Source: Comamonas koreensis (GTDB lineage: Bacteria > Pseudomonadota > Gammaproteobacteria > Burkholderiales > Burkholderiaceae_C). Taken from it: DNA of 64,000 nt. The position numbers were made by a program, and so were the translations under genes. Of this stretch, positions 1 through 64,000 are shown piece after piece. The DNA lies in the NCBI RefSeq assembly GCF_014076495.1, contig NZ_CP043575.1, positions 4,712,001 through 4,776,000 on the forward strand, given 5' to 3'. Numbering within the stretch: position 1 is the stretch's first letter; every line of letters begins with the position of its first letter. The notes under the pieces are model-generated. The model saw only the letters and a list, made by a program, of their open reading frames with translations, searched no databases and was not told where the DNA came from.

Positions 1-183
1 GTACAGGATCAGGTCGCGCTCGACCAGGATAGGCACCTGGCCATAGGGGTTCATCACGCTGATGTCTTCGGGCTTGTTGAACAGGTCCACATCACGGATC
101 TCGAAATCCATCCCCTTTTCAAACAGCACAAAGCGGCAGCGGTGGGAGAAAGGGCAGGTCGTTCCCGAATAAAGCACCATCAT
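1..183 (-). CDS. sspA: Stringent starvation protein A / glutathione S-transferase-like, N-terminal part
   Basis: The first 61 codons are visible and the gene runs off the left edge. The translation has the thioredoxin-fold start of SspA and GST proteins: MVLYSGTTCPFSHRCRFVL, followed by NPYGQVPILVERDLILY with the cis-Pro VP motif. SspA binds RNA polymerase and is not a true glutathione transferase. The gene lies directly downstream of petC on the same strand, the usual betaproteobacterial petABC-sspA(-sspB) order, which supports the name. Two consecutive ATG codons (181-183 and 178-180) could serve as start. The family assignment is firm; the exact name rests mainly on context. Confidence 0.85.
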   Translation of the reverse strand, partial: MMVLYSGTTCPFSHRCRFVLFEKGMDFEIRDVDLFNKPEDISVMNPYGQVPILVERDLILY

Positions 184-306
184 GGTGAGAGGCTCCTCAA
201 AATCAAAAAAGAGTGGACTGCAGTCAATGCCGCCCACTCTACACAAATCGGCTACCCCAATTCAAGCCCTGCTCACAGGGACTGAACCGGCTGCACGCAA
301 ATACGT

Positions 307-1071
307 TTACTTCACGTCTTTCCAGAACGCCGCATTCAGGCGCCAGGTGATGAAGATGAGTCCCAGCAAAAATATCAGCACCCCGACGCCGACGCGCATG
401 CGGGTGTTCTGGCTGGGATCACCCATCCATTGTAGATAGTTCACCAAATCACCCACACTCTTATCGAAATCAGTGGAGTTCATCTTGCCCGGCGTGACCT
501 GCTGCCAGCCGGTGAACACCTGGGTCTTGTGTCCGTGCTCCTCGACCTCTTGGTAGACCGGCACGCGCACACCTTGCAGCTCCCAGAGCACATGGGGCAT
601 GCCCACCGAGGGGAAGGCCATGTTGTTCCAGCCGGTGGCCTTGGTGTCGTCCTTGTAGAAAGTGCGCAAGAAGGTGTAGAGGTAGTCGGCACCGGTGCCC
701 TGGTGGCTGGCACGTGAGCGCGCGACCAGGGTGAGATCTGGCGGGTTGGCGCCAAACCACTCCTTGGCCTGCTTGGGATCGATGGCCGCCTTCATGGTCT
801 CACCCACCTTGTCGGTGGTGAACAGCAGGTTGTCCTTGATCTGCTGCTCGGTAAGACCAATGTCCTGCAAGCGGTTGTAGCGCATGAACGCGGCTGAATG
901 GCAGCTGAGGCAATAGTTGACAAACAGCTTGGCGCCGTTTTGCAGCGAGGTGGTGTTGGTCGTGTCGGGCTTGAATTTGTCCCAGGCCACACCGCCTTCG
1001 GCCGCCTGCACGGCACCGGACCCTAAAAGCACACCCAGACCCAGGCATGCGGAGAGAATGATTTTTTTCAT
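307..1071 (-). CDS. petC: Ubiquinol-cytochrome c reductase, cytochrome c1 subunit
   Basis: Cytochrome c1 (254 aa) of the bc1 complex passes electrons from the Rieske protein to soluble cytochrome c on the periplasmic side. An N-terminal signal peptide ends near VQA-AEGG. The haem c attachment motif CLSCH is at residues 54-58 and a VGMPHVLW segment probably carries the axial Met. A single C-terminal membrane helix (VGVLIFLLGLIFITWRL) anchors the protein. It is the last gene of petA-petB-petC and starts 18 bp after petB, so the three are presumably one operon. Length and motifs are normal for the family. Confidence 0.97.
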   Translation of the reverse strand: MKKIILSACLGLGVLLGSGAVQAAEGGVAWDKFKPDTTNTTSLQNGAKLFVNYCLSCHSAAFMRYNRLQDIGLTEQQIKDNLLFTTDKVGETMKAAIDPKQAKEWFGANPPDLTLVARSRASHQGTGADYLYTFLRTFYKDDTKATGWNNMAFPSVGMPHVLWELQGVRVPVYQEVEEHGHKTQVFTGWQQVTPGKMNSTDFDKSVGDLVNYLQWMGDPSQNTRMRVGVGVLIFLLGLIFITWRLNAAFWKDVK

Positions 1072-1089
1072 CGTGGGATGCTTTCTGGT

Positions 1090-2538
1090 TCAGTGCGCAT
1101 GGAAGGTGACACGCTCAGGCACCGGCTTGGGTGTGCCTTTGCGGCTCCACCAGGGCATCAGCAGAAAAAAGCCAAAGTAAAACAAGGTACCTACCTGGGA
1201 GACCTTTTCGCCAATCGGCGATGGCGGCTGCACCCCCAGATAGGCGAGCACCACGAAGTTCACGACAAACACCGCATACACATACTTGTGCCAGTGCGGG
1301 CGGTAGCGGATGGAGCGCACCGGGCTGTGGTCCAGCCAGGGCAGAAAGAACAGGATGATCACGGCCAGCCCCATCACCACCACACCCCAGAACTTGGCGT
1401 CGATACCGCCCAGCGCTGCAATGCCGGTGAACGCAAAGGCACCAAACAGCGCCAGCACCACCAGCGCCACCAGCACCAGCAAGCCCTTGAGGACGGCGGC
1501 CATGCGGGTCTTGATGCAGACATAGGCCACGGCTGCGACCAGGATCACCGACAAGGCGACCATCATCTCGCTGGTGATGGCACGCAGCATCGAATAAAAG
1601 GGCGTGAAATACCACACAGGCGCAATATGGTTGGGCGTCTTGAGCGGGTCGGCCGGGATGAAGTTGTTGTACTCGAGGAAGTAGCCACCCATCTCCGGCG
1701 CAAAGAACACGATGGCCGAGAAGATGAACAGGAACACCGCCACGCCAAACAGGTCATGCACCGTGTAGTAAGGGTGGAAAGGCACGCCGTCGAGCGGCCG
1801 GCCCTGCGCATCCTTGGGCGCATTCGGGCCCTTGATCTCGATGCCATCGGGGTTGTTGGAGCCCACATCGTGCAAGGCCAGCAAATGCGCCGCAACCAGG
1901 CCCAGCAGCACCAGCGGCACGGCGATCACATGGAAACTGAAGAAACGGTTGAGCGTCGCATCGCCCACCACATAGTCGCCCCGGATCAGCAGCGCCAGGT
2001 CCGGGCCGATGAAGGGAATGGCCGAGAACAGGTTGACGATCACCTGCGCACCCCAGTACGACATCTGGCCCCAGGGCAGCAGGTAGCCCATGAAGGCCTC
2101 GGCCATCAGGCACAGGAAGATCGCGCAGCCAAACACCCAGACCAGCTCGCGCGGCTTGCGGTAGCTGCCATACAGGAGGCCACGGAACATGTGCAGGTAG
2201 ACCACGACAAAGAAGGCCGAGGCGCCGGTGGAATGCATGGTCCGGATCAGCCAGCCCCAGGGCACATCGCGCATGATGTACTCGACCGAGGCAAACGCCT
2301 TTTCGGCATCGGGCTTGTAGTGCATCACCAAAAAGATGCCGGTGACGATCTGGATCACCAGCACCAAAAGCGCCAGCGAGCCAAAGATGTACCAGAAGTT
2401 GAAGTTCTTCGGTGCGTAGTACTCCGACATATGGACCCGATAGGCCTCAAATGCCGTGGGAAAGCGGTTCTCCAGCCAGTTGCCGGCCTTGGCGCCCAAG
2501 GTGGCGTTCGGCGATATCTCCTTGAATTCGTGTGCCAT
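1090..2538 (-). CDS. petB: Ubiquinol-cytochrome c reductase, cytochrome b subunit
   Basis: Cytochrome b (482 aa) is the membrane core of the bc1 complex and holds the two b haems and both quinone sites. The sequence has the Qo-site PEW-type loop (here FAPEMGGYF), the haem-ligand histidine pairs in helices B and D (MHSTGASAFFVVVYLHMFRG; FFSFHVIAVPLVLLGLVAAH) and the GQMSYWGAQVI motif. It contains about eight hydrophobic helices plus a C-terminal extension, as in other proteobacterial full-length cytochrome b proteins. It starts 9 bp after the petA stop. No irregularity is visible. Confidence 0.97.
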   Translation of the reverse strand: MAHEFKEISPNATLGAKAGNWLENRFPTAFEAYRVHMSEYYAPKNFNFWYIFGSLALLVLVIQIVTGIFLVMHYKPDAEKAFASVEYIMRDVPWGWLIRTMHSTGASAFFVVVYLHMFRGLLYGSYRKPRELVWVFGCAIFLCLMAEAFMGYLLPWGQMSYWGAQVIVNLFSAIPFIGPDLALLIRGDYVVGDATLNRFFSFHVIAVPLVLLGLVAAHLLALHDVGSNNPDGIEIKGPNAPKDAQGRPLDGVPFHPYYTVHDLFGVAVFLFIFSAIVFFAPEMGGYFLEYNNFIPADPLKTPNHIAPVWYFTPFYSMLRAITSEMMVALSVILVAAVAYVCIKTRMAAVLKGLLVLVALVVLALFGAFAFTGIAALGGIDAKFWGVVVMGLAVIILFFLPWLDHSPVRSIRYRPHWHKYVYAVFVVNFVVLAYLGVQPPSPIGEKVSQVGTLFYFGFFLLMPWWSRKGTPKPVPERVTFHAH

Positions 2539-2547
2539 GGCGCCTCC

Positions 2548-3144
2548 TTATGCTTTTTTATCTTCGCCAATCAGCAGCTTGGTATCGCTCAGATACTGGT
2601 GCGCTGGCACTTCGAGGTTGTCGGGCGCGGGCTTGTTCTTGAACACCCGCCCGGCCAGGTCAAAGGTGGAGCCGTGGCAGGGGCAGAGAAAACCGCCCTT
2701 CCAGTCATCGGGCAGCGATGGCTGGGGGCCGGGCTGGAGCTTGTCGGTGGGCGAGCAGCCCAGGTGGGTGCAGATGCCGATCACGACCAGCACCTCGGGC
2801 TTGATGGAGCGGGTTTCGTTCTTGGCGTAGTCCGGTGTCGGGTAGGCCGTGCGCTCGGATTTGGGATCGGCCAACTGGCCGTCGAGCTGGGGCAACTCGG
2901 CAATCTGCTCGGGCGTGCGGCGCAGGATCCAGATCGGCTTGCCGCGCCATTCGGCGGTGATTTTCTCGCCGGGCTTGAGCTCCGAGATATCCACTTCAAC
3001 GGCAGCGCCGGCGGCCTTGGCCTTTTCTGACGGCTGGAAGGAGCTGACAAAGGGGACCGCAGTGGCGACTCCTCCGACAGCACCTGCGCATCCCGACGCT
3101 ATCAGCCACGTCCTTTTACTGGAGTCGATGGAAGAATCACTCAT
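2548..3144 (-). CDS. petA: Ubiquinol-cytochrome c reductase, Rieske iron-sulfur subunit
   Basis: The Rieske protein (198 aa) carries the 2Fe-2S cluster that oxidises ubiquinol at the Qo site. The cluster ligands are in CTHLGC (Cys125, His127, with disulfide Cys130) and CPCHGS (Cys154, His157, with disulfide Cys156). The N-terminus (SSKRTWLIASGCAGAVGG) is a membrane anchor that resembles an uncleaved signal, probably Tat-dependent in this family, with a KR rather than a strict RR pair. It is the first gene of the operon and is transcribed divergently from mscL. The 131-bp gap to mscL must hold both promoters. Confidence 0.97.
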   Translation of the reverse strand: MSDSSIDSSKRTWLIASGCAGAVGGVATAVPFVSSFQPSEKAKAAGAAVEVDISELKPGEKITAEWRGKPIWILRRTPEQIAELPQLDGQLADPKSERTAYPTPDYAKNETRSIKPEVLVVIGICTHLGCSPTDKLQPGPQPSLPDDWKGGFLCPCHGSTFDLAGRVFKNKPAPDNLEVPAHQYLSDTKLLIGEDKKA

Positions 3145-3275
3145 GGGGCTCCTTGGTCAACGCTTATATCTCGGTTTTTGCGGATTGTATGAAGTGTCTT
3201 GCCCATCATGCAATGCGCCGAAACCCTTGAAGCTGAGCGATACTAGGCGTCATGTTTATTTGACAGGAGCAGCGC

Positions 3276-3704
3276 ATGAGCTTCATGAAGGAATTCCGCG
3301 AGTTTGCGGTCAAGGGCAATGTGATGGATCTGGCCGTTGGTGTGATCATCGGCGCCGCTTTTGGCAAGATCGTCGATTCGGTCGTCAATGACCTGATCAT
3401 GCCCATCGTCGGTTTGGTCTTTGGCAAGCTGGACTTCTCCAATCTCTTCGTCGTGCTGGGTACCATTCCCGATGGCGTGCCGCGCACACTCGACGCGCTG
3501 AAAAAAGCGGGCATTCCGGTGTTTGCTTATGGCAACTTCATCACCGTCGCGGTGAACTTCGCGATCCTGGCTTTCATTATTTTCATGATGGTCAAACAGA
3601 TCAACCGCCTCAAACGCGACGCGCCCCCTCCAGCGCCCGCTGCCACCCCGGAAGACGTGGTGCTGCTGCGTGAAATCCGCGACAGCCTGCAGCAAAAACG
3701 TTGA
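3276..3704 (+). CDS. mscL: Large-conductance mechanosensitive channel MscL
   Basis: MscL (142 aa) is a homopentameric inner-membrane channel that opens under membrane tension and releases solutes on osmotic downshock. The conserved start [20 protein letters not shown] is followed by the pore helix ([20 protein letters not shown]) with the hydrophobic gate. The second helix is [20 protein letters not shown], and the basic tail follows. GACAGGAG lies a few bases before the ATG as ribosome binding site. It is a single-gene unit closed by the terminator at 3755-3778. Confidence 0.97.
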
Positions 3705-3754
3705 TTTTTTGCAACAAAGAAACAGAAATTCTGCTTCTTTTGCACAGATACCCG

Positions 3755-3778
3755 GCAGCCTCTCGAGGCTGCTTTTTT
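3755..3778 (+). terminator. Rho-independent terminator of mscL
   Basis: A perfect 8-bp stem GCAGCCTC/GAGGCTGC with a two-base spacer (equivalently 7 bp with a tetraloop) is followed by six T residues. It begins 50 bp after the mscL stop. The T-run overlaps the stop codon of the convergent pdxA gene. Confidence 0.9.
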
Positions 3779-4835
3779 ACGCCTGCACCTGTCCCGCTGC
3801 CAAACGGCGCGCCATCTGCACCGCCGCGATCAGGCTGGCCGCATCGGCCAGGCCCTGGCCGGCAATATCAAAGGCGGTGCCGTGGTCCGGGCTGGTGCGC
3901 ACCAGCGGCAGGCCCAGGGTCACGTTGACGCCCTCGTCCAGCCCCAGGTACTTCACGGGGATCAGGCCCTGGTCGTGGTACATGGCCACCACCACATCAA
4001 AGGCGCCCGGGTGCTCGGCACTGTGGCGGGCCCGCATGAACACGGTATCGGGCGGCTCCGGCCCCACCACCTGCATGCCCAGTGCCTGGGCAGCGGCCAC
4101 CGCGGGCGCAATGTGCTCCAGCTCCTCGCGCCCCATCAGGCCGGCCTCACCGGCATGGGGATTGAGCCCCGCTACCGCAATCCGGGGCGGCCGCCCCAGC
4201 ACCCGCAGCAAGGCCTCGTGCGTGATGCGGATGGTCTCCAGCACCTGTGCCTGGGTCACCGCCTCAATGGCGTCACGCAGCGATACATGGATGCTCACCA
4301 GCACGGTGCGCAGCGCCTCGTTGGCCAGCATCATGCGCACCGGCATCTGCGCCAGCAGCAGCCCGGCGTGCTGGGCCGCTTCGGCCTGCAGCAGCTCGGT
4401 GTGGCCGGGGAACGCCAGCCCTGCCAGATGCAGCGCCTCCTTGTTCAGCGGCGCCGTCACCAGCCCGGCAATCTGGCCATGCAAGGCCTGGCGCGCCGCC
4501 CAGCGCACGCATTCGGCAGCAGCACGCCCGGCCTCGGCCTGCACCTGGCCAAAGGGCAACGGCCCGGGCAAGCCCGGCAGCGACAGCACCGGCATGCAGC
4601 GCGGCGGCACCTGCAAAGCCTCTTGCGGGTCAGCGATGTCGGCCACCGGCAGCGCGCAGCGGCCCGGGCCCTGCAACAGCTGCGCTGCGCGGCGCATGGT
4701 CTGCAGCTCACCCACCACAAAGCAGCCCTGCATTTGCTCAGGCGCATCGCGAAAGGCCTTGGCCACGATTTCCGGGCCAATGCCGGCAGGGTCGCCCTGG
4801 GTGATGGCGAGCAAGGGAGCGGAGTGCACGGGCAT
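3777..4835 (-). CDS. pdxA: 4-hydroxythreonine-4-phosphate dehydrogenase PdxA
   Basis: PdxA (352 aa) oxidises 4-phosphohydroxy-L-threonine in DXP-dependent pyridoxal phosphate synthesis. Family motifs are present: the N-terminal ITQGDPAGIGPEI, the metal-ligand motif FPGHTELL, and AMYHDQGLIPVKYLG plus TSPDHGTAFDIAG near the C-terminus. The ATG at 4835 is preceded by CCAAGGAC, a good Shine-Dalgarno, and fits the family N-terminus. The open frame extends upstream into the NIF3 gene without homology. It follows the NIF3-family gene by 19 bp on the same strand, probably as a two-gene operon. Confidence 0.95.
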   Translation of the reverse strand: MPVHSAPLLAITQGDPAGIGPEIVAKAFRDAPEQMQGCFVVGELQTMRRAAQLLQGPGRCALPVADIADPQEALQVPPRCMPVLSLPGLPGPLPFGQVQAEAGRAAAECVRWAARQALHGQIAGLVTAPLNKEALHLAGLAFPGHTELLQAEAAQHAGLLLAQMPVRMMLANEALRTVLVSIHVSLRDAIEAVTQAQVLETIRITHEALLRVLGRPPRIAVAGLNPHAGEAGLMGREELEHIAPAVAAAQALGMQVVGPEPPDTVFMRARHSAEHPGAFDVVVAMYHDQGLIPVKYLGLDEGVNVTLGLPLVRTSPDHGTAFDIAGQGLADAASLIAAVQMARRLAAGQVQA

Positions 4836-4854
4836 GTCCTTGGAATGGAGCGCT

Positions 4855-5607
4855 TCAGGCGGGGTTGTCGATATCGATAAAGCGGTGCGCCACGCCCAGT
4901 TGCTGGGCCACGGCGGCAGCCGCTGCCGGCGCGCCATAGCGCTCGGTGGCATGGTGGCCGGCGGCAAAAAAGCTCACACCCGTCTCGCGCGCCAGATGGG
5001 TCTGGGACTCCGATATTTCACCGGTCAAAAAGCCATCCGCGCCAGCGGCCATCGCCGCTTCGAAAAAGCCCTGCGCACCGCCGGTGCACCAGGCCATGCG
5101 GCGGATGGGGCGCGGCGTCTCGCCCGTCACCAGCGTGACCGAGCGCCCCAGGGTCTGTTGGATGTGCGCAGCAACTTGCGCCGGAGCCACCGCATCGACG
5201 CTGCCGATAAAGCCCAGCTCCTGATCGCCAAAGCGGGCATCGGCCTGCCAGCCCAACTGCGCGCCCAGTTGGGCGTTGTTGCCCAGCTCCGGATGCGCAT
5301 CCAGCGGCAGGTGGTAGGCGAACAGGTTGATGTCGTGCTTGATCAGCAGCTCGATGCGCTGCTTCATCCAGCCGGTGATGCGGCCGTCGTAGCCGCGCCA
5401 GAACAGCCCATGGTGCACAAAGATGGCATCGGCCTGGTCGGCAATGGCCGCCTCGATCAGCGCCCGCGATGCCGTCACACCGCTGACCAGCTTGCGGATC
5501 TCGGCCTTGCCCTCCACCTGCAAACCGTTGGGGCCATAGTCTTTGAAGCGGGCGGGCTGCAGCAGCGCATCAAAGGCCTGCAGCATGTCTTGGCGGGTCG
5601 TAGTCAT
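4855..5607 (-). CDS. NIF3-family dinuclear metal-binding protein (YbgI-like)
   Basis: This 250-aa protein has the NIF3/YbgI/GCH1-type-I fold. Members form a toroid with a dinuclear metal centre, and their physiological role is not settled. The metal-ligand motif VHHGLFW is near residue 65, and the C-terminal FFAAGHHATERYG block is also typical. Start ATG 5607 (TTTRQDMLQAFDALL) was chosen because the 22 upstream residues show no family similarity. It sits upstream of pdxA in a likely operon. Confidence 0.88.
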   Translation of the reverse strand: MTTTRQDMLQAFDALLQPARFKDYGPNGLQVEGKAEIRKLVSGVTASRALIEAAIADQADAIFVHHGLFWRGYDGRITGWMKQRIELLIKHDINLFAYHLPLDAHPELGNNAQLGAQLGWQADARFGDQELGFIGSVDAVAPAQVAAHIQQTLGRSVTLVTGETPRPIRRMAWCTGGAQGFFEAAMAAGADGFLTGEISESQTHLARETGVSFFAAGHHATERYGAPAAAAAVAQQLGVAHRFIDIDNPA

Positions 5608-5650
5608 GCCCGATTGTCTCAGACCTGTGCGGCGCGCCACCCCGGAATGC

Positions 5651-5683
5651 AAAAACCCGCTGATGCCAAGCATGCAGCGGGTT
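5651..5683 (-). terminator. Rho-independent terminator of the MFS transporter gene
   Basis: A perfect 9-bp stem AACCCGCTG/CAGCGGGTT with a 12-base loop is bordered on its low-coordinate side by five A, which reads as a T-run on the minus strand. It lies 27 bp beyond the stop of the MFS gene and separates it from the NIF3-pdxA unit. Confidence 0.85.
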
Positions 5684-5710
5684 GCCGGGGGCGATCAGCC
5701 TGGAGCGGGT

Positions 5711-7033
5711 TTACTTCTTGGCAACCCAGCCCTTGACGGCCAGCGGCCAAAAGCCCATGGCCACGCCCAGCACGCCCATCGCGGCCACATAGTGGGCAGG
5801 CGCCATCACATCGGCCTGCTGCCAGACGGACACCAGCATCGGGGTCAAACCGCCGAACACGGCATAGGCCATGTTGTAGGAAAAGGACAGACCCGTGAAA
5901 CGCACCTCAGGCGGAAAGGCGCGCACACCGACCACCGGCAGCAGCGAGATCGCACCCACAAAGAAGCCTACCAGCGCATAGGTCCAGACCAGCGAGATGT
6001 CGGTGCCAGGCAGGTTCAGGTAGAACAGATAGGCAGTGACAGCCATGCCACCCCAGCCCAGCACCATGGCGGCACGCGTGCCCCACTGGTCCGACAGCCA
6101 GCCCCAGAACACGCAGCCGATGGTCAAGGTCACGGTCGCCACCGCATTGGCCTTGAGGGCCACCGCAGGCGCGATATGGAACACCTTTTGCAGGTAGGAC
6201 GGCGTAAACAGAATCACCACCACCACGGCGGTGGACAGGATCCAGGTCATCAGCGCCACGACCACGCTGGCTTCGCGGTGGTCGCGCAGGATGGTCTTGA
6301 GCGGCAGTTCGCGGTCGACCTGCTTGCGGGCCTGCATCTCCTGGAAGATCGGGGTCTCGTGCAGAAACTTGCGCAGGTACACCGACACCAGGCCAAACAC
6401 GCCGCCCAGAATGAAGGGAATGCGCCAGGCCCAGTCGTGGATCTCGGCCGGGCTGTAGACGCTGTTGAGCCAGACGCCAATGATCGAGCCCAGGAAAATG
6501 CCGCCGGTGATGCCCGAGGTCAGCGAGCCAATGGCAAAACCGTAGCGCTTGGCCGGCGCATGCTCGGCCACAAACACCCAGGCGCCGGGCATCTCACCGC
6601 CAATGGCCGCGCCTTGCAGCACGCGCATGGCCAGCAGCAGGATGGGCGCGGCCAGACCTATGGTTTCATAGGTGGGCAGCAGGCCGATCACCAAGGTGGG
6701 CACCGCCATCAGGAACACCGACAGGGTAAACATCTGCTTGCGGCCCAGGATATCGCCAAAGTGCGCAATCAGGATGCCGCCAATGGGGCGGGCCAGGTAG
6801 CCGGCCGCAAAGATGCCCAGCGTCTGCAGCTGTCGCATCCAGTCGGGCATCGACGCCGGGAAGAACAGCGAGCCCAGTACATTGGCAAAAAAGACAAACA
6901 CCACAAAGTCATAAAACTCCAGGGTGCCGCCCAGGGCCGACAGGCCCAGGGTCTTGTAATCGTTCCGGTTCAGGGGCCGGTTGGCAGGCGAGGCGGCTGG
7001 GGCCCCACCTTGGTCAGCAGTCAGCGAAGTCAT
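5711..7033 (-). CDS. MFS transporter, metabolite:H+ symporter (MHS) type
   Basis: This 440-aa protein has 12 predicted membrane helices. Landmarks of the MHS branch (ProP, KgtP, ShiA relatives) are visible: GGTLEFYDFVVF in helix 1, the GYLARPIGGILIAHFGDILGRKQ loop signature between helices 2 and 3, and the RVLQGAAIGGEMPGAWVFVAEHAP segment in helix 4. The likely substrates are organic acids or osmolytes, but the sequence does not show which. Start ATG 7033 (TSLTADQGG) is preferred to a start 11 codons upstream. It is monocistronic with its own terminator at 5651-5683. Confidence 0.88.
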   Translation of the reverse strand: MTSLTADQGGAPAASPANRPLNRNDYKTLGLSALGGTLEFYDFVVFVFFANVLGSLFFPASMPDWMRQLQTLGIFAAGYLARPIGGILIAHFGDILGRKQMFTLSVFLMAVPTLVIGLLPTYETIGLAAPILLLAMRVLQGAAIGGEMPGAWVFVAEHAPAKRYGFAIGSLTSGITGGIFLGSIIGVWLNSVYSPAEIHDWAWRIPFILGGVFGLVSVYLRKFLHETPIFQEMQARKQVDRELPLKTILRDHREASVVVALMTWILSTAVVVVILFTPSYLQKVFHIAPAVALKANAVATVTLTIGCVFWGWLSDQWGTRAAMVLGWGGMAVTAYLFYLNLPGTDISLVWTYALVGFFVGAISLLPVVGVRAFPPEVRFTGLSFSYNMAYAVFGGLTPMLVSVWQQADVMAPAHYVAAMGVLGVAMGFWPLAVKGWVAKK

Positions 7034-7614
7034 GTGTCCTCTACATTCCAGAGCAGGACAGCGCAAAGCGCAGCGCGTTATGGGCGCATATCAAGGGGTT
7101 CGGCGAGACCCGGGATGGCGGGAGTCAGAGCCAGCGAGAGGAGAGATGGACCCGTTCGCAGGGAACCACGATGAGCAAAAGAGCGCAGTCAAAAGGTTGG
7201 GGAACCATTCTAGGTACTTACCCTTTGCGCTCTGCCGGTGTCACGAAAAGTATCCCTCGCCGCTAGGGCATGCCACCACAGCCGAACGCGCTGTCCACCC
7301 CCAGATTGTTCCGCAAGCAACTTATTTTGGAGAGCTTCGCCGCCAATCCAACAGATTGGTACCGTTTGGAGAACAATGTCGCAGCCATGACATCGCAAAA
7401 GACGATGGAATACATCGCAGATGACAGTGATATGCGCCAGAATGCGGGGAGTCCGCTGGCCGCCATGGGGCATCAACCCATGCATCCTGTGCACAGCAGC
7501 TAGCGACTTGGCAGCCCCTTGCCGCCAAGCCCGGTGCCATAATCAATGGCAATGCTCTGCGCCGCGCGGGGCTGTTAGCCAGACGCGGCCGCCCCACTCC
7601 CAACCCCAGGTTTT
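7034..7614. other. Intergenic region between divergent MFS and HtrA genes
   Basis: This 581-bp stretch separates two divergent genes and presumably holds both promoters. Short open frames on both strands (for example 7270-7503 on the plus strand) show no recognisable domain, no convincing ribosome binding site and no conserved-looking composition, so I do not call a gene. I see no repeat or hairpin of note. Confidence 0.5.
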
Positions 7615-8778
<1,164 letters not shown>

Positions 8779-8921
8779 GCCCTGGCGAGGGGCGTTGGCA
8801 GCGCACTCGCCTTTGCACGTTGATCAAAGGGAGGTAGATCTGGGCTATCAAGCCCGGTCCCCGCAACGACGCCGCACCAGGCCCACCCCTGGCGCTGGCG
8901 CTGGCCCTGACCCACCAACAG

Positions 8922-8959
8922 CAAAGCCCCGGCTGACCTCAGGTCAGCACGGGGCTTTG
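8922..8959. terminator. Hairpin between convergent htrA-like gene and tatC
   Basis: The outer stem CAAAGCCCC/GGGGCTTTG (9 bp) encloses a second stem GCTGACC/GGTCAGC. It sits midway between the stop codons of two convergent genes and has short A/T tracts at both stem bases, so it could stop transcription from either side. Confidence 0.7.
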
Positions 8960-8984
8960 GCGTATCTGGCCGGAGGGTAGGCGA

Positions 8985-9779
8985 TCAGGCTGCGGCGTCC
9001 GTGTCCGCTTCTTCTTCCTTCTTGGGCTGGTTGCGCGAGAACCAGGTGGCACCCAGGATGCCAACCTCATACAGAATGCACATGGGCACGGCCAGCGAAA
9101 TCTGCGAGAGCACATCGGGAGGGGTCACCACCGCCGCAATAACAAACGACAGCACGATGAAGTAACCCCGGAACGACTTGAGCTTGGCGATCTCCACGAT
9201 GCCCAGGCGCACCAGCAGGATCACCACAATGGGGACCTGGAAGGCCAGACCAAAGGCCAAGTAGAGCGACAAAATGGCTTCGACATAGGAGGCAATATCT
9301 GGCGTGGCCGCCACGCTTGACGGCGTGAAATGCTGGATAAAGCCAAACATGCGATCGAGCACAAACAGCTGCACAAAGGCAATGCCGGCATAGGCCAGCA
9401 AGCTGCCAAAAAATATCAAAGGCAGCGCAAACTTGCGCTCATGCATGTAGAGGCCCGGGGCCACAAACGCCCAGAGCTGGTACATGATCCACGGCAAGGC
9501 CAGCAAAATGGCCGCCATGCCCAGTACCTTCAGCGGCACGATAAAGGGCGAGAACACGCCCACGGCAATCAGCTTGGCATCGGGCGGCATGTGCATCTTG
9601 ATCGGATGCGCGATGAAGTTCATCAGCCCATCGGGGCCAGGCCAGAAGGCCAACAAAGCCAGGGCCACCAGCACGCCACCAATGCTGTAGAGCAGCCTAT
9701 CGCGCAGCTCCATCAGGTGCTGCACAAAGGGCTGCTCGGTGCCGGCCAGCTCGTCTTCTTTAGAAGGGGTTTCGGACAT
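8985..9779 (-). CDS. tatC: Sec-independent (Tat) translocase subunit TatC
   Basis: TatC (264 aa) is the polytopic receptor that binds twin-arginine signal peptides together with TatB. The N-terminal FVQHLMELRDRLLYSIGGV is the conserved cytoplasmic start. Six hydrophobic helices follow, and the F-PSS loop (QHFTPSSVAAT) and the FQVPIVVILLVRLGIV helix are present. It is the last gene of tatABC and lies 138 bp after tatB, an unusually wide gap for this operon with no gene in it. Confidence 0.97.
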   Translation of the reverse strand: MSETPSKEDELAGTEQPFVQHLMELRDRLLYSIGGVLVALALLAFWPGPDGLMNFIAHPIKMHMPPDAKLIAVGVFSPFIVPLKVLGMAAILLALPWIMYQLWAFVAPGLYMHERKFALPLIFFGSLLAYAGIAFVQLFVLDRMFGFIQHFTPSSVAATPDIASYVEAILSLYLAFGLAFQVPIVVILLVRLGIVEIAKLKSFRGYFIVLSFVIAAVVTPPDVLSQISLAVPMCILYEVGILGATWFSRNQPKKEEEADTDAAA

Positions 9780-9917
9780 GGGGATATCTGTTGCGGATCA
9801 AGGCCTCGCGGGAGCGCAGCGCGTTAGCGCAGGCTGCAGCGCCCCGGGCCGATGGAAATACCAGTGAGAAAACATGCCAACGCGCGGCTCCGGGAGCGGG
9901 CTGCGTTGCGGGCGCCA

Positions 9918-10439
9918 TCACAGGCCTGACGAGGGCTTCTTGGGCCGAAAACGTGCCACGCGCGCCGCGCCTGACTGCACATGGGTGCGCACACCTGCCT
10001 GGTGCTTGTACCACTGGGGAGTGGCGCCGCGCTTCACGCGCCAGTTCTTGCGAGGGTGGTGGTAGACCGGAGCCACCGTCGATGCCGAGCCGCCGTCATA
10101 GCTCTCGGCATAGGGATCGGCGGTGTAGAAGCTGTCGTCGCTGCCCGATGAGGCCGTGCCATTGGCCTGGTCGTTGAGGTTTTTCTCGAAGTCTGCGGAG
10201 TTGGTGCGGATGGTGCTTTCCACATCACGCGCGGCCGACTCGACGTTCTCCTTCATCTTGCGCAGCTCGTCGAGCTCCATCGAGCGGTTGACCTCGGACT
10301 TGACGTCGTTGACATAGCGCTGCGCCTTGCCCAGCAATGTGCCTACCGTGCGCGCAACGCGCGGCAGTTTTTCAGGGCCAATGACGATCAGTGCCACCGC
10401 ACCGATCAAGGCCATCTTGGAGATACCGAGATCAAACAT
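9918..10439 (-). CDS. tatB: Sec-independent (Tat) translocase subunit TatB
   Basis: TatB (173 aa) begins with the diagnostic [19 protein letters not shown] membrane helix followed by the hinge [13 protein letters not shown] and an amphipathic helix. A long, low-complexity cytoplasmic tail with Ser/Gly/Tyr and a basic end ([14 protein letters not shown]) follows; tails like this are usual in Comamonadaceae. ATG 10439 is chosen over an ATG eight codons upstream because it gives the canonical N-terminus. It begins 65 bp after tatA. Confidence 0.95.
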
Positions 10440-10504
10440 TCCAACCCCATCGAATGCACACAAGCGGTTGCTGCGGCTTGCCCACAGCCCCTGTCATGCG
10501 CACA

Positions 10505-10756
10505 TCAGCCCTTGTTCTTGGCTTCGACGTCGATGGTGGTGTTCTTGTCGGCCGCAGGCGACTGACCCACTTGCTGTGCCGTGGTCGTCGTGGATGCAGC
10601 GGGCGAGGCGGATTCGCCGCCGTCCTTGATGCCATCCTTGAAGCCCTTGACGGCACCACCCAGATCGGTGCCGATGTTCTTGAGCTTCTTGGTACCAAAT
10701 ACCAGCACCACGATGAGCAGAACAATCAGCCAATGCCAAACAGAAAAGGAACCCAT
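10505..10756 (-). CDS. tatA: Sec-independent (Tat) translocase subunit TatA
   Basis: TatA (83 aa) oligomerises to form the transport-active element of the Tat system. It has a short periplasmic N-terminus, the helix [21 protein letters not shown] with the FGT hinge, the amphipathic helix [16 protein letters not shown], and an acidic, disordered tail. AGGAGAATTTC just before the ATG provides the ribosome binding site. It is the first of the three tat genes and follows the HIT gene by 103 bp. Confidence 0.95.
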
Positions 10757-10859
10757 GAAATTCTCCTAGCGAATATGTGCATTTTAGACGCCTTGGGCAT
10801 CTACCGGTTTCGTAATACTGTCACGCGGCGAGGTCATCGCCCCACTGCCAGCGCAGGGC

Positions 10860-11216
10860 TCAGCCCTTTTTCCAGGGCCTGGGGCCGCCCAGCAAGTGGA
10901 TGTGCAGATGGTGCACCTCCTGCCCGCCCTCCTCACCGGTGTTGACCATCAGCCGGAAACCCCCTTGCGGATAGGGATTGCAGCCGTTATCCAGCGCCAG
11001 TTGTGGCGCCTTGGCCAGCATGCGGCCCAGCAAGGGAGCGTGTTCGGCACCCACCTGTGCCATCGAGGCGATGTGCAGCTTGGGCACCATCAGCAAATGC
11101 ACGGGCGCGGCTGGATGGATGTCCTTGAACACCAGCATGTCCTCGTCTTCATAGACCTTGCTTGACGGAATCTGGCCGGCAATGATTTTGCAAAAAAGGC
11201 AATCTGGATCGTGCAT
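10860..11216 (-). CDS. HIT-family purine nucleoside phosphoramidase (HinT-like)
   Basis: This 118-aa cytosolic protein carries the catalytic histidine triad HLHIH (His103, His105, His107) and the N-terminal CLFCKIIAGQIPSSKVYED block of the HinT/PKCI branch. Members hydrolyse adenosine phosphoramidates and acyl adenylates. Start ATG 11216 gives the family N-terminus MHDPDCLFCK. The gene normally sits between hisE/DUF4870 and tatA in Burkholderiales; here a patatin gene has intervened upstream. Confidence 0.93.
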   Translation of the reverse strand: MHDPDCLFCKIIAGQIPSSKVYEDEDMLVFKDIHPAAPVHLLMVPKLHIASMAQVGAEHAPLLGRMLAKAPQLALDNGCNPYPQGGFRLMVNTGEEGGQEVHHLHIHLLGGPRPWKKG

Positions 11217-11311
11217 AAACTTCTTATCTCTCAAAACAAGGGCGCCGCCGTCGCAGTCAGCCCGCAGTCATCAGCAAGGTGCAAGCAGCAACCGTGCCAA
11301 CAGGCAGTAGA

Positions 11312-12421
11312 TTACACCTTGAAACCGGATCGCACACCAACATCCGCCCGGTGCCTGGTCAGCCAGTTCTCGCCGGAGACACGGCCCCGCTCGCACAGTT
11401 CGCGCACAAAAGGCGCATCCGAGCGGTTCTTGCTGGATGCGCCATAGCTCTTGAGCACAGCTCCCCCATCGACATGGTGCATCAGCATGTACTTGTAGCG
11501 CTCCCGGTCCAGCTTGCCTTCATCGAGCAGGCGGCGCACAAAGCCCATGGCGCGCAGCTCGGCCAGCAAGCTGGCGTTGAAGGTGATCTCATTGATGCGG
11601 TCCATGATCTCCTGGGCGTTGGTCGGCACCTCGTTGTATTCAATGGGGTTGAGCTGCACTAGCAGCACATCGCTGTTGCCCGTCTGGTAGATCAGCGGGT
11701 AGAGCAAAGGGTTGCCGGAGTAGCCGCCATCCCAGTAATACTGGTCCTTGATCTCGACCGCCTTGTACATCATCGGCAGGCAGGCCGAGGCCATCACCGC
11801 ATCGGCCGTCAACCGCTTTCCACTGAAGACTTCGCCCTTGCCGGTGCGCACATTGGTGGCGCAGACAAATACCCGGGGCGCATTGCGGCCCTGCTCATGC
11901 TGGAGAAAGTCAAAATCCACGACCTTTTCCAGCAGCCGGCGCAAGGGGTTGATGTCGAGCGGATTGGTCTGGTAGGGCGAGAGCCACTGGCTCATCATGT
12001 CCCAGATGGCTTTGCCGGCCATCGGCACACCTGCCATCAGGCTGCCCATCGTGCCCACCCCTTCCCAGAACTGTTTAAGGGATTCGCGGGCCGATTCGCA
12101 GCCCGCTTCGTGGGCTTTGCGTTTGTCGCTCTCGGTGGCTGCCGCCTTGCCGTAGCCATAAGCCATCACCACGGCGTTCATCGCCCCGGCGCTGGTGCCA
12201 CTGATGCCTTCCACCCACAGGCTGCGGTCGGCCAGCAAGGCATCGAGCACCCCCCAGGTGAAAGCGCCGTGCGAGCCGCCGCCCTGCAAGGCCAGGCTGA
12301 TAGGCGGTGTGTTTTCGTCCACCCCCTTGGAGCGGAGCACCCGCTTGGGCGCTTCGGCCTCTGCGGGGGCCGGCGTCTGCGGCATCTCCGGCGTCTCGGA
12401 GGCGGGCGTGTGGCTAGCCAT
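11312..12421 (-). CDS. Patatin-like phospholipase family protein
   Basis: This 369-aa predicted lipid acyl hydrolase has the Ser-Asp dyad of patatins. The oxyanion loop is GGGSHG (48-53), the nucleophile elbow GTSAG (Ser77) and the catalytic aspartate Asp231 in the DGG motif. The first 40 residues are Pro/Ala/Glu-rich and probably disordered. No signal peptide is evident, so it may be cytosolic or exported by another route. Its ATG lies inside the last codons of the DUF4870 gene (8-bp overlap), which indicates translational coupling. Substrate is not predictable from the sequence. Confidence 0.9.
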   Translation of the reverse strand: MASHTPASETPEMPQTPAPAEAEAPKRVLRSKGVDENTPPISLALQGGGSHGAFTWGVLDALLADRSLWVEGISGTSAGAMNAVVMAYGYGKAAATESDKRKAHEAGCESARESLKQFWEGVGTMGSLMAGVPMAGKAIWDMMSQWLSPYQTNPLDINPLRRLLEKVVDFDFLQHEQGRNAPRVFVCATNVRTGKGEVFSGKRLTADAVMASACLPMMYKAVEIKDQYYWDGGYSGNPLLYPLIYQTGNSDVLLVQLNPIEYNEVPTNAQEIMDRINEITFNASLLAELRAMGFVRRLLDEGKLDRERYKYMLMHHVDGGAVLKSYGASSKNRSDAPFVRELCERGRVSGENWLTRHRADVGVRSGFKV

Positions 12422-12803
12422 TGATCGCCTGGTCTTTGTTCATCGCCACCATGCCGCGCACGATGCGGTAGAGAAACCAGACGGAAATGAGAGTCCAGGC
12501 AATCCAGCCCGGAACGACGAACAGGAACCACAGCGGCGCAGTGATGACATACAGCACGCCGGCCCAGATGACGCTGCGGATGCGCCAGGAAAAATGGCTT
12601 TGCTGCCAGGTACCCTGCGCATCACTGCGCTTGACCAGGTCAATCACGAGCGCGATCAGCAGCAGCACGATGCTGGCCTGTGCGGTGGGCACCACCGCTG
12701 CCACGGCCACAATCAGGTGCAGCAGATAGCTGACCCAGCCCCAGGTTTTGAGGCTCTCCATCGCGGCCGAATCAACGGTCTTCACGTCAACGACATCGTT
12801 CAT
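12414..12803 (-). CDS. DUF4870-family membrane protein
   Basis: This 129-aa membrane protein has about three hydrophobic helices ([32 protein letters not shown], and the pair [20 protein letters not shown] and [18 protein letters not shown]). It resembles DUF4870 proteins that sit next to hisE and HIT genes in Burkholderiales. The function is unknown. It overlaps hisE by 4 bp (ATGA) upstream and the patatin gene by 8 bp downstream, so the three are expressed from one message. The tight coupling suggests a functional tie to the patatin, but that is inference. Confidence 0.8.
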
Positions 12804-13204
12804 GCGGAACTCCCTTCTTCAGCTTCACGGTCTTTTACCTTGCGCATCGCCTTTTCTTCCAGGCCACTCAAGCCTTCGCGGCGCACCAGTTCGTTCACCA
12901 CATCGGCGGGGCTCAGGCCATAGTGGGCCAGCGCCACCATCGTATGAAACCACAGATCGGCCACTTCGTACACCAGCTTGGAGGCTGGCGCGCCATGGTC
13001 CACATCCTTGGCGGCCATCACCACTTCGGTCGCCTCTTCCCCGACCTTCTTCAAAAAGGCATCCGGGCCCTTGTGCAGCAGGCGCGCCACATAGCTGGCC
13101 TCGGGATCGCCACCATTGGCGGGTTTGCGCGACTCCAGCACCTCGGCCAGGCGCATCAACGCATCGGTAGAGGACATGGCAGCAGAAACAGAGGTATCGG
13201 TCAT
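12800..13204 (-). CDS. hisE: Phosphoribosyl-ATP pyrophosphatase HisE
   Basis: HisE (134 aa) performs the second step of histidine synthesis, removing pyrophosphate from phosphoribosyl-ATP. The MazG-like helical motif is seen as [16 protein letters not shown] and [17 protein letters not shown] Ser/Thr-rich extension of about 15 residues precedes the conserved region, so a start at 13180 is also possible. It follows hisI by 61 bp and overlaps the DUF4870 gene by 4 bp. HisE and HisI are separate proteins here, not fused. Confidence 0.95.
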
Positions 13205-13265
13205 AGCGAAAATATAGCGAAGCAGCCGCGCAGGGCGGCCGAAGAAGACAGTGCCCGAACAGGGA

Positions 13266-13655
13266 TTATTTGTAGATCGATTCCGGGTCTTTCAAGACCG
13301 GGTCAACCGCTTGCCACTGGCCATCGCGCAACACGCTGTAAAAACAGCTGTGGCGCCCGGTATGGCAGGCAATGCCCGGCTCATGCCCGGTCTGGGTCAC
13401 GCTCAGCAGCACCACATCGTTGTCACAGTCGATGCGGATCTCATGCACGGTCTGCACATGGCCGGACTCCTCGCCCTTGAACCACAGTTTGCCGCGCGAG
13501 CGGCTGAAGTACACCGCCCGGCCCAGCTCGGCCGTATGGGCCAGCGCTTCGCGGTTCATCCAGGCAAACATCAGCACATCCTTGGAGTGCTGCTCCTGCG
13601 CAATGACGGGCACCAGGCCCTGCGCGTCCCATTTCACTTGATCGAGCCAGTTCAT
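13266..13655 (-). CDS. hisI: Phosphoribosyl-AMP cyclohydrolase HisI
   Basis: HisI (129 aa) opens the adenine ring of PR-AMP in step three of histidine synthesis. The metal-binding block [15 protein letters not shown] and the zinc Cys motif [13 protein letters not shown] are present, as is the N-terminal [15 protein letters not shown] 13655 gives the family start NWLDQVKWD. In other Burkholderiales hisI follows hisF directly. Here the 14-kb giant gene and its terminator lie between them, leaving 58 bp between terminator and ATG for a promoter. Confidence 0.96.
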
Positions 13656-13713
13656 GCAGGGAATTGTCTCGCATTCAATGCAGTTGTGCGCAATGCAGGG
13701 AGAAAACAGCCGC

Positions 13714-13753
13714 AAAAGAAACCGGCCCGGTGCAAGCCATGCAACCGGGCCGG
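13714..13753 (-). terminator. Rho-independent terminator of the giant DUF11 gene
   Basis: A perfect 10-bp stem CCGGCCCGGT/ACCGGGCCGG is followed on the minus strand by the T-rich tract TTTCTTTTG. It starts 21 bp after the stop codon of the giant gene and separates it from hisI. Confidence 0.85.
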
Positions 13754-13774
13754 AGAGGCTAACGCTCAGAACGG

Positions 13775-16700
13775 TCAGTCCTGGGGACGACGGCCCTGGC
13801 GCTGTGGCAGGGCCTTGCCCGCCAACAGCATCAACAGCAGCGCCATCAAGGCCATGGCCCATGCCGCATTCACAGGCACCCGCTTGACATCCGTTGGCGG
13901 GGTGTTGATAAACACCGCCGACGCGGAGGCCTCGCTATTGGCGGCCGAAGGATCAAACACATCGCTGCTGGCGCGGGTCGTGATGGTGATAGCAGCGGTC
14001 GAGGTCGGCGTGAACTTGGTAGTACAGGTGATCGACTCACCCACTGCCAGTGCCGCCACCGGCTGGGTCGGCGTGCAGACAGTCACCGCACCGGCAGGCG
14101 CGCCGCTGACGTCACAACGTGCATTGGTCGCCGTGGCTGGCCCTGCATTGCGGCAGATGGAAGTCAGCGTGAACTCCACACCCACCTTCGCATCGATGGT
14201 TGCAGGCATGCTCACTTGCATATCGGCAGCTTGCGTCGGCGTACTGACCGAGCAGGCGGCGCTGCAGCTGCCCGCTGCACTGCTGCCTACGGTGTTGACC
14301 ACATTGGGGCTGGTCACCGCGTCGTCCACGCGCACCGTGTACTCAAAGGCCACCGTTCCCGGCGCTTGTGGGCTGCCGCCCGGCACCGTCGCTGGCTGCG
14401 TGCAGCTGCTACCTGCGGCCACGCAACCCGCCGTCCAGCCTTCGTCCGCGCCGACATAGCGGGTACCCGCAGGCACCGTCTCCGTCAACACCGTCGAGCC
14501 AGGCGTGCCGCCCGTGTTGCTGACCTGCACCTGGTAGGTCAGCTTGTCACCGGGCTTGATCACATAGCCTGCAGGCACAGGCGCATCGTTGACCTTCACC
14601 AGCACATTCGTCACCGTCACGGCCGATGGTGTGTTGCCGTTGACGGCCTTGGCATCGCTGTTGTTGGCGGTGTCGCTTTCGTAGCTTTGCGTTGCTGCCG
14701 TCATGCTGGCGCTGATCGCACCCTCTGCCGCAGCAAAGGTCGCCGTGCAGCTGAGACTTCCGCCTACCGCCAGGTTGGTGTTGGCATCGCAGATTGCGGC
14801 AATGCTCGCGCCACCATTGTTCACGGTCATCACGCAGCTTGCATTGAGGGCCTCCACCGGTCCATTGTTGGTGCACTGGCCAGTGATAGTGATGCTTTGA
14901 CCCACCACCACGGCGCCAGACGGGATCGTCGTGATCTGCGCTTGCATGTCCGCCACGGCATTGGCCGTCTCTGCTGTGCAGCCACCGGCCGCGCAAGCGG
15001 CTGGCACATCGCTGGTCACCGTATTGATGATCTTGCCGCTACTGGTCGCAGGCGCAAGCACCTCCACCGTGAACGCAACGGTCTCCTCACCTGCCACACC
15101 TTCTGCGCTTTGCGCGGGCACCGTCAGGCTTTGCGTGCAGGTGCTGGCCGCTGCATCGCAAGCCTGTGGAGCCGGGCTCCAGCCCTGGTCGGGGTTGGAG
15201 GCACCGCCGCCGACAAACTTGGTGCCTTCTGGCACAGTCTCGGTCAGCTCCATGGTGCTGGCAGTACCGCCCGCATTGGTCACCCGCAGGTGGTAGGTCA
15301 GCGTGTCGCCGATCTTGGCTGCGTAGTTGGCGGGGACTGCCGCACCGTTGACTTGCGCCAGGGTCTTGGCGATGTTCAGCTCCGCCGGCGTGTTGACCTT
15401 GACGGTCCTCGTCGCCGTGTTGTTGCCCGGTGCGCCATCGTACAAGTCATTGCTGGTGGACACGCTGACCGCATAGTCACTGGCCGCGCTTGGCGTGAGC
15501 TTGGTGGTGCAGGTGATGCTGTCGCCCGATGCCAGCGTTGCGGCTGGCGTCGTTGGTGTGCAAGTCGTCACTGCACTGGCAGGAGCAGTCACCACGCAAG
15601 CCGCGTTCAAGGCCGTTTGCGGGCCATTGTTCTTGCAGATGCTGGTGTAGATCAGTTCAACACCGGTCGTGCTGGTCATTCCCGGCGTCACGGTCACGGT
15701 GGCCTGCATGTCTGCATGCTGCGTGCCGGTGGTCACCTGGCAGCTGCTGCAGCTGCCGACACTGCTGGTAGCCGTGTCAACGATGCTCGCCGTGCTGCCA
15801 GGGCCGGCCACGGTGACAGTGTAGGTAACGGTGCTCGTTTGGCCCGCGCCCACTGCCACCGTCTGGCTGCAGGTGCTGGAAGCCGCAGCACAACCTGCAC
15901 TCCAACCCTCACCCGTGCCGGTGTAGGTGGTACCTGCTGGCACGGTCTGGCCGACATCGGTGCTGGCGGCCGTGCCGCCGCTGTTCACCACCGTCACGGT
16001 GTAGGTCAAAACATCACCGGGCTTGACCAGATAACCGGCCGGCACTGCTGCGCCGTTCACGGCGGTCAACACATTGGTGGTCACCAGGCTGGCTGCGGTG
16101 TTACCCACCGTCGACTTGGTGTCCATGTTGTTGGCCGTGTTGCTTTCATAGCTTTGCGTTGCTGCGTTGATGGTCGCACTGATGTCGCCTTGGGCTGCAG
16201 TGAAGGTAGCCATACAGCTGATGCTCTCGTTCATTGCCAGATTCGCGTTCGCACCACAGGTCGCAGCAATGCTGGTCCCGCCGTTGTTCACGGTCATCGC
16301 GCAGCTGGCGTTGACCGCATTGGCCGGGCCATTGTTGGTGCACAGGCCGGTAATGGTCACGCTTTGACCCACCACCACAGCCGAGGCTGGGATGTTGGTG
16401 ATCTGCGCTTGCATGTCCGCGACGGCGTTGGCGGTCTCCACCGCGCAGGTGTTGCCTGCGCAAGCAGCTGGAATGTCGCTCACAACCGTGTTGGTGATCT
16501 TGCCGTTGCTGGTCGCAGGCGCTATCACTTCCACCGTGAACTCAAGCGTTTGCTCACCAGGCACAGCAGGAGTCGCTGTGCTCTGTGCTGGCACCGTCAC
16601 GCTCTGCGTGCAGGTGCTGGCTGCTGCCGCGCAAGCCTGTGGCGCCTGGCTCCAGCCTTGTTCAGGATTCGAAGCTCCACCGCCCACAAACTTGGTGCCT

Positions 16701-19700
16701 TCTGGCACGGTCTCGGTCAGGACCGTGGTTCCCGCAGTGCCGCCGGTGTTGGTGACCAAGATGGCGTAGGTCAGCGTGTCACCAATCTTGGCGGCATAGT
16801 TGGCAGGCACAGCAGCGCCGTTCACTTGCGCCAAGGTCTTGACGATATGCAGATCTGCAGGTGTGTTCACCTTGACGGTAGTCGTAGCTGTGTTGTTACC
16901 TGCCGAGGCGTCATACAAGGTATTGCTGGTAGCTACGCTCACCGCATAGTCACCGGCTGCACTAGGCGTAAGCTTGGTGGTGCAGGTGATGCTGTCACCC
17001 GATGTCAGCGTTCCTGCTGGCGTCGTAGGCGTGCAAGTCGTCACTGCACCGGCAGAAGCGGTCACCACGCAGGCTGCGTTCAAGGCCGTTTGTGGGCCAT
17101 TGTTCTTGCAGATGCTGGTGTAGATCAGTTCCACACCAGTCGTGCTGGTCGCGCCTGGCGTCACGGTCACGGTGGCCTGCATATCTGCATGCTGCGTGTC
17201 AGTGGTGACTTGGCAAGTCGTGCAGGTACCTACCGAGCTGGTAACCGTATCAACGATAGTGGCTGTGCTTCCTGGGCTGGCAACGGTCACCGTGTACTGC
17301 AGGGTGGTGGTCTGGCCAGCACCGACTGCCACGGTTTGCGCGCACTGCGTGCCCGCTGCCGTGCAACCTGCGCCCCAGCCTTGGCCGGCGCCTGTGTAGG
17401 TCGTGCCTGCGGGTACGGTCTGGCCGACATCGGTGGATCCGGAGGTACCACCACTATTGGTGACGCTGACGGTATAGGTCAGCACATCACCAGGCTTGGC
17501 CAGATAACCAGCGGGTACGGGGCTGCCGTTCACTGCAGTCAAGACGTTGGTGGTAGCCAGGCTGGCTGGCGTATTGCCCACCGTGGACTTGGTGTCCGTG
17601 TTGTTGGTGATATTGCTTTCGTAGCTTTGCGTTGCTGCGTTGATGGTCGCACTAATGTCGCCTTGGGCTGCCGTGAAGGTGGCCGAGCAGCTCAGCGTCT
17701 CGCTCACTGCCAAGGTCTTGGCTGCGTCGCAAGTCGCGTTGATAGTGGAACCACCATTGCTGATCACCATCGCGCAACTGGCGTTGAACGCATTGGCTGG
17801 GCCACTGTTGGTGCATAGGCCAGCGATGGTGACGCTTTGACCCACGACTACTGCCGAGGATGGGATGTTGGTGATCTGAGCTTGCATGTCGGCGACGGCG
17901 TTGGTGGTCTCCACCGCGCAGGTGTTGCCTGCGCAAGCAGCTGGGATGTCGCTAGTAACCGTATTGGTGATCTTGCCATTGCTGGTCGCAGGCGCTATCA
18001 CTTCCACCGTGAACTCCACCGTTTGCTCACCAGGCACAGCAGGAGTCGCCGTGCTCTGCGCTGGCACCGTCACGCTTTGCGTGCAGGTGCTGGCTGCCAC
18101 GCCGCAAGCCTCTGGTGTCTGGCTCCAGCCTTGAGTTACATCAGGAGCACTAGCTCCCACAAACTGGGTACCTTCTGGCACGGTTTCGGTCAGGACCGTG
18201 GTGCCCGCAGTGCCGCCCGTGTTGGTGACCAACATGGCATAGGTCAGCGTGTCACCGATCTTGGCGGCGTAGTTGGCAGGCACAGCCGCGCCATTGACCT
18301 GCGCCAGGGTCTTGACGATATGCAAGTCTGCAGGGGTGTTGACCTTCACGGTCGTCGTCGCGCTGTTGTTGCCCGTTGCTGGGTCATACAGGTTATTGCT
18401 GGTCGCAACGCTAACGGCATAGTCACCGGCTGCACTTGGTGTGAGCTTGGTGGTACAGGTAATGCTGTCGCCCGATGCGAGCGTTGCGGCTGGCGTCGTG
18501 GGCGTGCAAGTCGTCACCGCGCCGGCTGGAGCGGTCACCGTGCAAGCGGCGTTCAGGGCCGTCTGTGGGCCATTGTTCTTGCACACGCTGGTGTAGATCA
18601 GCTCCACACCCGTCGTGCTGGTCGTGCCTGGTGTCACCGTCACGGTCGCCTGCATGTCTGCGTGCTGCGTGTCGGTAGTCACCACACAGGTCGTGCACGT
18701 ACCCACTGAGCTGGTGACGGTGTCAACAACAGTGGCGGTCGTACCTGGGCTAGCCACGGTCACGGTGTACTGCACGGTGCTGGTCTGGTTCGCACCCACT
18801 GCCACGGTTTGTGCGCACTGTGTGCCCGCTGCGGTGCAACCTGCGCCCCAGCCTTGGCCGGTGCCTGTGTAGGTCGTGCCTGCGGGTACGGTCTGGCCCA
18901 CGTCGGTGCTGCCAGCAGTGCCGCCGCTGTTCACCACCGTCACGGTATAGGTCAGCACATCCCCGGGCTTGGCCAGGTAGCCAGCTGGCACGGGGCTGCC
19001 ATTGACCAAGGTCAGCACATTGGTGGTTGCCAGGCTGGCTGGCGTATTGCCCACCGTGGACTTGGTGTCCGTGTTGTTCGCAGTGTTGGACTCGTAGCTT
19101 TGCGTCGCTGCGTTGATGGTCGCGCTGATGTCGCCTTGAGCTGCCGTGAAGGTGGCCGAGCAGACCAGCGTCTCGCTTACTGCCAAGGTCTTGGCTGCGT
19201 CGCAAGTCGCGTTGATAGTGGTACCACCATTACTGATCACCATCGCGCAGCTGGCGTTGATCGCATTGGCGGGGCCGCCGTTGGTGCACTGGCCCGTGAT
19301 GGTCACGCTTTGTCCAACGACTACCGCCGAGGATGGGATCGAGGTGATCTGCGCTTGCATGTCCGCGACGGCGTTGGCGGTCTCCACCGAACAAGTACCA
19401 GAGGCACAAGCTGCAGCAATGTCGCTGCTCACGGTATTGGTGATCTTGCCGTTGCTGGTCGCAGGCGCTATCACTTCCACGGTGAACTCCACCGTTTGCT
19501 CACCGGGCACCGCAGGAGTAGCTGTGCTCTGTGCTGGCACCGTCACGCTCTGCGTGCAGGTGCTGGCTGCTGCCGCGCAAACCTGTGGTGCCTGGCTCCA
19601 ACCTTGACTTGGGTTGGTGGCCACGCCCACAAACTTGGTGCCTTCTGGCACGGTTTCGGTCAGGACCGTGGTGCCCGCAGTGCCTCCGGTGTTGGTGACC

Positions 19701-22700
19701 ACCATCGCATAGGTCAGCGTGTCACCAATCTTGGCGGCGTAGTTGGCAGGCACAGCCGCGCCATTGACCTGCGCCAGGGTCTTGACGATATGCAAGTCTG
19801 CAGGGGTGTTGACCTTCACGGTGGTCGTTGCGCTGTTGTTGCCAGTAGCTGCGTCGTACAAGGTGTTGCTGGTCGCAACACTCACCACATAGTCACCGGC
19901 TGCACTAGGCGTAAGCTTGGTGGTGCAGGTGATGCTGTCACCCGATGTCAGCGTTCCTGCTGGCGTCGTAGGCGTGCAAGTCGTCACTGCACCGGCAGAA
20001 GCGGTCACCACGCAGGCTGCGTTCAAGGCCGTTTGTGGGCCATTGTTCTTGCAGATGCTGGTGTATGTCAGCTCAACACCGGTCGTGCTGGTCGCGCCTG
20101 GCGTCACCGTCACAGTGGCCTGCATATCTGCATGCTGCGTGTCGGTGGTGACTTGGCAAGTCGTGCAGGTGCCCACCGAGCTGGTGACGGTATCTACGAT
20201 GGTCGCGGTGCTGCCTGGGCTAGCCACGGTCACGGTGTACTGCACGGTGCTGGTCTGGCCAGCACCGACTGCCACGGTTTGCGCGCACTGTGTGCCCACT
20301 GCTGTGCAACCTGCGCCCCAACCTTGGCCGGTGCCCGTGTAGGTCGTGCCTGCCGGTACGGTCTGGCCCACGTCGGTGCTGCCAGCAGTGCCGCCGCTGT
20401 TCACCACCGTCACGGTGTAGGTCAGCACATCACCGGGCTTGGCTAGGTAGCCAGCTGGCACGGGGCTGCCATTGACCAAGGTCAGCACATTGGTGGTCGC
20501 CAGGCTGGCTGGCGTGTTGCCCACCGTGGACTTGGTGTCCGTGTTGTTCGCAGTGTTGCTTTCATAGCTTTGCGTTGCCGCGTTGATGGTCGCGCTGATG
20601 TCGCCTTGGGCTGCGGTGAAGGTAGCCGTACAGCTGATGCTCTCGTTCATTGCCAGATTTGCGTTCGCACCACAGGTCGCAGCAATGCTGGTTCCGCCGT
20701 TGTTCACGGTCATCGCGCAGCTGGCGTTGACCGCATTGGCCGGGCCATTGTTGGTGCACAGGCCAGTGATGGTGACGCTTTGACCCACGACTACTGCCGA
20801 GGATGGGATCGAGGTGATCAGCGCTTGCATATCGGCAACCGCATTCGCAGTTTCAACCGAGCAAGTACCAGAGGCGCAAGCAGCTGGAATGTCGCTCACA
20901 ACCGTGTTGGTGATCTTGCCGTTGCTGGTCGCAGGCGCAATCACTTCCACCGTGAACTCAAGCGTTTGCTCACCAGGCACAGCAGGAGTCGCCGTGCTCT
21001 GCGCTGGCACCGTCACGCTCTGCGTGCAGGTGCTGGCTGCTGCCGCGCAAACCTGTGGTGCCTGGCTCCAGCTTTGACTTGGGTTGGTGACCACGCCCAC
21101 AAACTTGGTGCCTTCCGGCACGGTTTCGGTCAGGACCGTGGTACCCGCAGTGCCGCCCGTGTTGGTGACCAAGATGGCATAGGTCAGCGTGTCACCGATC
21201 TTGGCGGCATAGTTGGCCGGGACTGCCGCGCCATTGACCTGCGCCAGGGTCTTGACGATATGCAAGTCTGCAGGGGTGTTGACCTTCACGGTGGTCGTTG
21301 CGCTGTTGTTGCCAGTAGCTGCGTCGTACAAGGTGTTGCTGGTAGCTACGCTCACCGCATAGTCACCGGCTGCACTTGGTGTGAGCTTGGTGATGCAGGT
21401 GATGCTGTCAGCCGATGCCAGCGTTGCGGCTGGTGTCGTTGGTGTACAAGTCGTCACTGCACCGGCAGGAGCGGTCACCGTGCAAGCGGCGTTCAGTGCC
21501 GTTTGCGGGCCGTTGTTCTTGCAGATGCTGGTGTAGGTCAGCTCAACACCGGTCGTGCTGGTGTTACCAGGGCTGACCGTGACAGTGGCTTGCATATCTG
21601 CATGCTGCGTGTCGGTGGTGACTTGGCAAGTCGTGCAGGTGCCCACCGAGCTGGTGACGGTGTCCACAATGGTCGCGGTGCTGCCTGGGTTAGCCACAGT
21701 CACCGTGTACTGCACGGTGCTGGTCTGGTTCGCCCCCACTGCCACGGTTTGCGCGCACTGCGTGCCCGCTGCCGTGCAACCTGCACCCCAGCCTTGGCCG
21801 GAACCTGTGTAGGTCGTGCCTACTGGCACGGTCTGGCCGACGTCGGTGCTGCCGGCGGTACCACCACTGTTGGTGACGCTGACTGTATAGGTCAGCACAT
21901 CACCGGGCTTGGCCAGGTAGCCCGCTGGCACGGGGCTGCCGTTCACGGCGGTCAATACATTGGTGGTGGCCAGGCTCGCCGGTGTGTTGACCGACAGACT
22001 GTGGCTTGCGCAAGCAGTCGTGCCGCTGCTCACGCAGGTGACACTGGGGTCCACGCCCGGAGCGCCCGAGCCCGTGGGATTGGTAGCAGCGTTGTTGACG
22101 ACGGTACCACCGCTACTTGGCAAGGTGACGGTCAGCTCGATGCTGGCCGATGCACCGGCTGCCAGCGGGCTGGCAACGGTACAGGTCAGCAAGGCAGCGG
22201 CACTGCTGGGGAGCGCGCCGCAGCTGGCGCCAGTCACGGCAGTGGCCACCACGCCTGCAGGCAGCTTGTCCTTGACGATCAGGTTGCTGCCGGTGGCCAG
22301 TTGGCCACTGTTGCTCAGGGTCAGCGTGTAGACATAGCTGGAGCCAGTCAGCGCCGTGGCTGCGCCCGTCTTGCTCAGGCTGACATTGGCGGGAGTGCTG
22401 ACGGCGGCCGTCGCGCTGGCGCACACCACATTGGCCGCATTGGTACAGGCCGGGCCAGGGTCCACACCGGGATTGCCGCTGCCCGATGGATGGGTCGCCG
22501 CATAGTTGACGACATTGCCACCGCCATTGGGCATGGTCACCGTCAGCTGGATGCTGGCAGAGCCGCCATCCGCAGCGATCGGATCGCTGACGGTACAGGT
22601 CAGCAAGGCACCTGCCGCACTGGGCAAGGTGCCGCAGTTGGCACCGGTAACGGCCGTGGCCACCATGCCGGTGGCGAGCTGGTCGCGCACCACCAGGTTG

Positions 22701-25700
22701 GAGGCCGTGGCGGTCTGGCCGCTATTGCTCAGCGCCAGCGTATAGACATAGCTGTTGCCAGACACGGCAGTGGCTGCGCCGGTTTTGGCCAGGCTGACAT
22801 TGGCCGGGGTCTTGACGGCAACCGCACCGGTGGTGGGGTCGCAGGTCTCCGTGGTCGCTGCAGCCGTACAGCTGGGATCACCGCCACCGCCCAGATTGGC
22901 GGTGTTGGCAGCGCCAGCGCTGGTGGCCGATGATGCCACCGACACGGGAATGGTCAGCACATAGCTGCCATCGGCCAGGCCGCTGGCCAGTTGGCAAGCA
23001 CCAATGCTGCTGCCACTGCTGCTGCAACCGCTCAAGGTCGCGGCACCACTCACGCTGGGCGCGCCTGACAAGGTCACGCCAGCGGGCAGGCTGTCGGCAA
23101 TGCTGATCGCGGCGGTGGTGGGCCCATTGGCCACACCAATGGTGATGCGGTAGCTCTGGCCGCTGGCACCCACGACAAAGCTGGTCGGCGATGCGGCCTT
23201 GGTCACGCTGAGCTTGGGGTAGACCGGCGTATTGGTAAAGGTACAGCTGATGTCATCACCGGCTTGGGGCACAACGGTGATGGAGGTGCCTCCACCCGAG
23301 GGCACACTGGTGCCACCCGCCGTCGCATTGGTACAGCTGTAGGTGGTGGTGTAACGGGCCAGGTTGGCCGCTGGCGAGCCAGCGGCAGTTTCGGTCAGCA
23401 GGTAGCTGGTGCCGGCCGTCGCGGTGGCCGGGCCTGCCGAAGCCGTGGTTTGTGTGCCGCTGGTCGTGGCGCTAGGGCCACCGTTGTTGATGCCTACAGT
23501 GAACTGGTCGGTGCCGAGAATGCGGCCCGCCACGACGGTGTTGACCGTCAGCTTGGGCGCAATGGCGCTGTTGCTGAAGGTACAGCTGATGTTGTCGCCC
23601 GCCTGAGGGGTCAGGTTGAAGCTGGTGCCCGTGCCCGCAGGCATGGTGGTGCCGGCAACGCCCGTGTTGGTACAGCTGTAGCTGCTGTTGTAGCGCGTCA
23701 AGTTGGCGCCAGCGGCTGCCACTTCATTCAGTGTGTAGCTGGTGCCGGCGGTGGCCGTGTAGGTCGTGGTGCTGGCCGAGGTTGCCGTGCCGGTGGTCGA
23801 TGCCGTGGGGCCACCATTGCTGATGGCGATCGTGAACTGGTCCGAGGCCAGTGCGCGCGAGGCAATGCTCTTGACCAGGGTCAGGCGCGGCGCGATCGGG
23901 GTATTGCTGAACGTACAGGTGATGGCATCGCCCGCCTGCGGGGTCACATTCACGGTGGTGCCAGTGCCCGGCGCCACCGAGGTGCCGCCTGCGGTGGCAT
24001 TGGTACAGGCGTAGGTGGTGGTGTAGCGCGCCAGGTTGGCCGTGCCGGCAGCCGTTTCGCTCAGTGCATAGCTGGTGCCCGGCGTTGCCGCGAAGGCAGC
24101 GGTGCTTGCGCCGGTGGCCGTGCCCGAGGTCGTCGCAGTGGGGCCGTTGCTGATGGCCACGGTGAACTGGTCGGTACTGGCGGCACGGCTTGCCACGTTG
24201 GCAACCACCGTCAAGGTGGCCGATGGCACCACCGGGATCGAGTCCGTGGCGCAACCGACGGTCGGCGTATTGAGCGCGGTACAGGCCGCCGCCGCCGTGC
24301 TGGTGGGATAGCTGCTGGTGGTGGGGTCGGTGTTGTCGGTACCCACCTGCGCCTTGTTGACCAAGGTGGTGCTGGTGGTCGCCGAGACCGTGGCAGTCAC
24401 GGCGATGGTGGCGCTGGTGCTGGCGGCCAATGCGCCGCCAGTGTTGTTGCAGGTCAGCACATTGCTGTCAGCGCCCGAGCCCATCGCACAGGTAAAGATA
24501 CCCTGGGTGGCGTTCACGGTGAAATTGCTGAGCCCCGCGGGGAACACATCGACCACGCGCACGGTATTGGCCAAGGCCTCGGCGGTCGCGGAGTTGGCGA
24601 CCGTCAGCGTAAAGGCCACCGTATCGCCAGGCGCCTTGCTCTGGGGATTGGCGTGAACCTTGGTCAGCCGCAGCGTCGGCGGTGTTTGCGCCGTGTTCAG
24701 ATCGATGGCGCAACCGGCTGGAATGCTGTTGTTGGTACAGGCACTGACCTGCGCGGTCGTGGGCGAGGTCGTAGCCAGCGTGGCGTCTCCGCCGCCGCCC
24801 ACGCGCGCCTTGTTCATGTACTGGTCGCCGCTGGTCATCGCGCCCGCATTGGCCAGCAGGCTGAACTGGCTCACGCCGCCCGCCGCAATCGCGGTGGTCG
24901 AGGTACAGCTGACTTCCGTGTTGCTGACCCGGGTGCAGGTCCAGTCTGCGGCATTGGGGCCGGTCTTGGTGAGTGCAGCAGGCCAGTTCATCGGCGTGGG
25001 CAGCACATCGCGGAAGCTGATGGTGCCTACAGAGTTGGCGTCACCGGTGTTGCTGACCCGGAAAGCATAGGTCGTCGTGCCACCCACATAGATGCCAAAG
25101 CGGCCATCGTCCTTGGTCAGGCTCAGCTGCACACGCTTGACCGAATCGGTATCTGCCGCGCAGCCCGTGGCGATTTCAGAAGCCATCGCCGGAGAGCAGG
25201 TTTGCGTAGTGGCCACCGTGGGCGCATTGGGTTTGCTGGAATCACTGCCACCGCCAACGCGGGCGAGGTTGACCAAGGCGCTGGGCGCGGTACTGGCAAC
25301 CGAGACCGGCAGCGAGATAGCGGCGTTGTCCCCGGCTGCAATCGGTGTGGAGCGGGTACAGCTGAAGCTTGTGGTGCCCGAGGTGTAGGTACAGCTAAAG
25401 CCGCCGCTGGTGAAGCTCGTTGCACCGGTATAGGTCATGCCCGTAGGCAGCACATCCACCACGGTGATTGTGCCCGCCGTGGGCGCATTGCCGACGTTGC
25501 TGACGGTCAACGCATAGGTGGTCGTCCCGCCGGCCAGCACCACATCGGTGTTATCGCTATTGGTGAGGCTGAGCAACGGCGAGTTCACCGCATCCACGTC
25601 AACGGCACAGCCTGCCGGGGACTGATTGCCGGTGCAGGCGTCCACCGCAGTTTCGGTAGGCGCACTGCCATTGAGCGGGTCACCGCCACCACCGATTTTT

Positions 25701-27772
25701 GCCCGGTTGGTGGCGATGGTACCCGTCGCTGTCTGCAGGCCAACATTGACCGTCACACCGAATACACTGCTGCCGCCTGCCGCGATGGCGGTGGAACTGG
25801 TACAGGTGATCACCCCGCCTCCTGCCGCGCCAGAACAGCTCCAGTTGGCGGCGTTGGCGCCCGTCAGTGGCACGGCGCCCGCAGGAATCGTCACGCCCTG
25901 CGGCAGCTTGTCCACCACAGTGATCGTACCGCTGGAGGGAGACGCACCTACATTGCTGGCGGTCAGCGTGTAAGTCGTTGACCCGCCAGCATTCACGATA
26001 TTGGCGCCATTGCTCTTGGTCAGGCGCAGGTCGATCGCGCAGGCAGCACCAGGCATGGTGCCCGGTGCACTGGGTGATTGGAACGAGGCAATGCCCCCTT
26101 GGTTGCCAAAAGCGCCATAGTTGTCGGTGGTGCCGTTGGTGGTGTAGCCCGGTGTGCCGCCGTTGATGGTGGTGGTAACCACCATGCTGGACGGAGAAAA
26201 AGCGATAAAGCCCCCACCGCCCCCGCCACCAGGGCCATGGCGGTTGCCCGCATTGGTCTGGTTGCCGGCCCAGGCGTTGCCGCCATCACCACCGCTGGCG
26301 TCGATCACCGCAGAGCCACCCTCGAGCGTGTGGATCACCACCGAGCCACCTGCACCGCCGCCGCCCGCCGCATCGTTTTGCACGTTGTAGCCATTGGCGC
26401 CGCGCACATCGATCACGCCGGTACCGGCGAGATTTTGCGCACGCAAAATAACAATGCCGCCGCCAGAGGCGCCGGAGGAGCAGCGGCCGCCCGTATCCGA
26501 GCAGGCAATGCCGTTGTTGCTGTAGGCCGTGTTGTCGGCGGTTCCATCATTGGTGCCACCTGCACCGCCACCACCGCCCAGGAAGATGCGGTTGAAAGCA
26601 GTGGTGCCTACATAGCCGCCGCCGCCGCGGCCTCCGCTGTCAACCAGCGGGTAGTTCCAGGGCCGGCCACCGACACCACCAGCGGCATAGTTGCCCCCGC
26701 CGCCGCCGCCCGAATTGAACTGGCCGTTGTTGGTGCCCGAAGGCGCGCCATCAGCACCACCACCGCCCGCGTTGCCCGGCGCGCCGCGTGCACGCGATCC
26801 ACCTGGGTAGCCTTCTACGCTGTTGTCTACCGACGTGATGCCGTTCGCCGCTACCGCATTGACCGTCTTGGATCCATAGTTCGTGACCTTGTTGGCCATA
26901 TAGCGAGGGGTCCCGGCAATGCCCTCTCCCTTGCCGCCGCCGCCACCTGCAGTGGCATAGGTTCCCATCCAATCCTCTCGTGAGCCCTGGACCGAGCCAT
27001 TGCTGCCCACTGCACCCCGAAAGCCTTTGCCGGCCAGGAAAATCGCACGGTTGGCCTGGCTTTCCACCGTGGCCCCATTGAGGGTCAAGGTATCGCGCGC
27101 ATCGATGGCCACGACGCCACCGGTGGCGCCGTTCCAGGCGGGGGCCGTCACGCCACTTACCGAGGCGCTGGTGTACTGGGGCACCCGCACAACCTGGTAG
27201 GTTTTTTGCCCAGAGGTCGTCGTCGCCACTGCATTGCGGTAGGTATTGGTCAACGCAGGGGAAAACGTCACGGTCGAGCCCGAGACCGACACCACCTTCA
27301 CAAACTCATAAAGACCGGAGCTGCCGACACTGGTCGAGCCCTGACCGCCACTGCCACTGTTGCCGTAAGCGCTGGAATTGACTGCATTGATGCTGGCGTC
27401 CTGCATCTGGATCACCAGCAACAGGTCATTGGCGGCCAGGGTTTTGCCTGCAGCGCCCGCTCTCTGCGTGCCGATGGTCAGACTAGTGCTGCCCGCTGCC
27501 AGCGTCGATGCTGCAGCGCCAGGAAAGTAATCATTCACAATCCCGGTGGCAGCACCCGCACCATCATTGCCCGGTGCCGCACACATCTGCGCCCAAACGC
27601 TGACAGGTAGAAGCAGCAATGCCACCAGCATGGCGGCGCGCGTACGTAACAAACGAAAAGCAGACAGGCAGGCGCACGCCTGCGTAACGCATATCCCAAA
27701 CACCGACATAACCGACAACCCCCAGCCTCTTATGAGCGTCGCCAGGCCCGCGTCGGCAACGCTTTTTCTCAT
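13775..27772 (-). CDS. Giant secreted DUF11-repeat protein (about 4,665 aa)
   Basis: A single uninterrupted frame encodes an exported, repeat-built surface or matrix protein of unknown partner. A hydrophobic signal ([16 protein letters not shown]) is followed by a Gly-rich region (about residues 255-545) with many GGGG runs. Four DUF11-like domains follow (about 575-1185; [20 protein letters not shown] type), then three SpaA-like modules (1186-1519), three further DUF11 domains (1519-1930), five 490-residue tandem units (1930-4385), a half unit, and a C-terminal helix ([18 protein letters not shown]) with a basic end. Cysteines are regularly paired. ATG 27772 has AAGAAAA upstream; TTG 27829 and ATG 27709 are alternatives. 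I see no autotransporter barrel or LPXTG. Terminators flank it, so it is its own unit inside the his locus. Adhesin or biofilm role is inference. Confidence 0.88.
14618..21970 (-). repeat. Five in-frame tandem 1.47-kb units of the giant gene, plus a diverged half copy
   Basis: Using the codons for the [12 protein letters not shown] block as marker, unit boundaries fall at 21971, 20501, 19031, 17558, 16085 and 14618. Spacings are 1470, 1470, 1473, 1473 and 1467 bp, all multiples of three. Each unit holds two related halves of about 245 residues, one starting [11 protein letters not shown] and one [14 protein letters not shown]. Units 1-4 are very similar. Unit 5 and the half copy at 13.9-14.6 kb are more diverged. 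Confidence 0.93.
23215..24215 (-). repeat. Three tandem ~333-bp SpaA/Cna-B-like modules in the giant gene
   Basis: Three consecutive modules of about 111 residues begin [27 protein letters not shown] and [14 protein letters not shown]. Each ends with a GDxIxCTF-(S/T)N motif. The spacing is about 330-335 bp. The pattern resembles prealbumin-like/SpaA domains often found beside DUF11 repeats; the family name is by resemblance only. Confidence 0.7.
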
Positions 27773-27856
27773 AGTTTTCTTGCAATTGCCTGCGGGTTTT
27801 ACACCGATGCCCCTCGACAACCGAAACAAACTGTGACTAAAAATAGATAGATCGGG

Positions 27857-27865
27857 TTTATAGCA
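27857..27865 (-). promoter_or_regulatory. Candidate extended -10 promoter of the giant gene
   Basis: On the minus strand the sequence reads TGCTATAAA, an extended -10 element (TGnTATAAT-like). It lies about 85 bp before ATG 27772 in an AT-rich stretch of an otherwise GC-rich window. No good -35 sits at 17 bp; a TTGACA about 40 bp further upstream is too distant to pair with it. Confidence 0.4.
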
Positions 27866-28300
27866 GCTTGGAATTACCGAGTGTGTTTCAACTTCGGAAA
27901 CATTGTCAATTATTGCAAACTGTCATTTTTGATCGATTAAATCAATCACTTTTGCAGATGCGCAGATCACTAATGACGGCGAGAAAATGAAGGGCTCAGA
28001 ACTGGCCTACCCGCACAGCGCGCAGCTCCCCTTGCTGACGCACCTTGACACCGCGCCGGTGGACCGGGCCCGCAGCCGCTCTGAACGGCCCGCGAATGCA
28101 TAGACCCTAACAATGGCAGGCGACAAGCCCAGGCGCGCCGCCCCGTCGCGGGGGGTGCTTACGGGTAGATACAAGAGCAAGTCAGAAAGAAAAAAGACCC
28201 TGCACCGCCACCAGCACGAGACGGAAGGCTCCAACGCCAGAGATGCCGCCGGCCAAGGGCCCGTTGGCAGGCCGGGCAGCCGGGGCAGGAGCCAGAAACA
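27866..28300. other. Intergenic region between the giant gene and hisF, partly AT-rich
   Basis: Bases from about 27,830 to 27,990 are strikingly AT-rich with several A/T tracts and the near-palindrome GATCGATTAAATCAATC. The remainder returns to GC-rich composition. Small frames on both strands (for example 28007-28234) have no recognisable domain. The region probably holds the control sequences of the giant gene. Confidence 0.5.
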
Positions 28301-28325
28301 GCAACGGCGCCGAAGGCGCCGTTGC
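28301..28325 (-). terminator. Hairpin terminator after hisF
   Basis: A perfect 11-bp stem GCAACGGCGCC/GGCGCCGTTGC with a three-base loop lies 29 bp beyond the hisF stop. On the minus strand it is followed by TGTTTCT, a weak U-tract. It separates hisF from the giant gene. Confidence 0.75.
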
Positions 28326-28354
28326 TGGGGTCAATCCCAGAGTGAAAGCGGTGC

Positions 28355-29134
28355 TTACAGGCGCACGGGGATGCCGCGCTCGCGCATGCGCTCTTTGGCC
28401 TGCTGCACCGTGAACTCGCCGTAGTGGAAGATGCTGGCTGCCAGCACCGCATCGGCGCCGCCCTGCTGCACGCCATCGGCCAGGTGGTCGAGGTTGCCCA
28501 CGCCGCCCGAAGCAATGACGGGCACGCCCACGGCATCGGCCACGGCACGGGTCAGTGCCAAGTCAAAACCGGACTTGGTGCCATCGCGGTCCATGCTGGT
28601 GAGCAAGATCTCTCCGGCGCCGCGCGCGGCCATGTCACTGGCCCAGCGGACAGCGTCCAGCCCCGTGTTCTTGCGCCCGCCGTGGCTGTAGACATCCCAG
28701 CCCTCGCCGCGCTCGATGACATCCTGGCCTTGGCGGCGCTTGGCGTCGATGGCAACCACAATGCACTGCGAGCCGTAGCGATCACTGGCGGCGTTGATGA
28801 CGGCAGGGTCGGCAATGGCCGCAGAGTTGAAGCTGGTCTTGTCGGCACCGGCATTGAGCAGACGCCGCACATCGGCCACGGTGCGCACGCCGCCGCCCAC
28901 GGTCAGTGGAATGAAGACCTGGCTGGCAACAGCTTCGATGATCGGCAAGATCAGATCGCGCCCATCGCTGGTGGCGGTGATGTCCAGAAAGGTCAGCTCA
29001 TCGGCGCCCTGGGTGTTGTAGCGCGCCGCAATCTCCACCGGGTCGCCGGCATCGCGCAGTTCGACAAAATTGACACCTTTGACGACGCGGCCACCGGTCA
29101 CGTCGAGGCAAGGAATGATGCGTTTGGCAAGCAT
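28355..29134 (-). CDS. hisF: Imidazole glycerol phosphate synthase cyclase subunit HisF
   Basis: HisF (259 aa) is the TIM-barrel subunit that joins ammonia from HisH to PRFAR, giving imidazole glycerol phosphate and AICAR. The N-terminal [18 protein letters not shown] with its catalytic Asp, the phosphate loops ([15 protein letters not shown]) and the catalytic [10 protein letters not shown] are intact. ATG 29134 gives the family start. Its partner hisH is about 2.3 kb upstream beyond hisA and a galE-like gene. It is followed by a terminator instead of hisI. Confidence 0.97.
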
Positions 29135-29273
29135 GGAAGATCTCGTGGCAGATGGGAGCGGTGGCAATAACGCCAGACGGGCAAAACGATAACACGCCCA
29201 GCCCTGGCGCGCAGGCTGCGGGCCAGAAAAACGCCTGGCGCGCTTGGGCCGCCAAGCGTTGGATCAGGATCCG

Positions 29274-30284
29274 TCAATGGACGCTGCGGCCGGTGCCAAT
29301 CTGCCAGCGCCAGACATCTTCCATCATGCGGTCCAGACCCAGCTTGGGCTGCCAGCCCAGCTGCGTGCGTGCTTGCGAGATATCCGCCCAGCAGTGCGCT
29401 GCATCGCCTGCGCGGCGTGCACCGATGCGAAAAGGCACGGCACGGCCATTGGCATGCTCGAAAGCGCGCACCAGACCCAGCACCGAGGTAGGCTGGCCCG
29501 AGCCAATATTGAAGCGGGCCAGGCCCGCGTGGCCGCGCAGATACTGCAAGGTAGCGACATAGGCATGGGCCAGGTCCATCACATGCAGGTAGTCGCGCAC
29601 CGGGGTGCCATCGGGCGTCGGGTAGTCGCCGCCATAGATGCGCAAACCATCGCGCTTGCCGGCAGCCACCTGGGCCAGATACGGCGCCACATGGGAAGAC
29701 ATGCGCGGCGGGTCCTCGGCAATCAGACCGCTCTCGTGGCAGCCCACGGCATTGAAGCTGCGCAGCAAAGCCATGCGCCAGCGCTTGGGCGAGGCTTCAT
29801 CCAAGCTGCTGAGCACCTGCTCAACCATCAGGGCCGTCTGGCCATAAGGCGTGCTGGCAGACAACGGTGCGTCTTCACGAACGGGGTGCGGCGCCGGATC
29901 ACCATAGACCACCGACGAGGACGACACCACCAGGTTGCGCAAGCCGGCGGTCTGCATGGCGCGCAGCAGGCCAATGGTGCCCGAGACATTGTTGTCGTAG
30001 TAGCGCAGTGGCTCGCGCGCGGCGTCCGCAGAAGCGGTGAGAAAGGCGCTGTGAATGACCGCATCGAAATGCTGTTCATCGAACAACTGCTCCAGCACCG
30101 CCACGTCGCGCACATCGGCATCGATGCAGGGCGGCGCAAAGCCCAGGATCTTGCCCAGCCGGGTGATGACCGAACGCCTTGCATTGCTGAAGTTATCCAG
30201 AATCAGGAACGGCATGCCGGCTTCAGCCAAGGCAATGCAGATATGAGAGCCAACATAGCCGGCTCCGCCAGTCACGAGTATCAC
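29274..30284 (-). CDS. GalE-like NAD-dependent epimerase/dehydratase lacking the catalytic Lys
   Basis: This 336-aa extended short-chain dehydrogenase is closely patterned on UDP-glucose 4-epimerase: the NAD loop GGAGYVGSH (6-14), LDNFSNA, YYDNNVSGT, SSSSVVYGDP, and the C-terminal GTPVRDYLHVMDLA and FNIGSGQPTSVL. The active-site YxxxK, normally PYGRTK or PYGQSK, reads PYGQTA. Tyr147 is kept but position 151 is Ala (codon GCC at 29832-29834). The region after the conserved His is also altered (HSAFLTASADA instead of HFAGLKAVGES). Epimerase activity is therefore doubtful. It sits between hisA and hisF, upstream of hisF by 139 bp. Confidence 0.85.
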   Translation of the reverse strand: MILVTGGAGYVGSHICIALAEAGMPFLILDNFSNARRSVITRLGKILGFAPPCIDADVRDVAVLEQLFDEQHFDAVIHSAFLTASADAAREPLRYYDNNVSGTIGLLRAMQTAGLRNLVVSSSSVVYGDPAPHPVREDAPLSASTPYGQTALMVEQVLSSLDEASPKRWRMALLRSFNAVGCHESGLIAEDPPRMSSHVAPYLAQVAAGKRDGLRIYGGDYPTPDGTPVRDYLHVMDLAHAYVATLQYLRGHAGLARFNIGSGQPTSVLGLVRAFEHANGRAVPFRIGARRAGDAAHCWADISQARTQLGWQPKLGLDRMMEDVWRWQIGTGRSVH

Positions 30285-30560
30285 AGGGGGCTTTCAAAGA
30301 GGTCTTGCAGAATGCGCTATCCAAGACTTCTATGGATTCTGGCATCCTGACCAAGCGTACATTGTCCAATAAGCCACAGTTATGGAAAACCTTTGTTGGT
30401 GATCAGAAGCAGCTCCAGGTAACAACTAGCATTTGTTGACATTCCTCAAATTTGTATTCACCACAGCGACTTAAAACGCGGTGTAGGCAAGGTCCCACAA
30501 CCCTGGCGCGCGACAGCGGCCAATCCAGCACACAAACTGTTTCAATTAACACAAATATAA
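30285..30560. other. Intergenic region upstream of the galE-like gene
   Basis: About 275 bp between the hisA terminator and the galE-like start, of moderately AT-rich composition. It probably holds the promoter for galE-like-hisF. I could not identify a convincing -35/-10 pair or a known operator. Confidence 0.4.
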
Positions 30561-30584
30561 AAAAGACCACCACTCCGGTGGCCT
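30561..30584 (-). terminator. Rho-independent terminator of hisA
   Basis: The stem CCACC/GGTGG, extendable by a further G-C pair across one mismatch, is followed on the minus strand by TCTTTTTTTATA. It lies about 40 bp beyond the hisA stop and marks the end of the hisCBHA unit. Confidence 0.75.
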
Positions 30585-30621
30585 GGCTGCGCTGCCGTGT
30601 TGCAGAGCGTTTCTGCACCTG

Positions 30622-31368
30622 TCAGAGGCTGTCGCTCAATTGGTCCGCGCGCTCCTGGGCCGCTGCAAAGTCCAGATCACCGGTGTAGATGGCGCGGCCG
30701 CAGATGACGCCTTCGACGCCTTCGGGCTCGGCCATGCACAGCGCCTCGATATCGGCCATGCCCGACAGACCACCGGAGGCAATCACCGGAATCTTGATCG
30801 CCTGGGCCAGCTTGATGGTGGCGTCCATGTTGATGCCACTGAGCATGCCGTCACGGCCAATGTCGGTGTAGATGATCGATTCCACACCCCAGTCCTCAAA
30901 GCGCTTGGCCGTCTCGATGACCGAGTGCTGGGTGATCTTGCTCCAGCCATCGGTGGCGACCATCCCGTCCTTGGCATCGAGGCCGACGATGATGTGGCCG
31001 GCAAAGGCCGTGCAGGCGTTCTGCAAAAAGCCAGGGTCCTTGACCGCAGCGGTGCCGATGATCACGTACTGCATGCCGGCATCGATGTATTTCTCGATGG
31101 TGTCCAGGTCGCGGATACCGCCGCCCAGCTGCACCGGCAGCTCGTCGCCAAACTCCTTGAGGATGGCCTTGATGACTGGCAGGTTCTTGGGCTGGCCGGC
31201 GAAGGCGCCGTTGAGATCCACCAGATGCAGGCGGCGCGCGCCCGCATCGAACCAGCGGCGGGCGACCGCAACCGGGTCTTCGCCAAAGGTGGTGGATTGG
31301 TCCATATCGCCTTGCTTGAGGCGCACGCAGTGACCGTCCTTGAGGTCAATCGCAGGAATGAGCAGCAT
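30622..31368 (-). CDS. hisA: ProFAR isomerase HisA
   Basis: HisA (248 aa) isomerises the aminoaldose ProFAR to the aminoketose PRFAR; it has the same (beta-alpha)8 barrel as HisF. The N-terminal [17 protein letters not shown] with its catalytic Asp, the phosphate loops ([15 protein letters not shown]) and the second catalytic Asp in [12 protein letters not shown] are present. ATG 31368 was chosen because upstream in-frame residues have no similarity. It follows hisH by 23 bp and is followed by a terminator. Confidence 0.97.
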
Positions 31369-31391
31369 GGTAGTGGGCTGACGGTGAGAAT

Positions 31392-32060
31392 TTAAGGGTT
31401 CCAGTGCAAGAAGTTGCGGTAGAGCGCCAGGCCCTGGTCCGCACTTTTTTCTGGATGAAACTGGGTGGCAAAGATGTTGTCCCGGCCAATGGCACAGGCA
31501 AAACGCTCGCCATACTCGGCCCAGCCGTGGCACTGGGCATCACTGGCAGGCGCCGCATAAAAGCTGTGGACAAAATAGAAATAGGACTGGTCGGGCACGC
31601 CTTGCCAGACCGGGTGGGGCTGGCCGCCATGGGCTTGCTGCTGCACCTGGTTCCAGCCCATCTGCGGCACCTTGTAGCGGCTGCCATCGGCCTGCGTACG
31701 GCCCGCCAGCTGGAACTTGCGCACCTGGCCGGCTATCAGGCCCAGGCCCGGGGTGTCGCCCTCTTCGCTGTGGTCCAGCAGCATCTGCATGCCCACGCAC
31801 ACGCCGAACATCGGCTTGTTGCGGGCCGCTTCCAACACGCTGTCCTGCAGGCCCGAGGCCTTGAGCTCGGCCATGCAGTCGCGCATCGCACCCTGGCCCG
31901 GCAGCACAATGCGGGTGGCGGCACGCACCACGTCGGGGTCGGCCGTCACCACCACGGCCACGGACGAGCCGGACGCCGCCGCCTGAACGGCCTGCGATAC
32001 CGAGCGCAGATTGCCCATGCCGTAGTCCACCACGGCAACGGTATTGGATGAAGTTGTCAT
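31392..32060 (-). CDS. hisH: Imidazole glycerol phosphate synthase glutaminase subunit HisH
   Basis: HisH (222 aa) is the class I glutamine amidotransferase that supplies ammonia to HisF. The nucleophile is in GVCVGMQML, and the His-Glu pair of the triad is in FHPEKSAD. The N-terminal [14 protein letters not shown] is the family start. ATG 32060 is preferred over an in-frame TTG nine bases upstream. It follows hisB by 43 bp in the hisCBHA block. Confidence 0.97.
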
Positions 32061-32103
32061 AGCTTGCAAGAAGTGAGTGTAGCGCCAGTCGCCAACGGCG
32101 GGC

Positions 32104-32733
32104 TTACAGCGATCCCTTGGTCGACGGAATCACGCCGGCCATGCGCGGATCATGCTCCAGCGCAAAACGCAATGCGCGCGCAAAGGCTTTGAAGATGGTC
32201 TCGCACTGGTGGTGGGCATTGAAGCCCTTGAGGTTGTCGATGTGCAAGGTCACGCCGGCATGGTTCACAAAGCCCTGGAAGAACTCGTATACCAGCTGCG
32301 TATCAAGCTGGCCAATGCTGCCAGCGGTGAACTTCACATCCATGTGCAGACCCGGGCGGCCGGAGAAATCTATCACCACGCGGCTGAGCGCCTCATCGAG
32401 CGGCACATAGGCATGGCCATAGCGGCGGATGCCCTTCTTGTCACCAATGGCCTTCGCAAAGGCCTGGCCCAAGGTGATGCCGATGTCCTCGACCGTGTGG
32501 TGGCCGTCGATGTGCAGGTCGCCCGCGCATTCAATGTCCAGGTCGATCAGGCCATGGCGCGCAATCTGGTCGAGCATGTGGTCCAGAAAACCGATGCCCG
32601 AGTTCAGCCGGGCCAGGCCCGTGCCGTCCAGGTTCACACGCACCTGGATACGGGTCTCGGCGGTATTGCGGGCCACTTCGGCCGTGCGGTGCAGCGGCGT
32701 GGCGGTCGATGGGGTGGGCACCAGATTATTCAT
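32104..32733 (-). CDS. hisB: Imidazoleglycerol-phosphate dehydratase HisB (monofunctional)
   Basis: HisB (209 aa) dehydrates imidazole glycerol phosphate. The two Mn-binding signatures are visible: [15 protein letters not shown], and [19 protein letters not shown]. No phosphatase domain is fused, unlike enterobacterial HisB, so histidinol phosphatase must be encoded elsewhere. ATG 32733 overlaps the hisC stop by 4 bp (ATGA), indicating translational coupling. Confidence 0.97.
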
Positions 32734-33848
32734 ACAGACTCCTTGAGCGCCGCCAGCATGCGGGCATTTTCTTCGCGGGTGCCCACGGTCAGCCGCAGGC
32801 ACTGGGCCAGCAGCGGGTGCATGGCCGATACATTCTTGACGAGCACGCCACGCGCCTTCATCGCCGCCTGGGTCTTGCCCGCATCGTCCACGCGCATCAG
32901 CACCATATTGGCCTCCGACGGCCAGACCTTGCGCACACCGCCCAGCGCCTGCAGCGCATCGATCAGCGGCTGGCGTTCTGCCCGGATGGCGCTGGCCTGC
33001 TCGGCATACAGCGCCTCATGTTCCAGCGCAAAAATCGCCGTCTCGCAGTTGAGCACGCTGATGTTGTACGGGGGGCGGACCTTGTCGATCTCGTTGACGA
33101 TGACTGCCGGCCCCACCAGGTAACCCAGGCGCGCGCCAGCCAGACCGAACTTGGACAGGGTGCGCATCAGCAGCACATGGCCATTGCGCGCGGGATCGGC
33201 ACGCATCTGGTCGATCCAGCTGCGGCTGGCAAAGGGCTGGTAGGCCTCATCCATCACCACCAGCCCCCCCACGTCTGCGACGGCATCGATGACGGCCTGC
33301 ACCTTGTCCTGGTCCCACAAGGTGGCGGTCGGGTTGTTGGGGTAGGCGATGTAGGTGATGGCGGGCTTGTGCGCGGCAATGGCGGCCTGCATCGCGGGCA
33401 CATCCAGGTCAAAGTCTGCGGTCAGGTTGACGCCGACAAAGTCGAGGCCCTGCAGCTGGGCCGACATCGGGTACATGACAAAACCCGGCATAGGCGCGAG
33501 CATCTTGGCGCGGCCTTCGGCATGGGGCTGGGCGGTAGCCAGCGCCAGCAAGGTGATGATCTCGTCCGAGCCATTGCCCAGCAGCACGGCCGTGCCGGTG
33601 GGCGCGCCCACATAGTCGGCCAGCATTTTCTTGAGCGTCTCAAGGCGCTCGCCCGGGTAGCGGTTGATCTCCAGCGCGCCCAACCGCTCGCCCAGCTTTT
33701 GCTGCAGCGCGTCCGGCAGGCGGTAGGGGTTCTCCATGGTGTCCATCTTCAGCAGACCCTTGGAATCTTGCACATGGTAGGCCTGCATGGCACGCACATC
33801 GGCGCGGATGCGTTGCAGGGCCTGTTGGGACTTGTCTTGGGACGTCAT
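32730..33848 (-). CDS. hisC: Histidinol-phosphate aminotransferase HisC
   Basis: HisC (372 aa) is a fold-type I PLP enzyme that transaminates imidazole acetol phosphate. The PLP Lys is in [17 protein letters not shown], and [11 protein letters not shown] and [12 protein letters not shown] are family blocks. ATG 33848 is chosen over a GTG one codon upstream. The expected upstream neighbour hisD is 3.4 kb away on the far side of plus-strand genes. The gene begins only 26 bp after the stop of the PIN toxin, with no terminator between. Confidence 0.96.
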
Positions 33849-33874
33849 CACATCACTCTTTCACATCAGGAATT

Positions 33875-34315
33875 TCAGGCTTTGGCCTGGACCGGTGCGG
33901 CTTGGCGCAACGGATGCACGATGGTCACGCCACCAAATTCGGCGCCATGGGGCAGGTAGAGGCTGAGCATTTGCTGGCAGCCACTGTGCTGGGCACAGGC
34001 CACCGCCAGGCAATCGCCAAAATCCAAGGCATGGCGCGCCTGCACGGCCCAGGCGGTCTCCAAGGTGGCGGCATCGGTTTTCCAGGGCGTCCAGCTCTGG
34101 TAGCGGCGGATGGCGGCGCGTGCATCGCCTTGGGACATGGGAGTGGCCGCCGTGGTGACCTGGTCGTAGAACTCACTGAGCGCCTGGTTGCCGGTGCGGC
34201 CGGTGCGGCTGCTCCACAGCAGATCGAGCCAGTCCAGCGTGGCCTGGTAGAGCGCCGCGTCCGAGACGTTTTCTGCGGCGACCAGCACCGAGGTATCGAC
34301 AAACACGGTGCTCAT
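33875..34315 (-). CDS. PIN-domain toxin, VapC type
   Basis: This 146-aa protein has the PIN-domain ribonuclease fold. The acidic metal-binding residues are Asp7 (FVDTSVLV), Glu48 (NQALSEFY), and Asp98 and Asp101 (LDFGDCLAVACA). VapC toxins cleave tRNA or rRNA; the target here is unknown. The start overlaps the antitoxin stop by 4 bp, which is classical TA coupling. All acidic residues are present, so it looks intact. It lies directly upstream of hisC. Confidence 0.9.
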   Translation of the reverse strand: MSTVFVDTSVLVAAENVSDAALYQATLDWLDLLWSSRTGRTGNQALSEFYDQVTTAATPMSQGDARAAIRRYQSWTPWKTDAATLETAWAVQARHALDFGDCLAVACAQHSGCQQMLSLYLPHGAEFGGVTIVHPLRQAAPVQAKA

Positions 34316-34572
34316 GCCCCCTCCTGCCCGGTCTTGCGGCGGCCACCGATTTTGCGTGCCGCAGCGGCGCCACCCGGAGGCGTTGCACCGCCTTGCCAGC
34401 TGCGCTCATCGGTGCGCCAGGCCAGGTAGGCGCGCTCGTAGGCGTCCTCGCGCTGCTGGAGCTCGGCCATAAAATCTCCGACCATGCGTGAGACGCTGGT
34501 GCCGCGCCGTGCGGCCTCGACCCGGGCCCATTCCAGCACGCTGTCTTCCACAGTGATGGTGAGATTTTTCAT
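34312..34572 (-). CDS. Ribbon-helix-helix antitoxin (VapB/CopG type)
   Basis: This 86-aa protein starts with a short RHH DNA-binding module (KNLTITVEDSVLEWARVEAA, then RRGTSVSRMVGDFM). A charged C-terminal tail follows, presumably the part that neutralises the toxin. It pairs with the PIN toxin through a 4-bp overlap. A double palindrome lies 12 bp before its ATG, as expected for autoregulation. RHH proteins bind such inverted repeats, so self-repression is likely; this is inference from family behaviour. Confidence 0.85.
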   Translation of the reverse strand: MKNLTITVEDSVLEWARVEAARRGTSVSRMVGDFMAELQQREDAYERAYLAWRTDERSWQGGATPPGGAAAARKIGGRRKTGQEGA

Positions 34573-34584
34573 GCGGCCAATTTT

Positions 34585-34615
34585 ACACGAAATTCGTGCA
34601 ACACGAATTTCGTGT
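34585..34615. promoter_or_regulatory. Double palindromic operator upstream of the toxin-antitoxin pair
   Basis: CACGAAATTCGTG (34586-34598) and its exact reverse complement CACGAATTTCGTG (34602-34614) are separated by three bases, and each is itself a near-perfect palindrome (ACACGAA-W-TTCGTGT). A possible -10 (TAAAAT, minus strand) abuts it, so a bound protein would block the promoter. The sirtuin gene diverges from the same 113-bp region. Confidence 0.8.
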
Positions 34616-34685
34616 TGATAAACCAGACTGCTGCCATCGGACGTTGCGGCCACTATCATCAGGGCAGCCGACCGAGCCCTCATCC

Positions 34686-35561
34686 ATGCCACTTCTCACC
34701 GACCTCCTCCCGCAAGCAGCCGCCTCCACGGATCTGCCAGCCCTGACCCACTTGCTGCAGCACTACCGTCCCTGGACCGTGCTGACCGGCGCGGGCGTGA
34801 GCACCGGCAGCGGCATCCCCGACTACCGCGATGCGCAAGGCGCCTGGAAGCGCCCTGCCCCCGTGCGCTTTCAGGACTTCATGGACGAGACGCTCACGCG
34901 CCAGCGCTACTGGGCGCGCAGTCTGGTGGGCTGGCCGGTGTTCTCGCAGGCCCAGCCCAATGCCGCGCACCAGGCGCTGGCCCGGTTGGAGCAGGCCGGC
35001 TATATCCAAGGCCTGATCACCCAGAACGTCGACGGCCTGCACCAGCGCGCGGGCAGCGCGCGGGTGGTGGATCTGCATGGCCGGCTCGACCAGGTGGTCT
35101 GCATGGGCTGCGGTCAGCGCATGGCGCGCGCCGACTTTCAGCACCAGCTGATAACGGCTAACCCCGATTGGCAGCACCTGAGCGCCAGCGCTGCACCCGA
35201 TGGCGATGCCGATCTGGGCGGTGTGGACTTTGCCGCTTTTCAGGTACCGGCCTGCTCCACCTGCGGCGGCATCCTCAAGCCCGATGTCGTCTTCTATGGA
35301 GAAAACGTACCTGCCGCACGCCGCCAGGAAGCCATGAACCACCTGGCCGCCAGCGGCGCGCTGCTGGTGGTGGGCAGCTCCTTGATGGTCTATTCAGGCC
35401 TGCGCTTTGTGCATGCCGCCAAGCAAGCGGGCCTGCCGGTCGCGGCCATCAACCTGGGCCAGATGCGCGATGACGCACTGCTGGACCTGAAGCTGGCCCA
35501 GGCCTGCGCGCCCGCACTCAGCAGCCTGGCCGATCTGCTGGCACCCGCCCGCAGCGACTGA
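34686..35561 (+). CDS. SIR2-family NAD-dependent protein deacylase
   Basis: This 291-aa sirtuin has the NAD motif [14 protein letters not shown] (35-48), [12 protein letters not shown] (112-123), the catalytic His131 (DLHG), a complete zinc site (Cys139, Cys142, Cys190, Cys193) and the GSSLMVYSG loop. Length and motifs match bacterial/SIRT4-like class II sirtuins. It probably removes acyl groups from lysines using NAD. It diverges from the toxin-antitoxin operon. Some SIR2 domains act in phage defence, but this is a stand-alone, ordinary-sized deacylase, so housekeeping is more likely. Confidence 0.92.
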
Positions 35562-35688
35562 CATTGCCAGCAACCCCAACCCACGACGGGGGCCCCGCAA
35601 CGGTAGATGGAGCCGATAGCCTGCAGCTACACTAGCGGGCTTTACCCAGCCCGTGCCCCAGCGCTGCCAAGCCCCCTTTGCCCACTGC

Positions 35689-37227
35689 ATGTCTCCTGCC
35701 TCCATCCCCCACCCCCAGCCGCACGACCACCAGAAAGCGCTGCGCCTCATGCTCGCCTTTGCCTGCCTGTACGCACTGGCCTGGACGCTCGTGCCGCCGC
35801 TGCTCGCCCCCAGCTTTCCGCTGGATGTGGTCGAGAGCCTGGGCTGGGGCCGTGAATGGCAATGGGGCTACTACAAGCACCCGCCGCTCCCCCCCATTGC
35901 GCTGCATGCGTCCTTCTTGGCGCTGGGCCGCTGGGGCCCGTTTGCGCTGAGCCAGCTGTGCGTGGCGCTGACCTTGGGGCTGGTCTGGCTGACGGCCTGC
36001 CGCCTGGTCGGGCGCGAGCGCGCCTTTATCGGCACGGTGCTGACGATGGGCGTGGTCTTCTACACCCGGCCCGCGCTGGAGTTCAACCACAACATTGCGC
36101 AGATGCCGTTTTGGGCGGGCATCTGCTACTTCTACCTGGCCGCCTGGCAGGACGACAAGCGCTGGCAATGGCTGCTGCTGGGCCTGATGGCCGGCCTGGG
36201 GCTGCTGAGCAAATACTCCATCGGCTTGCTGCTGCTCTGCCTGGGTCTATTTACCGTGCTGAGCCCGGCACGCAGCCTGCTGCGCCGTCCAGGCCCCTGG
36301 CTGGCCTTGCTGGTGATGGCGCTGGTGTTTGCGCCGCACCTGCTTTGGCTGCATAGCAACGACTGGCTGCCTTTCTCCTATGCCAAGGATCGCTCCAACA
36401 GCTCCGGCGAATCGCCGCGCGCAGGCGCGCTGGGCTTTTTGCTGACCCAGCTGCTCAACCACCTGCCGCTGCTGCTGGTGCTGCTGTTTGCCTACTTGCG
36501 GCTGCGCTGGTCCAAGCTGCGGCCTGCCGTATCTGCCCCCTGGCAGTGGCACAGCGCCAAGCCCGCCTACCTGTGCCTCATCGCGCTGGCCCCAGGCTTG
36601 CTGCTGGCCACGCTGGGCATGGCCCTGGGCTTGCGCCTGCGCGATATGTGGGGGGTGCCGATGTGGCCTTTCAGTGGCGTGCTGGCTGCGGCGCTCATCC
36701 CCAGCGCCTGGCTCGCGCCCATGCGCCCCTACCTGTTGCGCGGCACCATGGTGTGGCTCACGGTGATTTCCGTGCTCTGTGGTGTATATCTTTGGAAGAT
36801 CTCGGACTTCCGCAAGAGCCCGGTGCGCAGCGATTGGCCCGCTGCCGCGCTGGCGCAGCAGGCCGAGGCCACTTGGGATTCGCTGTCGAGCTGCCCACTC
36901 GATACCGTGGCCAGCGATGCCTGGACCGGTGGCCTCGTCGCCATCGGCGCCAAAAGCCAGCCCTCGGTGCTGATCCCGGGCGACCCGCGCCATTCGCCCT
37001 GGGCCACGGCCCATCGCCTGCAGCAGCATGGCGCGCTGCGGATCTGGCAGTTGAAAGAGGATGCGGATCGGGATGCCCCCACTGGGCCCTACCCGGTGCT
37101 CGATGGACTGCAAGGCATGCGCCTGCATGAGGGCGAATGGGTCATTCCCTGGCCCCGGGGCCAGAGCCGTGCGGACCTGGTGGTGCAATGGCGCGCCTAT
37201 GTGCCGGCGGCCTGCGAGCGGCGTTGA
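35689..37227 (+). CDS. GT39/ArnT-like integral membrane glycosyltransferase
   Basis: This 512-aa protein has about ten membrane helices. The first periplasmic loop, DVVESLGWGREWQWGYYKHP, fits the acidic-motif loop of GT-C/PMT_2 enzymes, which use a polyprenyl-phosphate sugar donor. Later helices (LLLGLMAGLGLLSKYSIGLL) follow the family pattern. The C-terminal 130 residues form a periplasmic domain. Acceptor and sugar are unknown. Start 35689 is preferred over one 12 codons upstream. It is plus-stranded, convergent with hisD. Confidence 0.8.
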   Translation: MSPASIPHPQPHDHQKALRLMLAFACLYALAWTLVPPLLAPSFPLDVVESLGWGREWQWGYYKHPPLPPIALHASFLALGRWGPFALSQLCVALTLGLVWLTACRLVGRERAFIGTVLTMGVVFYTRPALEFNHNIAQMPFWAGICYFYLAAWQDDKRWQWLLLGLMAGLGLLSKYSIGLLLLCLGLFTVLSPARSLLRRPGPWLALLVMALVFAPHLLWLHSNDWLPFSYAKDRSNSSGESPRAGALGFLLTQLLNHLPLLLVLLFAYLRLRWSKLRPAVSAPWQWHSAKPAYLCLIALAPGLLLATLGMALGLRLRDMWGVPMWPFSGVLAAALIPSAWLAPMRPYLLRGTMVWLTVISVLCGVYLWKISDFRKSPVRSDWPAAALAQQAEATWDSLSSCPLDTVASDAWTGGLVAIGAKSQPSVLIPGDPRHSPWATAHRLQQHGALRIWQLKEDADRDAPTGPYPVLDGLQGMRLHEGEWVIPWPRGQSRADLVVQWRAYVPAACERR

Positions 37228-37244
37228 TCACCGCCCTGCTTGCT

Positions 37245-37272
37245 CTGCCCCAGCCGTTTTGACCCGGGGCAG
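37245..37272. terminator. Possible hairpin between convergent glycosyltransferase and hisD
   Basis: The inverted repeat CTGCCCC/GGGGCAG with a 14-base loop lies between two convergent stop codons. There is no clear T-run beyond either arm (TTTT lies inside the loop), so its role as a terminator is uncertain. Confidence 0.3.
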
Positions 37273-37286
37273 CAGGCGAGCGATGC

Positions 37287-38606
37287 TTAGCGCTTGATCC
37301 TCATCTCGGCTGCGCGCGCGTGGCCTTGCAGGCCTTCGCCATAGGCCAGCACCGCGGCAGTCTTGCCCAGCACCTGGGCGCCCGCCTCGCTCACCTCGAT
37401 CAGGCTGGAGCGCTTTTGGAAGTCATAGACGCCCAGCGGCGACGAGAAACGCGCGGTGCCGCTGGTGGGCAGCACATGGTTGGGGCCTGCACAGTAGTCG
37501 CCCAGGCTTTCGCTGGTGTAGGCGCCCAGAAAGATCGCGCCCGCATGCTTGAGCAGGGGCTCCCAGCGGTGCGGATCGCGGCTGGAGACTTCCAGGTGCT
37601 CGGGCGCAATGCGGTTGCTCAGCGCGCAGGCCTCTTCCATGTCACGCGTGAGGATCAGTGCGCCCCGGTCGGACAGGCTCTTGGCGATGATGGCCTTGCG
37701 CGGCATCTCGGGCAGCAGGCGGTCGATTTCGCGCTGCACAGCATCCAGGTAGGCGGCATCGGGGCACAGCAGAATCGACTGCGCCAGTTCATCGTGCTCG
37801 GCCTGCGAGAAAAGATCCATCGCCACCCAGTCGGGCGGCGTCGAGCCATCGGCCAGCACCAGAATTTCGCTGGGGCCGGCAATCATGTCGATGCCCACCA
37901 GGCCGAACACGCGCTTTTTGGCGCTGGCCACATAGGCATTGCCCGGGCCGGTGATCTTGTCCACCTTGGGGATGGTGGCCGTGCCGTAGGCCAGCGCCGC
38001 CACGGCCTGCGCACCGCCAATGGTGAAGGCGCGGTGCACGCCCGCCACATAGGCCGCAGCCAGCACCAGCGGGTTCTTCACACCCTGGGGCGTTGGCACC
38101 ACCATGATGATGTCCTCCACACCCGCTACATGGGCCGGGATGGCATTCATCAGCACGCTGCTGGGGTAGGCGGCCTTGCCGCCTGGCACATAGATGCCCA
38201 CGCGGTCGAGCGGCGTGACTTTCTGGCCCAGCAAGGTGCCGTCTTCGTCGCGGTAGCTCCAGCTCTCGCCATTGGCCTTTTTCTGGGCCTCGTGGTAGCT
38301 GCGCACGCGGCGTGCTGCCGATTCAAGCGCCTCGCGCTGCTCAGTGGGCAGGCCCTCAAAGGCGGCCTTGAGCTCTTGCTTGCTCAACTCCAGCGCAGCC
38401 ATGCTGCTGACCTGCAGGCCATCAAAGCGCGCGGTGTAGTCCAGCACAGCGGCATCGCCGCGCTTTTGCACGTCCGCCAGGATATCGGCCACCCGCTGCT
38501 CGATGGCAGCATCCGTGTCCGCCGACCAATGCAGGCGCTGAGCGAAGTCATGCTCGAACTGGGCATCGGTGGTTGACAGACGGGCGGGAGCGGCAACGAA
38601 TTCCAT
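37287..38606 (-). CDS. hisD: Histidinol dehydrogenase HisD
   Basis: HisD (439 aa) carries out the last two NAD-dependent oxidations to histidine. The conserved blocks [44 protein letters not shown] and [15 protein letters not shown] are intact, as are QAEHDE and the C-terminal [17 protein letters not shown]. It starts 62 bp after hisG. Normally hisC follows; here a plus-strand glycosyltransferase and sirtuin plus the toxin-antitoxin pair intervene. Confidence 0.97.
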
Positions 38607-38668
38607 AGTGAATACCTTCTGACTCAGACACTTTTCAAACAGGCAAGTGCCAGCCTGAGAGCGGATGC

Positions 38669-39334
38669 TTAAACCGGGGCAGTTTGGGCAACACCCGCAG
38701 CAAACACATCAATGATATGGCGCAGGCGCTTTTGCTTGAGCTTGAGCGCCGCCTGGTTCACCACCAGGTGCGAGCTGATGTCGATAATGTGCTCGACTTC
38801 CTGCAGGTGGTTGGCGCGCAGGGTATTGCCGGTGCTCACCAGGTCGACGATGGCATCGGCCAGACCCGTCAGCGGCGCCAGCTCCATGCTGCCGTAGAGC
38901 TTGATCAGGTCCACGTGCACGCCCTTGCGCGCAAAGAACTCGCGCGCAATCTGCGGGTACTTGGTGGCCACGCGCAGACGCGCGCCGCGCTTGACGGCCT
39001 GGGCGTAGTCAAAATCATTGCGCACCGCCACGCTCACACGGCACTTGGCGATCTGCAGATCGAGCGGCTGGAACAGGCCCTCGCCGCCGTGCTCGAGCAA
39101 GGTGTCCTTGCCGGTCACGCCCAGGTCCGCGCCGCCGTACTGCACATAGGTGGGCACATCGGAGGCGCGCACCAGCACCACCTGCACATCGGGCTGGGTG
39201 GTGGCAAAAATCAGCTTGCGCGATTTCTCGGGGTCTTCGAGCACCTCGATGCCTGCGGCGGCCAGCAGCGGCAGGGTTTCGTCAAAAATGCGGCCTTTGG
39301 AGAGGGCCAAGGTGATCATGGTGGTGTTGTCCAT
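38669..39334 (-). CDS. hisG: ATP phosphoribosyltransferase HisG (short form)
   Basis: HisG (221 aa) commits PRPP and ATP to histidine synthesis. The N-terminal [31 protein letters not shown] and the PRPP-binding region ending [18 protein letters not shown] are present. It is the short form without the C-terminal regulatory ACT-like domain, so it normally needs HisZ, which is not in this window. A start at 39319 is also possible. It follows bolA by 76 bp. Confidence 0.96.
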
Positions 39335-39410
39335 GGGGCACTTTCGCCAGCGGCAGCCTGCGCATCCATGCCGGATGGGGCTGGGCCAGCCTGGGTTGAA
39401 ACAAGAAAAA

Positions 39411-39653
39411 TCAGGCCTGCTGGGCAGCCCACTCGGCAGGGGTATGCGTCTTCATCGACAGCGCATGCACCTCATCGGTATGCATCTTCTGGCCCAGGGT
39501 CGCGTAGACCAGCTGATGGCGCTGGATCAAACGCTTGCCTTCAAAGGCGGGCGACACGATGGTGGCAAACCAGTGGCGGCCGTCGCCCTCCAGCGCAATA
39601 TGTTCGCAGGCCAGGCCGGCGGTGATGATGTCTTTGAGGTCCTCAGCAGTCAT
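39411..39653 (-). CDS. BolA/IbaG-family protein
   Basis: This 80-aa BolA-family protein carries the conserved helix-turn block [18 protein letters not shown] and the invariant His that helps bind a 2Fe-2S cluster with monothiol glutaredoxins. IbaG-type members sit beside Mla genes across proteobacteria, and that is the context here. It starts about 100 bp after the ABC-2 permease stop. No murA gene follows, although one often does in Burkholderiales. Confidence 0.92.
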
Positions 39654-39753
39654 TGCACGCTCTCACTTAGTCGGTTCGAAATGCCTGCCAGCCGCTCCGT
39701 GGGGCGGGCTGCTGGCCAGGCGACTGCAGCCGCGCGGGCTGCAGCAGGGTTCA

Positions 39754-40509
39754 TCAGTTGCGGATCTTGTAGCCGGTGCGCAGCAGCTGCACCGCCAATG
39801 CACTCACCAGCAGCCAGGCAACGGCCACAATGCCCAGGCTCAGCCAGGGCGAGGTGTCGCTCTGGCCAAAAAAGCCGTAGCGAAAACCATCAATCATGTA
39901 GAAGAACGGGTTCAGGTGGCTGACCTTTTGCCAGAACGGGGGCAGCGACTGGATCGAATAGAACACGCCCGACAGAAAGGTCATCGGCACGATCACAAAG
40001 TTCTGGAACGCCGCCATCTGGTCAAACTTGTCTGCCCACAGGCCCGCCAGCAGGCCCAGGGTGCCCATCAGGCCTGCACCCAGCACGGCAAACATCAGCA
40101 CCCAGGGCAGCGATGCAAAATGCGGCGGCGCGAAGAACAAGGTGATCACATAGACACCCAGGCCGACGGCTAGACCCCGCACGATGGAGGCGCCGACAAA
40201 GGCAAAGAACCAGCCCCAGTGCGACAGCGGCGTCAGCAGAACAAACACCAGGCTGCCCATAATCTTGCTTTGCACCAGACTCGACGAGCTATTGGCAAAG
40301 GCGTTTTGCAGCAGGCTCATCATCACCAGTCCCGGCACCAGAAAGGCGGTGTAGCTGACATCGCTGAACACGGTCACGCGGCCTTGCAGCACATGGCCAA
40401 AGATCAGCAGGTAGAGCACGGCGGTCAGCACCGGCGCGGCCACGGTCTGGAAGCTCACCTTCCAAAAACGCAGCACTTCTTTGTAAAACAGGGTTTGCCA
40501 GCCGCTCAT
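39754..40509 (-). CDS. yadH: ABC-2 type transporter permease (YadH-like)
   Basis: This 251-aa protein has six membrane helices of the ABC-2 family (WQTLFYKEVLRFWKVSFQTV at the start; FVIVPMTFLSGVFYSIQSLP, typical of NodJ/YadH proteins). With the ATPase encoded just upstream it would form a half-size exporter; the substrate is unknown. ATG 40509 overlaps the ATPase stop by 4 bp. The longer upstream frame inside the ATPase gene has no similarity and is not used. Confidence 0.9.
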   Translation of the reverse strand: MSGWQTLFYKEVLRFWKVSFQTVAAPVLTAVLYLLIFGHVLQGRVTVFSDVSYTAFLVPGLVMMSLLQNAFANSSSSLVQSKIMGSLVFVLLTPLSHWGWFFAFVGASIVRGLAVGLGVYVITLFFAPPHFASLPWVLMFAVLGAGLMGTLGLLAGLWADKFDQMAAFQNFVIVPMTFLSGVFYSIQSLPPFWQKVSHLNPFFYMIDGFRYGFFGQSDTSPWLSLGIVAVAWLLVSALAVQLLRTGYKIRN

Positions 40510-41456
40510 CGTGCCACTCCCGCACCCAGTTGCGTGGTGGCATGGTCCACCACGGCATCGCGCGCCATCACTTGCAAGAACACATCCTCCAGATCCGCGC
40601 GGCGGATCTCCAGGTCTTCGACCACCACGCCTGCCGTGCGCAGCTGGGCAAGGATGCGCTCCACATCCGCTGCGCTGCTGGCGGGCAGCTGCACAATGCG
40701 GCCGGTGATGCGCGCCTGTGCGGCCAGATCGGCCGGCAGCAGGCCATCGGTCTTGAACTGCAGCACGTTCGAGGAGCTGCCCTGCAGCAGCTCGGCCATC
40801 GTCGACAGCGCCACCACATGGCCCGAGCGCAGCATCGCAATGCGGTTGCACAGCGCCTCGGCCTCTTCCAGGTAGTGGGTGGTGAGCAGCACCGTATGGC
40901 CCTGCTTGTTGAGCTTGCTGACGAACTGCCACAAGGTCTGGCGCAGTTCCACATCGACACCGGCTGTGGGCTCATCGAGCACGATGATCGGCGGCTTGTG
41001 CACCAGCGCCTGGGCGACGAGCACGCGGCGCTTCATGCCGCCGCTCAGCTGGCGCATATTGGCCGTGGCCTTGTCGGCCAGGCCCAGGCTCTCGAGCAGC
41101 TCATCGATCCAGGCATCGTTGTTCTTGACACCGAAATAGCCCGATTGGATGCGCAGCGATTCGCGCACATTGAAAAACGGGTCAAAAACCAGCTCCTGCG
41201 GCACGATACCGAGCTTGCGGCGCGCGTTGGCGTAATCCTCGCGCACATCGCTGCCCAGCACCTTGACGGAGCCGCTGCTGGCGCGGGCCAGGCCGGCCAG
41301 AATGCTGATCATGGTGGTCTTGCCCGCGCCGTTGGGCCCGAGCAGGCCAAAGAACTCCCCTTCCTCGATATCGAGGCTGACGTTGTTCAATGCCTGGAAG
41401 GGCCCCTTGGCGGTCTGGTAGACCTTGGAGACAGATTGGAATGCGATGGCGGACAT
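40506..41456 (-). CDS. yadG: ABC transporter ATP-binding protein (YadG-like)
   Basis: This 316-aa ATPase has Walker A GPNGAGKTT, the signature LSGGMKRR, Walker B PIIVLDEPTAGVD and the switch His in TTHYLEE. A C-terminal domain of about 80 residues follows the nucleotide-binding fold, as in drug or polysaccharide ABC-2 systems. It is paired with the yadH-like permease by a 4-bp overlap. It comes 55 bp after mlaB. Confidence 0.92.
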   Translation of the reverse strand: MSAIAFQSVSKVYQTAKGPFQALNNVSLDIEEGEFFGLLGPNGAGKTTMISILAGLARASSGSVKVLGSDVREDYANARRKLGIVPQELVFDPFFNVRESLRIQSGYFGVKNNDAWIDELLESLGLADKATANMRQLSGGMKRRVLVAQALVHKPPIIVLDEPTAGVDVELRQTLWQFVSKLNKQGHTVLLTTHYLEEAEALCNRIAMLRSGHVVALSTMAELLQGSSSNVLQFKTDGLLPADLAAQARITGRIVQLPASSAADVERILAQLRTAGVVVEDLEIRRADLEDVFLQVMARDAVVDHATTQLGAGVAR

Positions 41457-41511
41457 GAGTCAGCCATTGTAGGCGCAGCGGCCAGATAGCGCTGTCCTGG
41501 GGATTCAGCGC

Positions 41512-41793
41512 TCAGCCGGCAGTGGTCAGCAGGCCATCGACACCATAGAGGCGCGCCAGCGACAGCACGGGCGCTGACACGCCACGCATCTCAAAGGGCC
41601 GGCCAGCCCCCAGTGCCGCGCGCCGGCTGCCCAGCATCACGGCCAGCGCCGATGAGTCAAACACCGCCAAGGCGCTGGCATCGATCTGCACCGCAGCGCC
41701 CGCTGGCAGCTGCGCAATGCCCGCCTGCAAGTGCTGCAGGCAGGCCTGGGCCTCATCATGGGTCAGGGTCGAAGGCAGGCTGAGCGCGGCCAT
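41512..41793 (-). CDS. mlaB: STAS-domain protein MlaB
   Basis: This 93-aa STAS domain has the conserved loop ALAVFDSSALAVMLG with the Asp-Ser-Ser around the usual phosphorylatable position. In the Mla system MlaB binds the ATPase MlaF and stabilises the MlaFEDB complex. It begins 3 bp after the mlaC stop. Confidence 0.85.
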   Translation of the reverse strand: MAALSLPSTLTHDEAQACLQHLQAGIAQLPAGAAVQIDASALAVFDSSALAVMLGSRRAALGAGRPFEMRGVSAPVLSLARLYGVDGLLTTAG

Positions 41794-41796
41794 GGC

Positions 41797-42444
41797 TTAC
41801 TTGCCTGCGTTGGCCTTGTTGCGGGCAGCGATGGAGTCGATCAAGGTCTGTGGGCTGCCACCGGGCTTGTTCAGCTCTTCCTGGAACTGGTTGCGGTAGG
41901 TCTCCACCATCCAGATGCCCATGACATTGAGGTTGTAGATCTTCCAGCCCATGCCCTGGCCGGGGGTCTTGACCAGGCGGTAGTCCAGTTGGATCGGGTC
42001 ACCCCGGCCCAGGATCTCAGAGCGCACCACGACTTCCTTGTCAGCGGGCTGCATGCGCACCGGCTTGACGCTGATGGTCTGGTCGCTCACCTGGTGCAGC
42101 GCACCGGCGTAGGTGTTGACCATCAGCTTCTTGAACTCATCTTGCAATTGCTGCTGCTGGGAGGCCGTCGCGGTACGCCACTTGGGGCCTACGGCCGAGG
42201 CCATCATGCGGCGGAAATCCACATTGGGCATGACCACGCTGTCGACATACGAGGTGATCTTGGAGACATCACCACCCCGGATGGACTGGTCGGTCTTCAA
42301 GGTGCTCAGCACTTCGTCCGAGAGCTGCTTGATCATCGCGTCGGGCGCCATGTCTGCTGCGCTGGCCGCCAGCGGGGCCGATGCCATGCAAGCCACTGCA
42401 GCCCATGCGGCGGAGTACTGCACCCATGCTCGACGATTCATCAT
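41797..42444 (-). CDS. mlaC: Phospholipid-binding periplasmic protein MlaC
   Basis: MlaC (215 aa) shuttles phospholipids between the outer-membrane MlaA complex and inner-membrane MlaD. It has a signal peptide (AAWAAVACMASAPLAASAAD) and the MlaC/Ttg2 family fold: FRRMMASAVGPKWRTAT, FKKLMVNTYAGAL, GWKIYNLNVMGIWMVETYRNQF. ATG 42444 is used because GAAAGGAACGCAT precedes it with good spacing; ATG 42441 is the next codon. Confidence 0.93.
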   Translation of the reverse strand: MMNRRAWVQYSAAWAAVACMASAPLAASAADMAPDAMIKQLSDEVLSTLKTDQSIRGGDVSKITSYVDSVVMPNVDFRRMMASAVGPKWRTATASQQQQLQDEFKKLMVNTYAGALHQVSDQTISVKPVRMQPADKEVVVRSEILGRGDPIQLDYRLVKTPGQGMGWKIYNLNVMGIWMVETYRNQFQEELNKPGGSPQTLIDSIAARNKANAGK

Positions 42445-42557
42445 ATGCGTTCCTTTCAGCCGGTGTCTGCCATTCAGACTCGGACCATTTTTGATTCTGA
42501 GGCAGACACGCAGTTGCATGCACCACCCTATTTCTTGTAAGCCTTTATAACGGCGGC

Positions 42558-43331
42558 TTATTTGACGCGGCCCTGGGGCTGGGGGTCGGCTGCCGACTCA
42601 TTCATCCACTGCGTCTCGTCCTCTTCCTCGCCCGCCTCGGTGGCATTTTGGCGCAGCTGCAGGTAGGCGTCACGGGTGAAGCTGTACTTGTCGAGCGCTG
42701 CGGACTGCACCAGCGACGTGGTGCCCAGCAGGTTGGCCCGGGTGTTGACAATGCGCAGACCGGTCAGCGAGTTGCGCACGGGCACATCGTTGATCGAGCT
42801 GACCACATTGCCCTGCCAGTCCACCACCATGCCGGCGGAATCGCGGATCGTCGAGGGGCCCAGCAAAGGCCAGACGATGTAGGCGCCCGCAGGCATGCCA
42901 TAGCGCGCCATCGTCAGGCCAAAGTCCTGCTTGTGGCGCTCGATGTCCATTTCGCTGGCGATATCGATCAGACCACCCAGACCGAAGACGGTGTTGGTGG
43001 TAAAGCGCACCACGCTGTTGTAGGTGCCCTCACCCTTGAGCTGCAGCGCGTTGTTCACGGCTGACCACAGGTCGCCGAGGTTGGCGAAGAAGTTGGTCAC
43101 GGCGGTGCGCACCACGGTCGGCGTCACATCGCGGTAGCCGGTGGCCACGGGCTCGAGCACCGCGCTGTCGACGGCATCGTTGAAGCTGAACACCGCCCGG
43201 TTGTAGGGCTCCAGCGGGTCGCGGGGGTTGGCACCAGGGCCGCTGGCACAGCCGGTCAGCACCGTAGCCAGACCCAGGGAAGAAGCCAGCACCCAGGTGC
43301 GGCCTTGGAGGTGGAGTGGATAACGCATCAT
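42558..43331 (-). CDS. mlaA: Outer-membrane lipoprotein MlaA (VacJ)
   Basis: MlaA (257 aa) removes mislocalised phospholipids from the outer leaflet. A lipobox LTGC (Cys28) follows a hydrophobic signal. DPLEPYNRAVFSFND, VTNFFANLGDLWSAVNNALQ, GLIDIASEMDIERHKQDFGLT and YIVWPLLGPSTIRDSAG are family signatures. It lies between mlaD and mlaC, the usual betaproteobacterial order, unlike E. coli where it is distant. Confidence 0.95.
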   Translation of the reverse strand: MMRYPLHLQGRTWVLASSLGLATVLTGCASGPGANPRDPLEPYNRAVFSFNDAVDSAVLEPVATGYRDVTPTVVRTAVTNFFANLGDLWSAVNNALQLKGEGTYNSVVRFTTNTVFGLGGLIDIASEMDIERHKQDFGLTMARYGMPAGAYIVWPLLGPSTIRDSAGMVVDWQGNVVSSINDVPVRNSLTGLRIVNTRANLLGTTSLVQSAALDKYSFTRDAYLQLRQNATEAGEEEDETQWMNESAADPQPQGRVK

Positions 43332-43352
43332 CGTTCTCGTTTTTTGCTTGTG

Positions 43353-43832
43353 TTATTCGGCAGCCTTGGGTGCGGAGCTCTCCGAGGCCTTGCCATACAG
43401 GAACTGGCCGATCAGATTTTCCAGCACGATGGCCGATTGTGTATTGGTGACGGTATCACCACTGGCCAAGGGCTTTTCATCAAAGCCGGCCTCAACGCCC
43501 ACGTACTGGTCGCCCAGCAGGCCGCTGGTCAGGATCTTGAACGAGCTGTCCTTGGGGAAGGCATAGCCATTGGCCAGCTCGATATGGACATCGGCCTGGA
43601 AGGTCTGGTCATTGAAGCCGATGCTTTTGACACGGCCAACCTTCACACCGGCGCTGCGCACGGCCGCCTGGGGCTTCAAGCCGCCAATGTTGTCAAAGCG
43701 GGCGGTGACTTCATAGCCTTTGTTGAAATCCAGGGTCAGCAGGTTGCCTGCGCGCAGCGCCAGGAACACCAGCGCGGCAGCACCCAGCATGACAAACAGG
43801 CCAACCCAGATATCGGTTTTGGAGGGCTGCAT
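43353..43832 (-). CDS. mlaD: MCE-domain protein MlaD
   Basis: MlaD (159 aa) is the inner-membrane-anchored MCE protein that forms a hexameric lipid channel on MlaE. An N-terminal helix (IWVGLFVMLGAAALVFLALR) precedes the MCE domain (YEVTARFDNIGGLKPQAAVR and KVGRVKSIGF). ATG 43832 is preferred to an in-frame GTG at 43856; both give an acceptable N-terminus. It starts 41 bp after mlaE. Confidence 0.94.
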   Translation of the reverse strand: MQPSKTDIWVGLFVMLGAAALVFLALRAGNLLTLDFNKGYEVTARFDNIGGLKPQAAVRSAGVKVGRVKSIGFNDQTFQADVHIELANGYAFPKDSSFKILTSGLLGDQYVGVEAGFDEKPLASGDTVTNTQSAIVLENLIGQFLYGKASESSAPKAAE

Positions 43833-43873
43833 ATGCGAATCCGTTTCTCTTTTCACTATCTATAGGGCAGGCG

Positions 43874-44656
43874 TCAGATGCTGAACATCATGGCCGTGAG
43901 CATGAAGTCCAGCGCCAACACCGACAACGAGGCCATGACCACGGTGCGTGTGGTGGCACGCGAGACACCTTCGGGAGTGGGGTTGGCGACAAAGCCTTGG
44001 AGCAAGGCGACAAAGGTCACCGTGATGCCAAAGACGATGCTCTTGATCACGCCGTTGCCCAGATCCTGGAAGACATCGACACCGCTTTGCATCTGGCCCC
44101 AGAAAGCGCCACCATCGATGCCCAGCATCAGTACGCCAACAATCCAGCCGCCCATGATGCCGACGGCGCTGAACACGGCCGCCAGCAGCGGCATCGCAAT
44201 CAGGCCGGCCCAAAAGCGCGGCGCCAGAATGCGCTCGATCGGATTGACGGCTATCATCTCCATGGCCGAGAGCTGCTCGCCCGCCTTCATCAAGCCAATC
44301 TCGGCCGTCAATGCGGTGCCTGCACGCCCGGCAAACAGCAGCGCCGTCACCACCGGGCCCAGCTCACGCAGCAAGGTCAAAGCCACCATCATGCCCACGG
44401 CCTCGGCCGAGCCGTAGCGCTGCAGGATGTAGTAGCCCTGCAGCCCCAGCACAAAGCCGACGAAGAGGCCCGAGACGCCAATGATGGCCAGCGAATAATT
44501 GCCCAAAAAGTGGATCTGGTCGCGCAGCAGGCCCGGGCGCTTGAGCACATAGCCCAGCCCGGCGACCAGGCGCAGCAGCAGGCGCGTGGCCTGGCCTACT
44601 GCCGCAGCCTTGGAGCGCAGCGCAAAACCGATATCAGCAGGGTGCCACCAACGCAT
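43874..44656 (-). CDS. mlaE: Mla permease MlaE
   Basis: MlaE (260 aa) is the integral membrane subunit of the phospholipid ABC transporter. It has about five helices and the MlaE/Ttg2B signatures LRELGPVVTALLFAGRAGTALTAE (read as two overlapping blocks) and EIGLMKAGEQLSAMEMIAVNP. Its ATG overlaps the mlaF stop by one base (TGATG), so it is translationally coupled. Confidence 0.95.
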   Translation of the reverse strand: MRWWHPADIGFALRSKAAAVGQATRLLLRLVAGLGYVLKRPGLLRDQIHFLGNYSLAIIGVSGLFVGFVLGLQGYYILQRYGSAEAVGMMVALTLLRELGPVVTALLFAGRAGTALTAEIGLMKAGEQLSAMEMIAVNPIERILAPRFWAGLIAMPLLAAVFSAVGIMGGWIVGVLMLGIDGGAFWGQMQSGVDVFQDLGNGVIKSIVFGITVTFVALLQGFVANPTPEGVSRATTRTVVMASLSVLALDFMLTAMMFSI

Positions 44657-45519
44657 CAGCGGCCTCCCTTCTTGACGGCGCCAGGACCAAAATCTTCATC
44701 GATGCTGGGCCCTTGCACATGGAAAGGCACCGGCCCCTGCGCCAGCGCGTTGACAAACTGGTGCACGAGCGGATCGCTGCTGGCACGCACCTCATCGGGC
44801 GTACCCTGCGCGGCCACGACGCCGGGGCCCAGGATGATCACCTGGTCGGCCAGCTTGAAGGTCTCTTCCAGATCGTGCGAGACGATGATGCTGGTCAGGC
44901 CCAGCGCGTCGTTGAGTTCGCGGATCAGCTGGGCCGAGGTGCCCAGCGAAATCGGGTCCAGCCCGGCAAAGGGCTCGTCGTACATGATGAATTCCGGGTC
45001 CAGCGCCATCGCACGGGCCAGCGCCACGCGCCGGGCCATGCCGCCGGAGATCTGCGAGGGCATCAACTCGCGCGCGCCGCGCAGGCCCACGGCCTGCAGC
45101 TTCATCAGCACAATGTCGCGCACCATCGCATCGCACAGTTGGGTGTGTTCGCGCAGCGGAAAGGCCACGTTCTCGAACACCGTCATATCGGTGAACAGCG
45201 CGCCAAACTGGAACAGCATGCCCATGCGGCGCCGCGCGACATAAAGCTGCGCCTGGCTCATCGCACCCACATCCTGGCCGTCGAGCAGCACCTGGCCGGC
45301 CTGGGCGCGGGCCTGGCCGCCAATCAGGCGCAGCACCGTGGTTTTGCCGCCACCGGATGCGCCCATCAGCGCGGTCACCTTCCCGCGTGGGATGGTCAGC
45401 GACACATCACGCAAGATGGTGCGGTCACCATAGCCAAAGGTGACATTGCGCAGTTCGACAAGAGGTGGTGAGGCAGAAGATTGCATAGAAAAGCCGGCAA
45501 CATCCGGCGTCGTCATCAT
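44656..45519 (-). CDS. mlaF: Mla ATP-binding protein MlaF
   Basis: MlaF (287 aa) powers the Mla transporter. Walker A GASGGGKTT, the signature ISGGMARR, Walker B FIMYDEPFAGLDPIS and the switch His in VSHDLEE are present. The FQFGALFTDMTVFENVAFPL Q-loop region is typical of MlaF. The first 20 residues are not conserved; an ATG at 45486 could be the true start. It is the first gene of the mla operon. Confidence 0.94.
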   Translation of the reverse strand: MMTTPDVAGFSMQSSASPPLVELRNVTFGYGDRTILRDVSLTIPRGKVTALMGASGGGKTTVLRLIGGQARAQAGQVLLDGQDVGAMSQAQLYVARRRMGMLFQFGALFTDMTVFENVAFPLREHTQLCDAMVRDIVLMKLQAVGLRGARELMPSQISGGMARRVALARAMALDPEFIMYDEPFAGLDPISLGTSAQLIRELNDALGLTSIIVSHDLEETFKLADQVIILGPGVVAAQGTPDEVRASSDPLVHQFVNALAQGPVPFHVQGPSIDEDFGPGAVKKGGR

Positions 45520-45700
45520 AAGAGGGGGCAGGGCTCTTTTCTGTAGTCAGTTGCCGCAGCGCAAACCGTCAAGCTTACCGCTTGTAACAAACATTCATGA
45601 ATGTATTTATATAGCCAGATCGTAACCCGGACGGGCTAAGCCCCGCAAGGCAACAGGCTATTGCAGTCGATTGCGTGATCGGGCCAGCCTACAGCATCGC

Positions 45701-45756
45701 ACGGGCGGCTTCTCAGGCCGTTGTTCACAGCGTCAACAACGGTGAGAAGCGCCCGT
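45701..45756. other. Long imperfect hairpin after the amino-acid ABC ATPase gene
   Basis: Three stem blocks stack: ACGGGCG/CGCCCGT, CTTCTCA/TGAGAAG and CCGTTGTT/AACAACGG. They give 22 base pairs with only a one-base and a two-base bulge on one arm and a nine-base loop. It begins 3 bp beyond the stop codon of the ATPase gene. No U-tract follows on either strand, so it may be a transcript-end stabiliser or an extragenic repeat. Confidence 0.7.
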
Positions 45757-45758
45757 GA

Positions 45759-46550
<792 letters not shown>

Positions 46551-46604
46551 TCTCCTGCGCTGTTCGCCATTGCCGCTTCACACCCACCCATCGCCAGCCA
46601 CCAC

Positions 46605-47258
46605 TTATGCGTCGTATTTGGCATAGCGCTTTTCCAGGCGGTTGAAGCCCCAGGTCAGCACCAGGGTCATCAGCAGGTAGAAGGCGGCCGCCACCACAAA
46701 GGGTGTGGTCGTGAAGTCGCGCTGCACAATGCCGCGCGCGGCGCGCAGCAGGTCGTTGAGGGCGAGCACATAGATCAGCGACGTGTCCTTGACCAGGGTG
46801 ATGGTCTCGTTGCTGACCGGCGGCAGGATGGTGCGCACCATCTGCGGCAGCACAATGCGGCGCATGGTCTGGCTGTAGGACAGGCCCAGCACCTTCGCGC
46901 CTTCATACTGGCCCCGGTCCACGCTCTGGATACCGGCGCGGAAGATCTCGGCAAAATAGGCCGCATAGTTCAGCGCGAATGCCACCACAGCCGAGGGGAA
47001 GTCCGGCAGGCGCACGCCGATCACCGGCACAAAGGGCAGCGCAAAATAGATGAACAGCAGCTGCAGCATCAGCGGCGTGCCGCGCATCAGCCAGATATAG
47101 GCCTCGACAAAGCGCGCCAGCGCCTTGAAGCGCGAGATGCGCGCCAAGGCCAGCGCCAGACCCAGTGGCACCGACAGCGCCAGAGTGATGAAAAACAGCT
47201 TGAGAGTCACCAGGGCGCCGTTGGACAGCGGCCCCAGCATTGAAATTACATAATCCAT
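46605..47258 (-). CDS. Polar amino-acid ABC transporter permease (HisM/GlnP type)
   Basis: This 217-aa inner-membrane permease has five helices and the EAA loop seen as FAEIFRAGIQSVDRGQYEGA with the following KVLGLSY. The N-terminal GALVTLKLFFITLALSVPLG is also typical. Only one permease gene is present, so it should form a homodimer. The exact amino acid cannot be read from the sequence. Confidence 0.94.
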   Translation of the reverse strand: MDYVISMLGPLSNGALVTLKLFFITLALSVPLGLALALARISRFKALARFVEAYIWLMRGTPLMLQLLFIYFALPFVPVIGVRLPDFPSAVVAFALNYAAYFAEIFRAGIQSVDRGQYEGAKVLGLSYSQTMRRIVLPQMVRTILPPVSNETITLVKDTSLIYVLALNDLLRAARGIVQRDFTTTPFVVAAAFYLLMTLVLTWGFNRLEKRYAKYDA

Positions 47259-47400
47259 CGATGGCCTTCAGGGTGGCAGCGGCTTCGCGGGCCTCGCTGC
47301 CACAGGCACGAGCGCCGCTGGAACCTGTTGGCGTTCCTGGTCTGGCGCTCCTGTCATAAAAATCCGTTCTGGCCGCCGGGCTGCGCCCAAAAGCACAAGA

Positions 47401-47417
47401 CCGGCACGCTGTGCCGG
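47401..47417 (-). terminator. Intercistronic hairpin after the binding-protein gene
   Basis: A perfect 7-bp stem CCGGCAC/GTGCCGG with a three-base loop lies in the 182-bp gap between the binding protein and the permease. On the minus strand it is followed by TCTTGTGCTTTT. It probably attenuates transcription or protects the upstream message, keeping binding protein in excess. Confidence 0.6.
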
Positions 47418-47440
47418 CCCGGTGCAAAGTCACACGCAGA

Positions 47441-48253
47441 TCAGTGCTTGATCACGTCGGCGCCAAACCACTTCTTGGCGATTTCTTCGGCCTTGCCGTC
47501 CTTCTTCATCTCAGACAGCACGTCGTTGATCTTGTTGCGGGTGGCTTCGTCGTCCTTGCGGAAGCCCACGCCATAGTCTTCGGTGCCAAAGTCTTCGGCC
47601 AGCACAACATAGTTGTCAGGCTTCTTGGAGACCAGGTAACGGCCCACTACTTCGTCCACCACCACAACGTCCAGACGGCCAGCTTCCACATCCATCAGCG
47701 CAGCGATGTTGTCGCCAAACAGCTTGGTTTCCTTGAACTGGGAGGACAGCTCCTTGTCCTTTTCCATCGCGGTCACGGCGCTGGAGCCTTCCTGGGCACC
47801 AACGATCTTGCCGGCCATGTCGGCCTTGGTCTTGATGGGCGAGCCGGCCTTGACGATGATGATCTGCTTGTTGACCATGTAGGGGTCGGTGAAGAGGATC
47901 TTTTCCTTGCGCTCTTCCAGAATGGTCAGGCCATTCCACAGTGCATCGACGCGCTTGCCCAGCAGCTCGGCTTCCTTGGCGTTCCAGTCGATGGGCTTGA
48001 ATTCCACTTCGATGCCCGCGCGCTTGGCCGCTTCGCGGGCCATGTCGATGTCAAAGCCCACGATTTCGTTCTTCTCGTCACGGAAACCCATGGGCGGGAA
48101 GTTGTCGTCCAGACCCACCACCAGCTTGGTGACCGCCGCCGCAACAGGCGCGGGCGCGGGTGCTTCAGCCGCAGGCTTGGGCGCATCATTCTTGCCGCAA
48201 GCGGTGAGCAAGGCAGTCAGCGCCAGGGTGGCAACGAAAGAACGTTTTTTCAT
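47441..48253 (-). CDS. Polar amino-acid ABC transporter substrate-binding lipoprotein
   Basis: This 270-aa protein has a lipoprotein signal ending LTAC (Cys19) and then an Ala/Pro-rich linker. The SBP-3 fold is seen in LVVGLDDNFPPMGFRDEKNE, IVGFDIDMAREAAKRAG and LTILEERKEKILFTDPYM. Ligand specificity is not evident; cystine, Glu/Gln or His/Arg/Lys are all possible. ATG 48253 gives KKRSFVATLALTALL. A palindrome identical in core to the toxin-antitoxin operator lies about 95 bp upstream. Confidence 0.93.
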   Translation of the reverse strand: MKKRSFVATLALTALLTACGKNDAPKPAAEAPAPAPVAAAVTKLVVGLDDNFPPMGFRDEKNEIVGFDIDMAREAAKRAGIEVEFKPIDWNAKEAELLGKRVDALWNGLTILEERKEKILFTDPYMVNKQIIIVKAGSPIKTKADMAGKIVGAQEGSSAVTAMEKDKELSSQFKETKLFGDNIAALMDVEAGRLDVVVVDEVVGRYLVSKKPDNYVVLAEDFGTEDYGVGFRKDDEATRNKINDVLSEMKKDGKAEEIAKKWFGADVIKH

Positions 48254-48345
48254 GTGTCTCAACCAAAGAGAAAGACAAAATAAGAGCACTTGGCTTGTTT
48301 TGTACAAGCATCAGCGTGCAGGCGAATCGCGTATTGTCTCCGATC

Positions 48346-48360
48346 ACACGAAATTCGTGT
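48346..48360. promoter_or_regulatory. Palindrome ACACGAAATTCGTGT upstream of the amino-acid ABC operon
   Basis: This is a perfect 7+1+7 palindrome, differing only in the central base from the site at 34601-34615. It lies in the 257-bp divergent region between the binding-protein gene and the DUF3293 gene. A further TCGTGTG at 48364-48370 pairs with CACACGA at 48345-48351, forming an overlapping inverted repeat. Confidence 0.65.
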
Positions 48361-48510
48361 CGCTCGTGTGGAAAACTCTGCCGGCCTAGTCGGACGTCCG
48401 CAAGCCGCTACGATGGCTGCCCCGGCCGCCGCGTGGCGACCAAGGCATCTCGGTATCACGGCTTTTTTTGCCGCGCGTGCATGATTGACAACACTGGCGG
48501 CCCCTTATTT

Positions 48511-48948
48511 ATGACCACCCTCTCGCCCGAACTGCGCAAGGCTTTTGAAGAAACCCAGTACCACGTGCTGAACCAGGCCCCTTTCATCCTGCAGCTGGGC
48601 CAGGCCCAGGCGGCGCTCGGTGCCCTCTACCAGCAGCACCAGACCGACTGCAGCTGCTTCATCACCGCCTTCAACCCCATGGGCGAGCTGCTGGACAAGG
48701 ACGAGAACATCGAGCGCCATGCCCAATTGGGCCGCGCGCTGGGCGCTGCCGGCTTTGCCGCGCTGCCCGCCGTTGCCCAGCACCCGGCCAACGGCTGGCC
48801 GGCCGAGCCGGGTTTTCTGGTCATCGGCATGGGTCGGGACGATGCCCAGCGCTGGGCCGCGCAGTGGGAGCAACTGGCGGTGGTATGGACCAGTGCCGAC
48901 ATGGTGCCCCAGCTGCTGGAAACCCGGGTGCCCGGCTGGATGCGCTGA
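48511..48948 (+). CDS. DUF3293-family protein
   Basis: This 145-aa cytosolic protein has the DUF3293 pattern: a Tyr-Val entry strand (FEETQYHVLNQAPFILQLGQ), the conserved FITAFNPMGELLDKDEN block, and the C-terminal EPGFLVIGMGRDDAQRWAAQ. The function is unknown. ATG 48511 gives TTLSPELRKAF; an in-frame ATG at 48481 is possible and neither has a clear ribosome binding site. The monooxygenase gene follows by 28 bp. Confidence 0.75.
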   Translation: MTTLSPELRKAFEETQYHVLNQAPFILQLGQAQAALGALYQQHQTDCSCFITAFNPMGELLDKDENIERHAQLGRALGAAGFAALPAVAQHPANGWPAEPGFLVIGMGRDDAQRWAAQWEQLAVVWTSADMVPQLLETRVPGWMR

Positions 48949-48976
48949 TCCCCATGACCGACTGAGAGGAAAACCC

Positions 48977-49276
48977 ATGCTGTTGATCATTGGTACCGTG
49001 CGCCTGCCCGCCGCGAACCTGGAACGCGCCCTGCCCGCCATGCGAACGATGGTGGAAGCCTCACGCGCCGAGCCTGGCTGCCTGGAATACGGCTACGCCC
49101 AGGATGTGCTGGTGCCCGGGCTGATCCACGTCAAGGAGCTCTGGAGCGGCCAGGCCGCGCTTGATGCGCATTTTGCCTCCAGCCATATCCAGGCCTGGCG
49201 CGCTGCCTGGCCAGCGCTGGAGATTGGCGACCGCGATTTGCGCGTCTATGAGGTGGGCGCGCCGCGCAGCACCTGA
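48977..49276 (+). CDS. Antibiotic biosynthesis monooxygenase (ABM) domain protein
   Basis: This 99-aa protein has a ferredoxin-like dimeric alpha-beta barrel. The ABM/YgiN pattern is clear: LLIIGTVRLPAANLERALPA, EPGCLEYGYAQDV, HVKELWSGQAALDAHFASSH. Members are quinol monooxygenases or small-molecule oxygenases without cofactor. GAGAGGA lies 8 bp before the ATG. It is downstream of the DUF3293 gene on the same strand, likely co-transcribed. Confidence 0.85.
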   Translation: MLLIIGTVRLPAANLERALPAMRTMVEASRAEPGCLEYGYAQDVLVPGLIHVKELWSGQAALDAHFASSHIQAWRAAWPALEIGDRDLRVYEVGAPRST

Positions 49277-49337
49277 TGGTCAGTGGGCGCCGTCCTGTCC
49301 AACCACCCTCTTGCACTGCAATGTAGTGCCCGCGCCC

Positions 49338-49970
49338 ATGCCTGAAATTCACAACTGGCTCGCCTTCGCTCTCATTTCCCTGGGCATGGTCCTGACGCCC
49401 GGGCCCAATATGGTCTATCTCATTTCCCGCTCGATATGCCAAGGGCGCGGTGCAGGCTTGATCTCGCTGGGCGGTGTGGCCCTGGGCTTTGTGTTCTACA
49501 TGCTGTGCGCGGCGCTGGGTATCACCGCGCTGGTGATGGCCATCCCCTACGCCTACGACGCACTGCGCATTGGTGGCGCGTTGTACCTGCTGTACCTAGC
49601 CTGGCAGGCGGTCAAGCCCGGAGGGCGCTCCCCGTTCGAGCTGCGCCAGTTGCCGCAGGACAGCCCACGCAAGCTGTTTGCGATGGGTTTTCTGACCAAC
49701 CTGCTCAACCCCAAGATTGCCGTGATGTACCTGTCACTGCTGCCGCAGTTCATCGATCCCGCACATGGCAGCGTTTTTTCGCAGTCCCTGGTGCTGGGTT
49801 TCACACAGATTGTGGTCAGCGTCAGCGTGAATGCCGCCATTGCGATGCTGGCCGGCTCGATCGCTGGGTTTCTGGCCAGCCGCCCCAGTTGGGTACAGAT
49901 GCAGCGCTGGTTGATGGGCACGGTGCTCGCGGGCCTGGCGCTGCGCATGTTGACCGAGGCCCGCAAATAA
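49338..49970 (+). CDS. LysE/RhtB-family amino-acid exporter
   Basis: This 210-aa membrane protein has six helices of the LysE superfamily. The N-terminal WLAFALISLGMVLTPGPNMV contains the family signature, and the MGFLTNLLNPKIAVMYLSLL block is diagnostic. Such proteins export amino acids such as homoserine, threonine or lysine. ATG 49338 gives PEIHNWLAF; the upstream frame overlaps the ABM gene and has no similarity. Confidence 0.92.
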   Translation: MPEIHNWLAFALISLGMVLTPGPNMVYLISRSICQGRGAGLISLGGVALGFVFYMLCAALGITALVMAIPYAYDALRIGGALYLLYLAWQAVKPGGRSPFELRQLPQDSPRKLFAMGFLTNLLNPKIAVMYLSLLPQFIDPAHGSVFSQSLVLGFTQIVVSVSVNAAIAMLAGSIAGFLASRPSWVQMQRWLMGTVLAGLALRMLTEARK

Positions 49971-49972
49971 AA

Positions 49973-50007
49973 CAGGCGCCACAGCCCGGGGTGGGCGGCA
50001 GCGCCTG
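49973..50007. terminator. Hairpin between convergent lysE-like gene and fghA
   Basis: The outer stem CAGGCGC/GCGCCTG encloses an inner GCCC/GGGC stem. It begins 3 bp after the LysE stop and lies before the fghA stop on the other strand. There is no strong T-run, so termination is probable rather than certain. Confidence 0.45.
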
Positions 50008-50033
50008 GCAGAAATCCGCGTACCGGGTTCTGT

Positions 50034-50900
50034 TTACAGCTGGCTGGCGTGAAAGCGCAGGTGCTCGTCGATAAAGCTCTGGATGAAGTAGTAGCCGTGG
50101 TCATAGCCGCCATGGCGGCGCAAGGTCAAGGGCTGGCCGACCTGGGCGCAGGCGGCTTCAAAGGCTTCGGGCAGCAGTTGCTTTTCCAGCAAGAACTTGT
50201 CGGCCAGGCCCTGGTCGATGAGGATGCCGGCCGGGTATGGCGGCTGCTTTTGCGCGGCCATCAGGGCGGTGGCATCGTGCTGCGCCCAATCGGCCTGGTT
50301 GTCGCCCAGGTAGCCGGCAAATGCTTTCTGGCCCCAGGGGCAGTGGGTGGGGTTGGCAATCGGCGCAAAGGCCGAGACCGACTTGAACACACCGGGGTGG
50401 CGCAGCGCCAGGGTCAGCGCGCCATGGCCGCCCATGCTGTGGCCAAAGATGCCCAGGCGTTGCAGGTCGATCGGCAGCTTGGCGCCCAAGAGCGGCAGCA
50501 GGTCTTCGAGGATGTAGCTTTCCATGCGCCAGTGCAGCGCCCAGGGCTTGGCCGTGGCATCGAGGTAAAAACCCGCACCCACGCCAAAATCCCAGCTCTC
50601 CGCCTCGCCAGGCAGGCCCGCGCCGCGCGGGCTGGTGTCGCAGGTGACCAGGGCCACGTTCAGCGAAGCCGCCAGGCGCTGGGCGCCGGCCTTGGTCATG
50701 AAGGTCTCTTCGGTACAGGTGAGGCCCGCCAAGTACAGCAGCGCAGGCACTTTCTCGCCCTCCACCGCCTTGGGCGGCAGAAAGACCGAGAACTTCATCG
50801 CCAGGCCGATCTGACTGGAGAAATGCTCATAAAAACGCTGGGCGCCGCCAAAGCAGGCATGGGCCGCCTGCAGCTTGAGGCTGGCTTGGGCTTCAGACAT
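50034..50900 (-). CDS. fghA: S-formylglutathione hydrolase
   Basis: FghA (288 aa) hydrolyses S-formylglutathione to formate and glutathione, the last step of the glutathione route of formaldehyde oxidation. The esterase-D fold has the nucleophile elbow GHSMGGHGA, Asp in IDQGLADKFL and His in GGYDHGYYF. The LAGLTCTEETFMTKAGAQR block is family-specific. ATG 50900 overlaps the end of the DEAD-box helicase gene by 8 bp. Confidence 0.95.
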   Translation of the reverse strand: MSEAQASLKLQAAHACFGGAQRFYEHFSSQIGLAMKFSVFLPPKAVEGEKVPALLYLAGLTCTEETFMTKAGAQRLAASLNVALVTCDTSPRGAGLPGEAESWDFGVGAGFYLDATAKPWALHWRMESYILEDLLPLLGAKLPIDLQRLGIFGHSMGGHGALTLALRHPGVFKSVSAFAPIANPTHCPWGQKAFAGYLGDNQADWAQHDATALMAAQKQPPYPAGILIDQGLADKFLLEKQLLPEAFEAACAQVGQPLTLRRHGGYDHGYYFIQSFIDEHLRFHASQL

Positions 50901-52194
50901 CGGAATTTCCTTCGGTCGGAGGTTGCGGGGATGCGGCCTGGGCGGCCGCTGCACGCAGCTTGTCTTTTTTGCTCATGCGCTTGCCCTTGATGCCGCCATT
51001 GCCGGCATCTTCAGAGGGCGCATGCGCGGGCACCGCTTCGGTGACCGGGTACTGCTCCAGGGTCTGCAGCGCCACATCGAGCCCATTGCGCTTCGCGATC
51101 AGCTTCCAGTGCGCCAGGCTGGCGGGGGTTACCAGGCTGATGGCCAGGCCCGAGATACCGGCCCGGCCCGTGCGGCCGATGCGGTGGGTGTAATCGGTGG
51201 GCGAGCGCGGCAGGTCGTAGTTGATGACCAGGGGCAGCGCCTCGACATGGATGCCACGCGCGGCCAGATCGGTGGTGACCAGCACCTGCCACTGGCTGCT
51301 GCGGAACTCCTGCAGCACCTGTTGGCGCGCACCCTGGCTCAGCTCGCCATGGAAAGCGGTGGCGCTGATGCCCTTGTCATAGAGCTTGTTGGCCACATGC
51401 TCGGCGCTGTAGCGGCTGGCCACAAACACCAGCATGCGCTGGCCCGCGTACTGGGTGACCAGCTCACGCAGCCAGGCAGTGCGCTTGGCGGCATCGAGGT
51501 AGTAGGCCTGCTGTACGATGGTGGCGTCCTGCAGGTGGGTCGAGGCGATCTCCACCTTCTCATGCATGGACCGCAACAGGGTGGGCACCAACGCCTGCAC
51601 CGCCGGGGCAAAGGTGGCCGACAGCAGCAAGGTCTGGCGCTGCTCGCGCGCGGGCACCAGGGCCAGCACGCTGTGCAGCTCCTCGGCAAAGCCCAGGTCC
51701 ATCAAGCGGTCGGCCTCGTCCAGCACCAGGGTGCTGATGGTGTCCAGCCGCAGCTTGCTGTGCGCCACCACATCGAGCAAGCGCCCAGGCGTGGCAATCA
51801 CCAGATCCACGCCGCCGCGCAAGGCCAGCAGCTGGGGATTGATGGACACACCACCAGTGAGCACGGCCACCTTGGGGCGGCGGCCCAGGGCCTCGCCAAC
51901 AAAGTAAACCAGCTCAGCCACCTGGGTGGCCAGTTCGCGCGTGGGCACCAGGATCAAGGCCTGCGTCTCATGGCGGCCCGCCTGGCCTGCCGCGTTGCTC
52001 AGCATCCAGGCCTGCATCAGCGGCAGCACATAGGCCGCCGTCTTGCCCGAGCCGGTCGGCGCGCAGCCCAGCAGGTCACGCCCGTCCAGAATGGCCGGAA
52101 TGGCTTGGGTCTGGATGGCCGTGGGTGCCATCAGGCCATGGGCCTGGGCAGCGTGGGCCAGCGACGGAGCAAGGCCAAGAGAGGTAAAAGACAT
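50893..52194 (-). CDS. DEAD-box ATP-dependent RNA helicase (RhlE-like)
   Basis: This 433-aa helicase has all core motifs: motif I APTGSGKT, Ia PTRELA, Ib TPGR, II DEAD, III SAT, V TDLAARGIH and VI HRIGRTGR. A short basic tail (GIKGKRMSKKDKLRAAAAQ) follows, typical of RhlE-group proteins. ATG 52194 is used instead of an in-frame TTG three codons upstream. It lies between adhC and fghA and overlaps fghA by 8 bp, so the pair is translationally coupled. Confidence 0.93.
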   Translation of the reverse strand: MSFTSLGLAPSLAHAAQAHGLMAPTAIQTQAIPAILDGRDLLGCAPTGSGKTAAYVLPLMQAWMLSNAAGQAGRHETQALILVPTRELATQVAELVYFVGEALGRRPKVAVLTGGVSINPQLLALRGGVDLVIATPGRLLDVVAHSKLRLDTISTLVLDEADRLMDLGFAEELHSVLALVPAREQRQTLLLSATFAPAVQALVPTLLRSMHEKVEIASTHLQDATIVQQAYYLDAAKRTAWLRELVTQYAGQRMLVFVASRYSAEHVANKLYDKGISATAFHGELSQGARQQVLQEFRSSQWQVLVTTDLAARGIHVEALPLVINYDLPRSPTDYTHRIGRTGRAGISGLAISLVTPASLAHWKLIAKRNGLDVALQTLEQYPVTEAVPAHAPSEDAGNGGIKGKRMSKKDKLRAAAAQAASPQPPTEGNSDV

Positions 52195-52339
52195 GGATTT
52201 CAATGGTGCGGGCCGGGCCGCAGGGACAACAAGCCTCGCATTGTCGCCCCTGGCAGCGCTGCCAGCGCTGCGCAGGACTATTGCAGCGCCCGCTGGCAGC
52301 CGGCGCTGGTCAGCTTTGGCCAGCGGCGCTTAGCGACGA

Positions 52340-53500
<1,161 letters not shown>

Positions 53501-53514
53501 TCATGACCACACGC

Positions 53515-53781
53515 CTATTTGAGGTACGAGCGCAGCAGCGACAGCATTTCGTCAATGTCCGCCTGCGACGGCGCGGGCTGCCGGGCCATGGTCTCGCGCA
53601 TATGGCCATCAAGCAAATCGGCCATCAGCCCATGCACAGCGCCGCGCATGGCGGCGAGCTGCTGCAGGATGGGGGCGCAATCGCTGCCCGCCTCTACCGC
53701 CCGCTCCAAGGCCTCCGCCTGGCCTTTGATGCGGCGCAGGCGGGTGATGGCGCGGTGCTTGTCTTCGGCGTTATGGGGCAT
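53515..53781 (-). CDS. frmR: Formaldehyde-responsive repressor FrmR (CsoR/RcnR family)
   Basis: This 88-aa all-helical repressor matches FrmR along its length: MPHNAEDKHRAITRLRRIKG, then CAPILQQLAAMRGAVHGLMA. Pro2 and Cys35, the residues FrmR cross-links with formaldehyde, are both present, as is His60. The usual extra metal ligands of RcnR are not obvious. ATG 53781 is chosen because it places Pro at position 2. It precedes adhC and presumably represses frmR-adhC. Confidence 0.92.
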   Translation of the reverse strand: MPHNAEDKHRAITRLRRIKGQAEALERAVEAGSDCAPILQQLAAMRGAVHGLMADLLDGHMRETMARQPAPSQADIDEMLSLLRSYLK

Positions 53782-53890
53782 GGCAGGCGGTGTTCGCAAC
53801 GGCGCAAAAGCACGCCAAACTCAGGTACTGGGCCAGAGTATAAATACAATTGATAAAAATTACATATAAAAAATAGATGAAAACCCCAGG

Positions 53891-53905
53891 TACCCCCTGG
53901 GGGTA
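53891..53905. promoter_or_regulatory. Candidate FrmR operator
   Basis: TACCCCC-T-GGGGGTA is a perfect 7+1+7 palindrome of the G/C-tract type recognised by CsoR/RcnR/FrmR proteins. It lies about 110 bp before the frmR ATG. A possible -10, TATACT on the minus strand at 53837-53842, is between them. Confidence 0.65.
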
Positions 53906-53943
53906 TCTTGAATCTCTGTCACTCTTTCAGGCCGAGCAGGCAC

Positions 53944-53968
53944 AAAAAACCGCAGCCTCGGCTGCGGT
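53944..53968 (-). terminator. Rho-independent terminator of gltBD
   Basis: A perfect 9-bp stem ACCGCAGCC/GGCTGCGGT with a two-base loop is followed on the minus strand by a run of six T. It lies 26 bp beyond the gltD stop. Confidence 0.9.
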
Positions 53969-53994
53969 CTTGGGTGGGTGAGTAGCTACCGGTT

Positions 53995-55470
<1,476 letters not shown>

Positions 55471-55574
55471 GATCGGATCTCTTGCTTGGCTGCTGCCCGC
55501 GCCGCGTTGGCGGGGACAGCAATCGTGGTCATTAATAAGGGGCTGGGTGCTTGGCGGCAGGGCCGCCAGGGGCC

Positions 55575-60356
<4,782 letters not shown>

Positions 60357-60430
60357 GGCGCAATCCTTCAAATAATCTATCGCGGGAAGGTCAATGTAGA
60401 GCAGCTGGCAATACCCGAGCAAGTTTTTTA

Positions 60431-60490
60431 TTTGGGGTCAGATACTAATTATTTTCAAATGATTTTTCTCAACAATTAATTGGGGTCATA
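60431..60490. repeat. GGGGTCA direct repeats beside the transposase gene
   Basis: TTTGGGGTCAGATA (60431) and ATTGGGGTCATATT (60479) are two copies of a short motif 49 bp apart in AT-rich DNA between gltB and the transposase. Similar GGGGTCAGA sequences flank REP-associated tyrosine transposases in other bacteria, so they may be its recognition remnants. Confidence 0.5.
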
Positions 60491-60534
60491 TTAAAAATAG
60501 CAAAATTATCGTTGATTTATATGACATTTTCAAT

Positions 60535-61236
60535 TCAATCGGCGGAGGGATCTACCAATCGCGGGCGTCCCGCACTCTTTTTGTGCAGCCTGCGCACCGT
60601 TTTGGACTGCAAAGACTGCACAAAGTCCTCGCTGCCCATCGCCCAGCCGCCTTGCACGGCATCGGTCAGCGCCCCGGACTCACGCTGCGACAAGCCATAA
60701 GCGAGCATTTGGGCATAGCGCGCCTCCCGCGCGAAGGGGGTGTTACCCAGCGCCCAGAAGGCCGCCGGATCGCGCAACCAGGCCATCGGTTTTGCACCTA
60801 AATGGTGCGCACAGCTGGACCAAGGGTAGTCTTCGGCCTTGGCGACCAGGCCTGCGCGCTGCGGGTTGGAATCGATATAGATGATGCATTGCAGCAACGG
60901 CGTGGCCGGCTCCACAACCGTCGAGCGGTAGCGCCCTTCCCACAAGGTGCCGCTGCGCCCATGCCGCGCATTGAAATAGCGCACATAGGCCCGGCCAAGC
61001 GCCTGCATCAAGAGCGGCAGGCCCTGCTCGGTCTGGGGTGTTATCAGCAGATGGAAATGGTTGGGCATCAGCACAAAGGCATGCACTGCCACCAGGTGGG
61101 TCTGCGCGAGCTGGCGCAACAAGTCGCTGAAGTGCTGGGAATCCTCGTCATCGACAAAGACCGTCTGCCGGTTGTTGCCCCGGTGCAGCACATGGTGCGG
61201 CATGTCGGGAAGACTGAGTCGGGGAAGGCGGGCCAT
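60535..61236 (-). CDS. REP-associated tyrosine transposase (RAYT, Y1/IS200-like)
   Basis: This 233-aa HUH-type transposase has the HFH metal motif in LMPNHFHLLI (His60, His62). The Tyr-bearing helix is AYVRYFNARHGRSGTLWEGR (Tyr84/Tyr87 candidates). MPHHVLHRGNNRQTVF at the N-terminus is characteristic. The frame is intact. RAYTs are single-copy, domesticated relatives of IS200 linked to REP sequences rather than autonomous insertion sequences. Short GGGGTCA repeats lie just downstream. Confidence 0.9.
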   Translation of the reverse strand: MARLPRLSLPDMPHHVLHRGNNRQTVFVDDEDSQHFSDLLRQLAQTHLVAVHAFVLMPNHFHLLITPQTEQGLPLLMQALGRAYVRYFNARHGRSGTLWEGRYRSTVVEPATPLLQCIIYIDSNPQRAGLVAKAEDYPWSSCAHHLGAKPMAWLRDPAAFWALGNTPFAREARYAQMLAYGLSQRESGALTDAVQGGWAMGSEDFVQSLQSKTVRRLHKKSAGRPRLVDPSAD

Positions 61237-61390
61237 GGTGAAAACGTCAGCAAAGGACGACAGAGGAAAAGCCGCTCCATTATCAACGCTGTGCCCTATG
61301 CACTACGCAATGGCAGCATCTGCCCCCACTCGCAGCCACCTAGCGCACAGGGGCTGCCCCAAGCTGTCACAGCACCACTAACAACACAAA

Positions 61391-61421
61391 GCCATCCACC
61401 CCATGGGCAGATGGCCTTTTT
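61391..61421. terminator. Bidirectional terminator-like hairpin after the siderophore receptor
   Basis: The stem GCCATC/GATGGC with a 13-base loop is followed by CTTTTT on the plus strand and by TTTGTGTT on the minus strand. It lies 19 bp beyond the TonB receptor stop and is most likely its terminator. Confidence 0.6.
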
Positions 61422-61439
61422 CCATACCAGCCTTGCAGC

Positions 61440-63542
61440 TTAGAAGCGGTAACGCGCCACCAGTTGCACCGAGCGCGGCGCGCCCGGCAGGTTCAGATTG
61501 GGCGAGGAGCCGTGGCCGGCTACGATGTAGCGCTTGTCCAGGAGGTTGTTGAGCTTGAGCTGCAGGTCCACGTTGTTCAGGCGGTAGTAGGCCATGGCAT
61601 CCAAGGTGGCGTAGCCTGGCAGCACAACGGTATTGCCAGGGTTGGCAAAACGCGCACCGACATAGCTGATGCCGCCACCGGCGCCAAAGCCATGGCCCAG
61701 CGCCTTGGTGACCCAGATATTGGCGCTGTGCTTGGGCGTCAGGGTGGCGCGCTTGCCTTGCACGGCCTGGCCGGCGTCCACTGCCGGCGACGAGGTCATC
61801 TCGCTGAGCAGGTAGGCATAGCCCGACCAGATCTGCCAGCCCTGCGACAGGTCACCGGCAAAGCTCAGCTCCAGGCCGCGCGTGCGCTGCACGCCCAGGG
61901 GCACCAAGGTGTTGGTCACAGGGTCCACGCTCTTGATATTGGTGCGCTCGATCTCGAACAGCGCCGCATTGGCGCTGGCCTTGCCGTCGAGCAGATCCCA
62001 CTTCACACCGACCTCACGGCTGCTGGTTTTCTCAGGCGCCAGCTGGGCATTGTTGGCAGCCAGCGCAAAGGTCTCGCCCGAGGGCTGGAAGGACTTGCTG
62101 AACGACACGTAGTACGACAGCGCATTGCTGGGCTGGTAGACCAGGCCGACGCGCGGGCTCCAGGCCACATCGGTGCGGCCCAGGTTGACGCTGCCTGGCG
62201 TGTAGTTGTCGGTTTCCTGGCGGAAGCGGTCATAGCGCACGCCGGCCAGCAGCTTCCATTCCGGGGCCAGGGTGACCATGTCCTGCACATAAGCACTGGC
62301 CACGCTGAAGACGCTGTCGTTGTTGGCAGACGGTGCAGCCGTCAGCACCGGCGAGACAACCGGCAGCACCGGGTTGAACAGCGATACCGTGCCCACATTG
62401 CTCTGGCTGATGCTCAGCAGGCCCTTGTTCTGGCGGCCCAGCTCCAGACCGTACAGCACCTGGTGCTGCATGCCCGCCAGATCCAGCTTCTGCGTCAACT
62501 CCAGCTGGTTGAAAAAGCCGTGCTCGTTACGCTCCAGATGGCCACGGTTGAGGGTCGCCGTCTGCGCCTTCTCATTCACCGAGCCAACCAGGGTGTTGCT
62601 GCGGTCCAGGCTGTAGTCGTAGTAGCGCAGCACATTGCGCAGGCTCAGGCTGTCGTTGAATCGGTGGCTCAAGGTGGCCGATGCCGAATACACCTCGGAG
62701 GTGCTGACATCGGTATCGCGTGCATTGGCCGCGCCAAAGTAGGTGCGGGGCGACACGTTGACCGGCCGGCCCTGGAAGGCGGGAATGCCGAAGTCAGTGA
62801 GGCGGCTGTCCTTGAGGTAGTCGGCCTGCAGCAGCAACTGCGTGTCCGCACTGAACTTGAACTGCACCGAGCCGGCCAGCGCCTTGCGGTCCAGAAACTG
62901 CTGGTCGCGGTAGCTGTCGGCGCGCTCGATGGCGCCGGTCAGGCGGTAGGAGACGATGCTGTCCTGCGGCGCGCGTGCCAGGTCAAACTCGCCCCGGCGC
63001 TGGTTCCAGCTGCCCAGGGTCAGACCCACCTCGCTGCGGTCAATGCCGGGCTTCTTGGTGATGCGGTTGATCAAGCCACCCGAAGAGCCCCGGCCATACA
63101 GCACCGATGCCGGGCCCTTGAGCACCTCGACCTGCTCGACATTGGACAGGTCACGGAAATACAGCGCGTCATCGCGCACGCCGTCGACAAACTGGTCGGC
63201 AATGGCCGAAAAGCCCCGGATCGTCACCTGGTCGCGCTGGCCATCGCCATGCGACAGGCCAATGCCGGGCACCGCCTTGAGCACGTCCTGCATCGACTGC
63301 ACGGCCTGGTCGCGCATCAGCTGCTGGGGCACCACGTTCACCGTTTGCGGAATATCGCGCAACGGCGCTTCGATCTTGGTGGCGCTCTTGGCCGTAGGCG
63401 CTGCATAGCCCACGTCCGCTGCGGTATCGCCCTGCACGCGCACTTCCTGCAGCGTTGTCTCAGCCGGCGCCTGCTGCGCCGCTGCATGGCCCGTGCACAG
63501 CAGCGCCACTGCTGCTGCCACGGCTTGTGTTTTGAAAGCCAT
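61440..63542 (-). CDS. TonB-dependent catecholate siderophore receptor (Fiu-like)
   Basis: This 700-aa outer-membrane receptor has a signal peptide (AAAVALLCTGHAAA-Q), a TonB-box-like TLQEVRVQG, and a plug domain with IPQTVNVVPQQLMRDQ and VEVLKGPASVLYGRGSSGG. A 22-strand barrel ends in the aromatic RYRF. The GFSAIADQFVDGVRDDALYF block is typical of Fiu and related catecholate receptors. ATG 63542 was chosen for the signal peptide. A Fur-box-like sequence about 110 bp upstream implies iron repression. Confidence 0.92.
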   Translation of the reverse strand: MAFKTQAVAAAVALLCTGHAAAQQAPAETTLQEVRVQGDTAADVGYAAPTAKSATKIEAPLRDIPQTVNVVPQQLMRDQAVQSMQDVLKAVPGIGLSHGDGQRDQVTIRGFSAIADQFVDGVRDDALYFRDLSNVEQVEVLKGPASVLYGRGSSGGLINRITKKPGIDRSEVGLTLGSWNQRRGEFDLARAPQDSIVSYRLTGAIERADSYRDQQFLDRKALAGSVQFKFSADTQLLLQADYLKDSRLTDFGIPAFQGRPVNVSPRTYFGAANARDTDVSTSEVYSASATLSHRFNDSLSLRNVLRYYDYSLDRSNTLVGSVNEKAQTATLNRGHLERNEHGFFNQLELTQKLDLAGMQHQVLYGLELGRQNKGLLSISQSNVGTVSLFNPVLPVVSPVLTAAPSANNDSVFSVASAYVQDMVTLAPEWKLLAGVRYDRFRQETDNYTPGSVNLGRTDVAWSPRVGLVYQPSNALSYYVSFSKSFQPSGETFALAANNAQLAPEKTSSREVGVKWDLLDGKASANAALFEIERTNIKSVDPVTNTLVPLGVQRTRGLELSFAGDLSQGWQIWSGYAYLLSEMTSSPAVDAGQAVQGKRATLTPKHSANIWVTKALGHGFGAGGGISYVGARFANPGNTVVLPGYATLDAMAYYRLNNVDLQLKLNNLLDKRYIVAGHGSSPNLNLPGAPRSVQLVARYRF

Positions 63543-63648
63543 TCCAGTTCCTTGTATCGCTTTGGTATGTGTTCGGTTTGGCTGTACCGCAGGGAGAATC
63601 CGCACTCTGGTTGGCTACCACCGGGAAAAGCTCGCACATCTTAAAGAG

Positions 63649-63667
63649 GAAAATGGTTCTCATTTAC
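63649..63667. promoter_or_regulatory. Candidate Fur box upstream of the TonB receptor
   Basis: GAAAATGGTTCTCATTTAC contains the inverted AAATG-N5-CATTT and resembles the Fur consensus GATAATGATAATCATTATC. It is about 107 bp before the receptor ATG. The gene type makes Fur control plausible. Confidence 0.55.
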
Positions 63668-63950
63668 ATATCTTTAAGAAACGAATGCGAGGCAGCAACA
63701 AACCCACAGTAGGAGCTTTCTTTGACCGCCTTCAGGTTGTATTAAGAAACGCCGCAACTGCAGCGCATGGGCGGGCTGCGCGCCGTCGCAGCCCGCGCTT
63801 GGCACGGCTCGAAGCAGAGAAATTCCCCCTGCAACAAAGGGCTTACCGGGGCCAGGGCATGGCGAGCCGCAGCCTGCGACCGGCCTGGGCGCATCAAAGC
63901 GATGGGGGAGCGATGAGGCCCGAGCCCAAGCGCGCAGCGGCGCCCGCCAC
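63668..63950. other. Non-coding stretch at the right end
   Basis: About 280 bp between the receptor promoter and the tail of the next gene. Open frames here (for example 63674-63985 on the minus strand) have no recognisable domain. No hairpin, repeat or RNA gene is evident. Confidence 0.4.
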
Positions 63951-64000
63951 TCAGCAGCGTGGCACGATCTTGCCGCCCATGCCACGACCCGGCTGGTAGC
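63951..64000 (-). CDS. C-terminal end of an unidentified gene, cut by the window edge
   Basis: Reading the minus strand from the edge gives YQPGRGMGGKIVPRC then TGA. The composition looks like a real protein tail rather than noise, and the long empty stretch downstream would be explained by a gene ending here. Only 15 residues are visible, so no family can be named and the call is tentative. Confidence 0.3.
   Translation of the reverse strand, partial: YQPGRGMGGKIVPRC

Follow-up and report, generated by a model that had tools for sequence, protein, structure and literature searches.

In the 64,000-nucleotide stretch of Comamonas DNA analysed here (the window), a single very long gene sits between hisF and hisI, within the histidine-synthesis gene cluster. 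This raises the question of what kind of protein such a gene encodes, how the product could be exported and by what it might be held at the cell. The reading favoured here, with a probability of roughly 60%, is that the giant is a single-chain fibrillar adhesin, covalently braced and variable in length, which exosortase H (XrtH) anchors in a Gram-negative cell.

The frame runs on the minus strand (27829..13775) for 4684 amino acids with no internal stop, which bears out the uninterrupted frame reported in a first-pass annotation. That annotation took the frame to position 27772, an ATG at residue 20 that gives 4665 codons. The corresponding frames open just 7 (C. koreensis, L113) and 11 (Comamonas sp. 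B21-038, L114) codons ahead of the sequence MSVFGIC, so that residue 41 (position 27709) is the first common ATG and most likely the best start, giving 4644 amino acids. The source genome is one contig of 5,217,190 bases. The giant was said to rank with the largest proteins of its cell, and this stands for the only set compared, the frames of the genome with DUF11 matches, of which it is the longest (a 4715-codon frame; the next has 3542).

Comparison with C. koreensis gave dN/dS values of 0.071–0.104 over three overlapping regions, and values among the five repeat units of the giant itself were 0.09–0.17. As judged from these ratios, the gene is evolving under purifying selection. That it is decaying or silent, or that the frame yields no product, can be almost wholly discounted: this would fit both the absence of a sigma-70-type match upstream of the giant in a promoter scan and the corresponding frame of Comamonas sp. 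B21-038, which is split into 442 and 3407 codons, but it sits poorly with the between-species dN/dS of 0.07–0.10 and with the many strains that keep long frames with the same ends. A frameshift that splits the frame, which the first-pass annotation had named as a result that would count against it, does not apply to the frame in the window.

The overall architecture (Table 1) agrees with the initial description, as the signal peptide, Gly-rich head, two DUF11 groups, SpaA-like modules and C-terminal helix were all recovered by hydrophobicity, Pfam and NCBIfam analysis. The domain HMM search that had been proposed for boundaries and homologues returned matches to DUF11, SpaA_3, NF047640 and NF033207. 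Strongly hydrophobic stretches (19-residue mean > 1.6) occur only at residues 37–87 and 4650–4676. DUF11 was matched over 29 stretches (370 bits, above the Pfam cut-off) and SpaA_3 over three, and no autotransporter, TPS or RTX domain was present among the Pfam and NCBIfam matches to the giant at E <= 1. The assertion that the protein belongs to no classical adhesin class holds to that extent; what it missed was the exosortase-like sorting tail, and also that length-variable fibrillar adhesins and DUF11 stalks had already been described (PMC8201768, PMC12617251).

Table 1. Features of the giant gene and its surroundings (window positions; residues are numbered over the 4684-residue open frame).
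Feature	Position	Strand	Basis or remark
hisF, upstream neighbour	28355..29167	-	histidine-synthesis gene
12-bp G+C-rich hairpin after hisF, possible terminator	28300..28326	-	read from sequence; scan did not flag
Giant gene, most likely coding region	13775..27709	-	4644 aa; frame open up to 27829
Signal peptide, residues 41-81	27587..27709	-	hydrophobicity; proposed cut after WAQ, by eye
Gly-rich head, residues 82-597, AgmC N-terminal domain relative	26039..27586	-	NF047640 match
DUF11 group 1, four domains A-D, residues 598-1202	24224..26038	-	Pfam; boundaries approximate
Three SpaA_3 domains, residues 1203-1537	23219..24223	-	Pfam; boundaries approximate
DUF11 group 2, three domains E-G, residues 1538-1949	21983..23218	-	Pfam; boundaries approximate
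Unit 1, 490 aa, four beta domains	20513..21982	-	repeat alignment, model
Unit 2, 490 aa	19043..20512	-	repeat alignment
Unit 3, 491 aa	17570..19042	-	repeat alignment
Unit 4, 491 aa	16097..17569	-	repeat alignment
Unit 5, 488 aa, cell-proximal	14633..16096	-	98.2-100% conserved, three proteins of cluster
Last two DUF11-type domains, residues 4400-4643	13901..14632	-	by eye; boundaries approximate
Sorting tail, residues 4644-4684, VPVNAAW + hydrophobic helix + basic end	13778..13900	-	NF033207 below cut-off
hisI, downstream neighbour	13266..13655	-	119 bases past the stop of the giant

The head displayed no Pfam match. It aligns over 368 of the 412 positions of NF047640, the model for the AgmC N-terminal domain (E 8.7e-31), and this alignment is what might point to a motility-linked surface protein, in which an AgmC-type domain, as in gliding Myxococcus, serves surface movement. 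Such a role is highly improbable. The score is 107 bits against a cut-off of 275, and an AgmC-type head is no marker of gliding: it has 2327 relatives (E <= 1e-3), and those with a name among the best 120 include Acidobacteria, Cyanobacteria and Xanthomonadales. Moreover, Comamonas swims.

The five tandem units of about 490 residues that had been described were confirmed by alignment. Units 1–4 are mutually 88–93% identical, and unit 5 is 76–79% identical to the others. Each unit holds 16 Cys residues, all invariant across eight aligned units, and a structure model of one unit showed four all-beta blocks, yet the model is poor (pLDDT 62, pTM 0.31). The proteins matching the C-terminal part of the giant at 83–100% identity, 22 with the window's own counted, are all from Comamonas where named and carry 3, 4, 5 or 8 units, counts that derive partly from draft genomes in which assembly errors may affect repeat numbers. 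The window giant has five units, P0006 four and P0013 three; the heads of P0006 and P0013 are 100 and 99.8% identical to that of the window, and their C-terminal regions 100%. Some of the 22 proteins are mosaic in their units. In P0011, blocks 1–2 of the five in unit 2 are closest to window unit 2 and the other three to unit 4.

Periscope Proteins are delimited by tandem repeats of > 50 residues with at least 80% identity (PMC8201768). Units 1–4 of the giant lie above this threshold and unit 5 just short of it, and unit number differs between close strains, with the five, four and three units above counted in draft assemblies. The best reading of these sequences is that the giant and its relatives constitute a length-variable ‘Periscope Protein’, with a surface attachment suggested by the tail.

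The Lys-Asp/Glu-Asn residues of an isopeptide bond are complete in 12 of 21 domains that could be scored for the motif (11 more, with no readable slot, lie outside this score). The complete set is found in 7 of the 10 domains before the units and in all five third unit domains, and in none of the five first unit domains nor in the single final domain. In the third unit domains the residues are spaced by 42 and 72–74 positions, wider than the 33 and 58 of the CLIPPER (DUF11) fibrillar adhesin B9T28_05395 of Acinetobacter silvestris (PDB 9IFR). This wider spacing counts against the favoured reading. The complete residue sets suggest that isopeptide bonds may form in a subset of the domains of the giant.

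The tail of the giant matches NF033207 (midcut_by_XrtH) over model positions 15–68 (E 8e-7), with a score of 29.3 bits against a curated cut-off of 45. All seven tails of giants at hisF-hisI junctions, three of them from orthologues of one gene, have this model as their best NCBIfam match (E 8e-7, 8e-7, 3.4e-4, 0.012, 3.2e-4, 1.3e-5 and 8.2e-8), and all seven scores, 15.6–32.5 bits, are under the cut-off. Neither of two hand-made scrambles of the tail, each differing by one residue from an exact permutation, matched NF033207, and nor did the tail of a 1447-codon frame beside xrtH. The tail is also 56% identical to one IPTL tail above cut-off in its own genome (E 7.5e-4). That genome contains 31 IPTL matches above cut-off and one XrtH (244 bits), the sole match to the general exosortase family, which carries AGCNGIE, NIVRV and FAHE. 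The giant has both the signal peptide and the C-terminal motif-helix-basic tail (motif assigned by eye) that an XrtH substrate requires.

XrtH is present in 15 of 53 Comamonas genomes: in 7 of 7 with a match to the C-terminal part of the giant and in 8 of 46 others (Fisher p 4e-5), a co-occurrence that is confounded by descent. In the family-level sample, giants at hisF-hisI were found in three genomes (G000, G018 and G147), all with XrtH. The 15 other head-bearing genomes of that sample have none, and the 10 complete frames read from seven of these 15 each end in a stop and lack a hydrophobic tail.

A fibrillar adhesin held in the membrane simply by its C-terminal helix, or one whose helix is the target of another protease, with XrtH uninvolved in both cases, would explain several other observations. 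TIGR04174 (IPTL-CTERM, cut-off 20.5 bits) does not recognise the tail, either among its 55 hits in the genome (E <= 10, from the 150 candidates scored of 179) or when the tail itself is scanned. To a profile built from 27 own-genome IPTL tails it is ordinary: it scores 2.3 bits, ranks 48th among 872 frame ends and is outscored by 155 of 5000 shuffles of itself. The W is missing from the three VPVDSRTM tails in L094 and L095. However, a plain anchor is unlikely given the match of all seven tails, and of neither scramble, to the XrtH-linked model, and the presence of XrtH both in the three hisF-hisI genomes and in every Comamonas genome with the C-terminal part. The giant is probably fixed to the cell by exosortase H, and the tail resemblance provisionally answers the secretion question.

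A different function would follow if the giant were a CdrA-like scaffold of the biofilm matrix, released or loosely held, with its head tying cells to exopolysaccharide and aggregation rather than attachment to foreign surfaces as its main role. Exosortases have been linked to exopolysaccharide production (PMC11980579), a PEP-CTERM gene takes part in the flocculation of Aquincola (PMC9850573) and CdrA is itself called a Periscope Protein (PMC8201768). The head model (pLDDT 83, pTM 0.91) returned capsule lyases and tailspikes among its fold matches, but these matches are weak and most span model residues 19–140 only. Moreover, the immediate neighbours, hisF and hisI, include no exopolysaccharide gene. 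A galE-like gene lies next but one from the giant. Taken together, a matrix scaffold appears possible, though distinctly less probable than a cell-anchored fibre.

The anchored fibre could be assembled as follows. The signal peptide would direct Sec export, the VPVNxxW-helix-basic tail would halt the giant in the inner membrane, and exosortase H would cut off the tail, so that the giant stays attached to a membrane anchor. It would then cross the outer membrane through an exporter, for which the type II system is one candidate; the source genome has two GspD above cut-off. A stalk of ∼ 32 Ig/prealbumin domains would keep the Gly-rich beta head away from the cell, where it may adhere to a glycan or surface. 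Disulphides would brace this stalk, with Lys-Asn isopeptide bonds adding to them in some of its domains. Homologous recombination between near-identical ∼ 1.47-kb units would change the stalk by one unit per step, and unit number would set the reach of the head. Strains that are near-identical and share the same ends, with three, four or five units, offer a natural length series for XrtH anchoring and for stalk length against aggregation.

Diaphorobacter sp. HDW4B carries two giant DUF11 genes at its hisF-hisI junction, with heads that differ from the window's. A broader proposal, tentative and at somewhat less than even odds, is that in both Comamonas and Diaphorobacter this junction has long served to house genes for one class of surface fibre, anchored by XrtH and braced covalently. 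Such fibres would retain their stalk and tail while lineages exchange the head, and recombination between four-domain units would adjust how long the stalk is. VPVN/VPVD tails would then be a sub-class of XrtH signal and the giant an exosortase-anchored Periscope Protein.

Exosortase H and its tails seem to be known mainly as family models: in the portions of the exosortase literature covered, including that with DUF11 or Comamonas, no study of XrtH was evident from titles and the openings of abstracts, and a single paper names IPTL-CTERM. The giant resembles the XrtH/IPTL-CTERM system in its tripartite tail and in the XrtH and IPTL matches of its genome, and differs in a motif that reads VPVN, not IPTL, and in the lack of a TIGR04174 match. 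NF033207 has 175 positions and continues past the matched region, whereas the giant stops there and scores below cut-off. The comparison with AgmC covers its N-terminal domain, where the match is below the equivalog cut-off. The CLIPPER adhesin has an OmpA-like anchor where the giant has an exosortase-type tail, and SpaA_3 domains and long near-identical units set the giant apart from it. Periscope Proteins include SasG, Rib and Sgo_0707 and, in Gram-negative bacteria, CdrA and inverse autotransporters (PMC8201768, PMC9704523). The giant shares with them very similar tandem stalk repeats, a repeat number that varies between close strains and an N-terminal functional domain, but what repeats in it is a block of four domains, ∼ 490 residues long. 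Its anchor is exosortase-tail-like, whereas those accounts describe attachment by sortase and the barrels of inverse autotransporters, and the word ‘exosortase’ is absent from PMC9704523. As a candidate XrtH substrate, the giant would bring an exosortase anchor into the class of length-variable adhesins.

The giant gene is read here as coding for a long repeat adhesin, which is an ordinary idea; less ordinary are its probable exosortase H (XrtH) anchor, a stalk whose length changes in four-domain steps, and a chromosomal site common to giants with different heads. The literature searched yielded no account of this gene, as judged from search listings. The genome is a single contig of 5,217,190 bases. 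The giant protein groups with proteins of Comamonas; P0005, from Comamonas sp. 23, is the first entry bearing a name whose C-terminal part is 100% identical, and one genome-contig scan found the gene in the named genomes C. koreensis KCTC 12005, Comamonas sp. B21-038 and Comamonas sp. BIGb0152.

Placement of the giant gene and its N-terminal parts
Feature	Position	Strand	Remark
Giant gene frame	27829..13775	minus	4684 aa, open throughout
Signal peptide	residues 41-81 of frame	minus	
Gly-rich head	residues 82-597	minus	

The first-pass annotation had placed the start at 27772. An ATG is indeed present there within the open frame, but the first ATG common with the frames of two relatives is that of MSVFGIC at 27709. 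The GC fractions at codon positions 1 to 3 are 0.54, 0.62 and 0.74. Relative to the C. koreensis locus, dN/dS is 0.104 both upstream of the units (1907 codons) and past them (284 codons), and 0.071 over the initial 560 codons, which span signal peptide and head; between the giant's own five units it is 0.09-0.17. In Comamonas sp. B21-038 the frame is broken inside the head, giving 442 and 3407 codons, which is either a natural loss or a sequencing error.

Past the head, the domain order is DUF11 domains A-D, three SpaA_3 domains, DUF11 domains E-G, five four-domain units, two final domains and the tail. A Pfam search of the head gave no match; the AgmC N-terminal domain model NF047640 matches it with an E-value of 8.7e-31, under the model's cut-off. 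Scoring of 7986 candidates returned 2327 head relatives at E <= 1e-3, and the head is present in 16 genomes of a 200-genome family draw, where the best others, in frames of ~1400 codons, share 56-59% identity with it. The AlphaFold2 model of the head (pLDDT 83, pTM 0.91) has PDB fold matches to phage tail and tailspike proteins, capsule lyases and others; these are weak and mostly cover model residues 19-140, so that polysaccharide as the ligand can only be guessed at. Close head relatives in three other genera (46-49% over ~1200 aa) lie directly upstream of a gene recognised by eye as serine-acetyltransferase-like, and terminate in ...VTATGQ without a hydrophobic tail.

The isopeptide Lys, Asp/Glu and Asn of CLIPPER (a DUF11 domain with such a bond) and SpaA_3 domains are described in PMC12617251, and the corresponding slots were located here by motif, not structure. 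The triad is complete in 12 of the 21 scored domains: all of the DUF11 domains A-G except B, SpaA 2, and the five third unit domains. By the motif scoring, Lys is missing in B, in SpaA 1 and SpaA 3, in the first domain of all five units and in the first of the two final domains. Triad spacings in A-G are 34-37 and 58-68 residues (33 and 58 by residue numbers in the CLIPPER structure 9IFR), those in the SpaA_3 domains are 48-49 and 51-53 (55 and 56 in the PMC12617251 example), and those in the third unit domains, 42 and 72-74, are wider than in 9IFR. The first unit domain bears Thr, Gln and Asp in place of the triad in all five units. These three residues are invariant in an alignment of eight units (five from the window, three from C. 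koreensis), as are Lys, Glu and Asn of the third domain and, over the whole unit, 16 Cys, four per domain. The giant frame contains 130 Cys, 126 of them past residue 81.

The top NCBIfam match of the window's tail is NF033207, the midcut-by-XrtH model, which is also the top match for six more tails of giants between hisF and hisI (two each at L094 and L095, one each at L113 and L115). E-values over these seven tails, three of which are orthologues, run from 8.2e-8 to 0.012, with all scores below the cut-off of 45 bits. Two scrambles of the tail gave no NCBIfam match. Against XrtH sorting stand the lack of a listed match to TIGR04174, the IPTL-CTERM model, for the giant's tail in the genome search or the scan of the tail, and the tail's score of 2.3 bits with a profile built from tails of this genome, a score exceeded by 155 of 5000 shuffles. 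XrtH is the one exosortase match in the genome. This enzyme is linked to IPTL tails, and its Cys, Arg and His have catalytic roles. The xrtH gene lies directly after a 1447-codon DUF11 frame (L024:4996-10070) with the tail AVPVPALVPGALLLMALAMAGLAALRLGRRR (AVPVPAL...), which matches the IPTL model weakly (17.0 bits) and NF033207 not at all; the two are likely an enzyme beside its substrate.

Over the family draw, XrtH exceeds its cut-off in 22 of 200 genomes (27 at E <= 1e-3). It occurs in 15 of 53 Comamonas genomes: in all seven with a C-terminal match to the giant (five strong, two weak) and in 8 of the 46 others. No XrtH match came from the 15 further genomes of the draw that carry the head. 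Ten complete frames from seven of these fifteen each close with a stop codon, and their hydropathy over 19 residues never exceeds 1.53 in the last 100 residues, compared with 2.1 in the giant's tail; the frame of G132, another genome of the draw, runs into masked sequence. According to PMC11980579, exosortases leave proteins surface-anchored and related tags employ the type II system; two GspD matches exceed the cut-off in this genome. An S-layer protein with IPTL-CTERM (PMC8671808) and a PEP-CTERM gene in Aquincola floc formation (PMC9850573) have been described. A second giant DUF11 frame in the genome (L025:5844-16472; G000:C1:769844-780472; 3542 codons) has a different start and, by eye, no hydrophobic helix in its last 70 residues.

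The giant is separated from hisF, upstream, by 645 bases and from hisI, downstream, by 119. It is directly followed by hisI in all three named Comamonas genomes and preceded by hisF in the two whose locus extends there. A 12-bp hairpin after hisF suggests, without proving it, that the giant may have its own promoter. In G128, of the same genus, the hisF-hisI gap is 114 bases, and neither giant nor XrtH is found. At the same junction, Diaphorobacter sp. HDW4B has two DUF11 frames (3464 and 2149 codons) and G147, from the draw, has two as well (1826 and 3151 codons), with tails that start VPV; the 2149-codon frame is 49-52% identical to the giant's units over two stretches of ~1250 aa. The giant's head is absent from all four frames, as a profile of 45 head sequences, which gives 622 bits in a control, found no match at E <= 10. 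Unrelated genes occupy the junction too, in four of seven long gaps. In G022, G150 and G020 (loci L090, L091 and L092) other genes fill 9.65-10.8 kb there, and one of them resembles, by eye, a peptide-binding protein. Between hisA and hisF stands an NAD-dependent epimerase gene (galE-like by eye; window 29274-30284, minus strand); HDW4B and G147 have a relative in the same place, and G190 has one upstream of hisF.

Across 22 related proteins, the window's included, the number of units is 3, 4, 5 or 8, the 22 being no strain count since some entries begin late or share one strain. The window has five units, P0006 four (head 100% identical) and P0013 three (head 99.8%). Unit 5 is conserved at 98.2-100% in P0005, P0011 and P0013, the comparison covering proteins with a separable last unit and leaving out P0006, in which the script ran two units together. 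Moreover, unit 2 of P0011 is mosaic, combining parts of units 2 and 4. Judged from the sequences, the differences in unit number and the mosaic are as expected from recombination among units that are nearly identical, and recombination between repeats has been proposed for the Periscope Proteins, which are length-variable surface adhesins (PMC8201768; see also PMC9704523).
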